This document shows, piece after piece, positions 1 through 39,166 of a stretch of 39,166 nt of DNA. The notes below the pieces were generated by a model. That model was given only the letters and a program-made list of their open reading frames with translations. It did no database searches and was not told the origin of the DNA. Numbering within the stretch: the first letter of the stretch is position 1; the number at the start of each line of letters is the position of its first letter. This stretch comes from Actinomycetes bacterium (GTDB lineage Bacteria; Actinomycetota; UBA4738; HRBIN12), in the NCBI GenBank assembly GCA_021155985.1, contig JAJNBA010000026.1, positions 1 through 39,166 of the forward strand. The letters are read 5' to 3'. A program made the position numbers and the translations under genes.

Positions 1-656
1 GCCGATCAGGTCGTCCTCCCGTCGGCGTCCGTCCGACGGTAGGAGGATCCGGTGGCGAGGAGGACCGCGCGGGAGTGATAGTGGTCGCCGTTCGCCGTCT
101 CCACGTCGAGCTCGTCCCCGTCGGCGGTCATCCCTGAGTCGGCGGAGATCCGCATGACGGAGATCGCTTGCAGCATCTCTACGCCGTACCGCTCGGCTTG
201 CTTCACGAATCGGTCGGCGAGCTCGGCGCCGCCGATCCCCTCCGGGAACCCCGGATAGTTGTCGAGCCTCTCCGTCACGCCCGCCTGCCCTCCGAGGCCC
301 TTGGAGTCGATGATCAGCGTCTCGAGGTTCTCGCGAGCGGCGCAGATCGAGGTGGTCAGACCGGTGGGGCCACCACCCACGACGATGAGATCGTACACGT
401 GCTGCATCGCCTGTCGTTGGAGACCAAGCTTCTCCGCCAGCGCCTCGTTCGAGGGCTCCGACAGGTGCGACCCGTCCGGGAACGCGATCGTCGGGATGAT
501 GTTCTTGCCCTGGTTGCGCTCTTGAACGACCCGGACGCCGTCCGGGTCCCCTTCGATGTCGTGCCAGGAGTACGGCACCCGCTGGTCGGCCAGGAACTTC
601 TTGGCGCGGCGGCAATCGGGACACCAGCTCGCGCCGTACACGAGGATCTCGTCCAT
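1..656 (-). CDS. Glutaredoxin-like/thioredoxin reductase fusion (partial; apparent frameshift near the window edge)
   Basis: The first 80 residues are a glutaredoxin/mycoredoxin-like fold with a redox CPDC motif (Cys12, Cys15) and a cis-Pro region (IIPTIAFPDG). From about residue 88 a flavoprotein follows, with the FAD-binding GGGPTG motif near residue 95 and the thioredoxin-reductase segments GLGGQAG and NYPGFPEG. Known family role: NADPH-dependent reduction of a thiol redox partner; here the partner domain is built in. The start at 656 has a good ribosome site (GGAGGTGAGGG). The frame hits TGA at 6-8 just after ATGSSYRR. In the neighbouring frame the DNA reads GEDDLIG, the motif expected at this point in TrxB. 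Adding one G to the G run (C run at 18-20 on the plus strand) restores it. This is either a sequencing/assembly indel or a real lesion. The NADPH domain and the CATC active site lie outside the window. Confidence 0.85.
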
Positions 657-691
657 CCCTCACCTCCCCGCCGGTCGACGACTCCTGCTCG

Positions 692-697
692 ACCGTA
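692..697 (-). promoter_or_regulatory. Possible -10 box for the thioredoxin reductase gene
   Basis: On the minus strand TACGGT fits the TANNNT pattern seen before many genes here. It would give a leader of about 30 nt carrying the strong GGAGG ribosome site. I see no clear -35, so this is tentative. Confidence 0.25.
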
Positions 698-782
698 TCG
701 CCCCGACGTGCGTCCGTTACGCCGCTGTCGCGAAGTATCCTGCCCGCGCCACCGGTGAACGATCGGGGAACGGGTCCGGAAG

Positions 783-794
783 GTTCCCGGGAAC
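783..794. promoter_or_regulatory. 12-bp perfect palindrome upstream of the small winged-helix gene
   Basis: GTTCCCGGGAAC is a perfect palindrome, extended imperfectly on both sides (GAAG..CTTC). It lies 51 nt before the start of the small HTH protein and downstream of a TATCCT -10-like box (736-741). It may be an operator, perhaps autoregulatory. No direct evidence links it to a regulator. Confidence 0.3.
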
Positions 795-845
795 TTCTGG
801 CCGCGAGAGAACGTCCGAGAGACACTGCGACCGAGGAGGAGGACC

Positions 846-1064
846 ATGGACCATGGCTTCGCACCCGGCGACCCCACGCGCGACGCGATCATGCGAGTCT
901 TCCGGGACGCCTCTGCGGCTTGGACGCTCGACGAGTTGGCTCGGCGTTTCGGGATGTCGATCTCCGACGCGATCCGCGTGATGTCGGACCTCGAGGCGAT
1001 CGACTTCGTTCGACGCATCGGCGACGAGTACGTGCCCGGGTTCGGAGCCGCGAGCGCCTCTTAG
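846..1064 (+). CDS. Small winged-helix DNA-binding protein (72 aa)
   Basis: The 72 residues form a plausible single winged-helix domain. TLDELARRFGMSISDAIRVMSDLEAIDFV reads as helix-turn-recognition helix (about 27-55), followed by a short wing (RRIGDEYVPG). The start is well defined by a GGAGGAGGA purine run 6-7 nt upstream. It is probably a transcriptional regulator, but no family or target can be named from sequence. A 12-bp palindrome lies 51 nt upstream. Its TAG stop overlaps the stop of the convergent ADP-ribosylglycohydrolase gene by three bases. Confidence 0.7.
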   Translation: MDHGFAPGDPTRDAIMRVFRDASAAWTLDELARRFGMSISDAIRVMSDLEAIDFVRRIGDEYVPGFGAASAS

Positions 1065-1969
1065 GCGGTCGCGGCGTCTGCGAGCGCCTCGGCCTCCTCC
1101 TCGATCGCTCCGCGATCAAGGAGGACACGGAGCCAGGCGGGCGGCAGCCCCGCCCGTCCGTAGATGGCCCCCAGGAGGGCCCCGGCCACCGCGCCGTTCG
1201 TGTCCGTGTCGCCGCCCAGCGTGACGACACGCCGGAGACCCTCCTCGAAGCCCGGCGCCTCGGCTGCCACCTGGAGCCCGATCCCGGCCGTGAACAGCGT
1301 GAACCCCATGTCGGGCCCGTCGATCCGACGGGCCCGACCCGCCTCCACGACGAGGTACTCGAGCTCCTCCCCGCCCTCGCGGTCGACGACCGCAGCGACG
1401 GCGTCCTCGACCGCCGGACCGGGCTGGGTTCCGTGCACCAGCGCCGCCGTGGCGAGCGTGACCGCCAGACACGCCGTCCGGCACCGCTCATCCCAGTGCG
1501 TGATCGCGGACAGCTCCGGCGCTTCGTCGTACAGCGACTCCGGGCGCGTCGCTCGGAAGGCTCCGAGCGGCGCGCAGTACATCACCGACCCGTTGCCGGC
1601 CGACACCTCCGGCCCGCGCTCCGCGACGTAGCGGGCTGCCGCATCCGGGTCGCCTTCCCGGATCTTGCCCAGCACCGACCTCGTGACGCTCCCCACGTCC
1701 GGAGGATCGGTGGCGAGCCATTCCAGGTGACGGGCCACGAGGTCGGCGGGTACGAGTCGCCGGTGCTCGGCGAGCGACCGCCATAGGTTCCGGGCCATCG
1801 CGGTGTCGTCGGTCCACGTCCCCGGCGGAAGGCCCGACCAACCCAGCTCGAACGCCGGCAACGGAACCGGGATCGCCTCGCGTCGACGGAACTCGAACGG
1901 AGCGCCGAGCGCGTCCCCGAGCGCGAGCCCCAGGACGCAGCCCACCACCCGTTCCCGCAGGTCCTCCAC
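1061..1969 (-). CDS. ADP-ribosylglycohydrolase (DraG/ARH family) protein
   Basis: This 302-residue protein has the family signatures: GLALGDALGAPFE near the N-terminus (residues 14-26), the metal-binding GTWTDDTAMA around residue 50, and GGDTDTNGAVAGALLGAIYG around residue 255. The paired Asp residues of these motifs ligate two Mg ions in family members, which hydrolyse ADP-ribose linkages on proteins or small molecules. The length is normal. The start is GTG at 1969, with a TAGGCT box eight nt upstream and no Shine-Dalgarno, which suggests a nearly leaderless mRNA. It diverges from rpsD. No ADP-ribosyltransferase lies nearby, so the substrate is unknown. Confidence 0.9.
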   Translation of the reverse strand: MEDLRERVVGCVLGLALGDALGAPFEFRRREAIPVPLPAFELGWSGLPPGTWTDDTAMARNLWRSLAEHRRLVPADLVARHLEWLATDPPDVGSVTRSVLGKIREGDPDAAARYVAERGPEVSAGNGSVMYCAPLGAFRATRPESLYDEAPELSAITHWDERCRTACLAVTLATAALVHGTQPGPAVEDAVAAVVDREGGEELEYLVVEAGRARRIDGPDMGFTLFTAGIGLQVAAEAPGFEEGLRRVVTLGGDTDTNGAVAGALLGAIYGRAGLPPAWLRVLLDRGAIEEEAEALADAATA

Positions 1970-1977
1970 CGGTGCGG

Positions 1978-1983
1978 AGCCTA
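1978..1983 (-). promoter_or_regulatory. -10 box for near-leaderless ADP-ribosylglycohydrolase mRNA
   Basis: TAGGCT on the minus strand ends 8 nt before the GTG start. It matches the TANNNT-N6-8-start arrangement repeated across this window. Confidence 0.4.
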
Positions 1984-2011
1984 TCGACGCTGTCCGGCAG
2001 AAGGGCTCTGG

Positions 2012-2017
2012 TAGTCT
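2012..2017 (+). promoter_or_regulatory. -10 box of rpsD
   Basis: TAGTCT lies 11 nt before the rpsD ATG. No Shine-Dalgarno sequence separates it from the start codon, so the transcript should have a leader of only a few nucleotides. The -35 is weak. Confidence 0.4.
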
Positions 2018-2028
2018 GACCAGCCTCG

Positions 2029-2631
2029 ATGGACAAGATCGGACCCAAGCACCGCATGTGCAGACGTGTCGGCGCCCCGCTGTGTGGGCGTCCCAATTGT
2101 CCTGCCAACAAGCGACCCTATCCGCCCGGTCAACACGGCCGCGGCCGTAAACGGATCTCCGAGTATCAGACGCGACTCGTCGAGAAGCAGAAGATGCGCG
2201 CGATCTACGCGGTGGGCGAACGGCAGATGCGCAAGTACTACGAGCGGGCGCACCGATCGATGGCGGTGACGGGAGAAGAACTCCTGAAGCAGCTCGAGAC
2301 CCGGATCGACGCCGTGGTGCTCCGTCTCGGCTTCGCGCTCACGATCCATCAGGCCCGTCAGCTCGTGTCGCACGGGCACGTGCTGATCGACGGCAAGCGG
2401 ATCGACGTTCCGAGCGCTCAGGTCAAGGCGGGGCAAGAGATCAGCCTCACCGACAAGGCGCGCGACTTCATCGCGGTACGAGAAGCGATCCAGATCACCG
2501 CGGATCCTCCCGGGTACCTCTACCGAAACAAGGACGAGATCAAGGGCGCCTTCATCCGGGTCCCTGAGCGCGATGAGATCCCGCTCCCGGTGACCCTCGA
2601 AGAGCGCCTCGTCGTCGAGTTCTACTCCTAG
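2029..2631 (+). CDS. rpsD: 30S ribosomal protein S4
   Basis: This is a 200-residue S4, a primary 16S rRNA-binding protein of the small subunit. PYPPGQHG (residues 31-38), the SEYQTRLVEKQKMR helix and the S4 RNA-binding domain (roughly 90-155, LETRIDAVVLRLGFA...GHVLIDGKRIDVPS) are typical. The N-terminal zinc-site region is odd. The first cysteine of the usual CxxC pair is His8 (HRMC), and the next pair is Cys19 and Cys24 after a shortened loop, suggesting an HCCC site. ATG 2029 is the only plausible start, because an in-frame TGA lies at 2017-2019. The gene stands alone rather than in a ribosomal-protein operon, and the MerB-like gene follows 8 nt downstream, probably co-transcribed. Confidence 0.97.
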   Translation: MDKIGPKHRMCRRVGAPLCGRPNCPANKRPYPPGQHGRGRKRISEYQTRLVEKQKMRAIYAVGERQMRKYYERAHRSMAVTGEELLKQLETRIDAVVLRLGFALTIHQARQLVSHGHVLIDGKRIDVPSAQVKAGQEISLTDKARDFIAVREAIQITADPPGYLYRNKDEIKGAFIRVPERDEIPLPVTLEERLVVEFYS

Positions 2632-2639
2632 GCGATCCG

Positions 2640-3377
2640 ATGGTCGCCGGTTCCGGCGACGCCGCCTCGTTCGACCGAGCGGTGCGCGTCGCCGTCTACC
2701 GATACACGGTCGCGGAGGGCGTCCCACCGTCGGCGACGGAGATCGCCCAGGAGGTCGGCGCCACGACCGCAGATGTCGAGACCTCGCTCCGGCGGCTCGC
2801 CGACGGACACGTCCTCGTCCTCGCGTCCGGCACGACCTCGATCTGGATGGCGGCCCCGTTCTCCGCGATCCCGACCCCGTTCTCGGTCTCGGTCGGCGAG
2901 CGGCGCTATTTCGCGAACTGCATCTGGGACGCGTTGGGGATCCCGGCCTGTCTGCACGCGGATGCCGTGATCGACACGCACTGCCCCGATTGCGCTGCGC
3001 CGCTCCGCCTCGAGGTGCGCGACGGCGCCCTCGAGGAGCCGGGAGAAGGCGTGATCCACTTCGCGGTCCCCGCGGCGCGCTGGTGGGACGACATCGGCTC
3101 GACCTGAGCGAGCATGCTCCTCTTCCGGTCGGAAGAGCACGTGCGGGGGTGGGCGAGGGAACGTGGCCTCGCTCCGGGCGCGGTCTTCACCCCGCAGCAG
3201 GGATGGGCGCTCGCGGAGGCGTGGTTCTCCGATCGACTCGATCCCGCGTGGCGGCGCAGGACGACGGAGGAGGCGCAGGCCGTCTTCGACGGTATCGGGC
3301 TCACCGGTCCGTTCTGGGACCTGCTCGATCGAGCGACGTTTCCGGCGCCGGGCGGGTGGATACAGCATGACGGATGA
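2640..3377 (+). CDS. MerB-like (organomercurial lyase family) protein, probable selenoprotein with Sec at TGA 3105-3107
   Basis: Read through the TGA, this is one 245-residue protein. Residues 10-62 resemble the winged-helix N-terminal domain of MerB. NCIWDALG supplies Cys94 and Asp97, matching catalytic Cys96 and Asp99 of classical MerB. THCPDC gives Cys115, matching structural Cys117. The TGA is codon 156, in WWDDIGST-(TGA)-ASMLLFRSEEHV, and aligns with SFCCHVHFF of MerB, so it sits at catalytic Cys159 (spacing 62 versus 63 residues). The frame continues for 89 more codons with family-like sequence to the stop at 3375-3377. A hairpin with a GGTC loop begins 4 nt after the TGA. Known MerB breaks carbon-mercury bonds using both cysteines and the aspartate; the true substrate here is unproven. 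The alternative is a nonsense mutation or sequencing error giving a 155-residue product. Confidence 0.8.
3112..3144 (+). promoter_or_regulatory. Candidate bacterial SECIS element
   Basis: Immediately 3' of the in-frame TGA, a perfect 7-bp stem (CTCTTCC 3120-3126 with GGAAGAG 3131-3137) closes a GGTC tetraloop (3127-3130). An outer helix (GCATG 3112-3116 with CGTGC 3140-3144, one wobble) extends it across a small internal loop. Nineteen nucleotides separate the TGA from the first loop G. Known bacterial SECIS elements, such as that of E. coli fdhF, place a loop with GGU/GGUC about 16-37 nt after UGA, where SelB binds. The hairpin lies in coding sequence, and part of it is constrained by the LFRSEE peptide. 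Confidence 0.75.
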
Positions 3378-3511
3378 TCGACATCCTCCTGCACTTCTTC
3401 CACCGACTCCGCGAGGAGCATGGCTTCGTGATCGGGGGGGTCGCCCTGGCGATCGTGATCCTCTCGATCGTGATGGTTGCCGGGCTGGTCGCGCTCCTCA
3501 TCCCGAACTAG
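3374..3511 (+). CDS. Small single-pass membrane protein (45 aa), ATGA-coupled to the MerB-like selenoprotein
   Basis: A 45-residue frame begins at the ATG inside ATGA, overlapping the stop of the MerB-like gene. It has an amphipathic start (IDILLHFFHRLREEHG) and one strong transmembrane segment (about residues 18-43, rich in Val, Ile, Leu and Ala) ending in IPN. There is no Cys or His metal motif, so it does not look like MerT, MerP or MerE. The overlap implies translational coupling: ribosomes reach it only if they pass the TGA at 3105. Its TAG stop overlaps the convergent tetR stop within CTAG. I do not recognise a family. Context suggests partnership with the MerB-like protein at the membrane. 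Confidence 0.65.
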   Translation: MIDILLHFFHRLREEHGFVIGGVALAIVILSIVMVAGLVALLIPN

Positions 3512-4122
3512 CGGTCGGGCACGGGCTCGAGGGCGGCGCGGACGAACGCGACCACCTCTCTCTCCCTGCGGCGGAGCGAGGCGCGGCTCTTGTCGGCCCC
3601 CACCACGGCGTTGAGGACGCTCGCCTCGGTGAGGGAGCCGACCACGGCCGTATAGAGCGTGAACAGGAGCATCGCGGGATCCTGCTTGCGCACCTGACCA
3701 TCGTCCATGCCGGATTGCAGGAACTCCACCGCGCGGCGTCGGAGCGGGTCCAAGACGTCGGCGAAGCGCTCGAAGGCGAGCGGCCCGAGCCGGCCCGCCT
3801 CCCGAACGAACATCGGGAACTCCGGCCACTCCGACGCGAGACCGAAGACGGCGTGGATCACGGCCTCCGCTCGCTCCCAGTACCCCTCCTTGCCTTCGAG
3901 CGCCTGCGCGATCACCTCGGCCAGCCGGATCCCGGCCGCATGGAGGCACGCCTCGAGCAGCGCGTCTTTGCTCGAGAAGTAGTAGAGAAGTGTCTGCTTC
4001 CGGACGCCGACCGCGCGAGCGATGTCGTCGAGGCTCGCGCCTGCATAGCCCTCGCGCCCGAACTGCCGTATCGCCTCTTCGACGAGGGTGGAGCGCCGCT
4101 CCTCGCCGCCCGTCCTCGGCAC
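3508..4122 (-). CDS. TetR-family transcriptional regulator
   Basis: The protein is about 204 residues. The N-terminal 60 residues are a classic TetR helix-turn-helix: AIRQFGREGYAGASLDDIARAVGVRKQTLLYYFSSKDALLEA. The remainder is the helical ligand-binding domain. A GTG at 4122, 5 nt after the acyltransferase stop, is the likely start, although an in-frame upstream extension into that gene exists. It is the last gene of a five-gene minus-strand operon, and two TetR-style palindromes sit in that operon's promoter (10203-10246). The simplest inference is that it represses its own operon in response to an acyl-CoA or other lipid ligand. Confidence 0.9.
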   Translation of the reverse strand: MPRTGGEERRSTLVEEAIRQFGREGYAGASLDDIARAVGVRKQTLLYYFSSKDALLEACLHAAGIRLAEVIAQALEGKEGYWERAEAVIHAVFGLASEWPEFPMFVREAGRLGPLAFERFADVLDPLRRRAVEFLQSGMDDGQVRKQDPAMLLFTLYTAVVGSLTEASVLNAVVGADKSRASLRRREREVVAFVRAALEPVPDR

Positions 4123-4127
4123 GACGC

Positions 4128-5048
4128 TTAGTCCCAGACCTTCGCGGGGCCCGTGCGCCCGACCGGGCGCGAGCCCTCCCACCGGCGGAGCCAGTCGGGA
4201 CCGGCGGGACCCACGAGGGCCGGCGTCTCACCGCGCTGGGCGCGGTGCAGCGCCTCCCACCACGTGGTCCGCTCCTCGTGGAAGAGCTGCGTGACGGCCT
4301 GGGTCATCCGCCGGGACAGATCCTGGTGCGTCTCCCCTTCCTCCGGCCAGAACGGCTCCCCGTAGCGAACCGTGACGGGAGGCCTGCCGGACCGCGGCCA
4401 GAACCGACCCTTCGGCATCGCCTGGAACGCCCCGACGATCGCGATCGGGGCGAGGCCGGCGCCGGTCTCGAGCGCGAGGCGAGCGGCGCCGTGTCGGAAC
4501 CGTTGGAGGTGTCCGTCCGCCGATCGCGTCCCTTCGGGGAATACCACGATGCTCCATCCTTGGGACAGGAGCTCTCGCGCCTTGTCCACGGCTCCCTTCG
4601 CGCCCCGGGCGCGATCGATGGGGAACGCGCCGTAGACGAGCGCGGTGAACGCCTGCCGCCACCACACGTCGAAGAAGTAGTCACGCGCCGCCCCCACCGC
4701 GGTCTTCGCCTGCCAGACGTCCGGGAGGGTGCACATGATCAGCGTGGCATCCAGATGGCTCGAATGGTTCGAGAACAGGATCAGTGGCGGAGCGACGCCC
4801 GCGAGGTTGTCTCGTCCGAACACGCGCAGGGTCAGCTCGTTGCGGACGATCGGGGTCATCGCACCTTTCAGGAGCACCTGCCGCGCAGCCACACCCGCGT
4901 CGGTGCGCGCCCAGTCCGAGGGGAACACGCGGTCGATCTTCGGCGCGGCGTGTTCCTCCGCCGAGCGCGGGACCAACGGCCGCCGGCCCCAGCGGAACCC
5001 CTCCGCCATCACCTTCAGCTCGTCCTTGGCGTTCCGTATCGAACTCAT
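4128..5048 (-). CDS. PlsC-type lysophospholipid/glycerol-phosphate acyltransferase
   Basis: This 306-residue protein carries the acyltransferase signatures NHSSHLD (HX4D catalytic dyad, near residue 97) and FPEGTRS (about residue 173), as in 1-acyl-sn-glycerol-3-phosphate acyltransferases. Such enzymes transfer fatty acyl groups to a lysophospholipid or alcohol at the membrane. ATG 5048 is preferred to GTG 5054 because AAAGGG is spaced well for it. An N-terminal extension of about 80 residues precedes the catalytic core, and a Trp/Arg-rich tail follows. Its operon partners are an acyl-CoA reductase, an alcohol dehydrogenase and a LarA-like protein. The acyl acceptor may therefore be unusual. 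Confidence 0.88.
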   Translation of the reverse strand: MSSIRNAKDELKVMAEGFRWGRRPLVPRSAEEHAAPKIDRVFPSDWARTDAGVAARQVLLKGAMTPIVRNELTLRVFGRDNLAGVAPPLILFSNHSSHLDATLIMCTLPDVWQAKTAVGAARDYFFDVWWRQAFTALVYGAFPIDRARGAKGAVDKARELLSQGWSIVVFPEGTRSADGHLQRFRHGAARLALETGAGLAPIAIVGAFQAMPKGRFWPRSGRPPVTVRYGEPFWPEEGETHQDLSRRMTQAVTQLFHEERTTWWEALHRAQRGETPALVGPAGPDWLRRWEGSRPVGRTGPAKVWD

Positions 5049-5058
5049 CTGCACCCTT

Positions 5059-6648
5059 TCACACGACGTCCGCGATCATGATCGGCGGCGCATGGAAGTA
5101 GGTGATCGAGGGCGACGCTCCCACGGTGTCCTTCGCCATCTCCAGCGCGTCGCGGAACGAGCCGGCCGCCCGGTACCCGAGGCGCGCCACCGACTTCGGC
5201 TCGCCGCCGACGAAGATCACGTCGCCGGCGTGGTCGCGTCCGTGCGCCCCCCAGTACCACATGTAGAACGGATGGACGCCGTGATACGCGTGCGACGTCC
5301 GGTACAGGTGCGTGTACCACGGGTCGGTCGCGTACCGCTCCTCGTACTTGGACTCGATCGTCGCCGGATCGGTCGTCTCGGCGAGGACCTCCTCGAAGAA
5401 GTCGATGTAGGAGGGGTGGTGGATCTGGTGGAACTCCCAGGGGACCGGGTGGTACAGGATCACCACACCGCCCGGCTTCACGAGCGGCATGTTCCGGTAC
5501 ATGTTGAAGAGGTAGCCGAGCCCGAGGCAGTGCACGAGGATCGGGTTCAGGATCGAGTTCACGTTGTACGGGCCGAGGTACGGCAGGCCGAGCACCAAGA
5601 CGTCGGACTGCCCCCGGACCTCGACCAGTTGCTGCCGGTGCAGGTTCTCGAGCGTCCGCTCGTGGACGGCCTCCACCTCGCCGGCGTTGATCCCCGTGAG
5701 CTTGTACGGCGCCTCGACGCGGCGATAGAACTCCCGCCGCACGCGGGGCGGAGCCATCCCGTTCGCCTTGCGGGCCGCGATCATCAGGCCCTGGTCGTAC
5801 GCGGACCACTCCCACTCGCGCTTGTTCAGGAATCCGAGGTTCTTCGGGAACGTCTCGGAATTGACGGTGGTCTCGATCTGGAAGACCTTCGGCCCTTCCG
5901 CGGCGATCAGCCGGCCCATCCGGGCTGCGGAGTCGGCGATCGCGCTGTGGCCAGGGCGCGTGTCCATGTACGAGCGGGAGTGCATCATCGTGTCGACGTT
6001 GTGGTGATGCTTGAGGGAGCGGTAGCCGGCGAGCCCGATCGCGACCGACTTGTGACCGCCGTCCATGGCCACCAGGTTCACGTTGACGTAGACGAGGAGG
6101 TCCGACTCCGCGGCTCGCTTCGAGATCTCGACCACCTCGTGCTCGTCCGTCGTGCCGACCTCGACCAGCGCGTCCTTGTCTTCGCCGTCGAAGTTGAAGA
6201 GGTCCTTCGGCCAGAACGAGCGGAACACGCGCTCCCCCACCATCCGCCGGATCTCGTCGGCGGTCATCCGACGATGGAGGGCGGTCGCCACGACGATCTG
6301 GACGTCCTCCACGCCCTTGCGCGCCGCGAGCTCGATCACCTGCTCAAGGATCCGCTGTCGGACGTCGGGCAGGGTCATCGGCGGGAGCGGGATCGAGATG
6401 TCGTCCACCGCGATCGTGAGCTTCATCCCCGGCTTGAGCAGCTCGGGGAGCGGCTCAGAGTCCCCCAGCGGGTGCAGCAGCGCGTGGCGGATCGCGGCGT
6501 TCACGTCCCTGATGCCCGGCAAGGCGTCGGGCGGATACACCACGCGGGTTCCCAGGGGGAACTTCTGCATGCGGAAGCCCTCCCCCTCGTGGACCAGCAG
6601 CGGCGGCGTTCGCTCGTCCACCTCGAGCACGAATCCGGGTCTGGGCAT
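5059..6648 (-). CDS. LarA-like (DUF2088, nickel-pincer racemase superfamily) protein
   Basis: This 529-residue protein resembles lactate racemase LarA and related DUF2088 proteins. AVDDISIPLPP corresponds to the N-terminal AVDD-P motif, ATALHRRM to the catalytic His region, and MDGGHKSVAIGLAG to the region whose Lys holds the nickel-pincer nucleotide in LarA. It is longer than LarA (about 420 aa) because of a C-terminal His/Tyr/Trp-rich extension (WEFHQIHHPSYIDFFEE; HAYHGVHPFYMWYWGAHG). LarA homologues racemise or epimerise 2-hydroxy acids, but the substrate here is unknown. AGGAGA precedes ATG 6648. No larB, larC or larE gene is in the window, so cofactor supply cannot be judged. Confidence 0.8.
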   Translation of the reverse strand: MPRPGFVLEVDERTPPLLVHEGEGFRMQKFPLGTRVVYPPDALPGIRDVNAAIRHALLHPLGDSEPLPELLKPGMKLTIAVDDISIPLPPMTLPDVRQRILEQVIELAARKGVEDVQIVVATALHRRMTADEIRRMVGERVFRSFWPKDLFNFDGEDKDALVEVGTTDEHEVVEISKRAAESDLLVYVNVNLVAMDGGHKSVAIGLAGYRSLKHHHNVDTMMHSRSYMDTRPGHSAIADSAARMGRLIAAEGPKVFQIETTVNSETFPKNLGFLNKREWEWSAYDQGLMIAARKANGMAPPRVRREFYRRVEAPYKLTGINAGEVEAVHERTLENLHRQQLVEVRGQSDVLVLGLPYLGPYNVNSILNPILVHCLGLGYLFNMYRNMPLVKPGGVVILYHPVPWEFHQIHHPSYIDFFEEVLAETTDPATIESKYEERYATDPWYTHLYRTSHAYHGVHPFYMWYWGAHGRDHAGDVIFVGGEPKSVARLGYRAAGSFRDALEMAKDTVGASPSITYFHAPPIMIADVV

Positions 6649-6680
6649 CGGTCGTCGTCTCCTGTCCTCGTGTGTCTCCT

Positions 6681-7889
6681 CTACGCTTGCGGCGCGAACG
6701 CCACCTTGAACGTGCCGAGGGTGCCGGCCGCCATCGCATGGTCAAGCGCGTCGCGCCACCGATCCAGCGGATACGTGGCGCCGACGAGCTGCTCCAGGAT
6801 CGGCAGGTTCGAGGCGAGCTCGATCGCCATCTCGAACGTCGGTCGGGTGATCCCGTCGCCGAGGTCCTCGACGCTGGACGTGTAGGCCCCCGCGAGCTCC
6901 AGCTCGCGGAACCACAGAGGCGTGAGATCGGCGCCGCCGCCGGGGATGCCGGAGACGACGATGCGACCGCCTGCCTTCGTGGTGCGGAGCGCGAGATCGA
7001 GAGCGCTGCTCGAGCCCGTGCACTCGATCGCCACGTCGACACCGCCGAGCAGGAACTCCATGCCGCGCTCCGGCGTGAGCTTCACCGCGTGATCGGTCCG
7101 GCGCACGGCCTTCACGGCGTGCTCCGGCCGGACGACGTCGTCGGCGCCGGCCATCGAGGCCGCGGCGCGCTGACGTTGGTGCTTCGCCGCCACGATCACG
7201 TGATCGGCCTTCGTGAACGCCTTGATCGCGATCAGCGTCAGGATGCCGACGGTGCCGGCGCCGACGACGTGGACCGTCCCCCCCGCCGGGATCTTCGCGC
7301 GGAACGCGGCGTGGATCGCGCACGCGAGCGGCTCGATCAGCACCGCGGTCTCGTCCCCCATCCCGTCGGGCACCGGCCACAGCTGGGATCGGTGGGCAAG
7401 CATCAGACGGCTCCATCCTCCACCGGTCTCCGAGCAGTACCCGGTCTGGAGCCCCGGCTTCAGATGACCAACGGTGACGCGGTCGCAGCGGCCCACATGG
7501 CCTGCCGCGCAATGCTCACACGGCGGATCCTCTCCACGAGCGGCGCATCCGAGGACGCTCGAGATCACGACGCGCTGACCGGCCTCGAGGTCCCCGCACG
7601 CGTCCAGGAGCTCACCGACGACCTCGTGCCCCGGCACGAAGGGGAGCGAGACGAGCGGCGAGAAGTAGAACGACGAGCGCCCCGCGATCGTGGACAGGTC
7701 GCTGCCGCAGATGCCGGACAGCTGCGGCTTCACGCGTGCCCATCCTTCGCGGGCCGGCTCGGGATCCCTCTGGGTCACGAGCCGGAGCGGCGCGAGTCCG
7801 GCCGTCACGAGCCCGGGCACCTTCGACCCGATCGTGCGCGCGCCGAGGTACTTCGGTGCGGAGCGGTAGTACTCGAGCGCCAGCGCCAC
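6681..7889 (-). CDS. Zinc-dependent medium-chain alcohol dehydrogenase
   Basis: The product is about 402 residues. GICGSD and PFVPGHEVVGE give the catalytic zinc ligands. A four-Cys structural zinc lobe (GCAARGEDPPCEHCAAGHVGRC) follows, then a Rossmann NAD(P) site (VVGAGTVGILTLIAI) and ECTGSSSALDLALRTTKAGG. The family oxidises or reduces alcohols and aldehydes. The GTG at 7889 is chosen because AGGAGG lies 8 nt upstream, inside the end of the preceding gene; a longer in-frame reading from 7967 would overlap that gene. Position between the acyl-CoA reductase and the LarA-like gene suggests it works on a fatty aldehyde or a derived hydroxylipid. Confidence 0.9.
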   Translation of the reverse strand: MALALEYYRSAPKYLGARTIGSKVPGLVTAGLAPLRLVTQRDPEPAREGWARVKPQLSGICGSDLSTIAGRSSFYFSPLVSLPFVPGHEVVGELLDACGDLEAGQRVVISSVLGCAARGEDPPCEHCAAGHVGRCDRVTVGHLKPGLQTGYCSETGGGWSRLMLAHRSQLWPVPDGMGDETAVLIEPLACAIHAAFRAKIPAGGTVHVVGAGTVGILTLIAIKAFTKADHVIVAAKHQRQRAAASMAGADDVVRPEHAVKAVRRTDHAVKLTPERGMEFLLGGVDVAIECTGSSSALDLALRTTKAGGRIVVSGIPGGGADLTPLWFRELELAGAYTSSVEDLGDGITRPTFEMAIELASNLPILEQLVGATYPLDRWRDALDHAMAAGTLGTFKVAFAPQA

Positions 7890-7894
7890 CGTCC

Positions 7895-10210
7895 TTACCT
7901 CCTCGCCGGCTTCGGGAATCGGACACGTGGCATGCCCTTCGACATCGCCCATCCCTCGATCGGCCACCTGCGCCGGCGCGCGTATCGGTACAGGTGCGAG
8001 TCGGGCGACACGGCGACTGGGTTCCCCACCGCGCGGAGCAGGGGCAGGTCGGAGTAGGAGTCGGCGTATGCGTAGGAGAACTTCAGGTCGACCCCCTCAC
8101 CGGCCGCGTAGCGACGGAGCCAGGCCGCCCGAGCCTCGCCGACCAGAGGCGGGGTGGACATGAACCCGGTGTATCGCCCCGCGGCGTCCACCTGGAGGTC
8201 GGCTCCGATCACGACATCGAACAGCGGCTGTAGAGGCCGGAGGAACGCGTTCGCGGCGGCGGTGAGCAGGAGCGTCCGGTGCCCGGCGGCTCGGTGCTCC
8301 CGGATCCGGCGGATCGCCCCGGGGCTCGCCTTCTGGAGCATGAACTCGCCGACGTGCCGGTCGACGAGCCGCTCGAGCCCCTCGACCGACGCGCCCTCGT
8401 ACCGCCGGAAGAACGTTCGCAGGAAGTCTCCGCGATCACGGCGGTCGATCGACAGGTACCGAGGGATCCGGCCGAAGACGCTCACCAGCTCGCCCGGCCA
8501 TGCGTCTGGTTCGAGGTCGGCCATCCTCGCCCACACGTAGGACTCCACGACATTGGAGGAGATGATCGTGCCCTCCATGTCGAAGACGGCGAGCACCGGC
8601 TCGTCGCGCTCTCGGATCTTGACCGCGGGCCGAGCGCGGTCCTTCCGTGCGAGCTCGCGGAGCGACTGGGTCACCGCCGGCGAATGAACGTCTTGGAGGT
8701 AGTACTTCCAGTCGATCATCGCCGCATCGAACGGGAAGCGGGCCTGATCCTCCCTGGAGAGGGCTCGGAAGAGCTGCATCGCCACGTCGTCGGTATAGAT
8801 CACCTCGGCCTCCGTGTAGGCGCCGTAGAGATCCGAGTACCGCTTCACGAAGTCGACGCGGGCCTTGTCCCGATCCACGCGGCGAACAGCGTCCCGCATC
8901 CCCTTCGACTTGGGGAGATGGCTGACGACCTGCTCGGCGACGTCGGTCAGCCGTTCCGCCCGGCGCAGCATCTTCTCCACGGTCACGTTCCCAGGGAACG
9001 TCCACTCCGGGACCTTGTGCTCGCCCCGACCTCGCTCGGGGAGCGGATGCGCCTCGAAGTACTCCCGGACGAGCGCGTAGAGCTGATGGAACTGGAGCGG
9101 GTTCCGATCGCCCGAGGACACGTGGTAGTGAGCCGGCTCACCCGGCGCCGGCGGCGTCGCGGCCACCGCGAGGATCGCGTTCACCACGAAGTCGACCGGG
9201 ATGATGTCGACGATCCCCTCGGGGATGCCGGGGAACTCGGGGATCTGTCCGAGCCCGTAGGCCCGGATGATCGGATCGGCCATCTTGAAGCCGTCGATCC
9301 ACCCCGGCGCGGGGTGCAGGAGCGCGGACTCGATGATCGAAGGTCGCACGATCGACAGAGGAAGCTGCTCGGCCGCGGCGAGCTCCTCCACCGCACGTTC
9401 GCCCATCGCCTTCGTGAACGTGTAGACATCCGGCCATCCGAGCGACCGCGCGCGCTGGCGCCCGTACTCGACGAGCCGCTTGGTCATCCAGTCTTTCCGA
9501 CGCTGCTCGGCGTCCTCCGCGACGGTCGTTGGCCCCGCGCGGGAGTGCTCCTCGGACGCATCCTCGAGGAAGCGCTCGAGGAGCTCGGGCTTCCGCGAGG
9601 CGGCCTCCACGTCCCGGCGAGCCGACATCGCCAAGTCGGCCTCGAGCCGCCAGTTCACGCGATGGTCCAGCGTGCGCTCCGGGATCACCCCCTTCTGCAC
9701 CCCGGCCACGTACGCGGTCGAGACGTGAACGAGCGCGGGTCGGGATCCTCCGTCGAGCACGGCGCCGTAGAGGTTCATCGCGCCCAGCAGGTTCGTCTGG
9801 AAGCCCTCGTCGATGGGCGGGTCGAACGAGACCGTCGCGGCGGAGTGGATCACGACGTCGAGGTCGCCCGGCAGGTCCGGCCGGCCGCGGGAGAAGTCCC
9901 CGTCGATCACCTCGATCCGGTCGTCCAGGAGACGGAGGAGGGCGTCGTCCGAGCCAAGGGACTCGCGGAGCCTGTCGAACGAAGGCTTCCGGGTCAGGTA
10001 GTGGACGCGCTCCACGGAGGAGGCCCCCGTCTGGGACCTGACCAGCAGCACCACCGTCGTCTCAGGGAAGTCGGCGAGCAGGCGCTCGAGCACGACCTGG
10101 CCCAGGAAACCCGTGACGCCGGTCATGAAGACCCGCTTCCCGGCCAGGCGCTCGACGATCGAGCTCGCCTTGGGCGACCTCTTCGCCGTCTGGGTGCCCC
10201 TGTCTACCAT
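7895..10210 (-). CDS. Fatty acyl-CoA reductase (SDR) fused to a HAD-IB phosphatase-like domain
   Basis: The protein is 771 residues. The N-terminal part (about 20-430) is an extended SDR of the male-sterility/acyl-CoA reductase type, with the NADPH motif TGVTGFLG, HSAATVSFD, and catalytic YTFTK. The C-terminal part (about 525-765) is HAD-IB-like: FDMEGTI as motif I, LLTAAANAF as motif II, and YADSYSDLPLL as motif IV. Motif I has Glu where the general-acid Asp of DxD is usual, so phosphatase activity is uncertain. Acyl-CoA reductases make fatty aldehydes or alcohols for waxes or ether lipids. It is the first gene of the operon, read from a promoter with no Shine-Dalgarno (probably leaderless) and two palindromic operators. 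Confidence 0.88.
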   Translation of the reverse strand: MVDRGTQTAKRSPKASSIVERLAGKRVFMTGVTGFLGQVVLERLLADFPETTVVLLVRSQTGASSVERVHYLTRKPSFDRLRESLGSDDALLRLLDDRIEVIDGDFSRGRPDLPGDLDVVIHSAATVSFDPPIDEGFQTNLLGAMNLYGAVLDGGSRPALVHVSTAYVAGVQKGVIPERTLDHRVNWRLEADLAMSARRDVEAASRKPELLERFLEDASEEHSRAGPTTVAEDAEQRRKDWMTKRLVEYGRQRARSLGWPDVYTFTKAMGERAVEELAAAEQLPLSIVRPSIIESALLHPAPGWIDGFKMADPIIRAYGLGQIPEFPGIPEGIVDIIPVDFVVNAILAVAATPPAPGEPAHYHVSSGDRNPLQFHQLYALVREYFEAHPLPERGRGEHKVPEWTFPGNVTVEKMLRRAERLTDVAEQVVSHLPKSKGMRDAVRRVDRDKARVDFVKRYSDLYGAYTEAEVIYTDDVAMQLFRALSREDQARFPFDAAMIDWKYYLQDVHSPAVTQSLRELARKDRARPAVKIRERDEPVLAVFDMEGTIISSNVVESYVWARMADLEPDAWPGELVSVFGRIPRYLSIDRRDRGDFLRTFFRRYEGASVEGLERLVDRHVGEFMLQKASPGAIRRIREHRAAGHRTLLLTAAANAFLRPLQPLFDVVIGADLQVDAAGRYTGFMSTPPLVGEARAAWLRRYAAGEGVDLKFSYAYADSYSDLPLLRAVGNPVAVSPDSHLYRYARRRRWPIEGWAMSKGMPRVRFPKPARR

Positions 10211-10218
10211 CCGGCAGA
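10203..10218. promoter_or_regulatory. Second, imperfect TetR-type operator over the acyl-CoA reductase start codon
   Basis: TCTACCATCCGGCAGA matches the perfect operator at 10228-10243 in 13 of 16 positions. It lies 25 bp away and overlaps the start codon and transcription start region. Confidence 0.45.
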
Positions 10219-10246
10219 TTATCGCTCTCTACCGTTCGGTAGACAA
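10218..10246 (-). promoter_or_regulatory. Leaderless promoter of the lipid operon (-35 TTGTCT, -10 GATAAT)
   Basis: On the minus strand TTGTCT (10246-10241) and GATAAT (10223-10218) are separated by 17 nt. The -10 ends 7 nt before the ATG, so transcription should begin at or next to the start codon. The perfect palindrome at 10228-10243 fills the spacer, so a bound repressor would exclude RNA polymerase. Confidence 0.65.
10228..10243. promoter_or_regulatory. TetR-type operator palindrome
   Basis: TCTACCG-TT-CGGTAGA is a perfect 7-bp inverted repeat with a 2-nt centre, the size and shape of TetR-family operators. It lies between the -35 and -10 of the operon whose last gene is a TetR regulator, which is the likely ligand. 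Confidence 0.65.
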
Positions 10247-10317
10247 CCCCGCGCTCAAGGAGGCGTTCCCGCAGGTCGAAAGGCAAGAGAGGTCGGACTG
10301 GCTGCAGGAGAGCACCC

Positions 10318-11595
10318 GTGTCCCTACGTTCGAAGATGCTCGCCATGTCGACGATCCCGGTGATCGTCCTCGTCTTCGCCGTGACCTATGCGGTGTCCGC
10401 ACAGCGAACCGCGTCCCGAACGAACGAAGAGGTTGACCGCACCACCGGCGTCCGACGTGAGCTCGCCGAGATCCAGCACGACCTGGCGATCGCCGAGTCC
10501 AGCGTCCGCGGATTCGTCCTCACGGGACACGCGAGGATGCGGGAGGACTACAGCGAGGCGGTGATCGAGCTTCGGGGAGACCTCGAAGATCTCAAGGCGC
10601 GCGTGACCGAACCGCTGCAGCGGAACCGCCTCGAACCGCTCGAGGTGCTCGTCGAGGAGCGGCTGGCGACCCTCCAAGGGGTCCTCCGCATCGGGCGCGA
10701 TCGAACTCCGGAGACGCAGGATCGGCTGGAGACGTTCTTCCTCCACGGGCAGACGATCACGAACGCGATCCGAGGACTGACCGAGCAGATGGAGCTGACC
10801 GCCTCGGAGCTGATGACAGAACGGATCGCAGCGCGTGACGCGGCGTTCGCGCGGTCGTACCTGATCCAGGTCATCGCGATGCCCGCCGCGATCTTCGTCG
10901 CGATGACCCTGATGGCCGGCTTCACGGGCGGCATCGTCAAGCGCGTGGCCAAGATGGGGGAGAACGCCTATCGACTCGACAAGGGACAGCCGCTGGACCG
11001 CCCCGATACCTCCAACGATGAGCTCGGCTCCCTCTCGAGAGCGATCGTCCGAACCGGCGCCCACCTGTCCGACCTGCAGGCGGAGCTGCGCCGCCACGCG
11101 ACCGTAGATGACCTCACCGGCCTGGCGAACCGGCGCGGCTTCTTCGCGCTGGGAGAGCACGAGCTCCTCGTCGCCGCGCGAACCCGATCCTCGGTCGCCC
11201 TGCTCTTCATGGACGTCGACGGCCTGAAGCGCGTGAACGACGAGCTCGGCCACGTCGCCGGCGACATGCTGCTCAAGGAGGCCGCGGACGTGATCCGGGA
11301 GACGATCCGGGCGTCCGACATCGCCGGCCGGCTGGGCGGGGACGAGTTCTGCGTGCTCCTGATGGGCGATCCCGCACTGGACCCGGATCGAGTGGTGGAC
11401 AGGATGCGAGACACACTGGACCAGCACAACGCGCGGGAGGGACGGACCTTCCGCGTGTCGGTTTCGATGGGGATCGCCTCCCTGCCTCCTGGCCGATCGG
11501 TCACCCTCGAGGAGCTGATCGACGCCGCCGACGAACGGATGTACGAGGACAAGCGCGCGAAACAGCAAGAAGCACAACCCGTCTGGTCGATCTAG
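10318..11595 (+). CDS. Membrane diguanylate cyclase (CHASE3-like sensor, HAMP, GGDEF)
   Basis: This 425-residue protein has a transmembrane segment near residues 7-27, a helical extracellular CHASE3-like sensor (about 35-175), a second transmembrane segment (about 180-205), a HAMP linker, and a GGDEF domain from about 258. The intact RLGGDEF active site and an upstream RASD, matching the RxxD inhibitory I-site, predict active c-di-GMP synthesis with product feedback. FMDVDGLKRVND carries the metal Asp. The start is GTG 10318, with GGAG 7 nt upstream. It diverges from the lipid operon and ends just before a strong terminator. No PilZ or EAL partner is seen here. Confidence 0.92.
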   Translation: MSLRSKMLAMSTIPVIVLVFAVTYAVSAQRTASRTNEEVDRTTGVRRELAEIQHDLAIAESSVRGFVLTGHARMREDYSEAVIELRGDLEDLKARVTEPLQRNRLEPLEVLVEERLATLQGVLRIGRDRTPETQDRLETFFLHGQTITNAIRGLTEQMELTASELMTERIAARDAAFARSYLIQVIAMPAAIFVAMTLMAGFTGGIVKRVAKMGENAYRLDKGQPLDRPDTSNDELGSLSRAIVRTGAHLSDLQAELRRHATVDDLTGLANRRGFFALGEHELLVAARTRSSVALLFMDVDGLKRVNDELGHVAGDMLLKEAADVIRETIRASDIAGRLGGDEFCVLLMGDPALDPDRVVDRMRDTLDQHNAREGRTFRVSVSMGIASLPPGRSVTLEELIDAADERMYEDKRAKQQEAQPVWSI

Positions 11596-11630
11596 GACTC
11601 AAGCCCGATTAACGAGCCACGCTCAAACAG

Positions 11631-11662
11631 AAAGGGGCCGGCGAAGCCGGCCCCTTTCGTTT
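11631..11662. terminator. Strong bidirectional intrinsic terminator
   Basis: AAAGGGGCCGGC and GCCGGCCCCTTT form a 12-bp stem with a GAA loop, followed by CGTTT on the plus strand and by CTGTTT on the minus strand. It lies between the convergent GGDEF gene and the SpaA-like gene and can end both transcripts. Confidence 0.9.
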
Positions 11663-11679
11663 GCTGCCCAACCGGATCG

Positions 11680-13374
11680 CTACGGGTCGACGACCAGGGT
11701 GCAGTCGATGGTCATCTCCCCGGTGCCGCTCTCGTCGACGAAGTCGATGTCCTCCGTCGTCTGCGACGCGTCCCAGTCGGTCGCCGGGGTTCCGTCGAGC
11801 GCCGTGTTCCCGTCGCAATCGATCGACACGATGCTCGTCTCACCCGAGCCACCATCAGCGAAGTTGACCTGGATATCGAACAGCGGCGGGTTCGTGAACG
11901 TTGCGACCGCAGCACCCGAAGGATAGTTCTCGGCCGTGCAGTCAGACCCGTTCACCACCGTCACGGTCTGCGCGCTTCCGGCAGCGTCGCCGTACCCAGG
12001 CGGCGGTGTCGTCTCGTCGACGCTGTAATCGCCGGGCGCGAGACCGGACACGCAGACTTCACCGACATCCGAGTCCTCGTCGCCAGCGCCGTTGTCCGTG
12101 ACGCTGCTCCCGTTATAGGAGAAGACAGCTCCCTCGGCGGTGACAGGTCCACCCTTGGTGCTGTTCTTCACGATCGCCAACGCTCCCTCGAGCGCCGTGT
12201 CTGTGAACGACAGCTGCTCCGTTTCGCCTGCATCAAGGGTGAACGTGAAGGGCAGGGTCGGGTCCTTCCCATAGCCAGCGGGCACGGTCGTCTCGTCGAT
12301 CGTGTAGGTCCCGGGCTGAAGGTCATCGAACGTCGGCAGGCAGTCGCCGGCGGCGTCGACGGTGCAGGTGCCGACCACTGTGCCGCCGGTGCCCGTGCCC
12401 TCGTAGAGCGTGAAGACTGCTCCGGCCTGAGATCCGCCGTCGCTGCCGACCTTGGTCACCTCGACCGAACCGCACAGGGCGATGTCCTGGTCCTCGATCG
12501 TGATGTCCTTGGTTGAGGACACGAAGCTGCTCCCCGACGACCGCGACTCCCAGATCGTCTGGCTGAATCCCTCGCACGATCCAGGGGTGAGGATCCCCGC
12601 AGCGGAGAGGTTCACGCCGAACTCGGCGAACTTCCCGGCGACGAGGTTCGCGTTGCTGATCGGGTTCTGCGCTGCAGGGATGGCGCTCGCGTTGACGCCA
12701 CCCTCTGCCTCGGTGGGGTCGAGCTCAGCGACGTCCGCGCCCCAGCACGGAGCAGGATTGTTCGCTACGAAGCAAGGCCCGTCAGCGTCCCACGTCAGCA
12801 CGTGGAACTCGGGGGCGCTGCCGCCACCGAGGTAGTCGATCGCGAGGAGTTTGTCACCGGGTGTCCGCTGGAGGAGCGTCGTGCTGCCAGGGCACAAGCC
12901 GTTGTCGCCCTGCTTCAGCTCGATGTTCTCGCTCGCGTTCCCGTTCGCCGCGAACCTGATCGTCGCGCCGTACAGGTACACGTCACCGGTCGTCTCGTTC
13001 ACCTCGAAGAACGACGCCACGTGTGTGAAGTCGTCCTTGGGTGGGTTCTTGTGCCCCTCGACGTCCGGACAGACCGTGTCCTGCTTCTGGCCCGGCGTGA
13101 ACGAGTTGTCACTATTCGATGCCGCCGTATCAGTCAGTTCGACATAGTTCGCCTCGTTCTGAACGGTCGACCAATCGGCGTTGCCGGCCGTGTTGACGAC
13201 CATATTGCCGAGCCCCGTCGACGGATCATTGCCCGATTCGAAGAGGCTCGGGCTGCCGGGCAGCACTGCATAGGCGGGATAGATCAGAGCCGTGGCGAGG
13301 ATGAGAGCGGCCGTTCCGGCCAAGAGGCCGAGACTCCTCCGCTTCCTCCCCGAAAAGCCAGGTATCCGTACCAT
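11680..13374 (-). CDS. Secreted protein with SpaA-like prealbumin-fold repeats
   Basis: The protein is 564 residues. It starts with a signal peptide (basic RKRR, hydrophobic core LGLLAGTAALILATALIYP, likely cleavage after AYA). A large domain of about 310 residues follows, rich in Asn, Thr and acidic residues and with several Cys. Two prealbumin/SpaA-like repeats then follow, marked by GTYTIDETTVPAGYG and GDYSVDETTPPPGYG, and a final beta-rich segment. There is no LPXTG motif or C-terminal membrane anchor, so it is probably released or held non-covalently. AAGGAGG lies 9 nt before ATG 13374. A long structured leader precedes it, which suggests regulation at the RNA level. Function is unknown; surface adhesion or structure is plausible. 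Confidence 0.8.
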   Translation of the reverse strand: MVRIPGFSGRKRRSLGLLAGTAALILATALIYPAYAVLPGSPSLFESGNDPSTGLGNMVVNTAGNADWSTVQNEANYVELTDTAASNSDNSFTPGQKQDTVCPDVEGHKNPPKDDFTHVASFFEVNETTGDVYLYGATIRFAANGNASENIELKQGDNGLCPGSTTLLQRTPGDKLLAIDYLGGGSAPEFHVLTWDADGPCFVANNPAPCWGADVAELDPTEAEGGVNASAIPAAQNPISNANLVAGKFAEFGVNLSAAGILTPGSCEGFSQTIWESRSSGSSFVSSTKDITIEDQDIALCGSVEVTKVGSDGGSQAGAVFTLYEGTGTGGTVVGTCTVDAAGDCLPTFDDLQPGTYTIDETTVPAGYGKDPTLPFTFTLDAGETEQLSFTDTALEGALAIVKNSTKGGPVTAEGAVFSYNGSSVTDNGAGDEDSDVGEVCVSGLAPGDYSVDETTPPPGYGDAAGSAQTVTVVNGSDCTAENYPSGAAVATFTNPPLFDIQVNFADGGSGETSIVSIDCDGNTALDGTPATDWDASQTTEDIDFVDESGTGEMTIDCTLVVDP

Positions 13375-13704
13375 CCGAGATTGCCTCCTTGGTTGGAGTG
13401 GCTTGCTGGTGCCGCTGCTGTCCGAGTGCCGTTCGGCGCACCTCCGGCGGACGAGCTCGGATCTCAGGTCGGGGAACCCTCCTTTCGGATCGCGGGCGGG
13501 CGGCAGCCGCCCCGTCGTGCATTTCCGGTGGGGAGGAGGGACGCGGCACACGCAGACACGTTTGCTCGTCCCACGGCCGCTCCACCCCACTTCGCGGGAA
13601 AAGACAAGGACCCGACCGATCACCGATCGTGATCTGAAGGGTCCCTCCACCCCCATCTGGGGGATTCCCGGGGCCCCCAAACGGGCCACGGCAAATGCCG
13701 TAGC
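13375..13704 (-). ncRNA. Structured 5' leader of the SpaA-like gene (candidate cis-regulatory RNA, class unknown)
   Basis: About 330 nt separate the likely transcription start from the start codon, with no convincing gene. Visible helices include GTGGGG/CCCCAC (13528-13533 with 13585-13590) enclosing GGGACG/CGTCCC (13538-13543 with 13567-13572), GATCAC/GTGATC (13618-13623 with 13629-13634) inside a GGACCC/GGGTCC pair, a GGGCGG/CCGCCC hairpin near 13493-13511, a TGGGGG/CCCCCA hairpin near 13657-13679, and ACGGCA/TGCCGT at 13688-13701. The nested architecture resembles a riboswitch or attenuator. I tested it by eye against the conserved motifs of c-di-GMP and c-di-AMP riboswitches and did not find them. 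Confidence 0.45.
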
Positions 13705-13710
13705 TCGCGG

Positions 13711-13716
13711 ACACTA
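13711..13716 (-). promoter_or_regulatory. Extended -10 promoter for the SpaA-like gene
   Basis: On the minus strand TGCTAGTGT reads as an extended -10 (TGn-TAGTGT). It places the transcript start near 13704, about 330 nt before the start codon. Confidence 0.4.
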
Positions 13717-13739
13717 GCACCGGGATCCGCGCCGTGCAT

Positions 13740-13895
13740 TAGTCCATTTGGCCTACACGAGAGAGAAACCCAGGCCACCGCAGAGCGTTCGTCTGCGCTT
13801 CACCGCACCGTTGTCCACATGCGGAGTGAGGCAACATGCGGATCGGCACACCGCCGGCTGGGGCTACCGCTGATACCGGACCCCGAACTGACGGG
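13740..13895. other. Gap of 156 bp with no recognised feature
   Basis: The stretch follows the asd stop codon on the minus strand. I see no gene, tRNA or convincing terminator in it. Confidence 0.5.
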
Positions 13896-14942
13896 TCACC
13901 CGGTGGAGAACATATGCTCCGCGATCTGGATCCCGTTGAGCGCGGCGCCCTTACGCAGGTTGTCGCCGCACGCGAAGAGGAGGAGCGCGTCGTCGTGATC
14001 GGGTGCTTGGCGGATGCGACCCACCAGCACCTCGTCACGGCCGGCGGCTTCCAGAGGCGACGGATAGACGCCGTTCGCCGGGTCGTCCCGGAGCTCCACC
14101 CCGGGTGCCTCCTCCAGGAGCGAACGCGCTTCCCCCGGCGTGATCGCTCGGGAGAATCGGGCGAGCACCGAGACCGAATGACCGACCGGGACTGGGACGC
14201 GGACACACGTCGCCACCACGTCGAGGTCGAAGATCCCCAGGATCTTCCTCGACTCATTCACGGTCTTGATCTCTTCCCCGGTGGAGCCGTCTTCTGCGAA
14301 GGAGTCGATCTTGGGGAGGACGTTGAACGCCATCGTCTTGCCGAAGACGTCGCCCACGGGAAGGGCATCGAGATCCGGCCGGCCGAGCTCCTCCACCTGG
14401 TCGTGGAGCTTCTCGACCTGCTCGGCGAGCTCACGCGTCCCGTCACGCCCCGCGCCCGAGACGGCTTGGTAGGACGACAGGACCATCGAGCGGAGACCGG
14501 CCGCCCGATGCAGCGGGGCGAGCGCCATCATCGCCACGATCGTCGTGCAGTTGGGAACGGCGATGATCTTCGGCGATCCCTCCAGTGCCTCCGGGTTCAC
14601 CTCGGGCACGACGAGCGGCACGTCCGGTTCCATGCGGAACGCGGATGACTTGTCGATGCACACGGTTCCCGCCGCGGCCGCCTCGCGCACGAACCCACGT
14701 GCGATCGACGCGCCGGCGGCGGAGAGCGAGAGATCCGCGCCGCGAAGCGCTTCGAGCGACAGCTCCCGGATCGCCACCTCTCGACCGTCGAACCGGATCG
14801 TGCGGCCCGCGGATCTCGCCGAGGCGAGCGGGACGAGCTCGTCCACGGGGAACGCGCGAGCCTCGAGGATGCGCAACATCTCGGTGCCCACGGCCCCGGT
14901 GGCGCCGACGACGGCGACCTTCAGGTTCCCTGGCAGACCCAT
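13896..14942 (-). CDS. asd: Aspartate-semialdehyde dehydrogenase
   Basis: This 348-residue enzyme reduces aspartyl phosphate to aspartate semialdehyde with NADPH, on the path to lysine, threonine, methionine and diaminopimelate. VAVVGATGAVGTEMLRIL is the NADP-binding Rossmann start. PNCTT (near residue 131) holds the nucleophilic Cys, and SSYQAVSGAG and RVPVPVGHS are family blocks. The gene starts 4 nt after lysC on the same strand, so the two form the classic lysC-asd operon of Actinomycetota, here in the order lysC then asd. Confidence 0.96.
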   Translation of the reverse strand: MGLPGNLKVAVVGATGAVGTEMLRILEARAFPVDELVPLASARSAGRTIRFDGREVAIRELSLEALRGADLSLSAAGASIARGFVREAAAAGTVCIDKSSAFRMEPDVPLVVPEVNPEALEGSPKIIAVPNCTTIVAMMALAPLHRAAGLRSMVLSSYQAVSGAGRDGTRELAEQVEKLHDQVEELGRPDLDALPVGDVFGKTMAFNVLPKIDSFAEDGSTGEEIKTVNESRKILGIFDLDVVATCVRVPVPVGHSVSVLARFSRAITPGEARSLLEEAPGVELRDDPANGVYPSPLEAAGRDEVLVGRIRQAPDHDDALLLFACGDNLRKGAALNGIQIAEHMFSTG

Positions 14943-14946
14943 GCGG

Positions 14947-16176
14947 TCACCCTACCGCCGCTCCATCCAGACCGAAGCGCGCGTGCACCACGCGGAGCGC
15001 GCGCTCCGCGTCCGCCTTCCGCACGACGCACGAGATCCGGATCGGAGAGGTGGAGATCATCTCGATGTTGATCCCTTCCGTCGCGAGCGCATCGAACATG
15101 TCGGCGGCGACGCCCGGCTGACTCTTCATCCCGGCCCCGACGAGCGAGACCTTCGCGACGCCGTCGTCGACCGACCAGTTCCGTGCCTGCACCTGCTGCG
15201 CGATACCGCCGATCGTGGATTCGAGACTCGCGACGTCGGCGATCGGCGCGGTGAACGACAGGTCGGTGGCCCCGTCATGCGAGACGTTCTGCACGATCAT
15301 GTCGACGCTCACGCCGACGCTCGCGACAGCCTTGAAGAGCGCGGCCGCCACGCCCGGCGTGTCGGGGACGCCGTCGAACGTCACCTTCGCCTCGTCGGTC
15401 TCGAGCGCGACCCCCGAGATCAGGACGTCTTCCATATCGTCGTCGACCTCCTGCACCCAGGTGCCGGGTGCCTCGTCGTCGAAGGAGGACCGCACGTGCA
15501 GCCGGAGGCCGCTCCTCCGCGCGAGCTCGACGGAGCGCGACTGGAGCACCTTCGCTCCCGCCGCCGCGAGCTCGAGCATGTCGTCGTAGCCGATCCGCTC
15601 GATCAGCCGGGCCTCGGGCACGATCCGCGGATCCGCGGTCATCACGCCGCCCACGTCCGTGTAGATCTCGCAGACCTCGGCGCCCACGGCCGACGCCATC
15701 GCGACGGCGGTGAGGTCCGAGCCTCCCCGTCCCAGGGTGGTGATCTCGTAGGCCGAGGAGAGACCCTGGAACCCCGCGATGATCACGACGTTGCCGGCCT
15801 CGAGGGCCTCGAGGATCCGCCTGGGCCGGATCTCGATGATCTTGGCCTGGCCGTGCACCGTGTCGGTGATGATCCCGGCCTGCGAGCCCGTGTAGCTGGC
15901 GGCGCGGCACCCCCGGGCGTTGATCGCGATGCCCAGGAGGGCCATCGCGATCCGCTCGCCCGCGGTGAGGAGCATGTCCATCTCGCGGGGGTCCGGTTCC
16001 GGCGCGATGTCCTTGGCCATGCGCGCGAGGTCGTCGGTGGTCTGTCCCATCGCCGACACGACCACGATCACGTCGTTGCCGGCGTCGCGCGCCTCCACCA
16101 CCCGGTCGGCAACGACGCGGAGCCGTTCGACGCCGTCGACCGAGGTCCCGCCGTATTTCTGCACGACGATGGGCAT
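14947..16176 (-). CDS. lysC: Aspartokinase
   Basis: This 409-residue aspartokinase phosphorylates aspartate, the committed step of the aspartate family. KYGGTS (residues 7-12), the [11 protein letters not shown] and FQGLSS blocks, and [13 protein letters not shown] mark the kinase domain. Two C-terminal ACT domains (from about 265) normally bind lysine and/or threonine for feedback control. ATG 16176 is chosen because [12 protein letters not shown] matches the family N-terminus; a longer frame continues upstream but is not homologous. There is no Shine-Dalgarno, and TACGCT ends 6 nt before the ATG, so the mRNA is probably leaderless. Some relatives also make a short beta subunit from an internal start; I did not locate one. 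Confidence 0.96.
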
Positions 16177-16182
16177 GGGGCG

Positions 16183-16188
16183 AGCGTA
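16183..16188 (-). promoter_or_regulatory. -10 box for leaderless lysC-asd mRNA
   Basis: TACGCT on the minus strand is separated from the lysC ATG by exactly 6 nt, which puts transcription initiation at the start codon. Confidence 0.55.
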
Positions 16189-16211
16189 GCAGTGCGTCTG
16201 AGGGCGACCCG

Positions 16212-18338
16212 TCAGGCCGGGCGGACCGCGTCGAGCTCGTCGACGAGGCCGAGCGCCTCGCGCAGGAATCGCACCTGCAGCAGGAGCAGGTTCTCCGCGA
16301 CGGACTCCTCGGTGGTCATGTGCGTGATGCCGGAGAGCGCCACGAACGAGTGGGGTCGCCCGGCCTCCGTGAGTGCGCGGGACATGCGCAGCGTGTTGGC
16401 GACGAAGACGTTGTCGTCGGCCAGGCCGTGGATCAGCAGCAGCGGCCGCGTGAGGTTCGGGGCATCCTCGATGAGGGAGTTCCTTCGATAGACGTCCTCC
16501 TCGTCCTGAGGGAGCCCGAGGTATCGCTCGGTGTAGGCGGTGTCGTACAGCGTCTGGTCCGTGACCGGCGCTCCGGCCACGGCGGCGTGGAACACGTCGG
16601 GTCGGCGGAGCACCGCCATCGCCGCGAGGTAGCCACCGAACGACCAACCGCGGATGCCCACCCGGTCGAGATCCAGGAACCCGAAGCGCTCCGACGCCGC
16701 GTGGAGAGCGTCCACTTGGTCATCCAACACCGGCCCGGCGAAGTCACGGTAGACGGCGTGCTCCCACTGGATGCCGCGCCCGGGCGTTCCCCGCCCGTCG
16801 GCCACGAGGACGGCGAAGCCCTGATCCGCGAGCCACTGAGGCTCGAGCGTCGCCCGGTAGGCGTTGAGGACCTTCGCGAAGTGCGGCCCCCCGTACGGAT
16901 CCAGGATCACCGGGAGGGGAGTCGAAGGCTCCGCCCCGCCCGGCGTGAACACGGCCACGCGGATCTCCCGGTCGCCGACGACGCCGAAGGTGGGGTGGGC
17001 ATCGATCACGGGCGTCTCGACGTGGGAGCGGATCTCCGCGAGCTCGGCACCGGCGCGCAGCACGAGGGCTCGACGCATCCGCCGATCGGCGAGGTCGGAG
17101 ACGATCACCATGAGGTCGCCGGCGCGAGCGGCGGTGTGGACGCCCGGCTCGGTGGTCAGGCGTTCGGGACTCCCGCCGCCGTCGCCTGTGATCCGCCACA
17201 CGTGCATCTCGGTGGGATCGTCCTGCCCCGCGAAGAGTACGTCGCCGCCGACATCGAGGACCGACGCGACCTGGAGGCCCGCCGGCGTGACGGGTGCACC
17301 GTCGAGCGTGATCCGACGGGTGTCCTCTCTCTCCTCCACGAACACGAGCCGTCCGTCCGACAAGCGATCGGGCACACCGGTGACGATCGTCTGCCAGTGC
17401 TCCGCCGTGTGTTCGACGAGCGCCTGCGTCTTCCCGGAGTCGGGGTCGGCCTCGAGGACGAGCCAGCGCTTCTGATCGCGGGACAGGACCAGCAGGGTGA
17501 GCGGGCATCGATCGTTCCACGTCACCTCGACGAGGTACGGGAGAGCGTCGCGGTCCCAGTCGACGTCCACGCGCGACCCGTCGAGCCCGAGGACCGAGAG
17601 CGACACGTCGGCGTTGTCGGTCCCGGCCTGCGGGTACCGAACGGCTCGGGGTGGTGCGTCCGGATCCACCGGCGAGGCGATGTGCCACACACGCACGGGT
17701 CGTTCGTCCACCCGCGCCACCGCGATCCGCTCGCCGTCCGGCGACCACCAGAACCCACGGTGACGCTCCAGCTCCTCTGAAGCGGCGAACTCCGCGATCC
17801 CCCAGTGGACGTCCGGATCGTTGTCGTGCGCGAGGACCCGGCTCGACCCCGCGTGCCCTCCCCGCGCGGGGAGGTCCTGTACGTGGAGAGCGCCGTCGAC
17901 GACGTAGGCCACGCGGCGACCGGTGGGATCGGGCCTGACGTCGAACGCTCCCTCGGCGGCGTGCTCCAACGGGTGCGCCCCGCCGGCGACGAGGTCCGCG
18001 ACATGCACCCGGCCTCCGAGGACGAACACGGCGGAGGTGAGCCCGTCGTCGGCGTCGTAGGTCGTGACCCCCGTCATCTGCTCGCGCATCCGCTCGCGCC
18101 GGTCTCGCTCGTCCTGGGTGAGCTCCTGCCCGCCGTCGGCCGCCGACGGATCGAAGATCAGCCGCTCCTCCCGGGTCTCCACGTCGAACACCCAGAGGCA
18201 GCCCTGGGGGTTGTCTCCGCTCGTCGAACGGATGAACGACACCCGCGACCCGTCCTCGGCCACGCGGAAGCTGCGAGGCGCTCCGAGCGTGAACCCTCGT
18301 GTCCGTGCCTTCTGCCGTGGGAACGAGTCCTCTGCCAA
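16212..18338 (-). CDS. S9 family peptidase (dipeptidyl-peptidase IV/prolyl oligopeptidase type)
   Basis: The protein is 708 residues. The N-terminal two thirds are beta-propeller-like repeats with WSPDG and similar blades. The C-terminal alpha/beta-hydrolase has all three catalytic residues: Ser in GWSFGGYLA (about 570), Asp in HGLADDNVF (about 648) and His in GITHMT (about 680). Family members cleave short peptides, often after proline, and may be cytoplasmic or exported; no signal peptide is seen. The start at 18338 is TTG, with AGGGGG about 10 nt upstream. It diverges from the sigma-factor gene. Confidence 0.93.
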
Positions 18339-18426
18339 CGCCGTCTACCCCCTGTCACAGCCTCGAGATCCGAGGCATGGTACGAGCGGAACGTCACAGG
18401 AGCCCGAGACGGCTCCCTGGAGAACG

Positions 18427-18448
18427 GATATCGGAGCCAGATATCGGA
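18427..18448. repeat. Direct repeat upstream of the ECF sigma factor gene
   Basis: GATATCGGA occurs at 18427-18435 and 18440-18448, 13 bp apart, just before the sigma-factor start at 18455. Each copy contains the palindrome GATATC. It could be a regulator site controlling the sigma operon or part of its leader. Confidence 0.35.
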
Positions 18449-18454
18449 AGAGCG

Positions 18455-19054
18455 TTGGCGGATCAGCGCAGCGACAGCGAGCTCCTCACTGCGTCGGCCA
18501 CCGAGCCGGGCGTGTTCACTGAGCTGTATCGGCGGCACGCGGAGGACCTCCTCCGCTACTTCGCCCGGCGCACGCTCGATCCGGAGACGGCCGCCGAGCT
18601 GACCGCGGAGACGTTCGCACAGGCATTCGCATCGAGGACGAGCTACCGAGACACGGGGGCGAACGGCGTGGCGTGGATCTACGGGGTCGCGAGGCACCAG
18701 CTCGGCCGGTTCTTCCGGGCGGGCAGGGTGGATCGCGCCGCGCGTCGTCGGCTCGGGATGCCGGAGCGAGATCTCCCGCCGGCCGACTACGAGCGGATCG
18801 AGGACCTCATCGACTTCGCGCCGATCCGCGGCGCGATCGCCGAAGCGTTGCAATCGCTCCGTGACGACCACCGGGACGCCCTGCGCTACCGCGTGATCGA
18901 ACAGCTGTCGTACCCGGAGGTCGCGCGGCGCCTGTCGTGCACCGAGGACAACGCCCGGCAGCGTGTGAGCCGGGGTCTGCGACGGCTCGGTGTGGTGCTC
19001 CAGGAGCGCGGGCTACAACCGGCAACGGAGCCGATGACGGAGAAGGAGACATGA
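18455..19054 (+). CDS. ECF-type RNA polymerase sigma factor
   Basis: The product is about 199 residues from the TTG at 18455, chosen because GGAAGAG lies 4 nt upstream and the translation then begins in the normal place for an ECF sigma factor (ADQRSDSELLTA). Region 2 is FTELYRRHAEDLLRYFARR...AAELTAETFAQAF...GVAWIYGVARHQLGRFFR. Region 4 is ALQSLRDDHRDALRYRVIEQLSYPEVARRLSCTEDNARQRVSRGLRRLG. A longer frame upstream overlaps the divergent peptidase start and is not needed. The stop overlaps the next start as ATGA, so the membrane DUF4349 protein is made in a coupled way and is a candidate anti-sigma factor. Confidence 0.9.
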   Translation: MADQRSDSELLTASATEPGVFTELYRRHAEDLLRYFARRTLDPETAAELTAETFAQAFASRTSYRDTGANGVAWIYGVARHQLGRFFRAGRVDRAARRRLGMPERDLPPADYERIEDLIDFAPIRGAIAEALQSLRDDHRDALRYRVIEQLSYPEVARRLSCTEDNARQRVSRGLRRLGVVLQERGLQPATEPMTEKET

Positions 19055-20148
19055 ACACCGAGTTCGAGACCCTGAAGAGCCTCGAGGGCGACCTGGAGGA
19101 CGTGGCGTCGCGCGAGAGACTCCGTCTCCAGCGGACCACGCTGCAGGGCGCGATCCGGCGGAACACCGGGCGAACGTGGATGAAGGTGGCGGGGATCGCC
19201 GCCGCCTTCCTCGTGGTCGCCGGCTCGATCGGCTTCATCGCCAGCGGCGGCGGCGTGTTCCCGGTGATGAGCGGGGCCGACGGAGCCGGTGACGCTCCCG
19301 CAGCCGCGCGTCGTGCGGTCGGATCCGAGGATGCCGGTGGCGCACCCGAGCCCGCACCGCCGAATGCCTCCCCGATCCCCGCGGACTACTCGGAGGGGGC
19401 CTCGGACCTCGACCAGAACCTCGGGAACCAGCGTCTCGGCGTGCGCCCTTCGGCCGACGGCGGCCAGCAGCAGCAGGACCTCTCGAAGATCGTCCGGGAC
19501 GGGCGGATCGGGATCGTCGTGGACGATGGTGCGTTCGGCGAATCGGTCGGCGAGCTCACGTTCATCGCGGAGCGTCACGGTGGCTTCGTGCTGTCGTCCT
19601 CGACGAGCAACGAGCGCTCGGGAACATTCGTCCTTCGGATCCCCGAGCGACAGTTCGATCAGGCGAGGAACGACATCCGTGACCTCGCCACGCGCGTCCG
19701 GTTCGAGGAGGTTCGCGGCGACGACGTCACCGCGGAGTTCATCGACTTCCACGCGCGGCTCCGGATCCTCCAGACGCGGCGGGAGCTGCTGTTCGATCTG
19801 TTCCAGCAGGCCGACACGACCGACGAGATCCTTCGGATGTCGAGCCAGCTCGATGAGGTCACGCTCCGGATCGAGGAGATCCAGGGTCAGCTTCGATTCC
19901 TGAAGGACCAGGTGGCCGAGTCGACCCTCCGCGTCTCGATCCAGGAGCGGAACGCTCCCGCGGTCACGGGCGAGCAGGACGTGGACAACCCCGACCTGGG
20001 CTCGTCCATCGACCTAGGCGTGCAGGGGTTCCTGCGGATCGTCGGTGCTGTGATCGTCGGCCTCGGCTACCTGATCCCGATCACCGCGCTCGCCGTGGCC
20101 GCGTGGATGGCTGTGTGGTTCGTTCGCCGGCGCAGAGCCATCAGCTGA
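19051..20148 (+). CDS. DUF4349 membrane protein, candidate partner of the ECF sigma factor
   Basis: The protein is 365 residues. A cytoplasmic N-terminus of about 44 residues precedes a transmembrane segment (46-66). A Pro/Ala/Gly linker follows, then a DUF4349 domain (about 150-320) with the typical LSSSTSNERSGTFVLRIPERQFD block and a predicted helical hairpin (about 240-295). A second C-terminal hydrophobic segment ends in WFVRRRR. Start ATG 19051 overlaps the sigma-factor stop, with GGAGAAGGAGA just upstream; a longer frame exists but starts inside the sigma gene. Anti-sigma function is inferred only from coupling and topology. The N-terminus lacks the HxxxCxxC motif of zinc anti-sigma factors. 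Confidence 0.85.
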   Translation: MNTEFETLKSLEGDLEDVASRERLRLQRTTLQGAIRRNTGRTWMKVAGIAAAFLVVAGSIGFIASGGGVFPVMSGADGAGDAPAAARRAVGSEDAGGAPEPAPPNASPIPADYSEGASDLDQNLGNQRLGVRPSADGGQQQQDLSKIVRDGRIGIVVDDGAFGESVGELTFIAERHGGFVLSSSTSNERSGTFVLRIPERQFDQARNDIRDLATRVRFEEVRGDDVTAEFIDFHARLRILQTRRELLFDLFQQADTTDEILRMSSQLDEVTLRIEEIQGQLRFLKDQVAESTLRVSIQERNAPAVTGEQDVDNPDLGSSIDLGVQGFLRIVGAVIVGLGYLIPITALAVAAWMAVWFVRRRRAIS

Positions 20149-20198
20149 GCTGATCGAGTTCGCTGCGTGTGTGGGCGAGGGGTTGCATCATTGGCGCC

Positions 20199-20774
20199 AT
20201 GGACGACCGCATCACCGAGTCCCCGAGATCACCTGAACGGATCGACCTCGGCGAGGGAGCCTCCATCCGCCTCCTCGTCCCCGGGGATGCGCTCGTCGTC
20301 TTCGAGACGGTCGATCGGAACCGCGAACGCCTGCGACGGTGGCTCGGGTGGGTCGACAGAACGCTCGGACCCGGGGACACGCGCACCTTCATCGATCTGA
20401 CGATCGGGACGCAGGGCCGTGAGTTCGCCTACGGGATCTACGTCGATGGATCTTTCGTGGGCGCGATCGGACTCCACACCGACCCGGAGCATCGGAGCGC
20501 GATGATCGGCTACTGGATCGACTGGGAGCACGAAGGGCGAGGGCTCGTGACGAAAGCCTCGCGTGCCCTCACCCAGGTCGCGTTCCGAGACCTCGCGATG
20601 CATCGCGTCTGGCTCACCGCCGACCCGCTGAACACCCGGAGCTGTGCCGTCGCCGAGCGGCTCGGGTTCCGCCTGGAAGGGATCCGTCGAGAGGACACGT
20701 ACACGGACGGACGGTTCCACGATACGGCGCTCTACGCAGTCCTCGAAGACGAGTGGGCGGGTGACGGACGCTAG
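20199..20774 (+). CDS. GNAT acetyltransferase, RimJ/RimL type
   Basis: The product is about 191 residues. It has the GNAT fold: [19 protein letters not shown] at the N-terminus, [24 protein letters not shown] (the acetyl-CoA pyrophosphate loop region, though the canonical Q/RxxGxG/A is modified to HEGRGL) and the [10 protein letters not shown] signature. Relatives N-acetylate ribosomal proteins such as L7/L12 or small amines; the substrate is not determined. The ATG at 20199 is preferred over the upstream in-frame start at 20169. Its TAG stop overlaps the recR stop within CTAG. Confidence 0.88.
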
Positions 20775-21364
20775 ATCTCCCGACGCCCTTCGAGGGCCTG
20801 CGAGAGCGTCACCTCGTCGGCGTACTCGAGGTCGCCGCCCACCGGGAGGCCGCTGGCGAGCCGGGTGACACGGATGCCGGCCGGCTTCAGCAGCGCCGCC
20901 ACGTACATCGCGGTGGCGTTCCCCTCGAGGTTCGGGTTCGTGGCGAGGATCACCTCGGTGACGTGATCGCGCTCGACGCGGTCCAGCAGCTCCTGCACGC
21001 GCAGATCGTCGGGCCCGATGCCGTCGAGCGGGCTGATCGCCCCGCCGAGGATGTGGAACCGCCCCTTGTGCAGCGCCGCCTTCTCGATCGTGGCGGCGTC
21101 CTTCGGTTCCTCGACCACGCAGAGCAACGTGCGGTCCCGCGATTCGTCGCGGCAGATCCGGCAGAGGTCGCCTTCGGCCACGTTGCCACATTCCCGGCAG
21201 AACGCGATCCGGTCCTTGGCCTGCACGATGGCCGCGGCGAGGCGCTTCGCGTCCTCCGGCGTCGACTTCACGAGCCAGAACGCGAGCCGCTGGGCGGACT
21301 TCGGCCCCACGCCCGGCAGACGGGCCAGCTCGTCGATCAGCTCCTGGATCGGCCCCTCGTACAC
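20771..21364 (-). CDS. recR: Recombination mediator protein RecR
   Basis: This 197-residue RecR acts with RecO and RecF to load RecA at gaps and stalled forks. It has the N-terminal helix-hairpin-helix ([18 protein letters not shown]), a four-Cys zinc motif ([16 protein letters not shown]), and a Toprim domain beginning [15 protein letters not shown], with the conserved [15 protein letters not shown]. It follows dnaX by 4 nt in the same operon. The ybaB/ebfC gene that commonly sits between them is absent. Confidence 0.96.
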
Positions 21365-21368
21365 GCGA

Positions 21369-23135
21369 TCAGCCCTCCGGCTCGGGATCCTCGGACGGCG
21401 TGGCCCCGAGGACGTCCTTGAGCCGCTTCAGGGCCTCTTCCTCGCTGGGCTCCTCGACCTCCTCGACGAACGCCGCGGCCGCCGGCTCGGTCCCGCCGGC
21501 ATGGGCTTCCCGCGTGACCAGCTCGATGTGGGGACGGACGCCGAAGAGATCGCCGAGGGCCGACTGGAGCTTGTCCGCGCGCGCCGCGACCTGACGGAGG
21601 TTGTTGCGGAACGACGGCGGGAACGCCAGCTCGAGGCTCTCGCCGTCGAAGGCGGCAGGTGTGGCGCTCTCGAGGAGCGCGCGCAGCACCGGCTGCTGGT
21701 TCTGGCTCAGGTGGTCGAGGAGCGACGTCCATGAGCGGCGGAGCATCGCGACGTCGACGCTCGCCGCACTGGCGGCGTGCGGAGCGTCGCTCTCCGCTGC
21801 CGGAGTGGGGGCCACGGGCGCGGGGATGCGGACAGCAGGCTCCTCGACGGCCGCCGGAGCCTCCTTCTCGGGCTCCGGAGCTGCGACGGCGACCGGCTCG
21901 GATTCCTCCACCTGCTGGGCGGGCGCTGCGGCCGCGGGCGCCGCGTCAGCGGAGGGGACGGTCGAGCCGGGCTCGAGGTTGGCGAGGCGTTCCAGCCGCT
22001 CCAACCTCGACAGCGTGCCCGCGGGCCCCGGATCCGTCTCGGGGATGGTCGCCCGCACCAGCGCCAGCTCGAGGGAGAGCCGCGGCGACGTCGTCCATCG
22101 CATGTCGTTCTGCGCCGCGAGCAGCAGCTCGATGACCCGAGCGAGCTCGGACGCCGTGAACTTCTCCGCCTGGATGCGGAGCCCTTCGTACCCGTCGGCG
22201 GGGATGTCGAGGAGGTCCTCCTGTCCCGGGGCGGTCTTCACCAGCAAGAGGTCGCGGAAGTGGGCGAGCGTCTCGTTGGTGACGTTGCGGAGGTCCTGCC
22301 CGTCCTGGACGAGCCGGTTCACGACCTCGAACGTGGTCCGTGCGTCGCCGACGGCAACGGCGTCCGCGAGCTCCACCTGCACCTCGCTCCGCGGAGCGCC
22401 GAGCAGCGCCTGGATCGCGGCGTCGTCGACCTTCTGACCGCCGAGCACCCCGGCCTGGTCGAGCAGCGACAGCGCGTCCCGCGCGGAGCCCTCGGCGTGC
22501 CTCGCGATCGCGTGGGCCGCGGAGTCGTCGAGCGTGACGCCTTCCGACGCTGCCACCTTTTGGAGGAGCTCCGAGAGTCCCTCCATCGTGTGCCTGCGGA
22601 AGTCGAACCGCTGACAGCGCCCGACGATCGTGGCGGGCATCTTGTGCGGCTCGGTCGTGGCCAGCACGAACCGAACGCCGGCGGGCGGCTCCTCGAACAC
22701 CTTCAGCAGCGCGTCGAACGCTTCGCGCGAGAGACGTTGGGCCTCGTCGATGATGTAGACCTTCTCGCGGCCCTGCACCGGCGCCGTGGGCGCCTTCTCT
22801 CGGAGCTCGCGCGCGTCCTCGACCCCACCGTGCGACGCGGCGTCGATCTCCACGACGTCGAGATGCGTGCCTTCCCGGATGGCGAGGCACTGGTCGCACC
22901 CCCCGCACGGCTCGGCGGTGGGACCGGTGGCGCAGTTCACCATCTTCGCGAGGATCCTCGCCGTGGACGTCTTGCCGGTTCCCCGCGGACCGCAGAACAG
23001 GAATGCGTGATGGAGACGGCCGTCCCGGATCGCGCCGGTCAGCGCGCGGACCACGTGATCCTGGCCGAGGACCTCTCCGGGCGTCTGCGGCCGGTACCGC
23101 CGGTACAGCGCTTGGTGCTGCCTGTCCTCCGCCAT
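21369..23135 (-). CDS. dnaX: DNA polymerase III subunit gamma/tau
   Basis: This 588-residue clamp-loader ATPase has Walker [11 protein letters not shown], a zinc motif [16 protein letters not shown], the Walker B-like region IIDEAQRLS, and the sensor region [19 protein letters not shown]. An Ala/Glu/Pro-rich linker (about 395-460) is followed by a tau-like domain ([15 protein letters not shown]...). ATG 23135 is chosen: AAGGAG lies 8 nt upstream and [17 protein letters not shown] matches the family start. A frame running back to 23222 would reach the SRP RNA gene. I did not find a clear slippery site for a short gamma form. Confidence 0.96.
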
Positions 23136-23221
23136 CCTTCTCGCTCCTTGGCCCGCTCGGCCCGCTCCCTGGGCACGCCTCGGCGTCATACAGAGGTGTG
23201 ACCGTGCACCCACCGTCGACA

Positions 23222-23463
23222 CCGTGAGACTCGGCCGCTACCCGACGACGGAACTCCAGCCGGGCTCACCCACGGCACCCGCCGGTTCACGCTTAGGGCT
23301 GCTTCCTTCCGGACCTGACCCGGTTCGCGTTCCGGCGTCGCGTGGGACCCGACCTTCGACGCTCCGTGCCGGGGCGCTCCGGACCCCCCGGGCCTCGGGC
23401 GGGGATTCAGCCCCGCTGAAGCGGATCGCGGGTACAGGGCACCGCTAGCTCCCCGCCTAGCAC
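23222..23463 (-). ncRNA. ffs: Signal recognition particle RNA, large form with Alu domain
   Basis: On the minus strand the invariant S-domain sequence GGTCAGGTCCGGAAGGAAGC is present (23320-23297 region). The 5' part forms an Alu domain: GGCGGGGA (23457-23450) pairs with TCCCCGCC (23405-23398) around a CCGCTTCAGCGG hairpin and a TGTACCCGC segment. Long complementary strands (for example CCCACG with CGTGGG) form the rod between the two domains. The RNA works with Ffh in co-translational membrane targeting. Ends are approximate. It lies directly upstream of dnaX, a common actinobacterial arrangement. Confidence 0.93.
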
Positions 23464-23511
23464 GGTCACACGCGGCGAGTATACGAGGGCCCTCCGACGT
23501 GGCAGGTCGAC

Positions 23512-23797
23512 CTACTCGGGACCGTCGACGTTGACGACCGGTTCGCCCTCCCCCGCACGGACCACCACGATCGAGGCGGGTTCGGTCGAGGGATAACTCC
23601 ATCCGGAGGGACCCGCTGAGGACGTAGATGGAGCTCTCGTAGCTCCCGTGGTGATGCCAGCCCGAGACCATGCCGGGATCGGTCCGGACGAAGCCGGCCC
23701 ACATCCCTTCGGTCTGGATCGCCTGCTCCCTGGTCATCCCCGGCGTGGGTTGGCCTTCGACCCGCAGCTCTGGAGCGACCCGAAAGATCGTGCTCAT
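23512..23797 (-). pseudogene. Cupin-domain protein gene with an internal deletion and frameshift
   Basis: From ATG 23797 (AGGAGGTGT upstream) the frame encodes a cupin N-terminal half: GWHHHGSYESSIYVLSGSLRME supplies the metal-binding His motif. The frame then changes to unrelated sequence. In another frame the DNA immediately continues PSTEPASIVVVRAGEGEPV and ends NVDGPE at TAG 23512-23514, the usual C-terminus of such small cupins. About 25-30 residues of the second cupin motif (the PGDF...PxxxxH part) are missing between the halves, with the junction near 23597-23602. This is a real deletion or an assembly error. As it stands, a functional cupin barrel cannot form. Confidence 0.75.
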
Positions 23798-23935
23798 ACC
23801 GACACCTCCTCGCCATCGATCTGCCCCCGCCGCATCATGCATCGGGCATGGGAACCCCGCACGGGAGTTCGGCGTCCAAGCCCCGTTCAGCCGGACGAGC
23901 AGGCCTTCCGCCCGCTCCCACCCACGGAGGATCTG

Positions 23936-24589
23936 ATGACGTCGACCCGTTCCCGGCTCTCCCTGCTCCTCGCGATCGCCACGCTCGTGGTCGCCGGCTT
24001 CCTGGGGTCCCAGGGCGTGAGCGCGGGTTCCCCTGGAACCCCGCTCGACGGCTCCGAACCGGGCTCCGGCGGCGGCTTCGACGACATGGCAGGGATCTGC
24101 GTCGCCCCGGACGCGGCGAGCGGTGCCGCGCCGGACACGGACTGCGCTGACATGATCGACGACCCGGTGGTCGTCGATCCCGGCGAGTGCGGTGAGAAGG
24201 TCATCGGCACCGGTCCGGACGCCGCGGTGAGCTACGCACCGTGCCCCAGCGACGAGCCGCCGGGGGTCACCGACCCGGATCAGGACGCGAAGCTCGTCGA
24301 GCCGACACCGGGCATGGCGGACGTCCGGCCACACATCTTCGACCACGTCGTGGTGAACGACGACGGATCGAGCGTCACGGTCTATTTCTGGAGCGGTGTC
24401 GAACCCTGCTACGTCCTCGACCACATGGACGTGGACGAGGGACCGGGCGCCGTCACGATCACGCTGTTCGAAGGGCACGACACGAGTGCCGGCGACGTGG
24501 CCTGCATCGACATCGCGCTCCTGAAGAAGGTCGTGGTCCCGCTCGATGCACCGGTCGGAGATCGGCGCATCGTCGACGGCGCCGCCTAG
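23936..24589 (+). CDS. Secreted protein of unknown function (217 aa)
   Basis: A signal peptide (basic TSTRSRLS, hydrophobic LLLAIATLVVAGFLGS, likely cleavage near VSA-GS) leads a Gly/Asp/Pro-rich mature region with several Cys. A conserved-looking C-terminal domain follows (about 130-215: HIFDHVVVNDDGSSVTVYFWSG through LLKKVVVPLDAPVGDRRI) with a Cys pair. ATG 23936 has GGAGG 5-6 nt upstream. I do not recognise the family. It is predicted to act outside the cytoplasmic membrane. Confidence 0.75.
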   Translation: MTSTRSRLSLLLAIATLVVAGFLGSQGVSAGSPGTPLDGSEPGSGGGFDDMAGICVAPDAASGAAPDTDCADMIDDPVVVDPGECGEKVIGTGPDAAVSYAPCPSDEPPGVTDPDQDAKLVEPTPGMADVRPHIFDHVVVNDDGSSVTVYFWSGVEPCYVLDHMDVDEGPGAVTITLFEGHDTSAGDVACIDIALLKKVVVPLDAPVGDRRIVDGAA

Positions 24590-24593
24590 CTGC

Positions 24594-25355
24594 CTACCGC
24601 GCGATCCAGACCTCCCAGTCCGAAACCGGCCGGAACCCCAGGTTCGCGTACATCCGTCGAGCCATCTCGGACGGCTGGAGCCACGCCAGGTCCGCCCGGT
24701 CCTCGAACGCGCGGCTCGCACGGAGCGTGAGCGCGGCACCGATCCCGCGCCGCCGCGCGGCCTCGACGACGCCGACACCGAAGATCCCCACCGTGTCGTG
24801 GAGGAGGTAGGCCGAAGCCTCCCCGACCGGCTCCCTGTCGAGCCACGCGGTGAACATCCGCACCCGATCGTCCTCGAGCATCCGAGAGCCGACGAAGCGC
24901 TCCGCGATGTCCCGGGGCGTTCCGAACGTGGCGACCTCGACGGCTCGGACCGCCTCGAGATCATGGTGCTCGCGCGCCTCACGGATCTCGATGTCCGGAA
25001 GGACGGGCTCCGGTGGCAGCCCACCGATCGGTGCCGCCATCGTGGGCCACCCGTCCACGCGTGTGAGCCCGGCCGCCCGGATCGCATCTTCGACCGCCGG
25101 ATGCCGGCCGACCTCAACCTCGATCCCGAAGAAGGGATGCCCTCGTCCCCGGAACACGGCCCGCGCGGCCTCCAGTGCCGTAGGCGCATCGTCCGGCTCC
25201 CGGATCACCCGGGTTCCGTTCAGCTCCGACGCCGGGAGGTTCGAGAGTGAGACGAGGAGGCCGTCGACCTCCAGGGTCTCTCCTCCTTCCACGACCTCCG
25301 CGCGCACCCGCTCGCCCTCCAAGCCGGCAGCCACGATCCGATCGGTGAGCTCCAT
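24594..25355 (-). CDS. GNAT-family acetyltransferase with extra N-terminal domain
   Basis: The product is about 253 residues from ATG 25355. The C-terminal half (about 120-253) is a GNAT domain: IEIREAREHHDLEAVRAVEVATFG, then GIFGVGVVEAARRRGIGAALTLRA (acetyl-CoA loop, RRRGIG) and MYANLGFRPVSDWEVW. The first 115 residues (LLVSLSNLPASELNGTRVI...ARAVFRGRGHPFFGIEVE) form a separate N-terminal GNAT-like region. The substrate is unknown. It is convergent with the secreted-protein gene and divergent from the HAD phosphatase gene. Confidence 0.85.
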   Translation of the reverse strand: MELTDRIVAAGLEGERVRAEVVEGGETLEVDGLLVSLSNLPASELNGTRVIREPDDAPTALEAARAVFRGRGHPFFGIEVEVGRHPAVEDAIRAAGLTRVDGWPTMAAPIGGLPPEPVLPDIEIREAREHHDLEAVRAVEVATFGTPRDIAERFVGSRMLEDDRVRMFTAWLDREPVGEASAYLLHDTVGIFGVGVVEAARRRGIGAALTLRASRAFEDRADLAWLQPSEMARRMYANLGFRPVSDWEVWIAR

Positions 25356-25376
25356 CCCGGCATGCTCCCACGCCGC

Positions 25377-25382
25377 TAGCCT
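25377..25382 (+). promoter_or_regulatory. -10 box for leaderless HAD phosphatase mRNA
   Basis: TAGCCT ends exactly 6 nt before the ATG at 25389, and there is no Shine-Dalgarno. Confidence 0.5.
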
Positions 25383-25388
25383 GCGCGG

Positions 25389-26093
25389 ATGCTGCCGATC
25401 CGTGCCGTGATCGTCGACTTCGATGGGACGGCGTGCCTCCACGACGTGGGGGTCCACCTGCTCGATCGCTTCGGGACCGACGCCTCGCGGAACCGGGAGC
25501 TCGCGGGGATCGACGCAGCCTTCGATGCCGGCAGGATCGGCCTCCGAGACGTGCTGATCGCAGAGGCCGCCACCCTTCGCGCGGACGACGACGAGCTGAT
25601 CGCGTTCGCCCTGGCGCACTGCCCGCTCGACCCGACGTTCGCGCCGTTCGTCGCGTGGGCCGAGAACCTTGACGTGCCGATCACGGTCGTGTCGGACGGT
25701 TTCGGACTCCACGTCAATGCATCGCTCGAGACGGCCGGACTCGGGCACCTCCCGGTGGTCACGAACACCTGGGATCGAGGCACGCTCGCGTTCGGTGCAG
25801 CCCACCCGATCTGCGTCGGCTGTGGCACGTGCAAGAAGCAGGCCGTCGAGCGTGTGCGTGAGGCGTACGGACCGGTGGCCTTCGTGGGCGACGGCGTGAG
25901 CGATCGGTTCGGCGCTCGGTACGCAGACGTCACGTTCGCGAAGGACGGGCTCGCCGAACACTGCCGAAGCGCATCGATCCCGTTCCTCACCTACGAGGAT
26001 TTCGACGACGTCCGCGTCTCGCTCGAGGGGCTCGACGTCGCCGCCGGGCCGCTCGGGGGGGAGCCATGTCCCGGCTGGCGCGAGCCGGGCTAA
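25389..26093 (+). CDS. HAD-IB phosphatase, MtnX-like
   Basis: This 234-residue protein begins with HAD motif I (VIVDFDGTACLHDVG, nucleophile Asp11). It also has motif II (ITVVSDGFG), a cap region with CVGCGTCKKQAVE, and motif III/IV (VAFVGDGVSDRFGARYAD). MtnX-like proteins dephosphorylate a methionine-salvage intermediate, and the Cys-rich CGxCK region is typical of them. No other mtn gene is nearby, so the substrate is uncertain. The transcript is predicted to be leaderless. Confidence 0.85.
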   Translation: MLPIRAVIVDFDGTACLHDVGVHLLDRFGTDASRNRELAGIDAAFDAGRIGLRDVLIAEAATLRADDDELIAFALAHCPLDPTFAPFVAWAENLDVPITVVSDGFGLHVNASLETAGLGHLPVVTNTWDRGTLAFGAAHPICVGCGTCKKQAVERVREAYGPVAFVGDGVSDRFGARYADVTFAKDGLAEHCRSASIPFLTYEDFDDVRVSLEGLDVAAGPLGGEPCPGWREPG

Positions 26094-26101
26094 CGCGAGA
26101 G

Positions 26102-26189
26102 CGGTGGCCGAGGGATTCGAACCCTCGAGGGAGTCATCCCCCCTACACGCTTTCCAGGCGTGTCCCTTCGGCCGCTCGGGCAGACCACC
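26102..26189 (-). tRNA. tRNA-Ser, anticodon GGA
   Basis: An 88-nt cloverleaf on the minus strand has acceptor GGTGGTC/GGCCACC, anticodon stem ACACGCCT-GGA-AAGCGTGT, a long class II variable arm and the T-loop GGTTCGAATCC. The anticodon GGA reads UCC/UCU. CCA is not encoded. Confidence 0.95.
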
Positions 26190-26223
26190 GGGACGAGTCT
26201 ACCGAGGCGATATCGCACTCCGA

Positions 26224-26763
26224 TCAGGCCGACTTCGTGGCGAGGAACGCCGCGTACCTCGCTTGACCGACGGGCGTGAGGTGGAAGCCGTCCGCCGCGA
26301 ACCAGGACGGGTGGTCCCGGCTCAAGAAGAACCAGGTGACGAGCACGGTGTTCGCTCGGCGCTGGGCACACGCGGCCAGCCGCTCGTTCTGGGTCGCGCG
26401 GTACCACCGCGGGATCTTCAACGTGACGAGGTAGATCGTGCGGTTCGGGCCCGCGAGTTCGGAGATGCGGTTGCAGTCGGCCGCCTGGATCAGGATCCCG
26501 TTGTTGCCGAGGTGGATGATCACCTTCCTGCGGAGCCGTCCCGCCGCCTTCAGGCGTTCGACGAGCGGCACGGCATCGCGGAACTGGCGGGAGACCGTGG
26601 CGTTCACGCGGAACCCCCGGGTAGCGAGCTCGTCCTTCGCCGCCAGCATGACCGAGTCGCCGATCGCGATACGCCCCGGCGGGATGCCGGCGACCGCGGG
26701 CGTCGGCGTGAGGGCGACCGAACCGATCGCGACAACCGCCAGCATGACGCGGATACGGAACAT
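26224..26763 (-). CDS. Exported SGNH-hydrolase-like protein
   Basis: This 179-residue protein has a signal peptide (FRIRVMLAVVAIGSVALTPTPAVA). It then shows SGNH blocks: IAIGDSVMLAA (block I, nucleophile Ser), HLGNNG (block III, Asn) and DGFHLTPVGQARYA (block V, Asp and His). The closest look is to the SGNH domain attached to membrane acyltransferase-3/OatA proteins, which O-acetylate cell-wall sugars; here it stands alone and secreted. It may be an esterase or acetyl transfer partner on the envelope. TACCCT ends 6 nt before the ATG, so the mRNA should be leaderless. It lies between two tRNA-Ser genes on the same strand. Confidence 0.85.
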   Translation of the reverse strand: MFRIRVMLAVVAIGSVALTPTPAVAGIPPGRIAIGDSVMLAAKDELATRGFRVNATVSRQFRDAVPLVERLKAAGRLRRKVIIHLGNNGILIQAADCNRISELAGPNRTIYLVTLKIPRWYRATQNERLAACAQRRANTVLVTWFFLSRDHPSWFAADGFHLTPVGQARYAAFLATKSA

Positions 26764-26769
26764 CTCTCG

Positions 26770-26775
26770 AGGGTA
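26770..26775 (-). promoter_or_regulatory. -10 box for leaderless SGNH-protein mRNA
   Basis: TACCCT on the minus strand is 6 nt from the ATG at 26763. Confidence 0.5.
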
Positions 26776-27026
26776 TCGGGGCGGGCCTTTGAGAGGACCA
26801 TCCCATCCGTTCTTGCAGCCTCATCTCAGTCCTGGATCACCGACTCGGCGGCGTGTCTCTCGACGCGCGGATCCGCGTGCCGATGAACGAGTCTCCATCC
26901 ATCTTCCTCGCGCCGATAACGCAGGTGACCCGCATCGATCCGGATGCGGCTCGGGCTGCCAGCACGCAGCCCGTGCCAAGAATTTGGTTCGCCGGCGCAC
27001 CGGGCGCAGGTGATGAGTCCCTATGG
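26776..27026. other. Intergenic stretch between tRNA-Ser(CGA) and the SGNH gene
   Basis: No gene is supported here. A GGGCTGC-cagcac-GCAGCCC hairpin (26953-26972) lies downstream of the minus-strand tRNA and could help end its transcript, but it has no T tract. Confidence 0.4.
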
Positions 27027-27116
27027 CGGAGGCGGCGTGATTCGAACACGCGAGAGGCGGATTAGGCCCCTAACCGCTTTCGAGGCGGTCCCGTTCGTCC
27101 ACTCCGGCACGCCTCC
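27027..27116 (-). tRNA. tRNA-Ser, anticodon CGA
   Basis: A 90-nt class II tRNA on the minus strand has acceptor GGAGGCG/CGCCTCC, anticodon arm CCGCCT-CGA-AAGCGG, a long variable arm and the T-arm GCGTGTTCGAATCACGC. The anticodon CGA reads UCG, a favoured serine codon in this GC-rich DNA. Confidence 0.95.
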
Positions 27117-27195
27117 GTCCACGAGTCTAGCGGGCGAGCCGGGGTGGGGTACGAGCGTGACGGCGGACGGGCGATCGTGCGAGGATCCACGGAAC

Positions 27196-27585
27196 GTGGA
27201 CGCGAAGAGTCTGGAACGTGTGCCCCTGTTCGCCGGCCTCTCTCCGAAGGAGCGCGAGAAGGTGGCCCGCTGGGCCGACACCGTCGATCTGCCGGCCGGC
27301 AAGCATCTCCTCGACGAGGGTCGTCTGCCGCACGAGTTCTTCGTGATCGTCGATGGCGAGGTCGAGGTGCTCCACGAGGAGCAGCGTCTCGCGACGTTGG
27401 GTCCCGGTGACTTCTTCGGAGAGATCGCGCTGATCGAGCACGGACGTCGCACCGCCTCGGTCGTCACGACCACGCCCACGACCCTCGCCGTGATGAGTCC
27501 GGCCTCGTTCGCAGCGATGCGGCGTGAGATGGCGGAGGTCGCTCTCAGGATCGACGACGCGATCCGCGAGCGGATGGAGCGCTAG
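27196..27585 (+). CDS. Stand-alone cyclic-nucleotide-binding (Crp-like sensor) domain protein
   Basis: The product is about 129 residues and consists almost only of a cNMP-binding beta barrel: LFAGLSPKEREKVARWAD, GKHLLDEGRLPHEFFVIVDGEVEVL, then the phosphate-binding cassette FFGEIALIEHGRRTASV with the conserved Glu and Arg that contact cyclic nucleotides. There is no DNA-binding domain, so it is not a Crp-type regulator by itself. GTG 27196 is chosen as start; GTG 27157 is possible. A class III cyclase lies in this window (34995-35726) and could supply a ligand. Its stop overlaps the tadA stop in CTAG. Confidence 0.8.
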   Translation: MDAKSLERVPLFAGLSPKEREKVARWADTVDLPAGKHLLDEGRLPHEFFVIVDGEVEVLHEEQRLATLGPGDFFGEIALIEHGRRTASVVTTTPTTLAVMSPASFAAMRREMAEVALRIDDAIRERMER

Positions 27586-28046
27586 CGCCGGTCCCGGAAG
27601 AACGCTCGGAGCAGGTCGCCGCACTCGTCGGCGAGGACGCCTCCGGTAGACGCGACCGCGTGGTTCAATCGCGGATCCTCGAGGAGGTTCCCGAGTGATC
27701 CGGCGAATCCCGCCTTCGGATCGGCGGCTCCGAACACCACCCGATCGAGCCGCGCGAGGACGGCGGCGCCGGCACACATCGCGCAGGGTTCGAGGGTCAC
27801 CGTGAGCGTGCACCCGTCGAGTCGCCACGACCCGAGGGCCGCAGAGGCGGCGCGCAGCGCCAGGATCTCCGCGTGCGCGGTCGGGTCCCCGTCGAGCTCG
27901 CGTCGGTTCCCCACTGCGGCGAGCACGTCATCGCCACGGGTGACCGCGGCGCCGATCGGCACGTCGCCGTGCTCGAGACACGTCCGTGCCTCCGCCAACG
28001 CGAGCCGCATCACGCGCTCATCGACCGGCTCCGCCGTCAGTCCCAC
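27582..28046 (-). CDS. tadA: tRNA-specific adenosine deaminase
   Basis: This 154-residue zinc deaminase converts wobble A34 to inosine in tRNA-Arg(ACG). TAHAEILAL carries the zinc His and the proton-shuttle Glu, and PCAMCAGA carries the two zinc Cys. The C-terminal GNLLEDPRLNH...LLRAFFRDRR is typical of TadA. The GTG at 28046 overlaps the upstream zincin gene by 10 nt, indicating coupled expression. A start a few codons later (GTG 28013) is possible. Confidence 0.9.
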   Translation of the reverse strand: MGLTAEPVDERVMRLALAEARTCLEHGDVPIGAAVTRGDDVLAAVGNRRELDGDPTAHAEILALRAASAALGSWRLDGCTLTVTLEPCAMCAGAAVLARLDRVVFGAADPKAGFAGSLGNLLEDPRLNHAVASTGGVLADECGDLLRAFFRDRR

Positions 28047-28387
28047 CCCAGGGCCTCGAGCCGCTCGTCCGAGATGCCGAAGTGGTGCGCGATCTCGTGC
28101 ACCACGGTCTCGGCGACCTGGGCGCGGAGCTCCTCGTCGTCGTCGCCCGCCTCGGCCTCGATCGTGGAACGGAACAATGTGATCCGATCGGGTAGCGCTC
28201 CCACGTAGAACTCGCGTTCCGTCTGCGCGATCCCCTCGTAGAGGCCGAGGAGGTCGGGATCGTCGTCGGGCGGGTGGTCCTCGACGACCACGGCGACGTT
28301 GTCCATCGCCTCCTGCACCCAGCCGGGCAGCTCGTCGAGGGCGTCCGCCACGAGCGACTCGAACCGACGGCGGGAGCGGTGCGACAT
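28037..28387 (-). CDS. Minimal zincin-like metallopeptidase
   Basis: This 116-residue protein has the zinc motif VVHEIAHHFGISDERL (HExxHxxGxxD), the signature of the very small metallopeptidase-fold family found in many Actinomycetota. GLYEGIAQTERE and LPDRITLFRSTIE are other family blocks. Substrate and activity are not established. ATG 28387 is preferred to the longer frame because TAGGCT lies 7 nt upstream, predicting a leaderless mRNA. The gene shares its -10 region with the divergent nicotinate phosphoribosyltransferase gene and overlaps tadA downstream. Confidence 0.85.
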   Translation of the reverse strand: MSHRSRRRFESLVADALDELPGWVQEAMDNVAVVVEDHPPDDDPDLLGLYEGIAQTEREFYVGALPDRITLFRSTIEAEAGDDDEELRAQVAETVVHEIAHHFGISDERLEALGWD

Positions 28388-28393
28388 CGCCTG

Positions 28394-28400
28394 TAGCCTA
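28394..28400. promoter_or_regulatory. Shared symmetric -10 element for two divergent leaderless genes
   Basis: The sequence GTAGCCTAC contains TAGCCT on the plus strand (28394-28399), 7 nt before ATG 28407. It also contains TAGGCT on the minus strand (28400-28395), 7 nt before ATG 28387. Both strands therefore use the same seven base pairs as -10 boxes, with identical spacing. Confidence 0.6.
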
Positions 28401-28406
28401 CGTCGC

Positions 28407-29738
28407 ATGCCCGGCGGGCTCAGCACGGACCTCTACGAGCTCAACATGGCGGCGAGCTATCTCCGCCGTGGGATGGAGGGGCTCGCCACGTTCAGCCTCT
28501 ACGTTCGGGACATGCCGAAGCAGCGCGGCTTCCTCGTCTCGGCGGGTCTCGAGGACTGTCTCCGCTTCCTCGAGTCGTTCGTGTTCGAGGAAGAGGAGCT
28601 CGCGTATCTGCAGGAGATCGGCTTCGACGACCGAGCGATCGAGGACTTCCGGACCGTGCGCTTCGAAGGGGACGTGTGGGCGATCCCGGAAGGACGCATC
28701 GTCCACGCGAAGGAGCCGATCGTGGAGGTCACGGCCCCGATCGCGCAAGCACAGCTCGTCGAGGCGGTGCTGCTGAACCAGGTGACCCTTCACACGACCC
28801 TCACCTCGAAGGCCGCGCGATACATCATCGCCGCCGAGGGCCGGGCGCTCGTCGACTTCGCGTTCCGCCGGGCGCACGGCGTGGAAGCCGCTCGGGCGGC
28901 CGCACGTGGAAGCGCCATCGTGGGGTTCGAGGCCACGTCCAACGTCGAGGCGGGGCGCGAGCTCGGACTGCGGGTCACGGGGACGATGGCGCACTCGTTC
29001 ATCACGGCGTTCGACGGCGAGCGCGAGGCATTCCGCGCGTTCGCCGAGGATCACCCCAACCGCACCACGTTCCTGGTGGACACCTACGACACGATCGGCG
29101 GCGTGAAGAACGCGATCGACGTGATCCGCGAGATGCACCCGCCCGGCGAGGTGGGCGTGCGTCTGGACTCCGGTGATCTGGACCGGCTCTCGCGCGAGTC
29201 GCGACGGATCCTCGACCGCGCCGGACTGGAGGCCGCACGGATCTTCGCGAGCGGCGGCCTCGACGAGCACGAGGTCGCCGAGCTGGTGCGCGCCGGGGCG
29301 CCCGTGGACGCGTTCGGGATCGGGACGCAGCTCGGCGTCTCCGCCGACGCCCCCTACGTCGACGCGGTCTACAAGCTCGTGGAGTTCGACGGCCGACCGG
29401 TCCTGAAGCTGTCGCCCGCCAAGGCGACGGCGCCGGGGCGCAAGCAGGTATGGCGGGGTCCGTCGGAGGACGTGATCGGCCTCCGCGACGAGGCGGCGCC
29501 GGGCCCGAACCACGAGCCGTTGCTGGAGTCGGTGATGCGGGCCGGGCGCCGCCTCGCCCCCGCGCCCACGGTGGAGGAGATGCACGCGCGGTTCGCGCGT
29601 GACCTCGCCGCCCTCCCGGTGAAGGCCGCGCGGCTCACCCACCCTGAGCATGTCGTCGCGCACCGGACCGACGCGCTGGCGGCGCTCACCACCGAGACGG
29701 CGGAGGCGGCGCGCCGGCGGATCCGTTCGAGCGACTGA
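28407..29738 (+). CDS. pncB: Nicotinate phosphoribosyltransferase
   Basis: This 443-residue NAPRTase makes nicotinate mononucleotide from nicotinate and PRPP for NAD salvage. STDLYELNMAASYLRRGM, FSLYVRDMPKQRGFLVSAGLED, DFAFRRAHG and GTMAHSFITAF are family blocks. VRLDSGDLDRLS and IFASGGLDEHEV form the phosphate-binding region. ATG 28407 matches the family start and lies 7 nt after a TAGCCT box, so the mRNA is probably leaderless. It diverges from the zincin gene. Its stop is one base from the convergent leuD stop. Confidence 0.95.
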   Translation: MPGGLSTDLYELNMAASYLRRGMEGLATFSLYVRDMPKQRGFLVSAGLEDCLRFLESFVFEEEELAYLQEIGFDDRAIEDFRTVRFEGDVWAIPEGRIVHAKEPIVEVTAPIAQAQLVEAVLLNQVTLHTTLTSKAARYIIAAEGRALVDFAFRRAHGVEAARAAARGSAIVGFEATSNVEAGRELGLRVTGTMAHSFITAFDGEREAFRAFAEDHPNRTTFLVDTYDTIGGVKNAIDVIREMHPPGEVGVRLDSGDLDRLSRESRRILDRAGLEAARIFASGGLDEHEVAELVRAGAPVDAFGIGTQLGVSADAPYVDAVYKLVEFDGRPVLKLSPAKATAPGRKQVWRGPSEDVIGLRDEAAPGPNHEPLLESVMRAGRRLAPAPTVEEMHARFARDLAALPVKAARLTHPEHVVAHRTDALAALTTETAEAARRRIRSSD

Positions 29739-29739
29739 C

Positions 29740-30324
29740 TCAGGCGGTCGGCAACCAGGACGGGCGGGCCGCTTCGAACGCCGCGATCTCGTCGGCGTGA
29801 CGCATCGTCAGGTCGATGTCGTCGAAGCCCTCGAGCAGGCACCATCGCCGGAAGTCGTCGAACGCGAAGGACTCCTCGACCGAAGGCGCCGCGACCGAGA
29901 GGGTCTCGAGGTCCACGACGATCCGGGTGGCGGGTTCGTCCAGGACGGCGTCCATCAGCGCCCGCACCGACTCCTGCGGGAGCTCGACCGGGAGCAACCC
30001 TATCTTGCAGCAGTTGTTCCGGAAGATATCGGCGAAGCTCGGCGCGATCACGGCGCGGAACCCGAAGTCCTCCAGCGCCCACGGCGCGTGTTCACGGCTC
30101 GAGCCACCCCCGAAGTTGGCCCCCGCGATCAGGATCGAGGCGCCGGCGTAGCGCTCGTCGTTCAGGACGAACGACGGATCCTTCCGCCACTCGTGGAACA
30201 GGAACGGCCCGAAGCCGGTGCGCTCGATGCGCTTCAGGAACTGCGCCGGCACGATCTGGTCGGTGTCCACGTCGGAGCGATCGAGCGGGACGGCCGTGCC
30301 CTCGATGCGTGTAACCGGCTCCAT
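29740..30324 (-). CDS. leuD: 3-isopropylmalate dehydratase small subunit
   Basis: This 194-residue swivel subunit of isopropylmalate isomerase functions in leucine biosynthesis. DVDTDQIVPAQFLKRI, GANFGGGSSREHAPWAL and APSFADIFRNNCCKIGLLPV are the family signatures. The ATG follows the leuC stop with no gap, so the two subunits are translated in a coupled way. Confidence 0.97.
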   Translation of the reverse strand: MEPVTRIEGTAVPLDRSDVDTDQIVPAQFLKRIERTGFGPFLFHEWRKDPSFVLNDERYAGASILIAGANFGGGSSREHAPWALEDFGFRAVIAPSFADIFRNNCCKIGLLPVELPQESVRALMDAVLDEPATRIVVDLETLSVAAPSVEESFAFDDFRRWCLLEGFDDIDLTMRHADEIAAFEAARPSWLPTA

Positions 30325-31749
30325 CTAGACGTCCACTTCCCTCAGGTCTTCTGGCGTCGTGAAGTGGCCCGCGATCGCCGTGGCGGCCGCGACGGCCGGC
30401 GAGACCAGGTGCGTCCGTCCACCCTTGCCCTGCCTGCCCTCGAAGTTCCGGTTCGACGTGGAGGCGCTCCGCTCACCTGGCTGCAGGATGTCGGGGTTCA
30501 TCCCTAGGCACATCGAGCACCCCGCGCCACGCCAGTCGAACCCGGCGTCGACGAAGATCCGGTCGAGGCCCTCGCGCTCCGCCTGCAGCTTCACGGCGAC
30601 CGACCCGGGCACGACCAGCGCACGGAGCCCCTTGGCCACGCTGTGTCCCTCGACGACCCCGGCGGCCAGACGGAGATCCTCGATCCGTGAGTTCGTGCAG
30701 GAGCCGATGAAGACGGTGTCCGGCCGGATGTCGCGGATCCTCGTCCCCGGCTCGAGCGCCATGTACGCCAGAGCGCGCCGAGCGGCGTCGCGCTTCGCCT
30801 CGTCCTCGAAGGAGTCGGGCTCGGGGATCGTGTCGTCGATCGTGACCGACTGGGCCGGGTTCGTTCCCCAGGACACGTGAGGGCGGAGGGCGGTGGCGTC
30901 GATCGTGACCTCCGCGTCGAACGTCGCGTCGGCGTCGGTGGGGAGCGAGCGCCAGTCGTCGAGGGCCCGCTCCCAGTCGGCGCCCGACGGCGCGTGCGGC
31001 TTACCCTCCAGATAGGCGAACGTCGTGTCGTCGGGAGCGACCATCCCCGCGCGGGCGCCGGCCTCGATCGACATGTTGCAGATCGTCATCCGACCTTCCA
31101 TCGACAGCGCGCGGATCGCGGACCCGCGGTACTCGATCACGTGGCCGACGCCGCCCCCGGTGCCGATCCGGTTGATGATCCCGAGGATCACGTCCTTGGC
31201 GCCGCACCCCGCCGGCAGGTCGCCCTCGACGGTGATCGCCATCGTCCTGGCGGGCGCCTGCGGGATCGTCTGCGTGGCGAGCACGTGCTCGACCTCGCTC
31301 GTGCCGATGCCGAACGCCAGCGCGCCGAACGCTCCGTGCGTCGACGTGTGCGAATCGCCGCAGACGATCGTGAGACCCGGCTGGGTGTAGCCCATCTCCG
31401 GTCCGATCACGTGCACGATCCCCTGCAACGCCGATCCCCACGGGTAGAGCGTGATGTCGAACTCCTTCGCGTTCGTGGTGAGCGCTTCCATCTGCCGGGC
31501 GCTCGTCCGATCGGTCACCGGCCCGACGGTCGTGGGGACGTTGTGGTCCATCGTCGCGACGGTGAGATCCGGCCGGCGGACGGGGCGCCCCGCGAGTCGG
31601 AGGGCTTCGAACGCCTGCGGGCTCGTCACCTCGTGAACGAGATGGAGGTCGACGTAGAGCAGATCCGGCTCACCTGCCGCCCGATGCACGACGTGGCGGT
31701 CCCAGACCTTCTCGGCCAGGGTTCTCGGCTCCGCGAGCGTCTGCGCCAC
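30325..31749 (-). CDS. leuC: 3-isopropylmalate dehydratase large subunit
   Basis: This 474-residue aconitase-family subunit binds the [4Fe-4S] cluster through Cys in FIGSCTNSR and the pair in [18 protein letters not shown] and [14 protein letters not shown] are substrate-site blocks. It isomerises 2-isopropylmalate to 3-isopropylmalate. The GTG at 31749 has AGGAGG 11 nt upstream, unlike the leaderless genes in this window. The divergent IclR gene and tandem operators at 31802-31838 predict feedback control by amino-acid supply. Confidence 0.97.
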
Positions 31750-31801
31750 CGTTCCGTTGACCTCCTGCGACCAGGCTGCCCGCCGGGTCGCTCACGATGC
31801 T

Positions 31802-31838
31802 GTTCCACATAATGGAACTCAGTTCCGTATAGTGGAAC
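31802..31838. promoter_or_regulatory. Tandem IclR-type operators between leuC and the regulator gene
   Basis: Two 17-bp inverted repeats, GTTCCACATAATGGAAC (31802-31818) and GTTCCGTATAGTGGAAC (31822-31838), share GTTCC...TGGAAC arms and are centred 20 bp apart. The second covers the regulator's TATAGT -10 box (31828-31833, 8 nt before its ATG). They probably bind the adjacent IclR protein and control both genes. Confidence 0.65.
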
Positions 31839-31841
31839 ACG

Positions 31842-32681
31842 ATGATAACAGGGCCAGAGGACGACCAGGAGCGGGACCGTGCCCGGTTCCAACGCGACGT
31901 CCGCAACGGCGAGCTCGTGCGGGCCGGGCGTCCCGGCCAGGACGAGGACCTCCGCCGACACCCCCCCACCAGCGGCGTCGGCGTCCTCGACCGGTGTGTC
32001 GCGATCGTCCGTGCGGTCGAGGACGGCGCCCGATCGTTCACCGACATCGTCGACGCGACCGGCCTCACCCGTTCCACCGCCCACCGCCTGATCCAGGGTC
32101 TCGAGGATCACGGATTCCTCCTCCAGATCGGCGGTCTCGGCTACGCCCTCGGCCCCCGACTGCTCGCCCTCGCCGCCAGCGCGACGCGGGATCTCCCCCT
32201 GCGAGGGCTCGCGCACCCGTCGCTCGAACGCCTCGCGCGCTCCACCGGCGAGAGCGCCCAGCTCTACGTCCGAGACGGCGATCGCCGGATCTGCATCGAC
32301 GCCGCCGAATCCGAGAGCGAGCTCCGCACGATCGTGGAGATCGGCGCCTCGCTCCCGCTCACGAAGGGCTCGGCGGGAACGGTCTTCCTCGCCTGGGCAG
32401 GCGCGCACGATCGCGCCCGCCTCGTCGAGACCGCCGACGATCCCGATCGGTTGGAACGCAGGCTCGTGACGACGCGCCGGCGCGGATGGGCGGAGAGCGT
32501 CGCCGAGCGAGCGCCCGGGGTCGCGTCGGTCAGCGCACCGATCGCCGGGCCGGACGGAGCTCTCGTCGCCGTGATCTCCGTCTCCGGGCCGGCCGCACGT
32601 CTCGGATCGCGCCGCGCGAAGCGCTACGCGCCCGCCGTGATCGAGGCGGCCCGGGAGATCGAGGATGCGCTCGGCGCCTAG
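31842..32681 (+). CDS. IclR-family regulator of leuCD (NdgR/LtbR/AreB type)
   Basis: The protein is 279 residues. An unusual charged extension of about 45 residues precedes the IclR winged helix (GVLDRCVAIVRAVEDGARSFTDIVDATGLTRSTAHRLIQGLEDHGFL). The effector-binding domain (about 125-275) has GESAQLYVRDGDRRICIDAAES and GSAGTVFLAWA. Divergent placement from leuC matches the known actinobacterial regulators NdgR, LtbR and AreB, which control leuCD and other amino-acid genes. TATAGT ends 8 nt before the ATG. The extension could be an artefact if translation starts later, but no better start signal is seen. Confidence 0.9.
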   Translation: MITGPEDDQERDRARFQRDVRNGELVRAGRPGQDEDLRRHPPTSGVGVLDRCVAIVRAVEDGARSFTDIVDATGLTRSTAHRLIQGLEDHGFLLQIGGLGYALGPRLLALAASATRDLPLRGLAHPSLERLARSTGESAQLYVRDGDRRICIDAAESESELRTIVEIGASLPLTKGSAGTVFLAWAGAHDRARLVETADDPDRLERRLVTTRRRGWAESVAERAPGVASVSAPIAGPDGALVAVISVSGPAARLGSRRAKRYAPAVIEAAREIEDALGA

Positions 32682-33653
32682 CTACCAGGCGTAGGCCTCG
32701 GGAGCCGGCCCGCCGGGACCGGGGAAGATCTCGTCGAGCACCTTCAGGACGTCGCCGTCAAGCCGGACATCCAACGCGCGGAACGAGCTCTCGAGCTGCT
32801 CCTCCGTCCTCGGGCCGATGATGGGCGCGGTCACGGCCGGCTGATGCAGGAGCCACGCGAGCGCCACGTCCGACGGGCGCTCGCCCAGGTCGGCGCAGAC
32901 CTTCTCCCATCGTTCGAGCCGATCGCGGTCCTTCTCGATCTCGTCCTGGAGGTACTCGGAGGAGCGACGGCCCTCGTCGACCTTCTTGAGCGCGCCCGCG
33001 AGCAGTCCGCCTGCGAGGGGGCTCCACGCGATCAGGCCCATCCCGTACTCCTGGAGCGCGGGGATCACCTCGAGCTCGATCGTTCGCTCCGTCAGGTTGT
33101 AGAGGGATTGCTCGGTGGCGAGTCCGACCGTGTGCCACTTGCTGGCGATCTCGTTCCCCCGGGCGATGTGCCACCCCGCGAAATTCGACGACCCGACGTA
33201 GAGGATCTTGCCCTCGCTCTTGAGTTGATCCATCGCCTCCCAGATCTCGTTCCACCACGCGTTCCGGTCGATGTGGTGCATCTGATAGATGTCGAGGTAG
33301 TCGGTCTGCAGACGCCGCAGCGAGCCCTCACATGCCCGACGGATCGCGAGCTTCGACAGCCGTGACTCGTTCGGCCACTCGGCCATCTGCCCGTAGACCT
33401 TGGTTGCCAGCACGACCTTCTCCCGCCGGCCGCCACCCTTCGCGAACCAATCGCCGATGATCCGCTCGGTCGAGCCGACACCGAGATGGCGCCCGTACAC
33501 GTTGGCGGTGTCGAAGAAGTTGATGCCCTCGGCGATCGCCGCGTCCATGATCCGATGCGACTCGTCTTCCGGCGTGTGGGGACCGAAGTTCATCGTGCCG
33601 AGGCAGAGACGAGAGACCACCAGGCCGAGACGACCGACGTGCGTGTACTCCAC
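32682..33653 (-). CDS. Aldo/keto reductase
   Basis: This 323-residue TIM-barrel NADPH oxidoreductase has the catalytic tetrad: Asp and Tyr in FFDTANVYG, Lys in LATKVYG, and His in YQMHHID. YVGSSNFAGW and WSPLAGGLLAG are family blocks. It resembles the AKR groups related to potassium-channel beta subunits and YghZ-like enzymes; the physiological carbonyl substrate is unknown. The start is GTG 33653 with TAAACT 6 nt upstream, hence probably leaderless. Its stop abuts the IclR stop. Confidence 0.93.
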   Translation of the reverse strand: MEYTHVGRLGLVVSRLCLGTMNFGPHTPEDESHRIMDAAIAEGINFFDTANVYGRHLGVGSTERIIGDWFAKGGGRREKVVLATKVYGQMAEWPNESRLSKLAIRRACEGSLRRLQTDYLDIYQMHHIDRNAWWNEIWEAMDQLKSEGKILYVGSSNFAGWHIARGNEIASKWHTVGLATEQSLYNLTERTIELEVIPALQEYGMGLIAWSPLAGGLLAGALKKVDEGRRSSEYLQDEIEKDRDRLERWEKVCADLGERPSDVALAWLLHQPAVTAPIIGPRTEEQLESSFRALDVRLDGDVLKVLDEIFPGPGGPAPEAYAW

Positions 33654-33659
33654 GGGCCG

Positions 33660-33665
33660 AGTTTA
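33660..33665 (-). promoter_or_regulatory. -10 box for leaderless aldo/keto reductase mRNA
   Basis: TAAACT on the minus strand is 6 nt from the GTG start and overlaps the end of the upstream MFS gene. Confidence 0.5.
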
Positions 33666-34958
33666 CGCCGGAGTGATCGAAGGCTCCGATGCTTCGAGCG
33701 AACCGTACCGCTCGGGCCCACGGGCCCCCCGGATGTACATGAAGGCCAGGGTGGCGGCACCTCCCACCGCCCCCGCCCAGATCAAGGTGGCATCGTGCCC
33801 GATCGCATCCGACAACGGACCGACGATCGCGAACGAAAGGGGAGCGCCCCCGACGGAGATCATCCAGTCGAGCGAGAACACGCGTCCCAGGAGGTGCGGG
33901 GGCACCAGCCGCTGCACGAGCGTCACCCACACCACCACCAAGACCGTGATCGACCCCTCCCCGATGAACGCCACGAGCATCGCCTGCCACAGCTGCGTCA
34001 CGACGCCGAACCCGGCCACCGCGAACATCCCGAGCGCCCAGGAGAGGTAGAGCACCGTGAGGGGTCTCCGTGGGAGCGAACCCCGTTGCGCCATGACGAC
34101 GGCGGCGATGACGGACGCCAGCCCGCCCGCGCCGTAGACGATGCCGAGGTCGCTGGCCGATCCGAAGAGGTCCTCCGTCACGACGACGGGCAGGAGGTTC
34201 TCCCAGGGGCCCCACGTGCACAGCAGGCTGATGGTGGCGGCGACCATCGCCAACCAGAGCCATCGCTGGGTACGCACGTAGCGGACCCCTTCGCGAAGAT
34301 CGTCCAGCGGCGAGGACGTTTCGGCCGGGTCGCGATCCTGGTGACGCGCGCGCATCAGGAGGATCGCGACCGCACTCACCACGAACGTCATCGCGTCGGC
34401 GAGGAACGCGAGCGCCGCGCCGTCGAACGCGTCCACGAGGAGCCCGCCGATGAGCGGTCCGATGAAGAACATCGCGATCGGGCGCATGAACAGCCCCATC
34501 GAATTGGCCTGCACGAGCAGGTCCTCCGGCACGATCGTCGGCACGATCGACGAGAACGCCGGACCGAACAGCGCCATCCCCATCCCGTAGAGGATCGCGA
34601 GCGCGATCAGCAGCGGGACGGTCAGGACGTCGAACAGCGCGAGGACGCCGATCGCCCCGATCGCCACGAACCGGATCGCATCGGCCGCGATCATCAATCG
34701 GCGACGATCCACGCGATCCGCCAACACGCCCGCGCCGATGATCAGGGTGACCTGGGGCAGCAGGACCGCTCCCTGGACCAACGCGAGCGTCGAGTTCGAT
34801 CGGTCGAGATCCTCGAGGACGAGCAGCGCCAGCGCGATGATGTAGATCCCGTCGCCGATCATCGACACGGCGAGGCCCGTCCACATCAGACGGAAGTCGC
34901 GCACCCGCAGCGGTCTCAGGACCCCGATCCGGTCGCGAAGGGCAGCGGGCTGCGACAT
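33663..34958 (-). CDS. MFS transporter, major facilitator (MFS_3/enterobactin-exporter-like) type
   Basis: This 431-residue protein has about 12 hydrophobic segments and typical MFS features: RDFRLMWTGLAVSMIGDGIY at the first helix, GVLADRVDRRRLMI as the loop 2-3 motif, and VPPHLLGRVFSLDWM late in the protein. It belongs to the group of proton-driven exporters of drugs or siderophores; the substrate is not predictable. TATCCT is 7 nt before the ATG, so the transcript is probably leaderless. Confidence 0.9.
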   Translation of the reverse strand: MSQPAALRDRIGVLRPLRVRDFRLMWTGLAVSMIGDGIYIIALALLVLEDLDRSNSTLALVQGAVLLPQVTLIIGAGVLADRVDRRRLMIAADAIRFVAIGAIGVLALFDVLTVPLLIALAILYGMGMALFGPAFSSIVPTIVPEDLLVQANSMGLFMRPIAMFFIGPLIGGLLVDAFDGAALAFLADAMTFVVSAVAILLMRARHQDRDPAETSSPLDDLREGVRYVRTQRWLWLAMVAATISLLCTWGPWENLLPVVVTEDLFGSASDLGIVYGAGGLASVIAAVVMAQRGSLPRRPLTVLYLSWALGMFAVAGFGVVTQLWQAMLVAFIGEGSITVLVVVWVTLVQRLVPPHLLGRVFSLDWMISVGGAPLSFAIVGPLSDAIGHDATLIWAGAVGGAATLAFMYIRGARGPERYGSLEASEPSITPA

Positions 34959-34965
34959 GCGGCTC

Positions 34966-34971
34966 AGGATA
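34966..34971 (-). promoter_or_regulatory. -10 box for leaderless MFS transporter mRNA
   Basis: TATCCT on the minus strand ends 7 nt before ATG 34958. Confidence 0.5.
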
Positions 34972-34994
34972 GGGGCGGTGACCGACCCCGGGCC

Positions 34995-35726
34995 TCACCG
35001 CCAGTCGACGGTCACGACCTCGATGGGATCGGAGATGCCCTTCACGGTCACCGTCCGGGCGTCCTTGGTCGGGAACCGTCCGCCAGCGGCCGTCTCGGCG
35101 CTGGCGACGATCTGGCCCCCCTCGGCGAGGCCGCCGATCCGGGAGGCTTCGTGCACTCCCTTACCGGTGAAGTTCCGTCCGACCATCGTCGCGTCGGAAG
35201 CGTGCACGCCGATCCGCACCTGCGGCGCGAACCCCGCGCTGCTGCGATGCTCGGCGAGCCCCCGCTGGATCGCGGCCGCGCAGGCGAGCGCATCGTCGGG
35301 AGATTCGAACGCCACGAAGAACCCGTCCCCGGTCGCCGTCACCTCTTCGCCGCGGTTCGCGCCGAACATCGCGCGGAGCGTCTTGTCGTGCCAGGAGAGG
35401 AGCGACTGCCAGGCTTCGTCCCCCATCGCTTCGAGGAGGCTCGTCGACCCGACGATGTCAGTGAACATGAACGTGCGCTGGACGCGCTGGGTCGGCGCGC
35501 GGCCGCGGAGCTGCCACGGGAGCAGCTCCGCGACCTCCTCGAGGACGATCGCGAGGGTGGGGCAGGCGAGCGCGGCCTCGCGGAGCTTCTCCTCGTCGAC
35601 GCTGGCCGCATCCGCGACACCGGCTTTCGCGAAGTCGCCCCGGTGCCAGTCGAAGGCCGTCGGGGCGATCGTGATGCAGTTTCCGGCACCGATGCAGCGG
35701 GGCCGATCGACGCGTGCCCGGAGCAT
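34995..35726 (-). CDS. Ferredoxin-class III nucleotide cyclase fusion
   Basis: This is a 243-residue two-domain protein. Residues 1-65 resemble a [3Fe-4S]-type actinobacterial ferredoxin (Cys11, Cys17, and Cys55 in ACPTLAI). Residues about 83-240 are a class III adenylate/guanylate cyclase domain: FTDIVGST supplies metal Asp90, ATGDGFFVAF supplies Asp134, and GVHEASRIG keeps the transition-state Arg. The adenine-selecting Lys position is Thr (TATGDG) and the usual Asn before the Arg is His, so substrate choice and activity are uncertain. The design suggests a redox- or iron-sulfur-gated cyclic nucleotide signal. It lies 11 nt downstream of the LAL regulator gene in one operon. Confidence 0.85.
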   Translation of the reverse strand: MLRARVDRPRCIGAGNCITIAPTAFDWHRGDFAKAGVADAASVDEEKLREAALACPTLAIVLEEVAELLPWQLRGRAPTQRVQRTFMFTDIVGSTSLLEAMGDEAWQSLLSWHDKTLRAMFGANRGEEVTATGDGFFVAFESPDDALACAAAIQRGLAEHRSSAGFAPQVRIGVHASDATMVGRNFTGKGVHEASRIGGLAEGGQIVASAETAAGGRFPTKDARTVTVKGISDPIEVVTVDWR

Positions 35727-35737
35727 CTAGTCGGCCC

Positions 35738-38700
35738 TCACAGGATCCTCGACTGGAACGCGAAGGCCGTCGCGTCGGCTCGGGAGGACGCCCCGATCCT
35801 CGCGTACGTCGCCGCGAGTCGCCTGGTCACCTCGTTCGATTCGACGCCGAGGCGAGCCGCGATCTCATCGTTCGAGAGCCCCTCGACCACGAGCTTCAGG
35901 AGCTCCACGTCATCGTCGTGGACCGTCGCGGCCGGATCGGTGTGTTCGTGACGCGTCAGCGACGTGCCCGGCTCCACGGCGAGCGTCGCCAGCGCGCTGC
36001 CGACCGGCCCCCGGAACCAGCGCGCCCGCACGTCCTCGTCCACGATCCGGTTCGCGATCACGGCCGCCTGCAGCCCGAGGTAGCCGAGGACCCCGGCACG
36101 CTCCTCGTCCGTACCTGCCAACGCGATCGCCTCGGCGACGGGCAGGAGGACGTCGAGGTTCAGGTCGTCGTGCATCGCCTCTTCCAGGGCGGCAGCCGCG
36201 GATCTGGCCGACTCGACGGCGACCTCCGGCTGCTCGCGCGCGAGAGCGACCGTCGCGAGAGCCGCGTCCCCCCTCGCCCCCCAGGGCGCGTGACCCGGAA
36301 GGAGGGGGAGCAGCGACTTCGCGTCGGCCGCGGTGCGTTCCGCGAGCGCGAGCAGCTCCTCGTCTCCCTGCGCGCGGCCCACGGATGCGGCGGCGAGAGC
36401 GAGGATCGATTGTGCCTCGCATCGGTCCGCCGGTCGCCCCTGCTCGATCGCCAGCCGTACCGCCTGCTCCAAGTGGCCGCGCATCCCGTTCCCCTCCCCT
36501 CGCGCCGCACAGAGGAGGCCGCGCCAGATCTCGAGCTGCCGCGCCCGCTGCGGGGTGGGACTCTCGGCCTCGGTCCGCGCCGCCAGCTCCAGCCACTCGT
36601 CCGCGGTGTCGACCTCCCCCATCCCCAGGTACGTGAGCGCGGTCCCGCCTGCGGCGAGGAACTCCAACTGACGGTCGCCGATCGCGCGTGCCTGCTCGTG
36701 GGCCTCAGCGCCGCGTGAGAGCGCGAGGTCCGGGATCCCCTTCGCCCGAGCGAAGACGTGAACGCCGTAGAGCATCTGCAGCTCCGCGAACGCGCGCTGG
36801 CTCTCGCTGGTGAACGAGGACCGCTGGGTGGCGAGCCGCCTGATCTCTTCGATGTGGCGGGCCGAGTCGGCGCCGATGTGGATGTCCGGCGCCCAGCTCA
36901 CGTACGCCATCGCGATGATCGAGGCCATGATCCCCTGGCGGTCGCCGAGCTCCTCGAACAGCGCGAGCGCCCGGTGCAGGCGCTCGCTGGCCGAGTGCGC
37001 GAGCGGCGCGATCGGCAACTCGGCGAGCACGTCCTCCAAGACCTCGCCTCCGGCCACCCGCTCCATCACCGCGGCCACCTCGCCCGTCCGGATCCGCTCG
37101 ACGAACCAGGCGCGTACCCGACCGTTCTCGATCACGGCGAGCTCCCGGATCACGGCCGCGAGGGTCGCCGTCTCCCCGAGCTCCTGGGCGAGCGTCTCGG
37201 CGCGGCCGTACGCCTCCTCGGCCGCGTCGAGGTCCACCTCAGCGGCGGAGGGGGCGAACCCCTCGCCGATCCCGGCATGGACGAGCGCCTGCCCGAGCTC
37301 CACGCACGCGGCGAGCTCGGCGGATCGATCCCCCCTTTCGACCGCAAGGGTCCGGACCCGGGAGGCGAGCTCCGCGGCACGCTCCTCCTGCTGAGACAGC
37401 CGCAACGCCGCCGCGCGCCGGAGGGTGATGTCCAGGTCCAGGTGCGGATCGCCGAGCGCTTCCGCGAGCGCGGCGAGCTCGGAGAGCCCTTCCAGCCGGT
37501 CACCCGGCCGGCGAAGCATCGCGAGAGCGTCGTCGCGCGCCGACAGCAGGTCGAGGCGCTCCTGCGGCGTGGCCGCCTGCGGCAGCGCGATCTCCACCAC
37601 GCGCAGGACCTCGTCCGGCGCGTGCGCGGCGAGCGCGGCCGCCGCGGCCTCGATGGAGAAACGGACGCAGACCTGTGCATCGCCAGCCGCTCGAGCGTGA
37701 TGGGCGAGGAGCGGCAGCGTCTCTGGCGCGGGCTCACCGGTCAGCAGCAGCTGGACGATCGCACCGTGGATCTCGCGTCGGCGGGCCGGCGCGAGCGTGT
37801 CGGCGGCGAACTCGCGGACCTGCTCGTGGGGGAACGTGTAGTCGGCCGGCGAGTCTTCCGGCTGCTCGACGAGCAAACCCGACGCCACCGCGGGCGCCAT
37901 CAGGTCGCCGAGCGCCACCAGGTCACCGTCGGGCCCGCCCTCGCCGATACGCAGACGAACCTCCCGCAGATCCTTCAGGCTGAAGTTCCTCCCCATCAAC
38001 GCCGCTTCCGCGAGTGCGGTCTTCGACTCCAAGGGGAGATGCGCGGCTCGTCGCTGGATCAGGGTGCGGACGGCCGAGGGTGCCAGCCGTTCGGCGTTGC
38101 GCCCGAGCGTCCATCTGTCCTCCGTCTGCTGAAGCATCCCCGCCTCGCGGTAGGCGCGAGCGATCTCTTCGACGATGAACGGGACGCCCTCCGCTTGGCC
38201 GTGGATCGTGGAGGCGGTCGTGGGGTCGACCTGTCCTCCGAGGACCTGCTGGAGGAACTCCGAGGTCTCCACCACGGAGAACCGCGCGAGCTTCAGCCTG
38301 CGGATCACGCGCATCCGTTCCATGTCGGCGATCAGCGTCACCGCCTCCGTGAGCGAGGCGAGCTCCTCCGGCCGGATCGAGAACATCATGAAGATCGGGC
38401 TCGCCCCCTCGGTCCTGATGACGTAACGCAGGAGACGCAAGCTGTCCTCGTCCGCCCACTGCATGTCGTCGATCAACAGCGCGAGCGGCTGTTCGGCCGT
38501 GAGGGCACGAACGGCCATGGTCGCGAGGTCGAACGAGCGGAGCAGCCGCTGGTCGGCGGACATGCCTGCGAAGGCGGGGTCGTCACGCCCACCGAGCGCC
38601 GAGCTCGCCGCGAGGATCGCCCGCTCCGACGAGGAGTCGCTCACCGCGTCGATCACTTCCGGCGCGCCGACGATCGAGCGTGCGAGGAGGAAGGGGCCGC

Positions 38701-38965
38701 GGAGTTCCTCGTCGGCTCCCACGGCGACCGTGAGGAACCCGCGGGCCTGGGCGGTCTCCCGCGCCGCCAGGAGGAGACGCGTCTTCCCGATGCCGGGCTC
38801 GCCCTCGACGGTCAGCGCGCTCAGGCGTCCGCCTTCCGCGACGGCGATGGCGTCCTCGATCGCGGCGAGCTCGGCCGGTCGCCCGACAACGGCGCGGCCG
38901 CTGCGGTGCTCGAAGAGACCCAGCGGTGCGAACGCGGCCGCGGCCACCGGAGGCGCGTCGATCAT
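35738..38965 (-). CDS. Large LAL/LuxR-type ATPase transcriptional regulator
   Basis: The product is about 1075 residues. An AAA/NACHT-like ATPase lies at the N-terminus: Walker A EGEPGIGKTRLL (about 55-66), Walker B LALLIDDMQWADEDS (about 165), and sensor-like PEELASL. A long helical TPR-like region (about 400-1000) follows. A C-terminal LuxR-type helix-turn-helix is present (LLKLVVEGLSNDEIAARLGVESNEVTRRLAATYARIG). ATG 38965 is preferred over GTG 38971 because GAGGGG is well placed. LAL proteins integrate ATP and an effector to activate transcription. It is the first gene of an operon with the ferredoxin-cyclase. Confidence 0.9.
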   Translation of the reverse strand: MIDAPPVAAAAFAPLGLFEHRSGRAVVGRPAELAAIEDAIAVAEGGRLSALTVEGEPGIGKTRLLLAARETAQARGFLTVAVGADEELRGPFLLARSIVGAPEVIDAVSDSSSERAILAASSALGGRDDPAFAGMSADQRLLRSFDLATMAVRALTAEQPLALLIDDMQWADEDSLRLLRYVIRTEGASPIFMMFSIRPEELASLTEAVTLIADMERMRVIRRLKLARFSVVETSEFLQQVLGGQVDPTTASTIHGQAEGVPFIVEEIARAYREAGMLQQTEDRWTLGRNAERLAPSAVRTLIQRRAAHLPLESKTALAEAALMGRNFSLKDLREVRLRIGEGGPDGDLVALGDLMAPAVASGLLVEQPEDSPADYTFPHEQVREFAADTLAPARRREIHGAIVQLLLTGEPAPETLPLLAHHARAAGDAQVCVRFSIEAAAAALAAHAPDEVLRVVEIALPQAATPQERLDLLSARDDALAMLRRPGDRLEGLSELAALAEALGDPHLDLDITLRRAAALRLSQQEERAAELASRVRTLAVERGDRSAELAACVELGQALVHAGIGEGFAPSAAEVDLDAAEEAYGRAETLAQELGETATLAAVIRELAVIENGRVRAWFVERIRTGEVAAVMERVAGGEVLEDVLAELPIAPLAHSASERLHRALALFEELGDRQGIMASIIAMAYVSWAPDIHIGADSARHIEEIRRLATQRSSFTSESQRAFAELQMLYGVHVFARAKGIPDLALSRGAEAHEQARAIGDRQLEFLAAGGTALTYLGMGEVDTADEWLELAARTEAESPTPQRARQLEIWRGLLCAARGEGNGMRGHLEQAVRLAIEQGRPADRCEAQSILALAAASVGRAQGDEELLALAERTAADAKSLLPLLPGHAPWGARGDAALATVALAREQPEVAVESARSAAAALEEAMHDDLNLDVLLPVAEAIALAGTDEERAGVLGYLGLQAAVIANRIVDEDVRARWFRGPVGSALATLAVEPGTSLTRHEHTDPAATVHDDDVELLKLVVEGLSNDEIAARLGVESNEVTRRLAATYARIGASSRADATAFAFQSRIL

Positions 38966-39166
38966 GCGCACCCCTCGACGGAAGAACGGTCGCGTTCGGT
39001 CATCCGGCGATTATCCGGCGCGGAAGGGGTCCCTGCTATGCTGGAACTCCCGAGTCGATCGGGGAGATCCCGCATCGAGCGCCTCTGGTGGCATGCTCTG
39101 ACCCACTGCCCTCGCCCTGCGGATCCCGGGCACCGCGACGAGAGGCAGGCCACGTGGAAGGGATCA
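38966..39166. promoter_or_regulatory. Divergent promoter region at the right edge
   Basis: A GATAAT box on the minus strand (39010-39015) may drive the LAL operon with a leader of about 38 nt. An extended -10 on the plus strand (TGC-TATGCT, 39034-39042) points out of the window. A GTG at 39154 preceded by GAGAGGC could be the start of the next plus-strand gene, of which only four codons are present. -35 elements are not clear. Confidence 0.3.

Follow-up and report, generated by a model that had tools for sequence, protein, structure and literature searches.

The window analysed here, i.e. the entire stretch of 39,166 nucleotides of contig JAJNBA010000026.1 from a soil-type actinobacterium, contains a gene for a MerB relative with an in-frame UGA at the position of one of the two mercury-gripping cysteines. 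The gene is called Sec-MerB below, and A1 denotes the core alignment of 20 rows. The following features were assigned.

2029..2631, + strand: ribosomal protein S4 (rpsD), upstream neighbour, ending 8 nt before the Sec-MerB ATG
2640..3377, + strand: Sec-MerB coding sequence, 245 residues with TGA156 read as predicted Sec (ORF, Pfam, AlphaFold)
2655..2804, + strand: N-terminal winged-helix-like domain of three helices, residues 6-55 (predicted model)
2859..3227, + strand: MerB domain PF03243, residues 74-196 (Pfam)
2919..2921, + strand: TGC, Cys94, equivalent to the MerB catalytic Cys96; invariant in A1 (20/20)
2928..2930, + strand: GAC, Asp97, equivalent to MerB Asp99 (proton relay); invariant in A1 (20/20)
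2982..2984, + strand: TGC, Cys115, equivalent to the MerB structural Cys117; 19/20, usually within a CPDC motif
3105..3107, + strand: in-frame TGA, predicted Sec codon at the MerB Cys159 column (alignment to MerB C160S and MerB2)
3120..3137, + strand: putative bacterial SECIS-type hairpin, overlapping the LFRSEE codons (stem covariation, codon freezing)

The reading frame of Sec-MerB started with the ATG at 2640 and ran for 155 codons to the TGA at 3105-3107 (codon 156), which was followed by 89 sense codons and the stop codon TGA at 3375-3377. Mechanical ORF calling split the gene into a 155-aa truncation (2640-3107) and an 87-aa ORF (3114-3377). A preceding sequence-only reading had described a MerB frame with this TGA at the Cys159 column, 89 codons beyond it, and the first catalytic cysteine, the aspartate and the structural cysteine all in place; coordinates and alignment were reproduced, and the three residues were identified as Cys94, Asp97 and Cys115. 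Besides rpsD, the neighbouring genes in the window encoded TetR, an acyltransferase, Lar_N, ADH and a fatty-acyl-reductase-like protein. Co-transcription of rpsD and Sec-MerB is possible by inference, and a survey of neighbours did not show this arrangement in relatives; likewise, no mer operon, conserved operon or recurrent neighbours were found around Sec-MerB in relatives. At the edge of the contig, a glutaredoxin-thioredoxin reductase fusion at 6-656 on the - strand is terminated by a TGA lying 5 nt from the edge, where another frame reads REDDLIG, probably as a result of an assembly frameshift.

The MerB domain PF03243 was matched with an E value of 5.6e-32 (110.8 bits versus a cut-off of 27). 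In phmmer searches the closest solved relatives were MerB2 (5c17; 1e-12), followed by MerB (3f2g/3fn8/1s6l); residue 156 was placed on MerB Cys159 (igstCasmllf against rqsfCshvhff of the C160S mutant 3f2g), and C94 and D97 were placed on Cys96 and Asp99. An AlphaFold model built from 20 aligned relatives reached a mean pLDDT of 86.8, and all 11 significant PDB matches to it were MerB or MerB2, with a Foldseek E value of 9.4e-12 against 5c17. The N-terminal helices of the model comprised residues 6-26, 32-39 and 43-55, and a domain search gave weak LexA_DNA_bind/HTH_20 matches for this region; the N-terminus of MerB is itself winged-helix-like. Sec-MerB shares with MerB and MerB2 (PF03243; PDB 3f0o, 3f2f, 1s6l, 5c17) the fold, the domain, the equivalents of Cys96, Asp99 and Cys117 and the second metal-ligand position, but differs from them in that the second ligand would be Sec (TGA), Cys160 is lacking, identity in structural alignments is only 20-25% and the gene stands alone without a mer operon. 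Scores against the two NCBIfam MerB equivalog models (59.1 of 193 and 44.7 of 200 bits) were below both cut-offs, and the canonical Cys159 criterion was unmet, TGA (Sec) being found at that column. As judged from these comparisons of predicted protein, Sec-MerB is a variant of the MerB fold family and not a canonical MerB.

To compare the Sec column across relatives, several genome collections were inspected. TGA was present in 20/20 rows of A1, where the preceding PAARWWDDI block and the following FRSE were also invariant. Among relatives from GTDB genomes, 21 out of 22 likewise had TGA there; the exception, which is archaeal, has TGC. In 397 Actinomycetota genomes nearly all strong full-length matches carried one TGA, located at the Sec column wherever this was read, and two members (L046 and L047) had TGC; Cys also occurs at this column in L019. 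The TGA form was found in 15 of 396 genomes of Acidobacteria (the phylum of G405 and L010), and the other acidobacterial matches, apart from L106 described below, belonged to a distinct CxxC-type group or were distant Cys MerB-like proteins. TGA-bearing relatives thus number dozens and derive from at least four phyla (Actinomycetota, Acidobacteriota, Verrucomicrobiota and Chloroflexota). Conservation extended for about 70 codons past the TGA across phyla, and neither TAA nor TAG was ever seen at the Sec column. A base-call error was rejected, without read mapping, on the grounds that the identical TGA is repeated in independent assemblies of four phyla. The comparison of homologues that had been proposed for this column gave TGA in nearly all and Cys in a minority.

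The phylogenetic tree set the Sec-bearing clade apart from the phylum's remaining Cys MerB-like proteins, with a support of 98/98. The Cys members L046/L047 and L019 were placed inside the Sec-bearing clade, but this placement was not firm, and whether L046/L047 arose by reversion from Sec is unsettled. Distribution was patchy; among 17 genomes sampled from the same family, its own included, only its own genome had the gene. Relatives of Sec-MerB were not found in the phages and viral contigs searched, and the plasmids searched yielded nothing beyond distant MerB, relatives of the CxxC type and a single decayed copy of the Sec type.

Several divergent members were also observed. In the close member L106 (G585:C12:54976-55623), the Sec column is occupied by TGG (Trp) and that of Cys94 by Ser (GCSAWD), and the hairpin has been lost; with Ser in place of Cys94 this is not an active triad, and L106 is probably a catalytically dead paralogue. 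L021 (3001-3626) and L048 are of the Sec type but carry an insertion behind the TGA, and their hairpin (GCAGAAGA...TCTTCTGC) is another one in a shifted position; their upstream part lies in another frame, due to either assembly or a real frameshift. L088 (4031-4681), L089 (3962-4603, annotated merB), L108 and L109, from Paraburkholderia, Sphingomonas and the acidobacterial search, are MerB-like proteins with APC[ML]WC, i.e. Cys for Asp99, and Cys at 159, and constitute a separate MerB variant. L090 (3932-4401), an annotated 89-aa 'merB' on the Rubrobacter radiotolerans plasmid NZ_CP007515.1, has TGA at the Sec column, has lost its N-terminus and is broken in its later frame; it looks like a decayed Sec-type copy.

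The hairpin at 3120-3137 (CTCTTCC-GGTC-GGAAGAG) has a perfect 7-bp stem and a GGUC loop, with 12 nt between the TGA and the stem and 19 nt between the TGA and the loop. It was present as the sequence-only reading had described it, and was found to be conserved and to behave as an RNA element. The sequence TTCCGGTCGGAA occurred once in the window versus 0.00 expected. Folding energy did not stand out for DNA so rich in GC (z = 0.06) and was rejected as evidence, and the case for the hairpin therefore rests on comparison. Covariation was analysed with 35 and then with 46 sequences. In the 46 distinct sequences 95.3% of stem cells were paired, compared with 47-63% when one arm was slid; double-sided (compensatory) changes were found at 5 of the 7 stem pairs (15 cells), and none of 500 shuffles reached the observed stem values. 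Pairing was kept despite amino acid change in L100/L101 (CTGTTCC-GGTC-GGAACAG), L107 (GCTTTCC-GGTC-GGAGAGC) and L051 (CCTTC-GGTC-GAAGG). Codons in the stem region of A1 were frozen, with Arg163 as CGG in 19/20, Ser164 as TCG in 20/20 and Phe162 as TTC in 20/20 rows, whereas the equally invariant Arg147 and Ser75 used CGG and TCG in only 4/20 and 6/20. The hairpin was absent from every non-Sec member examined (L046, L047, L019, L106, L088, L089, L108 and L109). The peptide FR[ST] was retained with other codons and without the hairpin in L088, L089, L106 (TTC CGC TCC) and L109; since some Cys and Trp relatives keep it, the LFRSEEH motif is weakened as stand-alone proof of RNA constraint, and the argument rests on codons and covariation. 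In bSECISearch, the apical loop is required to begin with G and to lie about 16-37 nt after the UGA, and both requirements were met (GGUC, 19 nt). On this comparative evidence the hairpin is an element acting at the RNA level and behaves as a bacterial SECIS should.

The genome (2.67 Mb in 139 contigs, 91% complete) was searched for selA, selB, selC and selD, as the sequence-only reading had suggested, and all components were found: selA and selB lie side by side on contig C26, C18 carries selD, and C8 carries a tRNA-Sec whose anticodon is UCA. A second recoded gene, encoding the formate dehydrogenase alpha subunit FdhA (L083, G000:C77:97599-99467), has the classical in-frame TGA (NNIDSCNRTU HAPS) and, behind it, a hairpin that includes a GGTC stretch, indicating that UGA recoding is in use in this genome. 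Among relative genomes, selB was above the cut-off in 16 of 22, with two further probable partial copies at contig ends; the genome that encodes the archaeal TGC homologue had no SelB over the cut-off. In actinobacteria selA was present in 19 of 21 Sec-type genomes versus 234 of 397 overall (hypergeometric p = 0.0014, uncorrected for kinship). The two Sec-type genomes without selA are 68% and 73% complete, and in draft Sec-type MAGs selB was undetected in three and selA in two.

It is near certain from this evidence, with Sec insertion itself inferred, that the window gene encodes a selenoprotein; the proposal that Sec replaces the second catalytic Cys was supported, at the level of sequence, by the conserved TGA, the machinery and the hairpin covariation. 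A real stop, producing a 155-aa truncated protein or marking a decaying gene, would agree with the 155 + 87 aa obtained by mechanical ORF finding and has a precedent in the truly decayed plasmid copy of R. radiotolerans, but truncation would remove a catalytic residue, and the conserved residues behind the codon, the restriction of the column to TGA among stop codons, the compensatory stem changes and the Sec machinery leave this reading with very little probability. Equally little is left for a decoding of the TGA, through suppression or a variant code, as an amino acid other than Sec (Trp or Gly). The TGG of L106 would favour Trp, but this relative also has Ser at the Cys94 column, the remaining non-Sec members have Cys and the hairpin accompanies only TGA; moreover, TGA serves as the stop codon of the neighbouring gene Lar_N in the window, and no TGA interrupts the sel genes. 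Truncation or a pseudogene and a variant code were consequently rejected, the deciding points being the conserved residues past the TGA, covariation, the Sec machinery and the use of TGA as a stop nearby.

Sec-containing MerB-like proteins are not wholly new. PMC9312934 lists an 'alkylmercury lyase MerB-like protein' among selenoproteins, an entry which PMC13188914 equates with SaoL (NF040728, motif CU), the MerB-like organometallic lyase of the SAO system (Haft & Gwadz 2023, via PMC13188914). SaoL resembles Sec-MerB in being a predicted Sec-containing MerB-like protein. The window protein, however, scored 44 bits against the SaoL cut-off of 140, and all 20 members matched the model only weakly; the motif is CU in SaoL (PMC13188914) and TU in Sec-MerB (20/20), and Sao-type transporter and thioredoxin neighbours are absent from the window. 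By score, motif and neighbours, and without a column-by-column alignment to SaoL, the Sec-MerB clade is not SaoL. An 'organic mercuric lyase MerB2' is given as a predicted selenoprotein in a table of PMC7435645, without a sequence; the name suggests a Sec-containing MerB, which may be SaoL or a member of the Sec-MerB clade. No NCBIfam model of June 2026 names the window protein over its cut-off. The Sec-MerB clade is a distinct variant, and an earlier description in the Haft 2023/2025 papers is not excluded.

The machinery and the signal are evident from sequence and Sec insertion is inferred in the mechanism proposed here. At the UGA at 3105-3107, the GGUC-loop hairpin would recruit SelB together with Sec-tRNA(Sec), so that Sec would be inserted instead of termination. 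In the folded protein Sec156 would take the place of MerB Cys159 beside Cys94 (Cys96) and Asp97 (Asp99), and the selenolate/thiolate pair would grip R-Hg+. Asp97 would pass a proton to the leaving carbon, R-H would depart, and Hg(II) would be held on Cys94-Sec156 until cellular thiols take it off; without a strong thiol partner, the metal would be released slowly. Because a selenolate is deprotonated at the pH of the cell and has a higher affinity for Hg than a thiolate, efficient capture of trace methylmercury or another soft organometal is to be expected of the enzyme. In published computations on MerB, Cys96, Asp99 and Cys159 serve as ligands and as relays of protons while Hg is removed (PMC4525700). 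No MerA over the cut-off was found in the genome (two relatives of 321 bits versus a cut-off of 454), so that release and reduction of Hg(II) remain unexplained. The selenium-mercury function suggested in the sequence-only reading is inferred from the conserved MerB triad and fold and has not been shown.

Overall, a full-length MerB-fold selenoprotein performing MerB-type protonolysis was considered the best explanation and is held with good confidence, although expression, Sec insertion and activity have not been shown. That Sec-MerB is a lyase for organomercury or a related organometal is likely to a slightly lesser degree, C-Hg cleavage being inferred from the conserved triad and fold, and methylmercury as its natural substrate is a plausible assignment that falls just short of being favoured. 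The protein might instead be a true MerB-fold selenoprotein that does not cleave organomercury, acting on another substrate class or binding or sensing Hg(II) or soft metals through Cys94-Sec156, for example as a trap or chaperone or possibly as a regulator through its winged-helix domain. The stand-alone gene, the absence of a mer operon and of MerA over the cut-off and the winged-helix-like N-terminus are in agreement with this, as is the occurrence of MerB without MerA in 895 genomes, called physiologically puzzling in the 2021 mer survey (PMC8261052). Asp97, however, is the proton relay for C-Hg cleavage, is unneeded for mere binding and is invariant in A1, and such an N-terminus is common to MerB itself; absence of cleavage was accordingly regarded as unlikely. 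A redox selenoenzyme of the peroxidase or reductase type, with MerB only as the ancestor of the fold, would be conceivable since the Cys94/Sec156 pair could form a selenenylsulfide and most selenoproteins are redox enzymes according to PMC9312934. This function appears quite improbable, as a CxxU or UxxC motif is absent, Asp97 and the MerB pocket motif are retained, and the AhpC/redoxin families found among neighbours (3 of 80 proteins) are at noise level.

Apart from Sec-MerB, MerB-AAA fusions with two in-frame TGAs were found in three actinobacterial genomes, all with selA: L071 (G331:C1:1408025-1408930), L072 (G212:C75:737-1618) and L073 (G222:C160:14744-15622). The TGAs occupy both catalytic Cys columns, that of Cys96 (GLUGME) and that of Cys159 (FNUSRMNLFRSEEH). 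The MerB domain was detected at 2e-13 for L059, which is the same place as L071. The fusions share this domain with Sec-MerB, as well as an identical hairpin after the second TGA, but UxxE replaces CxxD and a C-terminal AAA ATPase is present. Downstream of the first TGA, hairpins can likewise be drawn, although three sequences are too few to prove their existence. Confirmation would make the fusion a relative of MerB in which both ligand positions for the metal carry selenium.

The textbook enzyme of methylmercury breakdown is MerB, and few biological ligands bind mercury as strongly as selenium. The question of selenium for sulfur could be tested on one scaffold by comparison of Sec members with natural Cys members such as L046. 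Gene callers stop at UGA, and therefore the Sec-MerB class is truncated or split in databases; if the reading is true, it would be invisible to surveys that require Cys159 in the annotated protein. The 2021 mer survey filtered MerB on Cys96/Asp99/Cys159/Cys117 and listed no MerB in Acidobacteria (PMC8261052), and for mercury ecology this contrasts with the Sec form in 15 of 396 acidobacterial genomes. Tentatively, and with the balance somewhat against it, Sec-MerB may represent a widespread, overlooked class that cleaves methylmercury or other organometals in four phyla without MerA, together with a double-Sec, AAA-fused branch.
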